Source: Bacteroidaceae bacterium (GTDB taxonomy: Bacteria > Bacteroidota > Bacteroidia > Bacteroidales > Bacteroidaceae). Taken from it: a stretch of DNA of 40,791 bases. The notes under the pieces are model-generated. The model was not told where the DNA came from. It saw only the letters and a list, made by a program, of their open reading frames with translations, and made no database searches. Location of the stretch: positions 1 to 40,791 of the forward strand of contig JAFXGX010000030.1 in NCBI GenBank assembly GCA_017536695.1, written 5' to 3'. Made by a program: the position numbers and the translations under genes. Positions 1 through 40,791 of this stretch are shown here, in pieces. Each line of letters opens with the position of its first letter. The stretch's first letter is position 1.

Positions 1-13
1 CCCGCCCCTACGG
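1..13. repeat. Edge of a dispersed GC-rich intergenic repeat (partial)
   Basis: The first bases of the window match the terminal CCCGCCCCTACGG of the 60-bp repeat that is complete at 40721-40780, in the same orientation. Only this end is visible because the window starts here. Thirteen bases could match by chance, but the motif is G+C-rich in an AT-rich intergenic setting and recurs twice elsewhere in the window. Confidence 0.5.
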
Positions 14-74
14 GATTATTTCCATATCTCTGTTAAATGAAATAGAAAGGATGAAGTTCAAGGCTTGCGACGCT

Positions 75-116
75 CGCTAAACCGCAGTTTACTTTTGTGT
101 AAATGAGGATTTAGCG
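75..116 (-). terminator. Hairpin downstream of the secreted-protein gene
   Basis: CGCTAAA (75-81) pairs with TTTAGCG (110-116), and inside it GTTTAC/GTAAAT can extend the stem. It lies just past the stop of the minus-strand gene that ends at 149, so it may terminate that transcript. No clear U tract follows on the minus strand, so this is a moderate call. Confidence 0.4.
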
Positions 117-148
117 GGCTAGTGTAACGCAGAAATTCGCCTTTTTAA

Positions 149-1621
149 TCATTTAACCAATACCTTGCGACCACCTACAATGTAGATACCGGGAGCGGTG
201 ATAGTCTCTACGCGGCGGCCTGTAAGGTCGAAGATGGCTTTCACATTTCCGTTTTCACCTTTCACCTCGTTGATGCCAGTTGTGCCCTCCCAGTCGAAAC
301 CATAGAATGCAGCAGACAGATTTGCAACATTACCGGCAGGCAAATATGCCTTATTAGCATTATTCTTGAAACGGCCATCTTCCAATCCGCTTGTTGTAGC
401 CTTATAAAGACCTACTACACCATCAATAATACCAAGTACATAAGCCTCACCCGCAACAGTCTTGTCGTAAAGCGTACCCGTCAAAAGATTTTCATCAACA
501 TCAGCATAATTCTCGGTTGAAGTTGAATATGCAAATTCATAATCAGTATTAGCCGGTGCCTTTACAATAACAGCAGTTTTCGCTGGCAGCACACCAGCAA
601 TCTGCGTCAAATGAACATTGCCAGCCACAGTGCTGGGTGTTGCAATAAACACACCATTTCCTTCACCGTCGATTACCGGAATTTCAGCATCAAAGCCAAG
701 ACATAGAGTCGCATAACCGGTCGCACCAATGCTAAGAGTGTGAGAAAAATCCGTAATCTCTGTAAACACATATTGATTACCTAGGCCACCACCATTCCAA
801 CCTTTCACTTTACCGCTACCATCAGTTGAGTGCAAGCTGCAATCTGCACCAACTTTCTTTATATAATACTTACCATCAGCCGAAGTTTCTGTTCCAATCT
901 GTGTTATAACCTCATATTGACCGGGCGCAGTCTCACTCATATTTACAAAATCATTATTGCCTGTTAAAACATCAATATAAAGTCCTGTATGTATATTCTT
1001 AATATTATATACACCCATCGTTACCATTTCAAACTTCCAGTAAGCCCGTGTATCATCATCTGTACCATTATAGTACAAATCTGTTGTACCATCGGTCTTC
1101 TGGTAAAGGTATTTATTGAAATTATTACTAGAGTATGTTGTTAGCCTAAAAACCTTTCCATTGTATTCGTCATCATATTCAACCTCTATAAAACCCCAAA
1201 GACGTGGAATATCAAGCCATGCGGTTGATTCATGTGCAATACCATCATTACTATTATTATACATATAGTTACCACCTGATACAATTGCATATTTGCCTTC
1301 ACTGTTTGCCTGTCCTCCTGTATTACGGAGTTCAACAGTAAGAGCAGTACTATTAAATGTAAATTTACCTCCTGTGTACCCCAGATAATTCTTTGTTGTA
1401 ACTTCCTGGAAACCATTAGTAGTCTTTAGAAATACAGCAGCATCATCCTCATTTGATGACATGGCAACACTGCTGCCAGCTGTAGTTACTGCTACCCAAT
1501 GGTTCGTTCCGTGATCGCCTTTGATTTTGTAAAACTTGCCTACTTCCGGCTCTACGAAAGTCTGCGCCATTGCGCCTATTGTAATGAACAACGACGCGAT
1601 TAATAAAGTAAATTTTCTCAT
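149..1621 (-). CDS. Secreted protein with Bacteroidales C-terminal tail, function unknown
   Basis: The 490-residue product begins with a clean signal peptide (residues 1-19, charged MRK, hydrophobic core, cleavage near AMA-Q), so it is exported. The body is rich in Gly, Thr, Asn and Tyr and has repeat-like segments (for example GKFYKIKG near the start and GVYNIKNIHTGLYIDV in the middle), suggesting beta-rich modules of carbohydrate-binding type, though no family can be named with confidence. The last about 40 residues (INEV...FDLTGRRV...GIYIVGGRKVLVK) have the pattern common at the ends of secreted Bacteroidales proteins, often seen as a sorting or anchoring tail. It is a single gene with a -7 box about 55 bp upstream. 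No enzymatic motif was recognised. Confidence 0.85.
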   Translation of the reverse strand: MRKFTLLIASLFITIGAMAQTFVEPEVGKFYKIKGDHGTNHWVAVTTAGSSVAMSSNEDDAAVFLKTTNGFQEVTTKNYLGYTGGKFTFNSTALTVELRNTGGQANSEGKYAIVSGGNYMYNNSNDGIAHESTAWLDIPRLWGFIEVEYDDEYNGKVFRLTTYSSNNFNKYLYQKTDGTTDLYYNGTDDDTRAYWKFEMVTMGVYNIKNIHTGLYIDVLTGNNDFVNMSETAPGQYEVITQIGTETSADGKYYIKKVGADCSLHSTDGSGKVKGWNGGGLGNQYVFTEITDFSHTLSIGATGYATLCLGFDAEIPVIDGEGNGVFIATPSTVAGNVHLTQIAGVLPAKTAVIVKAPANTDYEFAYSTSTENYADVDENLLTGTLYDKTVAGEAYVLGIIDGVVGLYKATTSGLEDGRFKNNANKAYLPAGNVANLSAAFYGFDWEGTTGINEVKGENGNVKAIFDLTGRRVETITAPGIYIVGGRKVLVK

Positions 1622-1672
1622 AGATAAAAAGTTAACGTTTAATATTATTTGCCTATTTTACAATATCTGTTG

Positions 1673-1680
1673 CAAATGTA
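1673..1680 (-). promoter_or_regulatory. Bacteroidetes -7 box for the secreted-protein gene
   Basis: Read on the minus strand this is TACATTTG, an exact match to the TAnnTTTG consensus, about 52 bp upstream of the start codon at 1621. No convincing -33 TTTG/TTG was found at the usual 19-21 bp. A run of nine C at 1699-1707 lies in the spacer/upstream region. Confidence 0.5.
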
Positions 1681-1840
1681 ATCACAAGTTCACTTTTTAC
1701 CCCCCCCAATTGTTAATTTATGTTAAACGTACTAAATGCCTTCAACTTTAAAATTCCAAAGAACAAATGTGCCGCAAAAGTGTTAATAAGAGACTACAAA
1801 AAGAGATTGTCGACCACAATGCAACATGCCGCAAAAAGAC

Positions 1841-1872
1841 AAAAAAAACGTGGACAACTTTGCATTATCCAC
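1841..1872 (-). terminator. Intrinsic terminator of the candidate ncRNA
   Basis: On the minus strand GTGGA (1868-1872) pairs with TCCAC (1850-1854), extended inward by two A-T pairs past one mismatch, and after one G the transcript runs into eight U (complement of A1841-A1848). This is the end signal of the upstream structured RNA; the next gene starts only 220 bp further on and has its own -7 box. Confidence 0.65.
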
Positions 1873-2075
1873 TGATGAGGTCTTGGCGTTACCCGAAAGA
1901 AAGATAAGCAAGTTGCCCACGCTGCATACTGCGCGGACATCGACTTTGCTACTATTCTTTCTTTGATTCAACCGCCAAGTTTGACAAGGTTACCTTGCCG
2001 GAGCAAATGCTCCCATCAGTAAGATAGTAAAGTTAATGCACTTTATTTATGTCTTGGACCCATAGCGGGTCATAG
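1841..2075 (-). ncRNA. Candidate free-standing structured RNA, about 235 nt, family not recognised
   Basis: The minus strand here has no credible gene but shows a complete transcription unit: a perfect -7 box (2079-2086), then in 5'-3' order hairpins GACCC/GGGTC (arms 2067-2071 and 2057-2061), TAAAGT/ACTTTA (2040-2045/2028-2033), GGAGC/GCTCC with a 4-nt loop (2009-2013/2000-2004), CAAGG/CCTTG (1993-1997/1985-1989), and a long arm CGCCAAG...CTTGGCG (1973-1979/1882-1888) enclosing AAAGAAAGA/TCTTTCTTT (1956-1964/1896-1904). ACTGATG at 2014-2020 can pair with CATCAGT at 1871-1877 to close a three-way multibranch. A terminator with eight U ends it. I see no tmRNA, RNase P, SRP or known riboswitch core motif. 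It could be a new sRNA, a divergent 6S RNA, or an attenuating leader of the gene at 1621. Confidence 0.6.
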
Positions 2076-2078
2076 CTG

Positions 2079-2086
2079 CAAATATA
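2079..2086 (-). promoter_or_regulatory. -7 box of the candidate ncRNA
   Basis: The minus strand reads TATATTTG, a perfect TAnnTTTG match, placing transcription start near 2072-2075, immediately before the first hairpin. The upstream region is very AT-rich and no clear -33 element stands out. Confidence 0.55.
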
Positions 2087-2133
2087 CACAAAAAAAATTA
2101 TTAATAAATATAAACTGTAAATAATTTAATTAT

Positions 2134-2178
2134 AAAAAAAACGACAACCTTGCATCACGCCTAATGCAAGGTTGTCGT
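2134..2178 (-). terminator. Strong intrinsic terminator of hydE-hydG
   Basis: A perfect 15-bp stem (2141-2155 with 2164-2178) with an 8-nt loop is followed on the minus strand by eight U (complement of A2134-A2141). It lies 19 bp past the hydG stop codon and should end the hydE-hydG transcript. Confidence 0.9.
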
Positions 2179-2196
2179 ATAAGTTAAGAAAAAGGT

Positions 2197-3615
2197 TCAG
2201 AATCTGAAATCTCTCTCGCCGTTATCTATCTTCGAAAGATAATCAGCAGCCTTGGCACGCACCCTTTCGTTGGGGACATCACTGAGAAGACGCTTTATCA
2301 TGGCCTCTCCTTTTACCCTGGTATCGGGCGAAGCGTAGTCACGAAGGTACTCCTTTAGGGTGATGAGCGCATTGGGAAGACAGCAGTTCGATATCTGCCC
2401 GTTCTTGAGCAGTGTCATGAAACGGTCGCCGGTGCGCCCCTCGCGATAGCATGCCGTACAGAAGCTCGGGATGTGGTCAAGGTCAAGCAACCAGCCTACG
2501 ACCTCATCGAGCGAGCGATGGTCGGCAATGTCGAACTGTGCCGAGGAGTCATCGGGTGTCTCCTCCGTCACATAGCCGCCCACACTGGTACGCGAACCGC
2601 CACTTATTTGTGAAATGCCGAGCTCAAGCAGTCTCTCACGGCTTGCAGCACTCTCGCGGGTGGAGATTATCATACCGGTATACGGAACAGCAATCCTGAT
2701 GATTGCCACTATCCTGTAGAATATATCATCGGGAACGGCATTCTCAAAATCAGCAGTGTCAACATCATCGGCCTTACAGAGGCGCGGCACACTTATTGTA
2801 TGCGGCCCTACACCATAAGTCGCCTCAAGATGCTCGGCATGCATGAGCATGCCTATAAAATCGTAGCGATAGGTTTCAAGGCCAAAGAGAACCCCTATGC
2901 CTACATCATCTATACCGCCCTGCATGGCGCGGTCCATAGCCTCGGTGTGATAGGCATAGTCGCTCTTGGGCCCTGTCGGATGCAGTGCCTCATAGTTCTC
3001 CTTATTATATGTCTCCTGAAAAAGGATATAAGTTCCTATTCCTGCATCACGCAGACGGCGATAGTTCTCGACAGTGGTTGCAGCAATATTCACATTCACG
3101 CGACGTATCGCGCCGTTCCTGTGCTTTATACTGTAGATTGTCTTTATGCTCTCGAGGATATATTCAATGGGGTTCATTGTCGGGTGTTCGCCCGCTTCAA
3201 GGGCAAGGCGCTTATGACCCATATCCTGCAATGCCATAACCTCGGCACGGATTTCATCCTGGGTCAGTCTCTTTCGTCTGATGCTCCTGTTCTTTGCATG
3301 ATAAGGGCAATAGACACAGCCGTTGACACAGTAGTTCGAGAGATAAAGCGGTGCGAACATCACTATGCGGTTGCCATAGAAATGATGCTTGATTTCGTTG
3401 GCAAGCGAATATATGCGTTCAACTATCTCATGGTCATCGCATTCGAGCAGCAGGGCTGCCTCGCGGTGCGTTAGTCCTTTGAACGCTCGCGCCTTCTCGA
3501 GCACACTCTCAACGAGTGCGCGGTTGCCGCGGTTCTCACGTGCATACTCCATCGTCGCACGAATCTCGCTGTCACTGATAAACTCTGTTGCTATGGTTGA
3601 CTTGGGGTTATACAT
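2197..3615 (-). CDS. hydG: [FeFe]-hydrogenase maturase HydG (radical SAM tyrosine lyase)
   Basis: HydG cleaves tyrosine to p-cresol and dehydroglycine, giving the CO and CN ligands of the H-cluster. The 472-residue product has the radical-SAM CX3CX2C site (CVNGCVYC, Cys96/100/103) and the HydG-specific second cluster motif CX2CX22C near the C-terminus (CTACYREGRTGDRF, Cys386/389, then Cys412), which holds the auxiliary 5Fe cluster. Length is normal for the family, and the CTAC-YR-GRTGDRF signature separates it from the related ThiH. It follows hydE on the same strand with a 53-bp gap, across from the hydrogenase gene, and a strong terminator follows. HydF, the third maturase, is not nearby. 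Confidence 0.96.
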   Translation of the reverse strand: MYNPKSTIATEFISDSEIRATMEYARENRGNRALVESVLEKARAFKGLTHREAALLLECDDHEIVERIYSLANEIKHHFYGNRIVMFAPLYLSNYCVNGCVYCPYHAKNRSIRRKRLTQDEIRAEVMALQDMGHKRLALEAGEHPTMNPIEYILESIKTIYSIKHRNGAIRRVNVNIAATTVENYRRLRDAGIGTYILFQETYNKENYEALHPTGPKSDYAYHTEAMDRAMQGGIDDVGIGVLFGLETYRYDFIGMLMHAEHLEATYGVGPHTISVPRLCKADDVDTADFENAVPDDIFYRIVAIIRIAVPYTGMIISTRESAASRERLLELGISQISGGSRTSVGGYVTEETPDDSSAQFDIADHRSLDEVVGWLLDLDHIPSFCTACYREGRTGDRFMTLLKNGQISNCCLPNALITLKEYLRDYASPDTRVKGEAMIKRLLSDVPNERVRAKAADYLSKIDNGERDFRF

Positions 3616-3668
3616 ATTCCAATGTTTGTTTTATTTAACCTGAATTCAAAATAAGAATGTTTCTGTTT

Positions 3669-4721
3669 TCACTGTCCATAGTCCCCACGGGATAGGTCTA
3701 TACGGTAGCCGATACGCTCTAACTTCTCACTGATGAGAGCCAACTGCTGACCCGACTCGCTGCCATGGCTTTTCTTGTTGTCATATATCGTATATTTATC
3801 TCTTACATCGCAAGGAGTCATGTTGGGCATGACTACGTTAGCACCCGCCAATATTCCTCTCTCCATGCCGTTACCACATAGAGTGGCGAGCGCCGTAGTC
3901 GCGGGAATAAGCGCCCGTGGGAAACGCAAGCGTAATAACGATATTAACAGTAACGTATCCTCGACACTGCCATGCGGTTCATTCCCGAACGGTGTTCCTT
4001 TGGCCGGAATGAACGGACCGATGCCAATCATCTGCGGCTGAAGGCTATCAAGGAACTCAAGGTCACGGACAAGATGTTCCTTTGCCTGCCCGGGAGAACC
4101 AATCATCATGCCCGCACCTACCTGATAACCCATGCTTTTCAGGAGAGCAAGGCACCTCTTGCGGTTCTCAAGACTCATGCTGCCAGGGTGCAGAAAAGAG
4201 TAATGGGCATCATCGGCACTCTCATGACGCAGCAGATACCTGTCGGCACCCGCACGCCTCAGCAGCGCATAGCCCTCGTGCGAACGCTCCCCTACGGATA
4301 GAGTGACAGCCTTTTCGGGATAGCGCTCCTTTATTGAAAAGACCACGTCGGCAAGCCATTCATCGCTCTGCATCGGGTCCTCACCACCCTGCAGCACGAA
4401 TGTATTGAAACCGGCCGATGCCGCTTGGCGGCAGCACTCGAGAATATGCTCCTTGCTCAAACGGTAGCGTACCGCAAGCCTGTTTCCGCACCGCAGACCG
4501 CAGTAACGGCAACCATTCCGGCAAAAAGAGCTTATCTCGATGAGAGCACGCAAATATACTCTGTTCCCGAAAGATAGCGAGGCTGCCTCACGCGCCTTTT
4601 CGGCCAGCAACTCCCTGCCATCTACATCAAGGGTGTGTAGAATTCCGCTCCACTCCTCGCCCGTAAGTTTTCTTGGTGCTCCCAACAGAGCCAACGCCTG
4701 GACAATTGAGTTTTTCTCCAC
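3669..4721 (-). CDS. hydE: [FeFe]-hydrogenase maturase HydE (radical SAM)
   Basis: HydE acts with HydG and HydF to build the H-cluster, contributing to the bridging dithiomethylamine/Fe precursor. The 350-residue protein has the radical-SAM motif CRNGCRYC (Cys67/71/74) followed by GLR, the GGEDP segment, and a late block VMPNMTPCDVRDKYTIYDNK typical of the BioB/HydE group. The gene order hydE-hydG, with the hydrogenase divergent 93 bp away, supports HydE rather than BioB or PylB. A -7 box lies about 32 bp upstream of the start codon. The pair is probably one transcript ending at the terminator at 2134-2178. Confidence 0.95.
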   Translation of the reverse strand: MEKNSIVQALALLGAPRKLTGEEWSGILHTLDVDGRELLAEKAREAASLSFGNRVYLRALIEISSFCRNGCRYCGLRCGNRLAVRYRLSKEHILECCRQAASAGFNTFVLQGGEDPMQSDEWLADVVFSIKERYPEKAVTLSVGERSHEGYALLRRAGADRYLLRHESADDAHYSFLHPGSMSLENRKRCLALLKSMGYQVGAGMMIGSPGQAKEHLVRDLEFLDSLQPQMIGIGPFIPAKGTPFGNEPHGSVEDTLLLISLLRLRFPRALIPATTALATLCGNGMERGILAGANVVMPNMTPCDVRDKYTIYDNKKSHGSESGQQLALISEKLERIGYRIDLSRGDYGQ

Positions 4722-4752
4722 TTTTTTTTGTTTTTACATAGAAACATTACTG

Positions 4753-4760
4753 CAAATGTA
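4753..4760 (-). promoter_or_regulatory. -7 box for hydE-hydG
   Basis: The minus strand reads TACATTTG (consensus TAnnTTTG), followed by CA, 32 bp before the hydE ATG. It is in the 93-bp divergent region shared with the hydrogenase gene. I did not find an equally good box for the plus-strand gene. Confidence 0.55.
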
Positions 4761-4814
4761 TAAGAATTCAATGTTTTTTAGTTATTTTTACGGCATAAAT
4801 TAATACAATATTTA

Positions 4815-6260
4815 ATGGCTGATAATAATAATGTAATGTTTGTGCGTTATAAACTTTTGAAGAAATTGGTTGCAATGTGGAAGGAAGATTCTCTCCTTGA
4901 CAAGATTGACAGTATGCCATACAAGATGTATCCACGCAATCAAAAGCCTAAAGGAAGATGCTGCATCCACAAGGAGCGTGCCGTAATCAAGTACAAGACC
5001 ATGGCTATGCTCGGTTTTACCATGCAGGATGAGCATAGCGAAATGGACCCGCTGAGCAGCTACGTACAGCGCATGATGCAACGCGAGAGAGTTGATATGC
5101 AGGACGGAGCAGTGCTCCATGTGATGGACGAGGCTTGTTCTTCGTGTGTGAAAATCAACTACGAGGTATCGAATCTGTGCCGTGGATGCGTCGCACGCCC
5201 ATGCTACACCAACTGTCCCAAGGATGCCATATACTACGACAAGAATGACAAGGCACACATTGACCACGACAAGTGTATAAGTTGTGGCAAATGTCATCAG
5301 GTGTGCCCCTACCATGCCATCATATACATGCCCGTACCTTGTGAGGAGGCATGTCCTGTAAAGGCTATCTCGAAGGATGAGTATGGTGTCGAGCACATCG
5401 ACCCCGAGAAGTGCATTTACTGCGGCAAATGCCTTAATGCATGCCCGTTCGGTGCCATATTCGACAAGTGCGAGGTATTTGACGTACTGAAGAAGATGCG
5501 CGAAGGAAAGAAGGTCATTGCCATGGTCGCACCGGCAGTGCTGGCGCAGTTCGGCAAGCCTATCGCACAGGTATACGGTGCGATGAAGGCAATTGGCTTC
5601 AGCGATATAATCGAGGTTGCCTACGGAGCCGAGGAGACTACCCGCCGCGAGGCCGAGGAGCTTAAAGAGAAGATTGAGGAAGGCCAGCCATTCATGACTA
5701 CAAGCTGTTGTCCCGCATATGTAAACCTTGCGAAGAAACATATCCCAGAGATTGTCAAGTACGTATCATCAACAGGTTCTCCCATGCACTACACGGCGAT
5801 ATATGCCAAGGAGAAGTTCGGTGAGGATTGCGTGACTGTATTCATCGCGCCATGTGCATCAAAGAAGGCCGAGGGATTCAATGACAAGAATGTGGATTTC
5901 GTGCTTACTTTCCGCGAGATTGACGCCATAATGCAAGGAATGGGAATAGACATTGAGAGTACCATGCCGTACACCCCCGAAGAGAGCGCTTGTGTCGATG
6001 CACACAATTTCGCAAAGACAACAGGAGTGTTTACCGCTGTCAAGCACCAACTGGGCGACGAGGGTCTTGAGGGTGTAGTGATAGCCGACCTTCACAAGAA
6101 GAATATCGCCATTCTTAAGGCATACGCCAAGACAGGCAAGTGCCCTGGCAAAATAGTCGAAGTAATGTCATGCCCAGGCGGATGTATAACAGGACCATGC
6201 GCATGCAGCGGTGGCGGTGAGGCAACACGACGTTTCGAGTCCGAGATTAAGAAGAAATAA
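4815..6260 (+). CDS. hydA: [FeFe]-hydrogenase catalytic subunit, probable group B type
   Basis: Catalyses reversible proton reduction to H2, most likely disposing of ferredoxin electrons in fermentation. The 481-residue protein carries the three H-cluster motifs: L1 TSCCPA (296-301), L2 IAPCASKK (344-351) and L3 EVMSCPGGCITG (449-460). Ahead of these are ferredoxin-like clusters: Cys108/111/122/125/130/134, Cys154/157/160/164 with Cys176/180, and Cys200/203/206/210. The motif variants (A-Y after TSCCP; IAPC in place of MPC) and lack of a NuoG-like N-terminus point to the group B enzymes common in gut Bacteroidetes rather than group A. The protein has no signal peptide, so it is cytoplasmic. 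It is divergent from hydE-hydG, which it needs for maturation. Confidence 0.95.
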   Translation: MADNNNVMFVRYKLLKKLVAMWKEDSLLDKIDSMPYKMYPRNQKPKGRCCIHKERAVIKYKTMAMLGFTMQDEHSEMDPLSSYVQRMMQRERVDMQDGAVLHVMDEACSSCVKINYEVSNLCRGCVARPCYTNCPKDAIYYDKNDKAHIDHDKCISCGKCHQVCPYHAIIYMPVPCEEACPVKAISKDEYGVEHIDPEKCIYCGKCLNACPFGAIFDKCEVFDVLKKMREGKKVIAMVAPAVLAQFGKPIAQVYGAMKAIGFSDIIEVAYGAEETTRREAEELKEKIEEGQPFMTTSCCPAYVNLAKKHIPEIVKYVSSTGSPMHYTAIYAKEKFGEDCVTVFIAPCASKKAEGFNDKNVDFVLTFREIDAIMQGMGIDIESTMPYTPEESACVDAHNFAKTTGVFTAVKHQLGDEGLEGVVIADLHKKNIAILKAYAKTGKCPGKIVEVMSCPGGCITGPCACSGGGEATRRFESEIKKK

Positions 6261-6315
6261 AACGGCGGAACAATTGAAATATATATATATTTATTAAGAA
6301 TTTAAACAGCTCTTG

Positions 6316-7296
6316 ATGATAGAGAAAAATTTCATTCTTGACGGCATAGACTTGGTTGGGTTCTACGGAGCCGGCAATGTACACCTGCAGATGCTCAAGA
6401 AACTGCACCCGAAGCTGCGCATCGTGGCACGCGACAACATCATACGCGCCATGGGCGATGAAGAGGAACTTGAGCGGTTCGGCAGGACAATACACCTGTT
6501 GAAGGATTATTGCAACAAATACAACAGCCTCAACGAAGAGGCTATTATCGATGCCGTCAACGGCAAGAAGGGCGACAAAGGCAGCGACAGCAATGTCATT
6601 GTCTACAACATCAACGGACGTCCAATATATCCGCGCAGCGAGAACCAGTGCCGTCTGGTCGAGGAGTTCAGGAAGAACGACATGGTCTTTGCCGTTGGTC
6701 CGGCAGGAACAGGAAAGACATACACTGCGATAGCACTTGCCGTAAGGGCGCTGAAGAACCGAGAAATAAGGAAGATTATCCTGAGCCGTCCGGCAGTGGA
6801 GGCTGGCGAGAAGCTCGGATTCCTCCCAGGTGACATGCGTGACAAGATTGACCCCTATCTGCAGCCTTTGTACGACGCACTTGAGGATATGATTCCCATT
6901 ACAAGACTCAAGGAGCACATGGACAACAATGTCATTCAGATTGCGCCGCTCGCGTTCATGCGCGGACGCACGCTGAACGATGCCATCGTAATCCTTGATG
7001 AGGCGCAGAACACCACCCCGCAGCAGATAAAGATGTTCCTTACCCGAATGGGAACCAACACCAAGATGATTATAACAGGCGACCTTACACAGATAGACCT
7101 GCCACAGCATCAGAATTCCGGACTGTTGCATGCGCAAAGGATACTCAATGGCGTGCCCGGCATCGGGTTCGTAACACTCAACAAGAAAGATATCGTGCGC
7201 CACAAGCTTGTGACACGTATTGTCGAGGCATACGAGAAGCACGAGAAGCAGATGACCGAGAAAAACGAGACAAAAAAGAAAACCGATATTAATTAA
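6316..7296 (+). CDS. phoH: PhoH-family ATPase
   Basis: The 326-residue product is a PhoH-like P-loop ATPase related to superfamily I helicase cores; its cellular role is not settled, with links to RNA metabolism. Walker A is GPAGTGKT (about 128-135), Walker B VILDEAQN (about 225-232), and the ITGDLTQIDLP and RHKLVTRIVEAYE motifs of the family are present. The C-terminus is a short charged, Lys/Glu-rich tail. The ATG at 6316 is preferred to the in-frame TTG one codon earlier. purC follows after only 13 bp, a pairing seen in other Bacteroidales, so the two are probably cotranscribed. Confidence 0.93.
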   Translation: MIEKNFILDGIDLVGFYGAGNVHLQMLKKLHPKLRIVARDNIIRAMGDEEELERFGRTIHLLKDYCNKYNSLNEEAIIDAVNGKKGDKGSDSNVIVYNINGRPIYPRSENQCRLVEEFRKNDMVFAVGPAGTGKTYTAIALAVRALKNREIRKIILSRPAVEAGEKLGFLPGDMRDKIDPYLQPLYDALEDMIPITRLKEHMDNNVIQIAPLAFMRGRTLNDAIVILDEAQNTTPQQIKMFLTRMGTNTKMIITGDLTQIDLPQHQNSGLLHAQRILNGVPGIGFVTLNKKDIVRHKLVTRIVEAYEKHEKQMTEKNETKKKTDIN

Positions 7297-7309
7297 AAAA
7301 TAGAACATA

Positions 7310-8254
7310 ATGGCAAATGCATTGACAAACACAGAATTCAATTTCGAGAACCAGAAGAACGTATATCATGGCAAGGTACGTGATGTTTACACCGTCGGCG
7401 ATGACAAGCTGGTAATGGTGGCGACAGACCGTATATCGGCATTCGATGTTGTACTGCCTAAAGGCATCCCTTTCAAGGGACAGATGCTGAACCAGATTGC
7501 AGCCAAGTTCCTTGACGCCACAGCAGACATTGTCCCCAACTGGAAACTCGCCACACCCGACCCCATGGTTACCGTTGGCGTGATGTGCGAGGGATTCCCC
7601 GTCGAGATGATTGTACGCGGTTATCTTTGCGGTTCGGCTTGGCGTGCCTACAAGAGCGGCGTACGCGAAATTTGCGGCGTAAAGCTCCCCGAGGGCATGA
7701 GAGAGAACGAGAAGTTCCCGCAGCCAATCATTACCCCGACCACAAAGGCCGAAATTGGCGAGCATGATGCCGACATCTCAAAAGAGGAGATTCTGGCACA
7801 GGGTCTTGCAACCCCAGAGGAGTATGAACTGCTCGAAAAGTATACCCTTGCCCTCTTCCAGCGCGGAACCGAGATTGCCGCAGAGCGCGGTCTCATCCTT
7901 GTCGACACCAAGTACGAGTTCGGCAAGCACGACGGCAAGATATACCTGATGGATGAGATTCACACTCCCGACTCATCGCGTTACTTCTACTCCGAGGGAT
8001 ACGAGGAGAAGTTCGAGAAAGGCGAGCCGCAAAAGCAGCTGTCAAAGGAGTTCGTACGCGAATGGCTCATGGACAACGGTTTCCAGGGCAAGGAGGGACA
8101 GCAGGTTCCAGAGATGACCGATGAGATTGTAGAGAGCATCAGCAACCGCTATATCGAGCTCTATGAGAACATTACAGGCGAGAAGTTCATCAAAGAAGAG
8201 TGCGAGGATATCAATGCCCGCATTGAGAAGAACGTAAGGGAGTACCTGGGATAA
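7310..8254 (+). CDS. purC: Phosphoribosylaminoimidazole-succinocarboxamide synthase
   Basis: PurC joins CAIR and aspartate with ATP in step 8 of purine synthesis. The 314-residue product has the family blocks in order: GKVRDVY (22-28), [10 protein letters not shown] (near 37-46), [14 protein letters not shown] (near 100), [12 protein letters not shown] (near 143-154), LVDTKYEFG and [11 protein letters not shown]. It is the longer type of PurC with extended C-terminus as found in Bacteroidetes. It follows phoH closely, and a 9-bp-stem hairpin lies 20 bp after its stop. Confidence 0.96.
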
Positions 8255-8274
8255 TCAATATGCATCACATTGTA

Positions 8275-8297
8275 AGGGCACCCTATGTGGGTGCCCT
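8275..8297. terminator. Hairpin after purC
   Basis: AGGGCACCC and GGGTGCCCT form a perfect 9-bp stem with a 5-nt loop, 20 bp past the purC stop. What follows is A/T-rich but not a U tract. A second, weaker stem CCCGA/TCGGG lies within 8309-8333. The position fits a terminator separating phoH-purC from aroE. Confidence 0.6.
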
Positions 8298-8390
8298 CAT
8301 AATATATACCCGACCAATGTACTCATCTCGGGCAAAACGAGAAACCACATACAGCACCTTGACACCTTATAATACAATATAGAAAGAACA

Positions 8391-9140
8391 ATGAAGAAAT
8401 ATGGCATTATAGGCAACCCGCTTGCCCAGTCGGCAAGCCCCGAATTCTTCAATGCCAAGTTCGAGAAGGAAGGCATTGACGCACGTTACATACCTTTCGA
8501 AATCGAGAGCATTGAGGAGTTGCCGCGAATTATTGAAGAACACCCTGAACTGCAAGGATTCAACGTGACAATCCCTTACAAGCAAAAGGTAATGTCCTAT
8601 CTTGACGGCATGAGCAATGAGGCCAAAGGGATAGATGCCGTCAATGTAGTCAAGGTAATACACGACAAAGAGGGCAAAGCACACCTTTGGGGCTACAACA
8701 GCGATGTCATAGGTTTCACACGCTCTATCCAGCCACTTTTAAAGGAACATCACAAGAAAGCACTTGTTCTTGGAACCGGAGGAGCATCAAAAGCCATTGT
8801 TTACGCATTGCAACATCTGGGTATTGAGTGCCAATATGTATCGCGCAAGGCAAGCGACAAAGCCATTGCATACAGCGACCTTACTGCCGGTATAATGGAG
8901 AGCCACACTGTGATTGTAAACTGTACTCCGCTTGGAATGGTAGGGCACGGCATTGACCAATGCCCCGACATACCCTACTCTCTCATTGATAGCAAGCATC
9001 TACTTTATGATATTGTATACAACCCGGAGAACACCCTGTTCCTACAGAAGGGCGCCGCACTGGGAGCCGGGACAAAGAGCGGATACGAGATGTGGTATCT
9101 GCAGGCACTTGCATCCTGGACAATCTGGAACCAGGAATGA
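8391..9140 (+). CDS. aroE: Shikimate dehydrogenase
   Basis: Reduces 3-dehydroshikimate to shikimate with NADPH in the common aromatic pathway. The 249-residue product has the shikimate-binding start (GIIGNPLAQSASP), catalytic Lys in NVTIPYKQ (about residue 64), Asn-Asp of GYNSD (about 103-107), the nucleotide-binding GTGGASKA, NCTPLGM and the C-terminal GYEMWYLQA segment. It is slightly shorter than the E. coli enzyme, as is usual in Bacteroidetes. The gene is preceded by a 136-bp gap with hairpins and no tight neighbour; the next gene is 116 bp away. Confidence 0.93.
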   Translation: MKKYGIIGNPLAQSASPEFFNAKFEKEGIDARYIPFEIESIEELPRIIEEHPELQGFNVTIPYKQKVMSYLDGMSNEAKGIDAVNVVKVIHDKEGKAHLWGYNSDVIGFTRSIQPLLKEHHKKALVLGTGGASKAIVYALQHLGIECQYVSRKASDKAIAYSDLTAGIMESHTVIVNCTPLGMVGHGIDQCPDIPYSLIDSKHLLYDIVYNPENTLFLQKGAALGAGTKSGYEMWYLQALASWTIWNQE

Positions 9141-9256
9141 TTCCGGTTCGATGACATCAATAGCTATTGGTCACGTACTACACTGCACAAGTGATGCAGT
9201 GAAAGGTGAGGTCTGCGCACACTGTTGAAATCAAGATATAAATAATATAAAGGAAT

Positions 9257-11347
9257 ATGGATATAAGAATGATTTTTTCATCATTAGCACAAGCAATAAA
9301 AAACACTGCGAGCCACATTATGCCCAAAAGTGCAGACAGACCGGGATGTGATGAAAAGCTACAGTCCCCCACCTCCAAATTAGCAACACTCTATCTACAA
9401 ATATGGATGTATCAGATTGTAGGACTCATCATATTTGCAACAGCCAGAATCGCCTTCATCAACAAATTTGTCACAATAGGCGAATTGAGTGAGAACATCG
9501 AGAACATGCCTATGTTCCTATTCAATTCATTCAGATTTGACATACAGTCCATAAGCTATATATCACTCCCGATGATTATTGCTGCACTCATCGTATCGTT
9601 CATTAAAAAGGAGAGTATCACAAAACAGATGAGCAAAGTCATGAGACACTACTTTGCCGTCATTTTGACATTGATAGCCTTACTTTCCATTGCAGAATTC
9701 TACTACTACGACAATTTCGAAACACGATACAACATAGTATTCTTCGATTTTTTAGATGAGGGACCAATAGGACTGCTGAAAACCATGTGGGAAGATTATC
9801 CAATCATTAGCATAATGATGGGCGTAATCGTAATATACTTTACCATAAACATCATAGGTTGTCATATATCCCGAATGAGAATAAGACAACGAAGTTGGAT
9901 GGGCAAGACATCGGCAATCACCTTCGCACTACTGATACCCGTGGTAACCTTCATTTTCCTCCGCGGTTCTGTAACATTATATACTCTGCAGGTAGAAGCC
10001 TTTGAAGTCACACCGAACCCGGACATCAACAAAACTGTTCCGAATTCGCTTTACATTCTAAAGAAAGCATACAAAGAAAGGATTAACAGTTTCAAGCTAA
10101 ATAACGATGCCGAAATACTTTCCGAGAATGGCTATAAGAGTATCGATGATGTTGTCTCAGCAGCAAACCTCAAGCAAAACAACCCAAACGGCACAGATTT
10201 GGTTGAAAGGACAATCTTCAACATAATGGAGCACCGCGACAGCTTTCCGCCCGAGCGACCCAACGTATTACTGATAATGAATGAAAGTTGGAGCAGTTTC
10301 CTTTTACACATGGATAAGGAAGAAGAGCTCGACCTTTTATGTTCACTACGTTCCCACCTCGAAGAGGACCTGCTTATGCAGAACATCCAATCGGTAGAGA
10401 ACGGCACCATATACTCCATCGAGAGTACTATTCTGGCAATGCCCTACCCCCACTATTTCCAATCGAGGTTCAGATTCGTAAATCTTGAATCATCCATTGC
10501 ATACCCGTTCCACATGAGCGGATACGATACGCGTTTCATAAGCGGAGCCGACCCTACTTGGGAAAATCTCAACGAAGCTCTGAAAGAACAGTATTTCAAA
10601 AGAATAGATGGCAGACAACAGATATTGCATTCCATCAAAGGCAGCAGTACAAGCCAAATAGGAGCATATGATGAATTCTTATATGAATACATCCTTAAAG
10701 AAATGGAGCAGGCTGCAAAAAACGGTACTCCCCAATTCTTCATGGCACTCACAACAACAAACCATCCCCCATTTGAATTTCCTGACGGCATACACCTTCC
10801 ACCTCTCACAAACGAATGGTATAACTCACAATATCTGAAGGGTGAAGATGATGTAAAGAAGAAATATGGCCTAGGAGCACAATACTCTAACAAGTGCCTT
10901 GGCGATTTCATGAGAGACCTGAAACAAAGCGCACTTGCCGACAACACCATTGTCATTGCAATTGGAGACCATAATGTACGAAGCATTCTTGATTTCAATA
11001 CAGTACCGGAAAGATACAGATATAACGTACCTATGTACATATATCTGCCTCCGAAATATGCGCTCAACCTAGAGCAGAAACAGAAAATTTCAAAACGTTA
11101 CGGATGCCACTATGACATTTTGCCCACCATTGCACGTTATGCATTCAAGGACGGTATAAAGTATCTGAATATTGGCCAGGACCTTTTAGACACTGAGAAT
11201 GACGACAACAGTTATTTCAGTTATAATGTCAACAAGATACAAGCCACTGACGAAACAACAGAAACCAAGTCAAAAGAAACAATGAGAGCACGTACTACGT
11301 TAATGAAACTATACTATCAAAGGATATTCAGAAATTCCGAGGAATAA
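9257..11347 (+). CDS. LtaS-like membrane sulfatase/phosphoglycerol transferase family protein
   Basis: The 696-residue protein has about five N-terminal membrane helices (roughly 48-68, 99-117, 131-149, 183-201, 218-236) followed by an extracytoplasmic alkaline-phosphatase-superfamily domain. Metal and catalytic residues of the LtaS/OpgB/EptA type are visible: NVLLIMNES (Glu343), a Thr in ENGTIYS (Thr384, the probable nucleophile in place of sulfatase Cys), TTNHPPF (His503) and GDHN (570-573). Such enzymes move phosphoglycerol or phosphoethanolamine groups onto glycans or lipids; the substrate cannot be told from sequence, and classical lipoteichoic acid is not expected in a diderm. The gene is probably monocistronic, ending at a strong hairpin. 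Confidence 0.88.
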   Translation: MDIRMIFSSLAQAIKNTASHIMPKSADRPGCDEKLQSPTSKLATLYLQIWMYQIVGLIIFATARIAFINKFVTIGELSENIENMPMFLFNSFRFDIQSISYISLPMIIAALIVSFIKKESITKQMSKVMRHYFAVILTLIALLSIAEFYYYDNFETRYNIVFFDFLDEGPIGLLKTMWEDYPIISIMMGVIVIYFTINIIGCHISRMRIRQRSWMGKTSAITFALLIPVVTFIFLRGSVTLYTLQVEAFEVTPNPDINKTVPNSLYILKKAYKERINSFKLNNDAEILSENGYKSIDDVVSAANLKQNNPNGTDLVERTIFNIMEHRDSFPPERPNVLLIMNESWSSFLLHMDKEEELDLLCSLRSHLEEDLLMQNIQSVENGTIYSIESTILAMPYPHYFQSRFRFVNLESSIAYPFHMSGYDTRFISGADPTWENLNEALKEQYFKRIDGRQQILHSIKGSSTSQIGAYDEFLYEYILKEMEQAAKNGTPQFFMALTTTNHPPFEFPDGIHLPPLTNEWYNSQYLKGEDDVKKKYGLGAQYSNKCLGDFMRDLKQSALADNTIVIAIGDHNVRSILDFNTVPERYRYNVPMYIYLPPKYALNLEQKQKISKRYGCHYDILPTIARYAFKDGIKYLNIGQDLLDTENDDNSYFSYNVNKIQATDETTETKSKETMRARTTLMKLYYQRIFRNSEE

Positions 11348-11385
11348 AATTATATCAGGAACATAAATGCTATAAACCATTTTAT

Positions 11386-11422
11386 GACATAGACGCGAAG
11401 CAACCAGTTTCGCGTCTATGTC
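11386..11422. terminator. Bidirectional hairpin between convergent genes
   Basis: A perfect 14-bp stem (GACATAGACGCGAA at 11386-11399 with its complement at 11409-11422) and a 9-nt loop lies between the plus-strand LtaS-like gene and the convergent transglutaminase lipoprotein gene. The flanks are T-rich on one side and A-rich on the other, consistent with use in both directions. Confidence 0.8.
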
Positions 11423-11453
11423 GTTTAGATATCTATTTTCCGCCCAAGGATTA

Positions 11454-12692
11454 TCACTCTCTAATCTCTGGAATATTCGTATAGTCACCGCGGATAATCT
11501 GGAAATCAGGATGTACACCTGCAAATGCATTGTCTTCGATTTCGGTATCTTCGGGAACATATGCAATCTTTAGGTTAGGACAGTTCTCAACACCCCAAGC
11601 CTCGATCTTCTTTGTACCGGGAGCAACAATAAGAACCTCCACGCCATCGTGCCTATATATAGTATTCTTGTACATAGTCTCCATTGGCATAAGCTCCACA
11701 CACTTCATTGCACCCGGAATATATGTAAGCTGGAATTCGCTGCCGTCCTTGCGGTAGACAACACCAAGATAGCTCGCAAAGGTTGTATTCTCCGGGTCAA
11801 CCTCAATGTACTCCACATTAGCGGCGTTATACGAAAGACCCATATATGCTTCACCAAGACTCTTTATATTCTTGCCAATATTAATCTGCTTGATGTTTGC
11901 AGGGAGTGGCACTGTGGGACTGAATGAAGTCACCTGATAACCCATTGCACTGAAAGGAACTACAAAAATATCGTCACTGCTTTCTACTGCGCAAACATTC
12001 AGGTGGTACTCGTTATAGTTAATCCACACGCCGTTTTCCTTAGCCAAAACTACGTCAAATGAAGATGGAAGCAAGTGTGAATAGCTTGCTGTTGCAGCAA
12101 GAATCCATGAACCGTTATTTGTCGGGTCGCTCACATACCATTTGCCGTCGCAATATACATAGTTCCATGCGTGACCGCCAACAGGGTTTAGAATTCCGTT
12201 GCATACAAACGCAGGGATATCGATGCTGTGGAGCATTATGAACAGCAGATTAGCATAACCCTGGCATATACCTTTCTTGTTCTTGAACACTGCATACGGG
12301 TCGTTGTCGGTATATTCATATTTTATATTCTGCACCACCCAATTGAAACATTTTGTATATTTATCTTTTTGGGTTGTGAGACCAGCAGTAAGATTCTCGG
12401 TAAAGGCCTGAATCTCGGCATACTGCTCGGGAGTAATATTGGCGCGGCCAAGAGTGTCAGTCATTTCGGCAATATAATCGGCCGGGACCTTGTTCATAAG
12501 ATTCCTTGCCTGTAAATAAGGCGAGCCGCTCAAAGGTTTCTTGCCGTCATCCTCGGCAAACTCGGCACGGGTAACGCTGCCGTCGGCAGGCTGTTCAACA
12601 ACCGGAGACTCAAAAAGAGCCTCACCCTCGTTGCACGCTGCGAAAGCAAGCGACGCAGCCAAAAATGGCAATAGTAAAAGCTTGTTCTTCAT
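11454..12692 (-). CDS. Transglutaminase-like lipoprotein with BspA-type leucine-rich repeats
   Basis: The 412-residue product has a type II signal peptide (LAFAAC, lipidated Cys20), so it is anchored in a membrane facing the periplasm or surface. A transglutaminase/protease-like domain at about 110-195 has the Cys-His-Asp triad: Cys143 in GICQGYANLL, His174 in GGHAWNYVY and Asp189 in VSDPTNN. From about 270 the sequence becomes a leucine-rich-repeat region of BspA type (IGKNIKSLGEAYMGL, VEYIEVDPEN, YVPEDTEIEDNAFAG). Related proteins may process peptides or peptidoglycan-derived material, but no substrate is implied here. It lies 36 bp downstream of the RelA/SpoT gene on the same strand and may be cotranscribed. 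Confidence 0.9.
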   Translation of the reverse strand: MKNKLLLLPFLAASLAFAACNEGEALFESPVVEQPADGSVTRAEFAEDDGKKPLSGSPYLQARNLMNKVPADYIAEMTDTLGRANITPEQYAEIQAFTENLTAGLTTQKDKYTKCFNWVVQNIKYEYTDNDPYAVFKNKKGICQGYANLLFIMLHSIDIPAFVCNGILNPVGGHAWNYVYCDGKWYVSDPTNNGSWILAATASYSHLLPSSFDVVLAKENGVWINYNEYHLNVCAVESSDDIFVVPFSAMGYQVTSFSPTVPLPANIKQINIGKNIKSLGEAYMGLSYNAANVEYIEVDPENTTFASYLGVVYRKDGSEFQLTYIPGAMKCVELMPMETMYKNTIYRHDGVEVLIVAPGTKKIEAWGVENCPNLKIAYVPEDTEIEDNAFAGVHPDFQIIRGDYTNIPEIRE

Positions 12693-12728
12693 TAATTTTA
12701 CTTTTATTAGTTTATAATTGATTCATTA

Positions 12729-14597
12729 TCATTCAATGCTCTGCTGCACCTCATCAACGCCCTCAATCTGCGAGATGTGGCTAAGCACCGTCTGCAGTTC
12801 ACTTGAAGAGTGAACACGGAACACAAGGGTGCAGTATACAATCTCATCATCGCTCCTGGATGTTATATTGGTAAGTGACAGCTGCAGTTTGTTCGTTATG
12901 CAATCCACAAGGTCCACAAGCAGATGGTAACGGTCGATTGCCACGATATCGACCCTTACAGGATAGAGGAATTCCTTGTCCTCTTCGAAGTTGACCGCAA
13001 CGATATCATCGCCACGCTGCGATGCCAGACGGATAGCCGTCTTGCAGTCGCGACGGTGAATGGTTATCGTGCCGTCGGGTTCCTTGAAACCAATGACCTC
13101 ATCGCCGGGCAGAGGACGGCAATTCCCGCATCGGTTGAACTCTAGCCTGCGTTGCTTGTGGAGGAAACTGTTTATGTGTGACTTTGCCTTGAAAGTCGAC
13201 ACACACTCCAGCCAACCGGCGTTAGGTTCTATCGCTTCATTGGAGCCAATCATCACCACATCGCCATATTCAAGTTCAGTCTTGACCGACTTCAGTTGTC
13301 CGTTTATGCGGGCATACTGTGCATGAAGGCCTAACTCACTATGTATCTCGAAAGCGAAGTCAAGGGCCGTAGCGCCTTTCGGCAGCAGTATCCCCTTGCC
13401 GTCGGGAGTGTAGGCGATGATGTCATCATTGTAGAACGAAGATGTCACACCATCCATATACTCGACCTCCTTGCCTCGGGTGGCCATCTCCTGAAGCACA
13501 TGTTTGAACTTCTCGAGCCAGTTCGTGATATTTGTCTCGGTGCTCTCGGCAATGCATCCGAACTGCGACTTGCGTATCATGCGCTCCGATGATATATGTA
13601 TCTCCTCCCATGTTCCCTGCGGGGTAAGCAGCTTGACATGATAACTCTGGTAGCCGTTCTCCTTGGGAGAGTCTATGAAGTTGGCGACGCTGCCCGGTTT
13701 CTCCTTGAAACGGTCGGTAAGGATAGAGTAAATCTTCAGGCTCATATCCTTCTCGGAGTAATCGTGGGTGTTAGGATAGATTATGCGTATGTAATATTTG
13801 TCATCGACATGGCTGAAGTCGCAACCACGTGCATGCATCTTGCGCCATGCGCTGTAGGGGCCACGTGAGTATATCTCGGTACGAGCCATGAGGATATCAT
13901 TGTTCTCAAGAAGACGCTCAATCTCGAACATGAACGACTTGAGTCCCTGTTCGCGTTCCTTGAGTTCCTTGGTCAGCTGTTCATCAATCAGTGCGTACTC
14001 GCGAGGACAGCGGTAGCGGAAAGAAAGGTTCTCCATCTCGCGCTTGATATAATAGAGACCGAGGCGATGGGCCAACGGAGCATAGAAGTAATCGGTCTCG
14101 CCGGCAATCTTCATCTGCTTGTCGGGGCGCATGCTACTCAGGGTACGCATGTTATGAAGACGGTCGGAAAGTTTTATGAGCAGTGCACGGATATCGTAAT
14201 GCAGCGAGTTGAGCATCTGCTTGTAGTTGTCTATCTGGCTCGAATGGGTCGCTGTACTCTTCTTTTTCTTTTTTGTAACGACATCGACCAGAAACGCCAC
14301 ATCATCGCCGAAGCGCTCGGCAATATCTTCGACCGTATATGGCGTATCCTCAACCACATCGTGCAGGAATGCCGCGATGATAGGATTCGCACCCAGACGG
14401 AGTTCTTCGGCAACAATCTTGGCGACAGCCACAGGATGCATGATATACGGTTCACCCGACTTGCGTCGCTGCTCCATATGGGCCTCGCGTGCAAGAAGGT
14501 AAGCATCGTTGATTCTTGTTATGTCATCCGATGAAAGACGGCGTGCCAAACGGGCAAGCAGCTGCTCGACTTCATGGTCAATTTCCTTGTATTCCAT
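12729..14597 (-). CDS. Bifunctional RelA/SpoT-type (p)ppGpp synthetase/hydrolase, short and divergent
   Basis: Controls the stringent alarmone. Domains in the 622-residue protein: HD hydrolase (His54, FLHDVVED with His79-Asp80, LIKLSDRLHNM with Asp145), synthetase (SAWRKM, Asp266 in DDKYYIR, Tyr316 in ENGYQSYH, acidic pair at 331-332), TGS (about 390-450, YTPDGKGILLPKGATALDFA), a zinc-finger-like block (CGNCRPLPGDE, IHRRDC) and a C-terminal ACT domain. The hydrolase residues are intact. The synthetase is unusual: the normal GRFKDYI block reads GSVANFI and EIQIRT reads EIHISS, and it is shorter than typical long RSH proteins of about 730 residues. Bacteroidetes often carry two RSH paralogues; this looks like the second type. 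Confidence 0.9.
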   Translation of the reverse strand: MEYKEIDHEVEQLLARLARRLSSDDITRINDAYLLAREAHMEQRRKSGEPYIMHPVAVAKIVAEELRLGANPIIAAFLHDVVEDTPYTVEDIAERFGDDVAFLVDVVTKKKKKSTATHSSQIDNYKQMLNSLHYDIRALLIKLSDRLHNMRTLSSMRPDKQMKIAGETDYFYAPLAHRLGLYYIKREMENLSFRYRCPREYALIDEQLTKELKEREQGLKSFMFEIERLLENNDILMARTEIYSRGPYSAWRKMHARGCDFSHVDDKYYIRIIYPNTHDYSEKDMSLKIYSILTDRFKEKPGSVANFIDSPKENGYQSYHVKLLTPQGTWEEIHISSERMIRKSQFGCIAESTETNITNWLEKFKHVLQEMATRGKEVEYMDGVTSSFYNDDIIAYTPDGKGILLPKGATALDFAFEIHSELGLHAQYARINGQLKSVKTELEYGDVVMIGSNEAIEPNAGWLECVSTFKAKSHINSFLHKQRRLEFNRCGNCRPLPGDEVIGFKEPDGTITIHRRDCKTAIRLASQRGDDIVAVNFEEDKEFLYPVRVDIVAIDRYHLLVDLVDCITNKLQLSLTNITSRSDDEIVYCTLVFRVHSSSELQTVLSHISQIEGVDEVQQSIE

Positions 14598-14795
14598 AGC
14601 TATCTCTGCCTAAAAAATTAATGCCTTTGAATAATGCTTTCAGAAACTGCAAAAATGATAAAAATAAATGAGAAAATCAAAGCTGGCATATGAATTTATG
14701 CGCGATTCATGCAAAAAATCAATAAAAAATGGGGAAGGCATAAATTTTAGGGCAAATTCAACCCAATATTTTTTCAAAATATCGGTACAAATGAG

Positions 14796-14803
14796 TAACT
14801 TTG
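14796..14803 (+). promoter_or_regulatory. -7 box of pheS with a short 5' leader hairpin
   Basis: TAACTTTG matches TAnnTTTG exactly and is followed by CGG; it is 58 bp before the pheS ATG. GCGGAG (14803-14808) can pair with CTCCGC (14823-14828) in the leader. On the other strand CATTTTTG (14650-14657), one mismatch from consensus, is a weaker candidate for the divergent RelA/SpoT gene. Confidence 0.6.
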
Positions 14804-14861
14804 CGGAGTTTATGCGGATTATCTCCGCAAGATATCATTTTTGAAAAAAGAGAGAATAACT

Positions 14862-15881
14862 ATGATAGGACAGATTAACCAGTTGCTCGAAGAAATTAAG
14901 GGCACAACGGCTACAAACGCCGAGGAGCTTGAGGCATTGCGTCTTAAGTACCTGAGCAAAAAAGGCATCATCAACGGCCTCATGGCACAGTTCCGTGAGG
15001 TTCCGGCCGAGCAGAAACGCGAGGTCGGCGTAAAAATCAACGAACTCAAGAATGCCGCACAGGAGCACTTCAACGCTCTCAAGGAGCAGCTTGAGAACAA
15101 GGAAGAGGAGCAGTGCGAGATAGACCTCACACGTCCTGCCTACCCCACCGTTCTCGGTACACGCCATCCGCTTTCAATAGTAAAGAACGAAATTGTCGAT
15201 ATCTTCGCACGCCTTGGATTCTCTATTGCAAACGGAGTCGAGGTCGAGGATGACTGGCACGTATTCTCATCGATGAACTTCGCCGAGGACCACCCGGCAC
15301 GCGACATGCAGGACACATTCTTCATTGAGGCTCATCCCGACATCATACTGCGCACACACACAAGCAGCGTACAGAGCCGTGTGATGGAGACAAGTCAGCC
15401 TCCAATCCGCATCATAGCTCCCGGCCGCGTATACCGTAATGAGGCCATCAGTTATCGTGCACACTGTTTTTTCCACCAGTTGGAGGGTCTGTACATAGAC
15501 AAGAACGTATCGTTCACCGACCTCAAGCAGGTGCTTCTGCTCTTTGCCCAGGAGATGTTCGGCAAAGAGACCAAGATACGTTTGCGTCCCTCATACTTCC
15601 CGTTCACAGAGCCGAGTGCCGAAATGGACATCAGCTGTAATATCTGCGGTGGCAAGGGATGTCCGTTCTGCAAGAACACCGGCTGGGTAGAGATTCTTGG
15701 TTGCGGCATGGTGGACCCCAACGTGCTTGAGCTTTGCGGCATAGACAGCAAGGTTTATTCGGGCTACGCATTCGGTATGGGTATCGAGCGCATAACAAAC
15801 CTCAAGTATCAGGTCAAGGACCTGCGTCTCTTCAGCGAGAACGATGTAAGGTTCTTGAAGATGTTCGAGAGCGCCAACTAA
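14862..15881 (+). CDS. pheS: Phenylalanyl-tRNA synthetase alpha subunit
   Basis: The catalytic subunit of the (alpha-beta)2 enzyme charging tRNA-Phe. The 339-residue product starts with an antiparallel coiled coil (about 1-90, MIGQINQLLEEIKG...), then the class II core: motif 1 region around TRPAYPTVLGTRHPL, motif 2 with VYRNEAISYRAHCFFHQLEG and motif 3 near GYAFGMGIERI. A zinc-like Cys cluster (ISCNICGGKGCPFCKNTGW) sits at about 254-272. I chose ATG 14862 over the in-frame TTG at 14841: the resulting MIGQINQLLEE start matches the family and has a purine-rich AAGAGAG upstream. pheT is not adjacent, as is common in Bacteroidetes. Confidence 0.97.
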   Translation: MIGQINQLLEEIKGTTATNAEELEALRLKYLSKKGIINGLMAQFREVPAEQKREVGVKINELKNAAQEHFNALKEQLENKEEEQCEIDLTRPAYPTVLGTRHPLSIVKNEIVDIFARLGFSIANGVEVEDDWHVFSSMNFAEDHPARDMQDTFFIEAHPDIILRTHTSSVQSRVMETSQPPIRIIAPGRVYRNEAISYRAHCFFHQLEGLYIDKNVSFTDLKQVLLLFAQEMFGKETKIRLRPSYFPFTEPSAEMDISCNICGGKGCPFCKNTGWVEILGCGMVDPNVLELCGIDSKVYSGYAFGMGIERITNLKYQVKDLRLFSENDVRFLKMFESAN

Positions 15882-15891
15882 GCATATACTA

Positions 15892-15934
15892 TACAATCAG
15901 GAGGGAACCGCCACGCGGTTCCCTCCTGATTGTA
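15892..15934 (+). terminator. Long hairpin terminator after pheS
   Basis: A perfect 19-bp inverted repeat (15892-15910 with 15916-15934) and 5-nt loop begins 11 bp after the pheS stop. It lacks a strong U tract but is the most stable stem in this interval and separates pheS from the polysaccharide genes. The remaining 217 bp up to rfbA are AT-rich with no gene. Confidence 0.8.
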
Positions 15935-16055
15935 CATTGCGGCACCGGAACACAGCGACAGGGAAATAGATACATGGATTTCACGCCAAGCGCACAACAC
16001 ATTCGGGTTTTATATTTTAAATATCGTAAAAAAAGCACAATTCATTGAGAAAAAA

Positions 16056-16086
16056 TTGCTTATATACCATATTTTTATTTCTTTTG
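16056..16086 (+). promoter_or_regulatory. Possible promoter of the rmlA operon
   Basis: TTG at 16056-16058 and TTCTTTTG at 16079-16086 (one mismatch to TAnnTTTG) are 20 bp apart, the right spacing for the Bacteroidetes primary sigma factor, with start about 60 bp before the rmlA ATG. It is the best match in the 217-bp interval between pheS and rmlA. Confidence 0.42.
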
Positions 16087-16151
16087 CAATTAATAATGAA
16101 CATAATAAGCATTCATTTTAACAGAACCACAAACATAAAAACCAACTGATT

Positions 16152-17054
16152 ATGAAAGGTATCGTTTTGGCTGGAGGCTCCGGCACGCGCCTTTACCCAA
16201 TCACAAAAGGCGTCAGCAAACAGTTGCTCCCAATCTATGACAAACCGATGATATACTATCCGATATCGGCACTCATGCTTGCAGGCATAAGAGAGATTCT
16301 CATCATCTCGACCCCGCAGGATCTCCCGGGTTTCAAACGTCTGCTTGGCGACGGCAGCGACTATGGCGTAAGGTTCGAGTATGCCGAGCAGCCGTCGCCC
16401 GACGGTCTTGCACAGGCGTTCATCATTGGCGAAGAGTTCATTGGCAACGACGCTGCATGTCTGGTGCTTGGCGACAACATATTCCATGGCAACGGTTTCG
16501 ATGAGATGCTAAAGGAGGCGGCACGCGCAGCCGAAGAGGATGCCAAAGCCACAGTTTTCGGCTATTGGGTCGATGACCCCGAACGTTACGGTGTCGCCGA
16601 GTTCGACAAGGAAGGCAACTGTCTGTCAATAGAGGAGAAGCCCACGAACCCCAAGTCGAACTACGCCGTTGTGGGACTGTACTTCTACCCCAACAAGGTA
16701 GTGGAAGTGGCAAAGAACATCAAGCCATCGCCACGTGGCGAGTTGGAGATAACCACCGTGAACCAGCGTTTCCTCGAAGACGGCGAACTGAAGGTACAGA
16801 CGCTGAAGAGAGGTTTCGCATGGCTCGACACAGGAACACACAACTCCCTTGCCGAAGCATCGATATTCGTAGAGGTCATCGAGAAGCGCCAGGGACTGAA
16901 AGTTGCATGCCTCGAGGGCATCGCATACCGCAAAGGCTGGATAACGGCAGACAGGCTGCGAGAAATCGCCAAGCCTATGATAAAGAACCAGTACGGCCAG
17001 TACCTGCTCAAGGTCATTGATGAAGTGGAACGCTTTGGTGCAGACAATTTTTGA
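16152..17054 (+). CDS. rmlA: Glucose-1-phosphate thymidylyltransferase
   Basis: RmlA makes dTDP-glucose from glucose-1-phosphate and dTTP, first step to dTDP-L-rhamnose. The 300-residue protein has the nucleotidyltransferase signature GGSGTRLYP (8-16), [15 protein letters not shown], the LGDNIFHG metal/nucleotide motif (about 108-115), IEEKP and the [11 protein letters not shown] block. Full length and well conserved. It leads a run with rmlC (4-bp gap) and rmlD (2-bp gap), base composition like the housekeeping genes. Confidence 0.97.
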
Positions 17055-17058
17055 AAGT

Positions 17059-17628
17059 ATGGAAGTTATCAAGACAGATATTGAAGGCGTGGTAATCATT
17101 GAGCCACGCATCTTCAGGGATGACAGAGGCTATTTCTACGAATCCTTCTCGCAGCGCGAGTTCGAGGAGAAAGTATGCAGGACAACGTTCGTGCAGGACA
17201 ACCAGTCCAAGTCGTCATACGGAGTGCTGCGCGGATTGCATTTTCAAAAACCGCCCTATTGCCAGAGCAAACTGGTACGTTGCATAAAAGGCGCAGTCCT
17301 TGACGTGGCTGTCGACCTGCGCAAAGGCTCGCCCACATTCGGCAAGCATGTAGCAGTGGAGCTGACCGAGGAGAACCACCGCCAGCTATTTGTGCCGCGC
17401 GGGTTCGCCCATGGCTTTGCAGTATTAAGCGAAGAGGCTGTCTTCCAGTACAAATGCGACAATTTCTACAACAAGGAGAGCGAAGGAGCCATTGCATGGG
17501 ACGACCCCGAACTTGCGATAGATTGGAGAATCCCTGCTGACAAGGCACTCCTTTCCGAGAAGGACAAGCTGAACAAAAGTATCAAAGAAGCCGATTTCCT
17601 TTTTGACTATAACGAAGAATTATACTGA
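17059..17628 (+). CDS. rmlC: dTDP-4-dehydrorhamnose 3,5-epimerase
   Basis: RmlC epimerises C3 and C5 of the dTDP-4-keto-6-deoxyglucose intermediate. The product (189 residues from the ATG at 17059) is a cupin with RGLHFQKPP (catalytic His near 61), QSKLVRC, VPRGFAHGF and the C-terminal IAWDDPELAIDW block. The in-frame ATG at 17017 would overlap rmlA by 38 bp and add residues foreign to the family, so 17059 is preferred; MEVIKTDIEGVVIIEP is a standard start. Confidence 0.96.
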   Translation: MEVIKTDIEGVVIIEPRIFRDDRGYFYESFSQREFEEKVCRTTFVQDNQSKSSYGVLRGLHFQKPPYCQSKLVRCIKGAVLDVAVDLRKGSPTFGKHVAVELTEENHRQLFVPRGFAHGFAVLSEEAVFQYKCDNFYNKESEGAIAWDDPELAIDWRIPADKALLSEKDKLNKSIKEADFLFDYNEELY

Positions 17629-17630
17629 TT

Positions 17631-18500
17631 ATGAACATACTTGTAACAGGAGCAAACGGACAGTTGGGCAGCGAGATGCGCCGTCTCGGAGCCGTTTCGC
17701 CCAACAACTACATATTTACCGACGTTGCAGAGCTTGACATAACCAACGGCGTTGCCGTAGCGCTCTTTGTCAAGCAGCACTCCATAGACGCAATAGTAAA
17801 CTGCGCGGCATATACCAATGTCGACAAGGCCGAGAGCGATGCGGCCACAGCAGAGCTCATCAACGCCACCGCGGTCGGCAATCTTGCCGTTGCTGCAAAG
17901 GAGGTAAACGCCACGCTGTTCCACATATCAACCGACTATGTTTTCGGTTGTGAGGGGAACACTCCACGCACCGAAGAGATGCCCACCGCTCCGTTGGGCG
18001 TCTATGGGCAGACAAAACTGCTAGGCGAGCAGGTTATAGCCAAAAGTGGCTGTAAAGCACTCATTTTCCGCACTGCATGGCTGTACAGCGAGTTCGGCAA
18101 CAATTTCCTCAAGACCATGATGCGTCTGACAGCCGAGCGCGAGCAACTGAACGTAGTCTTCGACCAGGTGGGCACCCCAACATATGCAGGAGACCTTGCA
18201 CTTGCAATATTTTCGATAATAGAAGCAGGTGTATATCCCGGCAACGAGGGCATATACCATTTCTCGAACGAAGGAGCATGTTCATGGTACGACTTTGCCG
18301 TAGAGATTGCAGCGGCTGCGGGCAATACCGGGTGCCGCATAAGCCCATGCCACAGCAGCGAGTTCCCCTCGCCAGTGACACGTCCGCCCTACTCGGTACT
18401 CGACAAGACAAAAATCAAGAACACTTTCGACATTGAAATCCCGCACTGGCGCGAGTCAATGGAGTACTGCATAAAGAGAATCAAGGCACAGGGCAGATAA
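17631..18500 (+). CDS. rmlD: dTDP-4-dehydrorhamnose reductase
   Basis: RmlD reduces dTDP-4-keto-L-rhamnose to dTDP-L-rhamnose. The 289-residue extended SDR has the N-terminal TGANGQLG (6-13), NCAAYTNVDKAE, HISTDYVF (Thr/Ser of the triad), YGQTK (Tyr-Lys catalytic pair) and the late RPPYSVLDKTK block. Only 2 bp separate it from rmlC. The dTDP-glucose dehydratase gene rmlB, which supplies its pathway intermediate, is missing from this cluster and from the window. Confidence 0.95.
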   Translation: MNILVTGANGQLGSEMRRLGAVSPNNYIFTDVAELDITNGVAVALFVKQHSIDAIVNCAAYTNVDKAESDAATAELINATAVGNLAVAAKEVNATLFHISTDYVFGCEGNTPRTEEMPTAPLGVYGQTKLLGEQVIAKSGCKALIFRTAWLYSEFGNNFLKTMMRLTAEREQLNVVFDQVGTPTYAGDLALAIFSIIEAGVYPGNEGIYHFSNEGACSWYDFAVEIAAAAGNTGCRISPCHSSEFPSPVTRPPYSVLDKTKIKNTFDIEIPHWRESMEYCIKRIKAQGR

Positions 18501-18542
18501 GATACAGGATTCCCTATTCACAAAACCAGGAGGAAGTTTGAC

Positions 18543-19871
18543 ATGAAGATAGCGGTTGCAGGAACAGGATATGTAGGACTGAGCATCGCCACTCTGCTTG
18601 CACAGCACAACCAGGTGACGGCAGTTGATGTAATCCCCGAGAAGGTAGAGAAAATCAACAGACGCGTCTCGCCCATAATGGATGAGTACATCGAAGAGTT
18701 CTTCAGGGAGAAGGAACTCAACCTTACCGCTACCCTTGACGGTGCGGCAGCATACCGCGATGCCGAGCTCATAGTCATTGCCGCCCCCACCAATTACGAC
18801 CCGCAACTCAACTTCTTCGACACACACCACATCGAGGATGTCATTGACCTGATACTTGAGGTCAACCCCGAGGCAATAATGGTAATCAAGAGTACCATTC
18901 CGGTGGGCTATTGCCGCAGTCTATATGTGAAATACGCAAGAAGGTTCAAGGAGCGCGGGCTCGACGCCACACACAAGCTCCGTCTGCTCTTCTCGCCCGA
19001 GTTCCTGCGCGAGAGCAAGGCGTTATACGACAACCTCTACCCCAGCCGCATTATCGTGGGCTACCCCAAGCTCATTGGTAGGCTCAGCCAGGAGGATGAG
19101 GCCAACAAGGCAATAAAGGCCATCGCGGGCAACCACATGGAAGAGGCCGCACGCATGTTTGCCGGACTGTTGCAGCAGGGAGCAATAAAGGAGAATATTC
19201 CCACCCTGTTCATGGAGCTCATGGAGGCCGAAGCCGTAAAGCTCTTCGCCAACACATACCTTGCCCTGCGCGTGAGCTACTTCAATGAGCTCGACACATA
19301 TGCCGAGTTAAAGGGGTTAGACTCGGCATCCATAATCCGGGGCATCGGGCTCGACCCGCGCATCGGCGACCACTACAACAACCCTTCGTTCGGCTATGGG
19401 GGCTACTGTCTGCCCAAGGACACCAAGCAGCTGCTTGCCAACTACCAGGATGTACCCCAGTGCATGATGAGCGCCATTGTAGAGAGCAACCGCACACGCA
19501 AGGACTTCATCGCCGACCAGGTTCTGCGCAAGGCCGGATATTACGACTACTACAGCAAGGGCGATTTCGATGCGGCACACGAGAGGAGATGCGTAATAGG
19601 CGTCTACCGTCTTACAATGAAAACAGGCAGCGACAATTTCCGCCACTCATCAATCCAGGGCGTAATGAAGCGCATCAAGGCCAAGGGCGCCGAGGTCATA
19701 ATATACGAGCCCTCCCTTGAGGACGGTACCACATTCTTCGGCAGCCGTGTAGTGAACGACCTTGCCGAGTTCAAGAGAGCTTCGCAGGCTATCATAGCCA
19801 ACCGTTTCGACAGCAGCCTCAATGACGTCAAGGAGAAAGTATATACACGCGACATCTTCAGACGCGACTGA
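18543..19871 (+). CDS. ugd: UDP-glucose 6-dehydrogenase
   Basis: Oxidises UDP-glucose twice to UDP-glucuronate with NAD. The 442-residue product has the Rossmann start ([11 protein letters not shown]), [10 protein letters not shown], the KSTIPVGY segment, [21 protein letters not shown], and the catalytic Cys289 in [34 protein letters not shown] in the C-terminal UDP-binding domain matches the short Ugd type of streptococci and Bacteroides. It supplies UDP-GlcA for the polysaccharide or further sugar nucleotides; 42 bp from rmlD. Confidence 0.95.
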
Positions 19872-19886
19872 CAATCAATCCCAACC

Positions 19887-21020
19887 ATGCAAGCAGACAA
19901 CAAGGTAGCAAGCAGCAAGGGCAAGAGCCGGATTATTGAGCTATTCTTCGCGCTCATCAGGTGCGGCATCGGCAAGAGCAACAAGTTGCCATGTACCCCC
20001 GACAAAGAGGAGTGGGAGGAGTTGTTCAGCATAGCTACCAAACAGACTCTGGCAGGCATAGCATTTGCCGGCATCGGGCGTCTGCCACAGGAGCAGCGCC
20101 CGCCCAAACGGCTGCTGCTTGCGTGGCACAGTATCCGCGAAAAGATAAACGCCAACAATGCCACGCTCGACAGTAGAAGCGTTGCCGTCTCAAGGAACTT
20201 CGAGCGGTTAGGTTTCCGTAACTGCATACTCAAAGGGCAAGGCATAGCACAGCTATACCCCGACCCCGCCATGCGCACCTCGGGCGATGTCGACATATGG
20301 CTTGAGGGAGGCACCGGCAAGATACTGCAATATGTCAGGAGATGTTTTCCCAACTGCAAGCCCACATACCACCATGTCGATTTCCCGGTCAAAGAGGGAC
20401 TCAGCATCGAGATACACTTTACCCCCTCATGGATGTACAGTCCTTTCAGGAACCGCAGGCTGCAGAAGTTCATCGCCGATAATGCCGGGAGCCAGTTCAC
20501 GAACACCGTAGAGACCCCGGCCGGCACCATCCCCGCCCCCACCCTTGAATTCAACAGGATATATATACTGCTTCACATTTACCGCCACCTGTTCCAGGAA
20601 GGTATAGGGCTGAGACAGATGCTCGACTACTACTTTGTGCTCGACAAGGGCTTTACTGCAGAGGAGAGAAACAGGACGGTCGAGACCCTCAGAAGCATAG
20701 GGCTGCTGGATTTTGCCGCAGCAGCCATGCATGTACTCAAAGAGCGGTTCGGCCTCGAGGAGGAGAAACTGCTGACACCTCCCGATGCCAGACGGGGAGA
20801 ATTCCTGCTCAAGGAGATAATGACAGCAGGCAATTTCGGCAAGTACGACAGCCGCTATGCCATAGTACCCAAGGAGAAAGAGTTCAGCCATTTTGTCAAC
20901 AGCATGAGACGCACCGTAAGGCTCATTACCCAATACCCTGGTGAAGTGCTCTGGAGCCCCTACTTCAAGATATGGCACAAGATATGGCGCAAGCGCAACA
21001 GCCCAAATGTTAAAACGTAA
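19887..21020 (+). CDS. Nucleotidyltransferase-fold family protein (NTP_transf_5 type)
   Basis: The 377-residue cytoplasmic protein carries the signature of the uncharacterised nucleotidyltransferase family often found in capsule loci: LKGQGIAQLYPDP (115-127), MRTSGDVDIW (Asp134 and Asp136, the metal-binding pair) and, further on, HVDFP...IEIHFTPSW with a third acidic residue. The C-terminal half (LHIYRHLFQEGIGLRQMLDYYFVL) is also typical. The reaction is unknown; members may add or transfer a nucleotidyl group in surface polysaccharide synthesis. It is 15 bp after ugd, and its stop is 13 bp before the preferred start of the next gene, so it belongs to the same operon. Confidence 0.82.
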   Translation: MQADNKVASSKGKSRIIELFFALIRCGIGKSNKLPCTPDKEEWEELFSIATKQTLAGIAFAGIGRLPQEQRPPKRLLLAWHSIREKINANNATLDSRSVAVSRNFERLGFRNCILKGQGIAQLYPDPAMRTSGDVDIWLEGGTGKILQYVRRCFPNCKPTYHHVDFPVKEGLSIEIHFTPSWMYSPFRNRRLQKFIADNAGSQFTNTVETPAGTIPAPTLEFNRIYILLHIYRHLFQEGIGLRQMLDYYFVLDKGFTAEERNRTVETLRSIGLLDFAAAAMHVLKERFGLEEEKLLTPPDARRGEFLLKEIMTAGNFGKYDSRYAIVPKEKEFSHFVNSMRRTVRLITQYPGEVLWSPYFKIWHKIWRKRNSPNVKT

Positions 21021-21033
21021 TATAGCACCAGAT

Positions 21034-22380
21034 ATGAAGAAAGTCATTACATACGGCACATACGACCTGCTGCACCAGGGACACATCAACCTGCTGCGCA
21101 GGGCAAAGGAGCTTGGCGACTACCTTATTGTGGGAGTGACCAACGACAATTTCGACCGCGAGCGGGGCAAACTCAACGTCTCGGGCAACGTACTCGAGCG
21201 CGTCGAGGCTGTGAGGGCGACAGGACTTGCCGATCAGATAATAATAGAGGACTACTTCGGCCAGAAGATTGACGACATACAGAGATACGATGTCGACATC
21301 TTTGCCATCGGCAGCGACTGGGAAGGCAAGTTCGACTACTTGAACGAATATTGCAAGGTCGTTTACCTGCCGCGCACCGAGGGCATATCCTCGACCATGC
21401 TCCGCGAGGAGAAGCAGGATACCATCAAGGTGGGCATTGTGGGCTGCGGCAACATCGCACGCCGTTTCGTGCCCGAGGCAGCCTTCGTAAGCGGCATTGA
21501 AATTACCGGAGTATATGACATTGACATCACCGTAGGCAAGGAGTTCGCAAGGAGTAACGACATACCCGATTGCTATAACTCATTCGAGGAGATGCTCGAG
21601 AATGTCGATGCCGTCTACATTGCCACACCGCATCTGAGCCATTACGCATATGCCAAGAGCGCCATTGAGAAGAGGAAGCACGTATTATGCGAAATCCCGT
21701 TGGTTCTTGAGTATGCACAGGCAAAGAAGCTGTATTCGCTTGCCGAGCAAAATGGTGTAGTGCTGCTCGAGGCACACAAGACAGCCTTCTGCCCCGCATT
21801 CAACCACCTTATGGTAATGATAAAGAGCGGTGTCATAGGCGAGGTCGTGGACATCGAGGCATCACTCTCGCGTCTGTTGCCCGACAAGACACGCCGCGAG
21901 TTCGACCCTGCACAGGCAGGCGGTTCAATGTACGAATCGGGCGTATATCCGCTGCTTCCCATCTTCAAGCTCCTGGGTACCGATTACATCAATCTCAACA
22001 TCTACTCACGCATGGAGAACGGTGTCGACATATATACAAAAGGTGTCCTGCGCTACCCGTCGGCAGTATGCTCGTTCAAGATAGGCCTGGGTGTGAAGAC
22101 CGAGGGCAACCTTGTCATCTCGGGCACCAAGGGCTATGCCTATGTAGAGGCGCCTTGGTGGAAAACCGACTTCTTCGAATTGCGCTACGAGGACCAGAAC
22201 AAGAACAAGAAATTCTTTTACAAATGGGACGGTGAGGGACTTCGATACGAGATACAGGAGTGGATGTCGTGCATAATAAACAAGCGACCCAGCAGTTCAC
22301 GTCTGCTGCCTAAGGAGAGCATAGCAATGGCGCGTGTGATGCAACAGTTTACCGAACGTACAAACATGATGGAGATATGA
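21034..22380 (+). CDS. Fusion: TagD-like cytidylyltransferase + Gfo/Idh/MocA oxidoreductase
   Basis: The 448-residue protein joins two enzymes. Residues 1-128 are a glycerol-3-phosphate-cytidylyltransferase-like domain: GTYDLLHQGH (8-17, HxGH site) and RTEGISSTMLR (114-124). Residues about 130-448 are a Gfo/Idh/MocA dehydrogenase with GIVGCGNIARRF (134-145) and a sugar-binding C-terminal domain. The usual EKP motif, whose Lys contacts substrate and cofactor, reads CEIP (219-222). Such a fusion would make and activate a reduced polyol or other phosphorylated intermediate as a CDP derivative; the substrate is unknown. ATG 21034 gives the family start MKKVITYGTYD; ATG 21007 is possible. It overlaps the following SDR by 4 bp (ATGA), implying translational coupling. 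Confidence 0.88.
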   Translation: MKKVITYGTYDLLHQGHINLLRRAKELGDYLIVGVTNDNFDRERGKLNVSGNVLERVEAVRATGLADQIIIEDYFGQKIDDIQRYDVDIFAIGSDWEGKFDYLNEYCKVVYLPRTEGISSTMLREEKQDTIKVGIVGCGNIARRFVPEAAFVSGIEITGVYDIDITVGKEFARSNDIPDCYNSFEEMLENVDAVYIATPHLSHYAYAKSAIEKRKHVLCEIPLVLEYAQAKKLYSLAEQNGVVLLEAHKTAFCPAFNHLMVMIKSGVIGEVVDIEASLSRLLPDKTRREFDPAQAGGSMYESGVYPLLPIFKLLGTDYINLNIYSRMENGVDIYTKGVLRYPSAVCSFKIGLGVKTEGNLVISGTKGYAYVEAPWWKTDFFELRYEDQNKNKKFFYKWDGEGLRYEIQEWMSCIINKRPSSSRLLPKESIAMARVMQQFTERTNMMEI

Positions 22381-23072
22381 AAACAGCAATAGTCACAGGC
22401 GGCACATCGGGCATAGGCTTAGGTGTGGCAAGGATGCTCATCGGCAAAGGTTACCGCGTATATGCAACATACGTAGGCCCCGATTTCAAGGAGAAAATAG
22501 ATAATTTCGAGGCCGTAAAGGTTGACCAAAGCGACAGAAAACAGCTATACGCATTTGTAGAGCGCATAAAGAAGCAGTGCGAAAGCGTCGACTGCATCAT
22601 CTGCAACGCAGGGCTCAGCATACGAAAATCCTTTACAGAAACAACCGACAGGGATTGGGATACAATGATGGAAGTAGCGGTCAATTCGCACTACATACTC
22701 ATCAGGGAGCTCTACGGTCTCATCCCCGAAGGCTCACGCATTGTATTCACAGGCTCGCAGATGGGCCTCATGCCCCATGCCATGGTGCTTGCCTACGGCG
22801 TCACGAAATCGGCAGTCCATGCACTTGCCAAGAACCTTGTCAAGGAGTTCGAGGGAACAGGCACCACCGTCAACGCAGTAGTGCCGGGTTTTGTAGAGAC
22901 CCCATGGCAGAAAGAAAAGCCCGAAGAGATAAAGCAGAACATTTACCGCAAGACAGCCATCCACCGTTTCGCATCGGTTGATGAGGTTGTCGACGCCTAC
23001 AGGTTCTGCATCGAGAACCCGTTCGTCAACGGCAGCCTCATTGAGGTAAACGGAGGATACAGTTACAAGTAA
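22377..23072 (+). CDS. Short-chain dehydrogenase/reductase
   Basis: Classical SDR of 231 residues: GGTSGIGLGVARML (cofactor-binding TGxxxGIG at 7-14), CNAGLS, catalytic Ser in FTGSQMG, YGVTK (Tyr-Lys), and VVPGFVETPW. The C-terminal NGSLIEVNGGYSYK is typical of FabG-like enzymes. It overlaps the upstream fusion gene by 4 bp, so the two products are likely made together and act on the same sugar or polyol intermediate. The substrate cannot be read from sequence. Confidence 0.9.
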   Translation: MKTAIVTGGTSGIGLGVARMLIGKGYRVYATYVGPDFKEKIDNFEAVKVDQSDRKQLYAFVERIKKQCESVDCIICNAGLSIRKSFTETTDRDWDTMMEVAVNSHYILIRELYGLIPEGSRIVFTGSQMGLMPHAMVLAYGVTKSAVHALAKNLVKEFEGTGTTVNAVVPGFVETPWQKEKPEEIKQNIYRKTAIHRFASVDEVVDAYRFCIENPFVNGSLIEVNGGYSYK

Positions 23073-23085
23073 ACGGTATTCAGCC

Positions 23086-23211
23086 ATGAAAGCGAGCCAT
23101 TTTGCAGCATCCCTCATCTCAAGGCTAATCCCCGGGTCGAAGAAGATACTTGTGTTCACGAGTTTCCCCGACTACACCGACATCCGCCCCACATATCGCA
23201 AAAAAATATAG
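23086..23211 (+). pseudogene. 5' stub of a lost gene, possibly a CDP-glycerol glycerophosphotransferase-like enzyme
   Basis: An ATG 13 bp after the SDR stop opens 41 codons ending in TAG. The product (MKASHFAASLISRLIPGSKK, then ILVFTSFPDYTDIRPTYRKKI) resembles the start of TagF/TagB-family CDP-glycerol:polyol transferases: an N-terminal hydrophobic helix, a Lys-Lys then a beta strand and an FPDY-D segment, breaking off where the family continues for 350 residues or more. The spacing is that of an operon gene. A real gene of 41 codons is possible, but the cut in mid-domain suggests a deletion scar. The family assignment is from pattern memory and is tentative. Confidence 0.5.
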
Positions 23212-23315
23212 GAAAACTATCAAATTCGCACAATTTTCATTATTTTCGCAGAATAACTCAAGAAACTGTCTAACGACAGTCCCAAATCACATACGTTATC
23301 AAACGACAATAAACG

Positions 23316-24452
23316 ATGAGCAAGAAAGTTTTTGTATCGGGATGCTATGACATGCTCCATTCCGGGCACGTAGCATTCTTCAAGGAAGCCGCAACGCATG
23401 GCGACCTCTATGTCGGCATCGGCTCCGACGCCACCATCCGCGAGCTCAAGGACCGCAAGACCATCAACACCGAACGCGAGAGGCTCTACATGGTAAAGGC
23501 CATACGCTATGTGAAGGACGCCTTCATCAACAGCGGAAGCGGCATAATGGATTTCGAAGAAGACGTAAAGCGCTTGAAACCGGACATCTTCTTTGTGAAC
23601 AGCGACGGCTACACCCCGGGCAAGAAACGTTTCTGCGAGGAGAACGGTATTGAGCTTGTTGTCAGCACCCGCATCCCCGAGGCCGGCCTGCCCACACGTT
23701 CAACCACAGCCCTGCGTCAGGAGTGCAACATCCCCTACCGCATCGACCTTGCCGGCGGCTGGCTCGACCAGCCCTTCGTGAGCAAGCACCATGGCGGCCC
23801 CGTGCTTACCATAAGCATCGAGCCCGACTACGACTTCAACAACCGCGGCGGCATGAGCACATCATCACGCAAGGCAGCTATCGAGATGTGGCACGTCGAC
23901 ATACCCGAGGGCGACCGCGAGACACTTGCCAAGATGCTCTTCCGTTACGAGAACCCACCGGGCAGCCCATATATCAGCGGTTCCCAGGACGCAATAGGTA
24001 TTGTCATGCCCGGCCTCAACCGTCTCAACTACGACGGCGGTTACTGGCCCCGGAGCATAGAGACCGTAAAGGACAGCGCAATCCTTGACTTCATAGAGAA
24101 GAGCCTGTGGCTCATACCTCTTGCACCTCGCGATGGCAGTTACGATGTCCTTGCCGACACACATATCGACGAGGAGGGCGCACGTGCACTTGCCAAGGCT
24201 GCCGACGAATGTTGGGAAGCCATAAACGCAATGGACATTGACGCATGGGGCAAGGCATGCACCGCAAGTTTCAAGGCACAGACAGCTATGTTCCCCAACA
24301 TGATATCCCCACATGTACAGAAAGCTATTGACGAGTACAAGGAGCATGTCAAAGGCTACAAGATTACCGGCGCCGGCGGCGGTGGATATCTGGTAATAGT
24401 CAATGACGCCCCCATAAGCAATGCCATCCAGATAAGGATAAGGCGCAACTGA
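23316..24452 (+). CDS. Fusion: cytidylyltransferase-like domain + GHMP sugar kinase
   Basis: The 378-residue protein has an N-terminal nucleotidyltransferase domain (SGCYDMLHSGH, HxGH at 15-18; RSTTALR at 128-134) and a C-terminal GHMP kinase (PYRIDLAGGW 140-149; GGMSTSSRKAA 178-188 as the ATP loop; SGSQDAIG 221-228 with probable catalytic Asp; ITGAGGGGYL 350-359). The combination kinase + nucleotidyltransferase recalls HldE and Fkp, but the domain order and kinase fold differ from HldE, which has a PfkB-type kinase. It would phosphorylate a free sugar at C1 and activate it, or do the two steps on different intermediates. The gene has its own 105-bp upstream gap after the broken stub. Confidence 0.85.
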   Translation: MSKKVFVSGCYDMLHSGHVAFFKEAATHGDLYVGIGSDATIRELKDRKTINTERERLYMVKAIRYVKDAFINSGSGIMDFEEDVKRLKPDIFFVNSDGYTPGKKRFCEENGIELVVSTRIPEAGLPTRSTTALRQECNIPYRIDLAGGWLDQPFVSKHHGGPVLTISIEPDYDFNNRGGMSTSSRKAAIEMWHVDIPEGDRETLAKMLFRYENPPGSPYISGSQDAIGIVMPGLNRLNYDGGYWPRSIETVKDSAILDFIEKSLWLIPLAPRDGSYDVLADTHIDEEGARALAKAADECWEAINAMDIDAWGKACTASFKAQTAMFPNMISPHVQKAIDEYKEHVKGYKITGAGGGGYLVIVNDAPISNAIQIRIRRN

Positions 24453-24459
24453 CACGTAC

Positions 24460-24504
24460 ATGCCGTGAGAGAGAGTGACCTTTGAAGTCGCTCTCTCTCG
24501 GCAT
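24460..24504 (+). terminator. Long hairpin after the NT-kinase gene
   Basis: The arms 24460-24479 and 24487-24504 pair over about 18 bp, with a 2-nt bulge and one G-T pair, beginning 8 bp past the stop codon. It has no U tract; it may be a processing or stability hairpin, since the small gene at 24531 follows on the same strand. Confidence 0.55.
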
Positions 24505-24530
24505 AGAAAACAATAAAAAAACAGACAGCA

Positions 24531-24782
24531 ATGATTGAGAAAAAGCAGGAAAAACAGTCAGGCAAGGACATTTGCGTCGAGATACTCAGCGGTGCAGCAA
24601 CGGCACTCACATACACCGATGAAGAGATACGCGACACCCTGCCGCCCGAAGACGCACAGGAGTTCATAGCCCTCCGTAACAGGACCTTGGCGTCATTGGA
24701 GAACGACAGTCACACATACGGCCCCGATGAAGAGAGTACTCTCACAATGGCAGCCGAAGAGGACGCCCCATACGGAGAATAG
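24531..24782 (+). CDS. Small acidic hypothetical protein
   Basis: Eighty-three codons from ATG give an acidic, soluble product (MIEKKQEKQSGKDICVEILS...) with Glu/Asp-rich C-terminus (DEESTLTMAAEEDAPYGE) and no signal peptide or membrane segment. Its codon use resembles the upstream block. I recognise no family. The central part (DEEIRDTLPPEDAQEFIALRN) could form helices. It closes the sugar-nucleotide block just before the repeat-rich interval. Confidence 0.6.
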   Translation: MIEKKQEKQSGKDICVEILSGAATALTYTDEEIRDTLPPEDAQEFIALRNRTLASLENDSHTYGPDEESTLTMAAEEDAPYGE

Positions 24783-24862
24783 CCAAACATTCCAACGATG
24801 CAGGCACAGATATACGAAACACACATAAATATTCCTTTTTCTATGAACAATTTAAATATAAA

Positions 24863-24893
24863 TTGTTATTATAAATAAATATTTGTATTTTTG
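24863..24893 (+). promoter_or_regulatory. Promoter reading into the repeat-rich leader of wecB
   Basis: TTG (24863-24865) and TATTTTTG (24886-24893, exact TAnnTTTG) are 20 bp apart, the best -33/-7 pair in the window. Transcription would start near 24900 and cross the dispersed repeat, the tandem repeats and a 12-bp hairpin before wecB at 25497, giving a leader of about 600 nt. Confidence 0.65.
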
Positions 24894-24902
24894 CATTTAA
24901 GC

Positions 24903-24962
24903 CCGTTGGGGCAGGGTCAGCCCGCCCAATGGAAACAAAACAAATGAAGTAACAAAAGGAAA
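24903..24962 (+). repeat. Dispersed 60-bp repeat, copy in plus orientation
   Basis: This 60-bp segment (GTCAGCCCGCCCAATGGAAA at its core, followed by an A/C-rich ACAAAACAAATGAA stretch) matches the reverse complement of 40721-40780 at 57 of 60 positions. With it, the two copies bracket the wecB-to-SGNH block as inverted repeats. It is non-coding and probably one of a genomic family. Confidence 0.85.
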
Positions 24963-24986
24963 AAGGAAAGGAAGAAGAGCAAAAAA

Positions 24987-25337
24987 CAACTGTCCCTCTT
25001 TGTAAAGAGGGACGAGCGAAGCGGAGGGAGTTACCACATTTACGCATTGTCATCCTGAGCGAAGCGAAGGATCTCCAAAGGCAAAGACAACTGTCCCTCT
25101 CTGTAAAGAGGGATGAGTGCAGCGGAGGGAGTTACCACATTTACGCATTGTCATCCTGAGCAAAGCGGAGGATCTCTAAAGGCAAAAGACAACTGTCCCT
25201 CTCTGTAAAGAGGGATGAGTGCAGCGGAGGGAGTTACCCCATTTACGCATTGTCATCCTGAGCAAAGCGAAGGATCTCTAAAGGCAAAAGACAACTGTCC
25301 CTCTTTGTAAAGAGGGATGAGTGCAGCGGAGGGAGTT
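24987..25337 (+). repeat. 102-bp tandem repeat, three full units and one partial
   Basis: Units begin with CAACTGTCCCTC at 24987, 25088, 25190 and 25292 (101, 102 and 102 bp; the fourth stops after 46 bp). Each holds a CCCTCTTT/AAAGAGGG palindrome, then GGGAGTTAC, then ATCCT...AGGAT with GAGCGAAGCGA-like loop. Units differ at a few bases, some in the hairpin arms and loop. There is no open frame. The whole lies in the predicted leader of wecB. Confidence 0.92.
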
Positions 25338-25425
25338 TCACCTTTAACCTTTCCGTTTTCACCTTTCCGCTTATAAAATGTGGTGGGATAAAAAGCAGGA
25401 AACCACCAACGGGGCGAAAGCCCTA

Positions 25426-25455
25426 CCCCTCAGGAGCCTGACCGCTCCTGAGGGG
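25426..25455 (+). other. 12-bp hairpin 42 bp before wecB
   Basis: CCCCTCAGGAGC (25426-25437) and GCTCCTGAGGGG (25444-25455) form a perfect stem with a 6-nt loop. It is followed by an A-rich run, not a U tract, so in the plus direction it is not a normal terminator; it may be the end of the repeat region or a leader structure. Confidence 0.6.
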
Positions 25456-25496
25456 ACAAAAAAGAAGAAATTAAAAACAAACAAAATACAATAGTT

Positions 25497-26645
25497 ATGA
25501 AAACCGTAATGCTCGTATTCGGAACACGCCCCGAGGCCATAAAGATGGCTCCGCTGGTAAAAGAGTTCCAGAAGTACCCCGAAACATTCAAGACCGTAGT
25601 ATGCGTAACAGGCCAGCACCGTCAGATGCTCGACCAGGTACTCAAGCTCTTTGAAATCACCCCCGATTACGACCTCAACATAATGAAACAGGGACAGGAC
25701 CTCTACGACGTTACTGCCCGTGTTCTTGTGGGCATGCGCGACGTACTTAAGGAGGCACAACCCGACGTTGTACTGGTACATGGCGACACAACCACCAGCA
25801 CTGCTGCCGCACTTGCAGCCTTCTACCAGCAGATACCGGTGGGACATGTTGAGGCAGGCCTGCGCACCCACAACATCTACAGTCCCTGGCCCGAGGAGAT
25901 GAACCGCCAGATAACAGGCCGCATTGCAACATACAACTTTGCCCCCACCCCGCTGAGCAAGGCAAACCTGTTGCGAGAGGCAGTTGCGGAAGAGAGTATT
26001 GCAGTTACCGGCAACACCGTAATAGACGCTCTTCACCTTGTAGTAAACAAGCTCAAGGAAGATACAGTGCTTGCCAAAGAACAGGACACCATCCTTCTCA
26101 GCGCCGGTTACGATGTAAACCGTCTTGCCAATGGAAAAAAACTTGTACTCATCACCGGCCACCGCCGCGAAAACTTCGGCGACGGGTTCATTCGTATGGT
26201 GACAGCGATGAAAGACCTCTCGGAGAAATATCCCGATGTTGACTTCGTTTACCCCATGCACTTGAATCCTAATGTACGCAAGCCAATACATGAAGTGTTT
26301 GGCGAAGACCTTACCCGTCCGAATTTCTTCTTCATCGAGCCGCTCCAATACCTTGAGTTTGTCCACCTGATGTCAAAGTCAGCCATTGTGCTCACCGACA
26401 GCGGCGGCATTCAGGAAGAGGCCCCCGGCCTTGGCAAACCCGTGCTTGTCATGCGCGACACCACAGAGCGTCCCGAAGCACTCGAGGCCGGCACCGTTAA
26501 GCTTGTAGGTACCGACTACAATAAAATCGTGAGCGAAGTGTCACAGTTACTTGACGATGCTGCATACTATGACAAGATGAGCAAGGCAGTGAACCCATAC
26601 GGCGACGGTTTGGCATGCGGCAGGATAGTTTACGCGTTAAAATAA
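25497..26645 (+). CDS. wecB: UDP-N-acetylglucosamine 2-epimerase (non-hydrolysing)
   Basis: Interconverts UDP-GlcNAc and UDP-ManNAc. The 382-residue product has the family signatures FGTRPEAIKMAPL (8-20), VTGQHRQML, VHGDTTTS, VGHVEAGLRT, PEEMNRQ, TGHRRENFG, YPMHLNPNV and DSGGIQEEAPGLGKP. It works with wecC 580 bp downstream to give UDP-ManNAcA. Base composition is like the host block. The gene sits behind a long repeat-containing leader. Confidence 0.97.
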   Translation: MKTVMLVFGTRPEAIKMAPLVKEFQKYPETFKTVVCVTGQHRQMLDQVLKLFEITPDYDLNIMKQGQDLYDVTARVLVGMRDVLKEAQPDVVLVHGDTTTSTAAALAAFYQQIPVGHVEAGLRTHNIYSPWPEEMNRQITGRIATYNFAPTPLSKANLLREAVAEESIAVTGNTVIDALHLVVNKLKEDTVLAKEQDTILLSAGYDVNRLANGKKLVLITGHRRENFGDGFIRMVTAMKDLSEKYPDVDFVYPMHLNPNVRKPIHEVFGEDLTRPNFFFIEPLQYLEFVHLMSKSAIVLTDSGGIQEEAPGLGKPVLVMRDTTERPEALEAGTVKLVGTDYNKIVSEVSQLLDDAAYYDKMSKAVNPYGDGLACGRIVYALK

Positions 26646-26651
26646 GGACAT

Positions 26652-27185
26652 ATGTTTTTTAATAAATTTAAACAAATAGAGGGGAGTAAAATATTTTTCT
26701 ATTTTATGTATAAGTATTTTGCAAAACATTTGCCCTCCAACAAATTCGGCAAAAAAGTTCGATACACTTGTTGTAAGCATATATTCAAGAAATGCGGTAA
26801 AAATGTAAACATAGAAAAAGGTGCAAGTTTTGGATATGGGTTCGGAATTGAGATTGGGGATAATTCAGGTATAGGCATAAACGCTGTTATTCCCGACAAA
26901 ACGATAATTGGGAATGATGTAATGATGGGCCCAAATTGCTTTATTCTTTCAATCAATCACGAAACCAGCCGTACGGAGATTCCTATGCGTTTGCAAGGTA
27001 GTACATCTCCAAAACAAACAATAATTGAAGATGATGTATGGATAGGACGTAATGTCACGATGACGCCTGGAAGACATATTGCAAAGGGTTGCATTGTAGC
27101 GGCTTGTTGCGTATTGACCAAAGACTTTCCTGAATACAGCATTATTGGTGGGAATCCGGACAAACTGATTCGTTCCAGACTATAA
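26652..27185 (+). CDS. Left-handed beta-helix acyltransferase (hexapeptide repeat)
   Basis: The 177-residue protein shows hexapeptide repeats (IEKGASFGYG, IEIGDNSGIGINAVIP, TIIGNDVMMGPN, TIIEDDVWIGRNVTMTPG, HIAKGCIVAACCVLTKDFP) and a probable catalytic His in SINHETSR. It belongs with serine-acetyltransferase/maltose-O-acetyltransferase-like enzymes that O-acetylate sugars in surface polysaccharides. It is more AT-rich than wecB and wecC, which flank it, and interrupts the usual wecB-wecC order. It starts 6 bp after wecB, so it is in the same operon. Confidence 0.88.
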   Translation: MFFNKFKQIEGSKIFFYFMYKYFAKHLPSNKFGKKVRYTCCKHIFKKCGKNVNIEKGASFGYGFGIEIGDNSGIGINAVIPDKTIIGNDVMMGPNCFILSINHETSRTEIPMRLQGSTSPKQTIIEDDVWIGRNVTMTPGRHIAKGCIVAACCVLTKDFPEYSIIGGNPDKLIRSRL

Positions 27186-27227
27186 GAAACAAATTGACAG
27201 CTATTTTTAATTAATGATAAGGAATTT

Positions 27228-28433
27228 ATGAAAGCATGTTTCATGGGACTCGGCTACATAGGCCTCCCAACAGCAATCATTGCTGCAAAGCACGGAGTTG
27301 ATGTCATAGGTGTTGACATTAACCCCAAGGTTGTAGAAGTGACAAACCAGGGCAAACTCCACATCATCGAACCCGGAATGGAAGAGATGTTGCAGGAAGT
27401 CATTGCTGCCGGCAAGTTCAAAGCATACACCACCCCACAGGAGAGCGATGCCTACTTTATGGTAGTGCCTACCCCGTTCAAAGGTGACCATGAGCCCGAT
27501 GTATCATACGTTGAGGCGGCTACCCGCGCCGTTCTTCCACTCTTGAAGGAAGGTGACCTTTATGTTATCGAGTCAACATCGCCCATCGGTACCACAGAAA
27601 TGATGGCAGACATCATCTTTGCCGAGCGTCCCGAACTCAAGGACAAGATTTACATTGCATACTGTCCCGAGCGTGTGCTCCCAGGCAACGTAATCTACGA
27701 ACTCGTTCACAACGACCGCGTTATCGGCGGCTTGACACCCGAGTCAACCGACAAAGCCATCGAGTTCTACTCACAGTTTGTCAAGGGCGAGCTCCACAAG
27801 ACCAACTGCCGCACAGCCGAGATGTGCAAACTTACCGAAAACTCAAGTCGCGATGTGCAGATTGCATTCGCCAACGAACTTTCACTCATTTGCGACAAGG
27901 CCGGTATCAATGTATGGGAGCTCATAAACCTTGCAAACAAGCACCCACGCGTGAACATTCTGCAGCCGGGATGCGGTGTAGGCGGACACTGTATTGCCGT
28001 AGACCCCTACTTCATTACAGCCGACTACCCCGAAGAGAGCAAGATAATTGCGACAGCACGCAACATCAACAACTACAAGAGCTTCTGGTGTGCCGAGAAG
28101 GTAAAGAGCACAATGCTCGAGTTTGAGCTCAAGAACGGCCGCAAGCCCGTTGTGGCAATGATGGGCTTGGCGTTCAAGCCGAACATCGACGACCTGCGCG
28201 AATCACCGGCAAAGAACATCGTAGGCAAGGTAATGCAGATATGCAACAATGCCGATATTCTCATTGTAGAGCCAAACGTCGATGAGCACAAGCAATTCAA
28301 GCTCACACCCTACAAGGAGGCATACGAGAAGGCCGACATTGTTGTAATGCTCACAGCCCACGACCAATTCAAGACCTTGCCCTGGGACGACAGCAAGATA
28401 ATACTCGACTTCTGCGGAATTTACAAAAAATAA
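27228..28433 (+). CDS. wecC: UDP-N-acetyl-D-mannosamine dehydrogenase
   Basis: Oxidises UDP-ManNAc to UDP-ManNAcA with two NAD. The 401-residue protein has the nucleotide-binding start FMGLGYIGLPTA, VVPTPF, ESTSPIGTT, YCPERVLPGN, KLTENSSRDVQIAFANELS and the catalytic Cys255 in GCGVGGHCIAVDPYF. That last motif separates WecC from GDP-mannose and UDP-glucose dehydrogenases. Together with wecB it defines ManNAcA as a likely constituent of the polysaccharide. Confidence 0.96.
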   Translation: MKACFMGLGYIGLPTAIIAAKHGVDVIGVDINPKVVEVTNQGKLHIIEPGMEEMLQEVIAAGKFKAYTTPQESDAYFMVVPTPFKGDHEPDVSYVEAATRAVLPLLKEGDLYVIESTSPIGTTEMMADIIFAERPELKDKIYIAYCPERVLPGNVIYELVHNDRVIGGLTPESTDKAIEFYSQFVKGELHKTNCRTAEMCKLTENSSRDVQIAFANELSLICDKAGINVWELINLANKHPRVNILQPGCGVGGHCIAVDPYFITADYPEESKIIATARNINNYKSFWCAEKVKSTMLEFELKNGRKPVVAMMGLAFKPNIDDLRESPAKNIVGKVMQICNNADILIVEPNVDEHKQFKLTPYKEAYEKADIVVMLTAHDQFKTLPWDDSKIILDFCGIYKK

Positions 28434-28443
28434 CAACTATATC

Positions 28444-28766
28444 TATTTTGTCATCCAATACGCGTTTCGGATGATTCTTCAGGAAAGACAAAATAGGCAA
28501 ACCCCAAAGGGAATCTCTCCCTATCCCATAAGCGCTTGGTTGCGTTTATGGGAGCAAAAGCAAGCAACCGCACAGGTGGAACACAAAGTTCGTGGTTCAA
28601 TACCACCGGTTGCTACAATTTGTTAAGAAACAATGAGTAGCACAAATAAGTTGTACCAAATATGACTTGGGGTTGTGCCCAATCCCATAGGTTCTTGGTT
28701 GGGCCTATGGGAGCTATTTAACACAATAAGTTAATATTTTGAATCAGTAGTTAACTGCTGATTCGC
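28444..28766 (+). ncRNA. Highly structured ORF-free intergenic region, candidate RNA element
   Basis: The 347 bp between wecC and the acyltransferase-3 gene hold no ORF but several stems: TATTTTGTC/GACAAAATA (28444-28452/28487-28495) enclosing TCATCC/GGATGA; twin 12-bp hairpins with identical TTGGTT loops at 28524-28553 and 28683-28712; GCAACC/GGTTGC (28564-28569/28608-28613) with GGTGG/CCACC nested inside; GCTAC/GTAGC (28612-28616/28637-28641), competing with the former; and a near-palindrome at 28742-28764. The twin hairpins differ by compensating base changes, arguing for selection at RNA level. There is no U tract. It lies at the border between host-like and AT-rich DNA. Confidence 0.55.
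28523..28712 (+). repeat. Two copies of a covarying hairpin with TTGGTT loop
   Basis: Copy A spans 28523-28555 and copy B 28682-28714; both run ATCCCATA...TTGGTT...TATGGGAGC. In the 12-bp stem, the outer seven pairs are identical; of the inner five, A-U becomes G-C, G-U becomes G-C, C-G becomes U-G and G-C becomes U-G, so pairing is kept in each. The two copies are 159 bp apart, same strand. Confidence 0.75.
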
Positions 28767-28780
28767 ATTAATAAAAATCA

Positions 28781-29782
28781 ATGAGGAACTTGTATTTTGA
28801 TATATTAAAAGGTATTGCTATCCTTTTTGTGATAGGAATACATACGTATCCTATCAGTTCTGCGCCAATACCACTTACCACATCTTTAGATAGTTTTTGG
28901 AATGTGGTATCATTGATGCTACGTCAGTTTATAGTAGTAGCAGTACCTTTATTTTGTACAATTTCAGGGTTCTTTATCGGTAAGAAAAATAAAGAGGAAT
29001 GTATCACTTTTGCCAAGACAAAAGCACTCCCTCTTTACATTCCTACACTTATATGGTCCCTACCTTTTATTTTCTACGATATTTACAAAGGATTTGGGAC
29101 TATCAGTCATAACCTTATTAAATTTTTCTGTTGCGGATACTCTATACACTATTTTATTGCGATTATGCTGCAGTTCTACCTTTTTATGCCTTTTTTAGTA
29201 AAAACAACGAACAAGAAGCACTTATCCATAGCTACATTAATATCATTATTTAGTATCGGAGTATTTTCATATCTAATGTACGTTGAAGGAAAAGATATAC
29301 CATTATACATATATGCAGGGACATTGCCTGTTTGGATTATGTTCTTCTGTTTGGGAATATACCTATCAAAAAGAAAAAGGAATTATAATATTCTACCATT
29401 TGTTGTTGGTGCTTTTATCTTTCTTTTTTTATCAATTATTGAAACAGGGTATTATATTAACAACTATGGACAATTAAGCGGTATTGGCTACAAGGTTACA
29501 AGTTTTATATTTAGCTTTTTCTTCATTATAATATTAATGTCGAACAAAGTTGAAACTTCAATCAACCAATCATCAACAGTGGCGAAGTTTCTTGCTTGGT
29601 TAGGAAGAAATTCGTTAGGGTTATATTTTTTTCATTATCCTCTGTTAGTATTTGTTCTATGCCACATAAAAACAACCTGGCTGACAGAGTTCACACTATC
29701 ACTAGTTGGATCCATAATGAATATATTATTTGTTAAACGTTTTTTTCCGAAGAGCGTAGCGGCATATATTGGATTTAGATGA
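28781..29782 (+). CDS. Membrane acyltransferase, family 3
   Basis: The 333-residue integral membrane protein has about ten helices and the acyltransferase-3 start DILKGIAILFVIGIHTYP (His21 is the probable catalytic residue) with a second block SGFFIGKKN. NSLGLYFFHYPLLVF near the C-terminus is also typical. It would O-acetylate the polysaccharide or its lipid-linked repeat unit. Markedly AT-rich, first gene of the low-GC run, and its stop overlaps the next ATG (ATGA). Confidence 0.9.
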   Translation: MRNLYFDILKGIAILFVIGIHTYPISSAPIPLTTSLDSFWNVVSLMLRQFIVVAVPLFCTISGFFIGKKNKEECITFAKTKALPLYIPTLIWSLPFIFYDIYKGFGTISHNLIKFFCCGYSIHYFIAIMLQFYLFMPFLVKTTNKKHLSIATLISLFSIGVFSYLMYVEGKDIPLYIYAGTLPVWIMFFCLGIYLSKRKRNYNILPFVVGAFIFLFLSIIETGYYINNYGQLSGIGYKVTSFIFSFFFIIILMSNKVETSINQSSTVAKFLAWLGRNSLGLYFFHYPLLVFVLCHIKTTWLTEFTLSLVGSIMNILFVKRFFPKSVAAYIGFR

Positions 29783-30054
29783 AGAACGATATGAAAAAAA
29801 ACCTTATACTCATAACAACATCATTCCCATATGGAAAATTGGAACCATTTATTGTAATAGGTAACAAGAAAAGAGGTCTGTCTAGGTTTGAATCCTTGCT
29901 CGGTTCATTTGGATTAGAGTCACGTTTAATATCAGGCACCAATGACTTCACTGAAGAACAACTCTTGCCCATTGATTATGACAAGGTATTTGAAATTATA
30001 AAGTTCAAGCGCCAAGAGTCGTTTGATTTTCTGGAAAAGATGTTAAGTAGATAA
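29779..30054 (+). pseudogene. Chimeric remnant: glycosyltransferase start joined to a pyruvyltransferase-like end
   Basis: The 91-codon frame begins like a GT4 glycosyltransferase (MKKNLILITTSFPYGKLEPFI; compare the usual TSFPYG-GEPFIE start) and from about residue 24 continues like the C-terminus of a polysaccharide pyruvyl transferase (PFIVIGNKKRGLSRFESLLG, then IDYDKVFEIIKFKRQESFDFLEKML). Neither half is a whole enzyme. The likely history is an in-frame deletion across two neighbouring genes joined at a shared PFI-coding stretch. A small functional protein is less likely. The start is ATG 29779 or 29791; 99 bp without a gene follow it. Confidence 0.65.
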
Positions 30055-30153
30055 ACATGTAGCTACATAATATGTACGTTAAAATACTATCATCTACCTT
30101 AAACAAAAATGATGACGAATATCAAAAGAATGTAATTACCCTAATTATATGAT

Positions 30154-31104
30154 ATGGATTTAATCGGTATTTTTTATAGATTATATGCGTATTTTTACCA
30201 TCGCCGTGAGAAACGAACATTTGGTAAAATAAAAGTTAATACAGCCATGTCACTATTAACTATTAGAATAATGAATCTGGTACTTCCTCTATATTTCAAG
30301 GTCACATGCAAGAACGAGAAACATAGAGTAAATGGCCTTTTGCATTCAGAAGACAAAATAATTGTATCACTAACTAGTTTCCCTGCCCGCATAGGAAAGG
30401 TATGGCTTACTATTGAATCTTTGATGCGCCAGAAGATGAAACCCGACATGATAATCCTATGGCTATCGAAAGAACAATTCAAAGATATTGAATCTCTACC
30501 AAAGAGGCTATGTGATTTACGAGAAAGAGGATTGATAATAAAATTTAAAGATGATGATATAAAGTCGTATAAAAAATACCATTATACAATAGAAGAATAC
30601 CCAGATGCAACCATAATCCTTGCTGATGATGATTTCATATATGATACAGATCTAGTTTCATCATTGATGCAAGTTCATAAGGAAGAGCCTAATGTAATTT
30701 GTGCAAGATATGGTTATAGAATGAAGTGGGACTCTAATGGACAAATCTCAAGTTACCTCTCTTGGGAAATGATAAAACGTGCAACACCTGCTTCCTCTAA
30801 AGTATTCTTCGGCAGTGGAGGGGGAACATTATTTACAAGGACAATGATGTATACCGATTTGCATAACATAAAATTGGCTCGCGAGCTTTGTCCGACAGCC
30901 GATGACATATACTTGAACGCCATGGCACGTCTCAACAGCACAAAAATACGTTTTGTTCCTGGAAAGTACGTGTTAGCCAGTCTAAGCATTGAGAATAATG
31001 AAACATTGGCAAGTACAAACATTGGCACGGAATGTCAAAATGATATTCAAATAAAAAAATTGAATAACTACTATTTTAGCAAAGTAAATAAAGTTGTATT
31101 TTAA
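30154..31104 (+). CDS. Glycosyltransferase, GT-A-like (capsular family)
   Basis: The 316-residue cytoplasmic or membrane-associated protein has the GT-A-like opening SLTSFPARIGKVWLTIESLM, with IILWLSKEQF, and an acidic metal motif ADDDFIYD (near residue 151-158). FGSGGGTLFTR and CPTADDIYLNAMA in the C-terminal half fit acceptor-site and catalytic regions seen in this family from Bacteroidetes capsule loci. It should add one sugar to the lipid-linked repeat unit; donor and linkage are unknown. Low GC. It is 3 bp upstream of the polymerase gene. Confidence 0.82.
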   Translation: MDLIGIFYRLYAYFYHRREKRTFGKIKVNTAMSLLTIRIMNLVLPLYFKVTCKNEKHRVNGLLHSEDKIIVSLTSFPARIGKVWLTIESLMRQKMKPDMIILWLSKEQFKDIESLPKRLCDLRERGLIIKFKDDDIKSYKKYHYTIEEYPDATIILADDDFIYDTDLVSSLMQVHKEEPNVICARYGYRMKWDSNGQISSYLSWEMIKRATPASSKVFFGSGGGTLFTRTMMYTDLHNIKLARELCPTADDIYLNAMARLNSTKIRFVPGKYVLASLSIENNETLASTNIGTECQNDIQIKKLNNYYFSKVNKVVF

Positions 31105-31107
31105 GAT

Positions 31108-32205
31108 ATGCAAACATATTTATCAGTATTATTTTCCATACTTTTCTTGAATATTTTACCATTTGGTGATAAGAAAAGAACCAGAGTTATTCTCCCGATA
31201 TCATTCTTGATATTATGGGTCTTTTTGGCTTTTAGATACAACTATGGAGTTGACTATATCAACTATAACCATCTATTCTATGCACCAGACACATATGACA
31301 GAAGTGTAGAAAGCGAGCCATTATTTTGGTGGGTAATGGGATTGTTTGAATATTATTACCAATTCATAATATTCCAGACAACCGTTATATGTCTGACGAT
31401 ATTTTATTTTGTAAGGAAATACATTGCCCCACAATACTATTGGCTATTCTTTATCATTTTTATGTGCCACACAGGCATGATGTTTACGATAACAACAGCA
31501 ATGAGGTCTGGATTTGCAGCTTTAACATTCATTTGGGGTACAGAACTGTTTTATATAAAACAGAAGAAACCACTACTATTCATACTGACAATCGTCATTT
31601 CCTGTTTGTTCCATAATTCTTCCGTTTTACTTATGCTGTTCCCATTATCCGACTATATCATGAAGAGAATGTCACAAAAGATTTGGACAATCTTTGTCGG
31701 AATAGGATTCATTATAAGTATTACAAGTATATCCAGTTACGTAGAAACGCTCTTGTCAATGCTTTCCGACTCTAACTCATTGTCATCATATTCAAATTAC
31801 ATTGGCAGCAAATTTGGAGATTCGTCCTTTACCATAGCACTGACACACCTGTTCTTTGCAATACCAGGTTTTTATTTATTTAAATATATAAATGAGGACA
31901 AAAGTATCTCTATTGAATACAAGAGAATATCATATTTGACACTTATGTTTATGTTGCTACACGTTATTGGTATAGATTTCCAAAATAGATTGACAGTTAT
32001 TTTTGGTCTGTTCTATATAATATCAATAACAACACTAATAAAAGCAACAAAGAGAGACACAATAATTAGATATGCGATATTTGGACTGGTTATTTTCAGT
32101 ACAATATGGAGTACTTATGTAATGTTTACCATACTAGCCATTGAGCAGCCTGAAGGTTCATTCTGGTTCTATCAGACTATCTTTGATGCTCCACAGCTAC
32201 CATAA
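31108..32205 (+). CDS. EpsG-family polysaccharide polymerase (Wzy-like)
   Basis: The 365-residue polytopic membrane protein has about ten hydrophobic helices and the EpsG-family motif FRYNYGVDYINYN (about 42-54), with the TTAMRSGFAALTFIWG stretch and CLFHNSSVLLML further on. These match bacterial polysaccharide polymerases of the Wzy/EpsG type that join repeat units on the periplasmic face. It sits directly upstream of the Wzx-like flippase, as expected in a Wzx/Wzy-dependent pathway. Low GC. Confidence 0.88.
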   Translation: MQTYLSVLFSILFLNILPFGDKKRTRVILPISFLILWVFLAFRYNYGVDYINYNHLFYAPDTYDRSVESEPLFWWVMGLFEYYYQFIIFQTTVICLTIFYFVRKYIAPQYYWLFFIIFMCHTGMMFTITTAMRSGFAALTFIWGTELFYIKQKKPLLFILTIVISCLFHNSSVLLMLFPLSDYIMKRMSQKIWTIFVGIGFIISITSISSYVETLLSMLSDSNSLSSYSNYIGSKFGDSSFTIALTHLFFAIPGFYLFKYINEDKSISIEYKRISYLTLMFMLLHVIGIDFQNRLTVIFGLFYIISITTLIKATKRDTIIRYAIFGLVIFSTIWSTYVMFTILAIEQPEGSFWFYQTIFDAPQLP

Positions 32206-32246
32206 ATAGCATAGATTATAGTATTAATACAAATAGAAAAATATAA

Positions 32247-33686
32247 ATGAAGAAAAATATAGTATTAACTGGTTCTTTGTGGACATCAACATCCACTATC
32301 ACAACCGCAATAGTACAGATACTCAGACTGTCAATACTTGCCCACTTTCTAGAAAAAAGTGACTTTGGAGTTGTCGCCATACTAACTTTGGTACTAGGTT
32401 TCACTGGAATGTTCAGCGAACTGGGTTTCTCTACCATCATAATGAACAGGAAGAATCTTACAGACAAAGAATTCAGTTCGTTATATTGGCTACAGTTCAT
32501 TCTTTATACATTTATTTATTTTGTCATAACTTCGTTCTCATTTTTAGTTGCCGACTTCTTTAACGAGCCAAGCATAAGACACCTTTTACCAATTACAATG
32601 CTCGATTTGATTTTTGTTGGTATTGGACGTCTATATGATACTATTATACAAAAAGAACTGAAATTCAAAGTACTTGCAAAAAGAAATATCATAGCATCTT
32701 TTATTTCCCTTGCGGTAGCAATAGGACTAGCATACAATGGTGCGGGTGTATATAGTTTGATAATTTCCACAATAATACAGACTTTAATTCTCAACACGTG
32801 GAATCTACTACAAGGAATAAAGAGCATGCCACTAAAGTTTTATTGCTCATTCAAATTGATAAGGCCATTATTCAGTATGGGAATCAATATGACTGGGGCA
32901 CATATACTTGATTATATATCAACTAAAATAGATGTTTTCATCATCGGCAAAATGCTCGGTAGCGAGACTTTGGGTATATACAACCTTGCCAAAGAACTTG
33001 TTCTAAAAGGGACAATGCTTGTTAATTCTATCGTAAACAGAGTCAGCATCCCACTTTTTGCAAAAAAACAGGATGACAAAGAGGCTTTGAAAAGAAACTA
33101 TTGTAAACTCGTTAGTTTCATTTCATTAATAAATTTTCCAGTTAGCACAATTATTGGAGTTTTAGGCTGTATTATTGTACCAATACTATATGGTGAGACC
33201 TACTCAGATGTAATCTCGATTGTATACATACTATCCACTTGGGCTATGATAAACAGCATTGGTAATCCTGTTGGAAATATTGTTATTGCAACAGGAAGAA
33301 CTGATTTATCGCTTAAATATACAATGATAAGATTAATATGTTATGTACCTTGTATTTATGTTGTATCAACATATAACATAACAGTACTGGCCTGGGGTAC
33401 AACCGCATTGGCACTTATATCTACTTTCTTAAGTTGGTATATGCAAATATACAAGACCATTGAATTGAAATTAAGCCAATTCATTGGTTCATTTGGCAAA
33501 CCATTATTGTATACGATAATTGCTGGAGCACTGGGATATATTGCTCTACAATCAATAAATAGCAATGAGTTGGGTTATACAATTCTTTTATTGACAGCAG
33601 CGCTATGGTGTATACTGTTTGCGGCAACATTCTGTTTAATTGAAAAGAAAACCATAAAATCAATATTACAAATAATCAAAAAATAA
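32247..33686 (+). CDS. Wzx-type polysaccharide flippase (PST family)
   Basis: The 479-residue protein has about 12-14 membrane helices and the opening of the lipopolysaccharide/teichoic flippase group (GSLWTSTSTITTAIVQILRL, then HFLEKSDFGVVAIL). The middle shows FIIGKMLGSETLGIYNLAKEL, typical of the family. It would move the undecaprenyl-linked repeat unit to the periplasm for the EpsG-like polymerase. It starts 41 bp after that gene and ends 9 bp before the next glycosyltransferase. Confidence 0.92.
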   Translation: MKKNIVLTGSLWTSTSTITTAIVQILRLSILAHFLEKSDFGVVAILTLVLGFTGMFSELGFSTIIMNRKNLTDKEFSSLYWLQFILYTFIYFVITSFSFLVADFFNEPSIRHLLPITMLDLIFVGIGRLYDTIIQKELKFKVLAKRNIIASFISLAVAIGLAYNGAGVYSLIISTIIQTLILNTWNLLQGIKSMPLKFYCSFKLIRPLFSMGINMTGAHILDYISTKIDVFIIGKMLGSETLGIYNLAKELVLKGTMLVNSIVNRVSIPLFAKKQDDKEALKRNYCKLVSFISLINFPVSTIIGVLGCIIVPILYGETYSDVISIVYILSTWAMINSIGNPVGNIVIATGRTDLSLKYTMIRLICYVPCIYVVSTYNITVLAWGTTALALISTFLSWYMQIYKTIELKLSQFIGSFGKPLLYTIIAGALGYIALQSINSNELGYTILLLTAALWCILFAATFCLIEKKTIKSILQIIKK

Positions 33687-33695
33687 TTATAAAAT

Positions 33696-34811
33696 ATGAA
33701 AATCATCTTAATCCACAAAGCAGAGTTTCCTAAGCGCCCACCGGTAATAAGTTCAACACTTATACTCTCTGAGCTTGGACATGATGTAACATTAATTACA
33801 GAAAACTTGAATGACTACTGGAGAAATGAACTCCCAAAGTACAACATAAAAGCAGAAGTCATTGTAAATAAATATACCCAATACGGTAATTTTGGAAAAA
33901 TTCTTGCCTACTACAACTTCAAGAAAGAGGTCTTTAAAATTGTAGAACAAGAGAAAGAGCGACACGGCTCCGTACTGCTTTGGATTGAAGGTGCACAAAC
34001 CATTGTGGCTTTAGGAAGCAAGGTAAACAATTATCCACACATTCTTCAAATACAAGAATTGCACGAAGGTTCAAAGATGCAGCTCAAAGCAATATCAAAA
34101 GTCATTGGCACTGCAAAAGCAGTGTTTATGCCCGAATACAACAGAGCTGCCATATACCGCGTATGGTTCAAATTGGACAAAATGCCGTATCTGCTGCCCA
34201 ACAAACCCGAAGTAGTATGCAATGATGAAGAACTAGAGAAGATAAGTGAGAAGCATAGAGAAAGACTTGAGCCTTTGAAGGACAAGAAGGTTATTATTTA
34301 TCAAGGTTTCTTGGGTAAGGATAGAGACCTTACGCCATTTGTGAAAGCAGTTAAAGAGTTAGGAGGAGACTTCCGATTGGCCGTAATGGGTGAGTATAGA
34401 AAATCCATTGACTTATACAAGGAGATTGACCCTCAGCTAATACATATCGACTATACACCAGCTCCTGAGCACTTGGCTTTTACAGCCAAATGCTATATAG
34501 GTTTGTTATCTTACAACCCACATATTCTGAACAATGCCTTTTGTGCTCCAAACAAAATCTTTGAATATGCAAAATTCGGAATTCCCGTATTGTGCAACGA
34601 ACTGCCAGGACTAAAATGGTTGCTTGACTCCAATAAAGCAGGACTGGCTGTTGATATAACAAATGTTGAAGAGATAAAGAAAGCAATACAGGAAATTGAT
34701 AACAATTATCAGGAGTACAGCAAAAATGCCCAAAACCTTTACTGTTCTGTTGACAACAAGAATACCATAAGAGTCGCTTTAAGCAAAATAGATCCTAATA
34801 CTATTGCATAA
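33696..34811 (+). CDS. Glycosyltransferase, GT-B fold (family 4-like)
   Basis: The 371-residue protein has an N-terminal half MKIILIHKAEFPKRPPVISSTL with strand-helix pattern, and a C-terminal half with IIYQGFLGKDRDLTPFVKAVKEL, then YIGLLSYNPHILNNAFCAPNKIFEYAKFGIPVLCNELPG, matching the nucleotide-binding half of GT4 enzymes. The N-half is atypical and PPVISSTLILSELGHDV replaces the usual glycine-rich loop. It probably adds a sugar to the repeat unit. AT-rich like its neighbours. Confidence 0.82.
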   Translation: MKIILIHKAEFPKRPPVISSTLILSELGHDVTLITENLNDYWRNELPKYNIKAEVIVNKYTQYGNFGKILAYYNFKKEVFKIVEQEKERHGSVLLWIEGAQTIVALGSKVNNYPHILQIQELHEGSKMQLKAISKVIGTAKAVFMPEYNRAAIYRVWFKLDKMPYLLPNKPEVVCNDEELEKISEKHRERLEPLKDKKVIIYQGFLGKDRDLTPFVKAVKELGGDFRLAVMGEYRKSIDLYKEIDPQLIHIDYTPAPEHLAFTAKCYIGLLSYNPHILNNAFCAPNKIFEYAKFGIPVLCNELPGLKWLLDSNKAGLAVDITNVEEIKKAIQEIDNNYQEYSKNAQNLYCSVDNKNTIRVALSKIDPNTIA

Positions 34812-34820
34812 CAGACATCC

Positions 34821-35723
34821 ATGAATAAAAGTATTTTCTCAATAATTGCCAGCACCATTAAAAGAGTCTTGGGGATAAAGGATTTCAGCCTGTTCAAAAA
34901 GAGGATGCGGAAGAATTTAGGACGTATTATTTATAAGAAGAAATATTCTGCCCAAGATATCGTTGATGTAATGATTAAGCTTGGAATGAAAAAAGGCAGT
35001 GTTGTCTGCGTTCATTCGAGTATGATGGAATTCTACAACTATGTCGGCAGTGCCGAGGAATTGATAAAGGCAATCATTGATGCCATTGGTCCAGAAGGGA
35101 CATTGGCAATGCCAGCTTACCCCGACCAAATCATTGCAGAAAGTGAAGGCTATGTTTTCGATGCCCTCAAAGACAAGACCGTTGCCGGTTTCCTTTCCGA
35201 AACATTCCGGAGGTATCCAGGTGTCAAACGCAGTCTTAATGCCGAGCATTCCGTGTGTGCCATTGGTAAAGACGCAGACTATCTGCTGAATGAACACCAA
35301 TATTCGAGTGATTGTTGGGATAAGAAATCGCCTTATTACAAGATGTGCGAATTGAATGCACTAGTTTTCAACTTGGGTATGCCTCGTAAGTTCTTCGGTA
35401 CTTTTGCACATTGCACAGAGAGCATACTCCAACACGAGCATCCATACTGGGCCCAATTCTTCAATAAGAAAATAACGTTCAAGTATTATGATGCAAATAG
35501 AAACGTCAAAGAATACACTTCTAACGTCTGTAAGATTGAGCGCAGGCAAAGGGATAATAATATAACACGCTATTTTACAGATAAGCATTGGAAAATTACA
35601 AAATTGTCCAATCTGGAGATAAAGGTATTCTATTCTAAGGCCGCATTGGATAAGATGATTGAACTTGGCAGAAATGGTATCTCACGATACTACATACCAT
35701 CAACAAAAGGATTTAAATTTTAG
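34821..35723 (+). CDS. AAC(3)-family acetyltransferase, probably acting on a sugar
   Basis: The 300-residue protein belongs to the aminoglycoside N3-acetyltransferase (FrbF-like) family: VVCVHSSMMEF, GPEGTLAMPAYPD, HSVCAIGKDA with a conserved Glu-His (AEHS), and FAHCTESILQHEHPYW toward the C-terminus. In surface-polysaccharide loci these enzymes act as N-acetyltransferases for amino sugars rather than resistance factors, and the context here (between two glycosyltransferases) supports that. Acetyl donor would be acetyl-CoA. The substrate is not determined. Confidence 0.82.
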   Translation: MNKSIFSIIASTIKRVLGIKDFSLFKKRMRKNLGRIIYKKKYSAQDIVDVMIKLGMKKGSVVCVHSSMMEFYNYVGSAEELIKAIIDAIGPEGTLAMPAYPDQIIAESEGYVFDALKDKTVAGFLSETFRRYPGVKRSLNAEHSVCAIGKDADYLLNEHQYSSDCWDKKSPYYKMCELNALVFNLGMPRKFFGTFAHCTESILQHEHPYWAQFFNKKITFKYYDANRNVKEYTSNVCKIERRQRDNNITRYFTDKHWKITKLSNLEIKVFYSKAALDKMIELGRNGISRYYIPSTKGFKF

Positions 35724-35736
35724 ATAAACCATTGAT

Positions 35737-36783
35737 ATGAAAGAGAATAAACATTACAACTTCGTCTATCTTACAAACACGCCATCATTCTATAAGGTAA
35801 ACTTGTGTAATGAAATAGCAAAGACACATTCACTGCTTCTTGTATTGTATGGTTATGGTTCTGAGGCTGTTAACAAAGACATGTCAAAATCTTCATCATA
35901 TAAATTTGATGTAGCATTCCTGCATGAAGGTGACTCGCACAAACGAAACAAAGTAAAGACATTTTTCCGTCTTATATCACTAATGAGAACTATCACTTTC
36001 GACAAAGTGCTTTACGCAGGTTGGGAAACGATGGAGTATAATATTTATAGTTTCTTCATTCCGCGCAAGAAGAATGTTGTAATTTGCGAGTCAACAATAT
36101 GGGAATCCAAATTCAACGGTTTAAAAGGATGGGTAAAGAAACGGATAATAAATAGGATGGGTGCTGCACTGCCGTCCGGACAGCCGCACAAGGAGCTCTT
36201 TACATCAATCAATTTCAATGGCACAATAAATGTCACAGGCAGTGTCGGTATAATGAACAAAGGTGAGCGTAAAGAAACAGAACCAAACACCCCCATTAGA
36301 TATATATACGTTGGTCGTCTAATTGATTTGAAGAATGTCAGGATGCTTGTTGAAACATTCAACAAAAACGGGAAGCCGTTGACTATTGCCGGGCAAGGAG
36401 TGCTTGAAGAAGAGTTAAAAGCTAAAGCAAATAGCAACATAACCTTTACGGGATTTATAGATAACGAGAAACTTGGAAAACTATATCAAGCTCATGATGT
36501 ATTTATACTTCCATCATATTATGAAGCATGGGGGCTTGTTGTGGAAGAGGCACTCTATTGGGGACTTCCAGTAATCGTAAGCAATAAGATTGGAAGTTAT
36601 CCCGATATGGTAGAAGCATACAAGAGTGGAGAGATTTTTCAGTTAAGCAATAAGGATGGACTTGAAAAAGCAATTGAGAAAATAGAGAATAATTATAACG
36701 AATATAAGAAAAATGTAATGTCTATTGATTGGACAGAAAGGGATATGACCCAAATTAGAGCATACACCTCATTGTTCAAATAG
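35737..36783 (+). CDS. Glycosyltransferase family 4
   Basis: The 348-residue protein has the GT4 C-terminal half: IRYIYVGRLIDLKNVRMLVETF (start of donor domain), LTIAGQGVLEEELK, and the nucleotide-binding Glu-x7-Glu stretch YYEAWGLVVEEALYWGLPVIVS. The N-terminal half lacks the usual GGA loop (YLTNTPSFYKVNLCNEIAK). It transfers one sugar of the repeat unit in the cytoplasm. Spacing of 13 bp to the AAC(3)-like gene indicates one operon. Confidence 0.87.
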   Translation: MKENKHYNFVYLTNTPSFYKVNLCNEIAKTHSLLLVLYGYGSEAVNKDMSKSSSYKFDVAFLHEGDSHKRNKVKTFFRLISLMRTITFDKVLYAGWETMEYNIYSFFIPRKKNVVICESTIWESKFNGLKGWVKKRIINRMGAALPSGQPHKELFTSINFNGTINVTGSVGIMNKGERKETEPNTPIRYIYVGRLIDLKNVRMLVETFNKNGKPLTIAGQGVLEEELKAKANSNITFTGFIDNEKLGKLYQAHDVFILPSYYEAWGLVVEEALYWGLPVIVSNKIGSYPDMVEAYKSGEIFQLSNKDGLEKAIEKIENNYNEYKKNVMSIDWTERDMTQIRAYTSLFK

Positions 36784-36865
36784 AAATATATAGTTTGTCA
36801 AAACTTCAAAAAGTTAATTAAATGTTCGATATTGGTTTTTTGAACATAATAGGTAAGGATTTATT

Positions 36866-38083
36866 ATGCCCAAACTTCTTCAAATAAATGCAGCACTCAA
36901 CAGAGGTTCTACAGGTAGAATCGCCGAACAGATAGGTATGCTTGCCAAGGAGCAAGGTTGGAACGTATACATTGCTCACGGAGCAAGATACAAGGGCAAA
37001 AGCGCATTGCAGACAATACAGGTTGTAACTGAAAAGGAAGAGAAACTGCATGCATTAAAAAGCATGGCACTTGATGCGCATGGGCTTGGCTCAAGAAAGG
37101 CTACAGAGAAACTTATAGCAAGAATTAAAGAAATTAGTCCTGATATAATTCATCTGCACAATATTCATGGCTATTACTTGAACTACAAACTCCTTTTTGA
37201 ATATCTTGCGACAATTGACACACCTGTAATATGGACGTTGCATGACTGCTGGACAATGACAGGACATTGTGCCCACTTTGACGCCATAGGTTGTGATAAA
37301 TGGAAAACAGGATGCTACAACTGCCCACTGAAAAGAGAATATCCAAGATCTATACTACTCGACCGCTCGGCACATAACTATGCCATTAAAAAGGAACTTT
37401 TCAGTTCTTTGAAGAATGCAACCATAGTACCCGTTTCGAATTGGTTGGGAAGCATCGTAAAAGATTCGTATCTTGGCAATTACACCGTAAACGTTATAAA
37501 CAACGGGGTTGACCTTGAAATATTCAAGTCTGTTGACTCAAGTAAATTAAGGAAAAAATTAGGAATTGGCAATAAAACAGTACTACTTGGGGTAGCAACT
37601 ACATGGCATAACGAGAAAGGACTTAGAGAGTTTATACACTTGAGCGAGAACCCTGAATACCAGGTAATAATGGTTGGTGTTCCAACTGAAATAAATAAGA
37701 ACCTTCCCAAAGAAATTATTGCCATTGAGCGTACTAACAGCCAACAAGAACTTGCCGAATACTACTCCATTGCTGATATGTTAGTAAACCCGACCTATAA
37801 CGACAGTTTCCCCACAGTGAACCTTGAGGCACTCGCTTGCGGAACACCAGTTGTCACATTCCGCACAGGCGGAAGCCCGGAATCCATAACACCCGAAACG
37901 GGCATTGTTGTTGAAAAAGGCGAATTTGAACAACTAGTCAACGCAATAGAAACTGTACGGGAAAAAGGCAAGGCACATTACTCTGCAGCCTGTCGTGAAC
38001 GCGCTGTTGCGCTTTATAACAAAGACGACCGGTTTATGGAATATATGAACCTATACTGCACACTTATAGAAAAAAACAAATAG
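36866..38083 (+). CDS. Glycosyltransferase family 4, Cys-rich insert type
   Basis: The 405-residue protein carries the GT4 loop LLQINAALNRGSTGRIAEQIG, DIIHLHNIHGYYLNY, the cysteine-rich segment TLHDCWTMTGHCAHFDAIGC followed by KWKTGCYNCPLKR (possible metal site), and the Glu-x7-Glu block NDSFPTVNLEALACGTPVVTF. Proteins with this insert are common in Bacteroidetes capsule loci. Its GC is somewhat higher than the preceding genes and an 82-bp gap separates it from them, so it may have a different origin. It is the last gene of the plus-strand run. Confidence 0.9.
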   Translation: MPKLLQINAALNRGSTGRIAEQIGMLAKEQGWNVYIAHGARYKGKSALQTIQVVTEKEEKLHALKSMALDAHGLGSRKATEKLIARIKEISPDIIHLHNIHGYYLNYKLLFEYLATIDTPVIWTLHDCWTMTGHCAHFDAIGCDKWKTGCYNCPLKREYPRSILLDRSAHNYAIKKELFSSLKNATIVPVSNWLGSIVKDSYLGNYTVNVINNGVDLEIFKSVDSSKLRKKLGIGNKTVLLGVATTWHNEKGLREFIHLSENPEYQVIMVGVPTEINKNLPKEIIAIERTNSQQELAEYYSIADMLVNPTYNDSFPTVNLEALACGTPVVTFRTGGSPESITPETGIVVEKGEFEQLVNAIETVREKGKAHYSAACRERAVALYNKDDRFMEYMNLYCTLIEKNK

Positions 38084-38151
38084 AGCCACGTATAATAAAA
38101 GAAAACAAACAATAAATGGACATTTTCTCTTTAAAGCATAAGAAAAGCAAT

Positions 38152-38182
38152 AAGAAGCAGGTTTGATATGAACCTGCTTCTT
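38152..38182. terminator. Hairpin between convergent genes
   Basis: AAGAAGCAGGTT (38152-38163) pairs perfectly with AACCTGCTTCTT (38171-38182) around a 7-nt loop, between the last glycosyltransferase gene and the convergent SGNH gene. The U-like tail is weak on both strands. A 16-codon frame (38116-38166) in front of it is not considered a gene. Confidence 0.7.
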
Positions 38183-38194
38183 CAATATTCTATC

Positions 38195-40459
38195 TTAGAT
38201 ACTCAATTGCTTCACAACTATCTCGGCAATACGGTCCTGAATATACGCATCAGTAGCTCTTGACGGATGCCAGCCATAGGTAACGCCGTCAATCACCTCA
38301 GTGTCTTGAGCGTGTATCACTGAAACTTGTGCGCCTGTAACAGAATGAATCTGGTTTTTACTGAAGCCAATATTTTTATCAAGTTCAATCAGTCCAAATC
38401 CCCATTTATCCCTCAAACGCCTTATGCTGTCATTGAACACTGTGCGTGAGTCATGCCAGTGAGTCATACACACCACCTTGCAGGGCTTTCCACATTGTGT
38501 ACCGTACCATTTGGATTCGGGGTTATCCTTTGCTGCGTAACATTCAGCAGCATATTTCTTTAGCACATAATCATAAGCCTGCGAATAGGACATTGAGGTA
38601 GAGACCTCATAATCAGAATAATTCTCCTGCAAATCAATATCATCACACACATCCTGATTATGAACGTGCATAATAAGCAATGTATCAAAATTCTCAAATT
38701 CTGCCTTTGAATAAAGAGCACCGTTGTGCATCTTCACAGCCGTATGCCTTATGCTCTCTCCGCTAACAGCCTTGTTATAATTTCGCGCATTCAAAGCATC
38801 GCAAACCTTTGAAAACCATTTGTTTTCGTTATAAGCAAAAGATGCGCCAGTCAGTAAAATACCCCCACTAACAAATTCACTTTCATTGTTGTTTACCCGA
38901 ACCTCCAAATTAGAGATTCTTTCATCCTGTACCTTATCGTAAGCAAAGACTGGTATCGGGTTATAAGGAATAAAAATGTCTATTTCATCTGTACCCTCAT
39001 ATACCATTGCTCTTGTAGCGTCATAGGGGTGCTCAAGGTTGCTTTGTGACTGCAACAAGACACGATAATAGGCAACAGATTCATCAGTTGGAGTATAACC
39101 TACTGTAACATAACCATCACCCAGCGTTGGACTCTCAGACGGCTTTATAGAATCCCTACCTAAATAGACATCGGAACTATCAAACTTCGCAATGAATATG
39201 GCAACTGCAATATTCTCCAACGTAGAATGCTGAAAAGTAGAGACGTCTTTGATTGTATATGCCTTGCCAATCTCCAAATAAAGTCTGTTAGAGAATATAC
39301 CATACGCGTTTGCAATCAACTGTCCTTCTGACAAAGAATACCCCGTTAGCAAGTCGTTTGAATTAAGCATGTTAAAAGATTTATATTCTACGCTATCCGC
39401 CATGATACATAATTCAGATAATCCAGCAATAGCCTCCACCTTCTCCCTTACATCACTGCTGAGTTTCTGTGCTGTAATTGAATTATCCTGAATGTCGGTA
39501 GTTGTGGCTGCGCCAAGGTCTACCCAGCTACCCCACTCTATGCCTGTATTTCCCCGTCCCGTACGCGTCTTGTAGCTGAAGGTGCTGTCTACATTAAGTG
39601 CATACTTAAACTGGCTGACGCTCCTTACCTGCCCTGTGGCGCCTGCAACAGCGTAGTTGTTGATGACAACCATAACAAATGCCTCGAAGAATGAACTGCC
39701 GTTGGTGTAGACACCGCTGTAGATACCATTTCCAATAAAGTTGTTTAGCGATGTCACCTGCCCCACCTCTATGTTCTGCTGCAGCTTGCCCCATGGTTCC
39801 CAGCCGCTGCCGCCGGCAAGCATATTGGTGCTTTGCGCCCTGCCTGTCCTTATATACACATCGCCATCGCCGCCTGTGCGGTTGCTGAGTGAAAGTATCT
39901 GGGTTATGCACTTGTCATCGCTTTCACCTGTACCTGTAATTGAGCTGTTGAGCACTGTCAGGCGGGCACTGATGGTGTGCCCTGGCGCGCTGTTCTCAAT
40001 GGGCAGGCCGTCGCTGGCATTGAGACGCTCGCCTGTGATGTTATAGACGCCTGCTGTGACAAAGCTATCGATGCACGATACGGAATCCCATTCAACTGTG
40101 GTACCGACGCTGGAACTAGCCTGTTCCCACTCGCTCCATACATGTTCATTGCCATTGTGGGAACGGATACGGCTACAGGCAACCTCCTCGCCTAATGAAT
40201 GCGGCACGCAACGGAGTATCTGTTTGATTTTCTTGTTTCCGGTGTGTGTTCCTTTCTGCTCGGATGTCTCTACCGTCATAATTGCTGTGTCATCGGCTGC
40301 AAAGAGGAACGGCAAGCCAAGTGAGCCGTCATCATCGGACACAGTTATCCTGAATCGGCCGTTCCACTCAAAGCCGTCGAGTGTAGCAGTGGGCGGCATT
40401 GGGACTTCATTGCCATCCTCCAGCTTCCAACATTTGATTTTCATTGTTGTGTTTTTCAT
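38195..40459 (-). CDS. Tail-fibre-like protein with C-terminal SGNH hydrolase domain
   Basis: The 754-residue product has no signal peptide. Residues about 118-228 and 231-317 are two modules with the pyocin-knob-like pattern (IDSFVTAGVYNI...WEPWGKLQQ; LNNFIGNGIYSGV...WGSWVDLG), followed by NSITAQKLSSDV, a linker common in phage tail fibres. Residues 350-500 are a jelly-roll-like stretch; from about 515 (a short coiled region) comes an SGNH esterase: LLTGASFA (Ser540), VSGES (566-569), HVHNQD (598-603) and GWHPSRATD (His731). It probably binds and deacetylates a glycan. It could be a phage remnant or a secreted/polysaccharide-modifying enzyme. Confidence 0.8.
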   Translation of the reverse strand: MKNTTMKIKCWKLEDGNEVPMPPTATLDGFEWNGRFRITVSDDDGSLGLPFLFAADDTAIMTVETSEQKGTHTGNKKIKQILRCVPHSLGEEVACSRIRSHNGNEHVWSEWEQASSSVGTTVEWDSVSCIDSFVTAGVYNITGERLNASDGLPIENSAPGHTISARLTVLNSSITGTGESDDKCITQILSLSNRTGGDGDVYIRTGRAQSTNMLAGGSGWEPWGKLQQNIEVGQVTSLNNFIGNGIYSGVYTNGSSFFEAFVMVVINNYAVAGATGQVRSVSQFKYALNVDSTFSYKTRTGRGNTGIEWGSWVDLGAATTTDIQDNSITAQKLSSDVREKVEAIAGLSELCIMADSVEYKSFNMLNSNDLLTGYSLSEGQLIANAYGIFSNRLYLEIGKAYTIKDVSTFQHSTLENIAVAIFIAKFDSSDVYLGRDSIKPSESPTLGDGYVTVGYTPTDESVAYYRVLLQSQSNLEHPYDATRAMVYEGTDEIDIFIPYNPIPVFAYDKVQDERISNLEVRVNNNESEFVSGGILLTGASFAYNENKWFSKVCDALNARNYNKAVSGESIRHTAVKMHNGALYSKAEFENFDTLLIMHVHNQDVCDDIDLQENYSDYEVSTSMSYSQAYDYVLKKYAAECYAAKDNPESKWYGTQCGKPCKVVCMTHWHDSRTVFNDSIRRLRDKWGFGLIELDKNIGFSKNQIHSVTGAQVSVIHAQDTEVIDGVTYGWHPSRATDAYIQDRIAEIVVKQLSI

Positions 40460-40720
40460 AGTTGCTTTTGGTTATAGTTGTTTTTTTGTTTGTTTTTGAC
40501 ATAAGTACATAAGAACATAAGGTTTCAAGCAATAACGGTGAAAACACCGCAAGTGGAACTTTGCGACAAGTAACAGGCAAGGCTGTAGCAATGGATAAAC
40601 CAGTTTTTTCAATTGCGCCAGCATTGGTTGTTACGGTAGCGGAAACCGCAGGTTTCCATTTATTTTCACCATGTACACTAGGTATTAAATTTCTTTTGTC
40701 CTTTTGTCCTTCTGTCTTTC
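40460..40720. other. ORF-poor, hairpin-rich upstream region of the SGNH gene
   Basis: No credible gene was found. Short stems are dense here: CGGTG/CACCG with AAAA loop (40536-40549), GCGG/CCGC with AAA loop (40639-40649), overlapping GGAAACC/GGTTTCC (40641-40657). On the minus strand one frame stays open through the region without matching a family, which I read as chance. It may hold the promoter and 5' leader of the SGNH gene; no clear -7 box was seen. Confidence 0.4.
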
Positions 40721-40780
40721 TTTCCTTTTGTTATTTCATTTGTTTTGTTTCCATTGGGCGGGCTGACCCCGCCCCTACGG
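40721..40780 (-). repeat. Dispersed 60-bp repeat, inverted copy
   Basis: Reverse complement of the repeat at 24903-24962, matching at 57 of 60 positions. The end of it (CCCGCCCCTACGG) recurs at the very start of the window. It is close to the window edge, so flanking copies outside cannot be excluded. Confidence 0.85.
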
Positions 40781-40791
40781 TAGAAATGACA

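Follow-up and report, generated by a model that had tools for sequence, protein, structure and literature searches.

A multicopy RNA of Bacteroidota as a candidate pseudoknotted strand-exchange leader of mostly exported-protein genes

The share of long 5' regions with a predicted known riboswitch is only about 2% in Bacteroides thetaiotaomicron, according to the available text of one study (PMC7366714). The described systems that come closest to the RNA studied here are transcription-attenuating riboswitches and leaders, with which it shares a structured 5' leader that contains a pseudoknot, competing helices and a U-run and is closely followed by a gene. It differs from them in that there is no Rfam match, that the downstream genes share no pathway, that the exchanged strand lies deep in an arm (P5) and not in the closing stem, and that the U-run is located inside an outer helix. 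Leader-peptide attenuation is a further point of comparison, as many copies have a tiny upstream frame.

Among sRNAs, FopS and GibS of Bacteroides are likewise a multicopy Bacteroidaceae RNA family tied to outer-membrane proteins (PMC11697453, in its available text). They consist of a single-stranded 5' seed and a terminator hairpin, whereas our RNA is multi-helix and pseudoknotted; compared with FopS by description, its family consensus fold lacks this arrangement. Structured flavobacterial RNAs, some of them tied to secreted proteins, are described for Flavobacterium psychrophilum, with Rfp18 and 64 structured 5' regions (PMC9723704); our comparison follows the descriptions in the available text of that report only. 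The DUF805b RNA (RF02914) is a cis-regulatory Bacteroidota motif that occurs in the same leaders, and differs in being a 35-nt hairpin separate from our RNA. RF02914 matched 32-33 nt past the RNA end in L057 and L081, two of 20 loci scanned, and matched the RNA itself neither in these 20 loci nor in the DNA analysed here, so the published motif is a 3' neighbour in some copies. By eye, DUF805b-like text (GGUAC..GGAGUAACCCGAAAAGCCGG) is seen after the U-run in L123 (the same copy as L057), L134, L139, L106 and L116-L118.

6S RNA usually occurs in one or two copies per genome and is not tied to a downstream gene. Our element resembles it in being a long structured RNA with a predicted promoter of its own, and a divergent 6S RNA had been one of three proposals for its function. 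This proposal is not favoured: up to 14 copies were found in a genome, they lie before genes, and an arm with a tail that exchanges on P5 differs from the 6S fold. A 6S-Flavo search of the element's own genome gave no match, as did the same search of control genomes. In the searched literature, PMC2864571 and PMC10994844 included, no description of the RNA was found in the text available; subscription journals and supplements were mostly outside this search, and an earlier report may exist, e.g., among the 64 F. psychrophilum 5' regions.

The RNA element and its surroundings

The element is encoded on the minus strand at positions 1841-2086 of the window, by which we mean the whole analysed stretch of 40,791 nucleotides (contig JAFXGX010000030.1 of a Bacteroidaceae bacterium). 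The original prediction described a free-standing structured RNA gene with a -7 box, several stems, a long arm, a closing stem and a terminator followed by eight U, and each of these was located at its given place on the minus strand. The features are as follows, with the type of evidence in brackets.

2079..2086, minus: -7 promoter box TATATTTG of the RNA (sequence)
2057..2071, minus: 5' hairpin GACCC..GGGTC upstream of the RNA core (sequence and MFE fold)
2029..2043, minus: mini-hairpin HpB, here AAGTGCATTAACTTT, in the wide family AAAGC-GUUA-GCUUU (sequence)
2023..2031, minus: PK1 5' strand, with pseudoknot partner 1944-1954 (family partner permutation)
2014..2020, minus: P1 5' strand, closing stem (family covariation)
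1983..2013, minus: hairpins H1 (2000-2013) and H2 (1983-1999), a genus-specific insert absent in L051 and L052
1973..1979, minus: P3 5' strand (sequence and covariation)
1955..1961, minus: P4 5' strand (sequence and covariation)
1944..1954, minus: PK1 3' strand (permutation test and sequence)
1915..1938, minus: P5 hairpin; its 3' strand (1915-1922, with extension to 1911) can alternatively pair with the tail
1895..1901, minus: P4 3' strand (sequence and covariation)
1882..1888, minus: P3 3' strand (sequence and covariation)
1871..1877, minus: P1 3' strand (sequence and covariation)
1850..1872, minus: terminator-like local hairpin of the type-A sublineage, -9.9 kcal/mol, two bases (1871-1872) common to P1
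1849..1858, minus: 3' tail, able to exchange onto the P5 3' strand (12 pairs, -18.9 kcal/mol)
1841..1848, minus: U-run of eight T (sequence)
about 1805..1817, minus: possible downstream tail partner, -12.0 kcal/mol, beyond the stretch of the original prediction
1673..1680, minus: second promoter-like box TACATTTG before the downstream gene (sequence)
149..1621, minus: downstream gene, whose 490-aa product has a start resembling a signal peptide and matches RicinB_lectin_2
2197-3615, minus: upstream neighbour, a radical SAM gene with a BATS domain
4815-6260, plus: Fe-hydrogenase gene, beyond the radical SAM gene

For the -7 box we take TAnnTTTG to be the Bacteroidota consensus. The closing stem P1 reads ACTGATG/CATCAGT in the window, and P3 of the long arm reads CTTGGCG/CGCCAAG and encloses GAAAGAA/TTCTTTC. 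PK1 comprises nine pairs (-5.3 kcal/mol) in this copy, and GTGCATTA of HpB is alternatively complementary to TAATGCA of the tail region. The minimum free energy of the window RNA is -85.8 kcal/mol, compared with -59.3 (sd 4.65) in 200 dinucleotide shuffles, 0 of which were as low (z -5.69). The structure is therefore real, as had been claimed. ARAGORN found no tRNA and no tmRNA in the window, and the Rfam 15 scan of the window gave 0 matches at gathering score. A scan of 1621-2210 at E ≤ 10 returned weak matches only, far under gathering score, and in scans of the window and further loci (20 loci in one scan) the RNA was matched nowhere except weakly, with low scores.

A terminator scan of 1600-2300 found three sites, compared with 0.4 expected, among them the hairpin at 1850-1872 with its T-run. 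The helix of this hairpin is invariant across 10 aligned type-A sequences, the window's included (type A being the window form, see below). It overlaps P1 by the two bases predicted, at 1871-1872, from which a competition of closing stem and terminator had been suggested. The idea of a competition is right in spirit; the one conserved in the family, though, is for the P5 3' strand. In the window copy, pairing of this strand with the tail (-18.9 kcal/mol, 12 pairs) compares with -15.4 kcal/mol for the P5 arm.

Two further observations concern the flanks. A strong terminator-like site, a 17-pair hairpin followed by seven T, lies after the radical SAM gene at 2141-2178 on the minus strand. Just upstream of the box at 1673-1680, there is a C8 run on the plus strand (G8 on the gene strand) at 1700-1707; by eye, the G-run has a length of 8 in the window, 9 in L015 and L016, and 10 in L023. 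A G-run before the gene's own promoter-like box makes a phase-variable promoter possible.

Distribution of the RNA family

By blastn, matches were obtained in 8 of 41 genomes, of which seven, counting the own genome, belong to the genus and one, with a weak 30-base match (L008), to another family. Two paralogous forms were distinguished, type A, which is the form in the window, and type B, which has just its 5' half and the CGCCAA strand in common with type A. A covariance model of the 5' core (R1), which carries the H1/H2 insert, revealed 19 copies in 15 of 44 genus genomes. It also matched 11 of 301 genomes in the family sample, every one in the genus, and three of 393 in the order sample, two of which (L051, L052) belong to another family, lack hairpins H1 and H2 and keep the remainder of the RNA. 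Restriction of the RNA to the genus was considered and rejected, since two other models, R2 and R3, matched far more widely; the range of R1 is too narrow because of the insert.

R2, a covariance model of the 3' half, matched 25 of 44 genus genomes, seven of nine in the family of L051 and L052, and six of 395 in the phylum sample at E ≤ 0.05. R3 was built from 26 diverse copies, none of them type A, and its tallies were taken at E ≤ 0.01 with the own genome counted in each, E-values of such newly built models being rough. Matches occurred in 38 of 44 genus genomes, in 114 of 295 genomes and 81 of 184 genera in the order sample, and in 45 of 345 genomes and 23 of 155 genera in the phylum sample. 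Copy numbers, with up to 14 in one genus genome, are lower bounds, because the 40-genome searches were filtered strictly and few candidates were scored per genome. R3 recovers the window copy at 58.2 bits. At E ≤ 0.05 it gives five matches in the own genome, i.e., the window copy, C107:15950-16113, C53:9160-9331, C56:184-359, and C19:50143-50367, the last one weak (E 0.004). Further R3 matches include L081 (G045:C123), L082 (G006:C11), L084 (G018:C65) and L091 (G010:C46). The family is thus patchy and multicopy in Bacteroidota, which speaks against the housekeeping-type sRNA that had been another of the three proposals.

In a contig pattern search, 18 of 20 matches were MAGs titled Bacteroidaceae or Bacteroidales; 15 matches name a host in the title, and all of these come from ruminant gut. 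The pattern matches L030, L046 and L050 look like chance text matches and were discarded. A hammerhead-like reading of CTGATGA in L051 was rejected as well, since this strand is P1 and its partner CATCAGT is present.

Members of the family were also identified on plasmid records of Bacteroides ovatus, B. finegoldii, Parabacteroides distasonis, and Phocaeicola massiliensis. A blastn search of plasmids and phages with copy L142 matched five plasmid records; with copy L114 it gave no match. Some copies lie at contig ends or form like-scoring pairs, e.g., in G046 on C91 and C77 (both 15-190) and in G012 on C59 (1593-1768 and 264375-264550), which suggests repeated DNA around them.

Conserved pairings and downstream genes

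Covariation was assessed in two alignments. A5 comprises 26 copies aligned with MAFFT and was built without structure information, and it already displays P1, P3, P4, and P5. In an unguided search of A5 for runs of complementary columns, the first four ranks went to P1, P4, P5, and the pairing between the tail and the P5 3' strand; P3 was sixth, and a pairing of 5' AAAAGCG with CGCUUUU of the tail was eighth. Across P1, P3, P4, and P5, 87.9% of 754 cells are paired in A5 and 24 of 30 pairs show changes on both sides; slid versions reach at most 45.0%.

For A6, an R3 search of 98 loci (404,571 bases; E ≤ 1e-4) yielded 99 matches, one per locus and two in L120, where two copies were known. The loci had been selected out of 234, mostly as the best match per genome, and A6 again contains 25 of the 26 seed copies. 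In A6, 95.1% of 2874 cells in these helices are paired (slid versions ≤ 44.0%), 28 of 30 pairs have both-side changes, and 813 both-side cells compare with 220 in shuffles; these counts lean toward the model, as A6 was fitted to R3, which does not apply to A5. P1, P3, P4, and P5 thus covary strongly in the alignments of the wide family, and constitute the kind of conserved structured domain that is found in riboswitches. The covariation proposed as a check is accordingly present at the level of the wide family, while among the type-A relatives of the window alone it is slight, with both-side changes in 2 of 37 pairs, not above shuffles.

Pairings outside the model were studied by exchanging partners among copies in 5000 permutations each; this test ignores kinship, which the displaced-region controls address only partly. 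PK1, formed by the strand between HpB and P1 and the strand after P4 5', has a mean of 14.6 vs 12.27 for exchanged partners (sd 0.29; 0/5000; n=97). Corresponding values are 21.2 vs 19.0 for the tail with the P5 3' strand (sd 0.19; 0/5000; n=99), and 15.1 vs 14.4 for the HpB 5' arm with the tail (sd 0.15; 0/5000; n=97). The tail also pairs with the segment 8-50 nt past the U-run (14.5 vs 12.36; sd 0.25; 0/5000; n=97), whereas the control segment 350-437 nt past it gave 720/5000. Finally, an outer helix joins the 55 nt before the RNA to the 26 nt after the U-run (14.83 vs 13.50; sd 0.25; 0/5000; n=94), compared with 2150/5000 and 4693/5000 in displaced controls (n=92). Five type-A rows (L004, L005, L015, L019, L022) were omitted from the outer-helix test, as the model start falls inside H1/H2 in these. 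Examples of outer-helix partners that are exchanged between copies are GTACGCACAT/ATGTGCGTAC, ATACGCGCAT/ATGCGCGTAT, and TACATACAT/ATGTATGTA.

A column test of the tail with the P5 3' strand was less favourable: 96.2% of 208 cells pair, while just three of eight pairs show both-side changes, a number equalled by 40 of 500 shuffles, and 74.5% still pair when the strands are slid by +2. The median energies in the family are nearly equal, -19.4 kcal/mol for the P5 arm and -20.0 kcal/mol for the tail duplex, which is what a switch would need. By sequence comparison, P5 and the tail helix are mutually exclusive structures of the kind that make up the expression platform of a riboswitch. The two pairings across the U-run imply that, in the family, one transcript should run through the supposed terminator. 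It is mainly for this reason, i.e., because sequence past the U-run belongs to the same folded molecule, that we call the family a leader.

Downstream frames were defined as the longest ORF of at least 50 codons with a start 5-400 nt after the U-run, and exported starts were recognized by a hydropathy heuristic. Such a frame follows in 86 of 99 copies, with its start at 42-100 nt in 54; 13 copies lack a frame of this length within 400 nt, and Flavobacterium-like copies are often more than 200 nt away from the gene. Starts of exported or membrane type were found in 68 of the 86 frames compared with 57 of 191 background frames (Fisher p 1.7e-14). These comprise 62 signal or lipoprotein peptides and six membrane segments, as opposed to 44 and 13 in the background; the remaining 18 frames look cytoplasmic. 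Gene position together with covariation across the U-run would place the RNA, like a riboswitch, in the 5' leader of the gene it controls. The description as free-standing is not supported for the family, given the close frame in 54 of 99 copies and a covariation that requires a read-through transcript.

A scan of 20 downstream proteins against Pfam revealed no common family, none being present in more than two. Ten proteins had no match at E ≤ 0.001, and eight had a match above the curated cut-off, to BACON, an outer-membrane barrel, WG repeats, BspA-type leucine-rich repeats, TonB plug, sortilin, and YCF48-like repeats (two). The sortilin-matching protein also has a weak T9SS tail. As the downstream proteins share no family, they suggest no ligand. 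Exceptions to export include copies on the plasmid records L235, L236 and L237, before DHFR-family genes (B. ovatus, P. distasonis) and a deaminase gene (B. finegoldii); the DHFR-family copies adjoin rteC, primase/helicase and topoisomerase genes. Near L098, another copy of the non-exported type, lies an rteR sRNA (RF04181). In L024 the frame after the RNA (MSFMKKFLSFIFGKI) ends early, and the gene behind the leader may be broken. In L179, L180, L182, L183, L187, L190, and L196 (family f124), a long frame is found about 220-320 nt downstream; that of L179 is a TonB-receptor plug protein by Pfam, and the other six begin alike.

The same observations bear on an unlikely alternative, in which a multicopy sRNA has its own promoter and terminator, acts in trans by base-pairing with other mRNAs, and lies before exported-protein genes only by coincidence. 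The promoter-like box, the local terminator followed by eight U in type A, and the multicopy nature would suit such an sRNA, and multicopy sRNAs do exist in Bacteroides (FopS, in the available text of PMC11697453). Against it stand the narrow distance to the gene start and the sequence after the U-run, which co-varies both with the RNA and with the sequence upstream of the RNA.

Many copies carry a tiny start-stop frame. A GCCTATG-like start lies at most 150 nt upstream in 43 of 99 copies and is absent in 56. Among 45 such ATGs, 39 reach a stop within five codons, compared with 27% of 1122 ATGs taken as controls. Exact GCCTATG occurs in 32 copies, and in these no more than four codons separate ATG and stop. 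The window copy, which is outside that count, has GCTATG with an eight-codon frame. In a GCGTAT..ATACGC subtype, the 5' arm of an upstream hairpin lies inside the tiny frame and the 3' arm of this hairpin serves as the outer-helix strand; folding could thus be affected by a ribosome. Codons for an amino acid that is the product of the controlled genes, as in leader-peptide attenuators, are not seen in these frames: they mostly have 0-4 codons, their sequences differ, and exported proteins follow.

A putative strand-exchange leader and its alternatives

We favour the reading, and consider it fairly probable, that the element is an orphan cis-regulatory 5' leader of the downstream, usually exported-protein gene, which acts as a pseudoknotted strand-exchange switch. 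Comparison of copies shows the helices, PK1 and the long-range pairings, as well as a location before mostly exported-protein genes; from these we infer the switching and its level of control, which would be transcription attenuation (or translation). Among the three functions originally proposed, the attenuator fits best, and the leader probably attenuates expression of envelope and secreted proteins.

In the proposed mechanism, P1, P3, P4, and P5 would build one long arm, and the strand 5' of P1 would fold back on the P4/P5 junction as PK1. The 3' tail mimics the P5 5' strand, such that the P5 3' strand could pair either with P5 5', leaving the hairpin closed and the tail free, or with the tail. 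During transcription P5 would form first and the tail would stay free. When P5 is opened, or when PK1 is favoured, the 3' strand of which lies next to lower P5, the tail may capture the P5 3' strand; the resulting G+C-rich helix directly before the U-run would stop transcription. If the polymerase passes, the tail would pair 8-50 nt downstream, and the outer helix would close the leader. Candidate triggers that may bias this choice are a ligand, an RNA-binding protein, or, in the many copies concerned, a ribosome on the tiny start-stop frame. For the sublineage of the window, a more independent RNA with its own termination is possible, due to H1/H2, the invariant local terminator and the second promoter-like box before the gene.

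A cis leader that does not switch is the other alternative of some weight, and we judge it improbable. It could be a 5' structure that enhances stability or translation, or a tag for the processing or localisation of mRNAs that encode envelope proteins, and an RRM-type protein may bind it. That the downstream genes are unrelated, with export as their sole common trait, and that a conserved outer helix closes the leader would accord with this; mutually exclusive pairings of equal energy that are kept phylogenetically, and a U-run after the exchange helix, are rather what a switch needs. A DNA-level repeat, i.e., a site of recombination or insertion with inverted repeats that only resemble RNA structure, would agree with the copies at contig ends or in like pairs (G046:C91, C77; G012:C59) and on plasmid or conjugative-element records, but is highly improbable, as orientation and gene distance are fixed and as one P5 pair is U-G in 84 of 98 cells, C-G in 13, U-A in 1 and a non-pair in 0, a wobble that indicates structure of the minus-strand RNA because the other strand would carry A-C.

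Returning to the strand-exchange leader, a wider conjecture, to which we give somewhat less than even chances, is that a Bacteroidota-wide multicopy RNA switch tunes a large share of the surface and secreted proteome to one global signal. It would do so via an inside-out architecture, in which the tail displaces a strand buried in a pseudoknotted arm, the outer helix encloses the U-run, and the start-stop micro-frame lets ribosomes join the decision. Bacteroidota are important gut and aquatic bacteria whose post-transcriptional control is poorly known. With matches in 114 of 295 order-sample genomes, strong covariation and a preference for exported-protein genes, the leader is a concrete candidate for broad envelope control. 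It yields a covariance model for searching transcriptomes and poses a new orphan-trigger problem.
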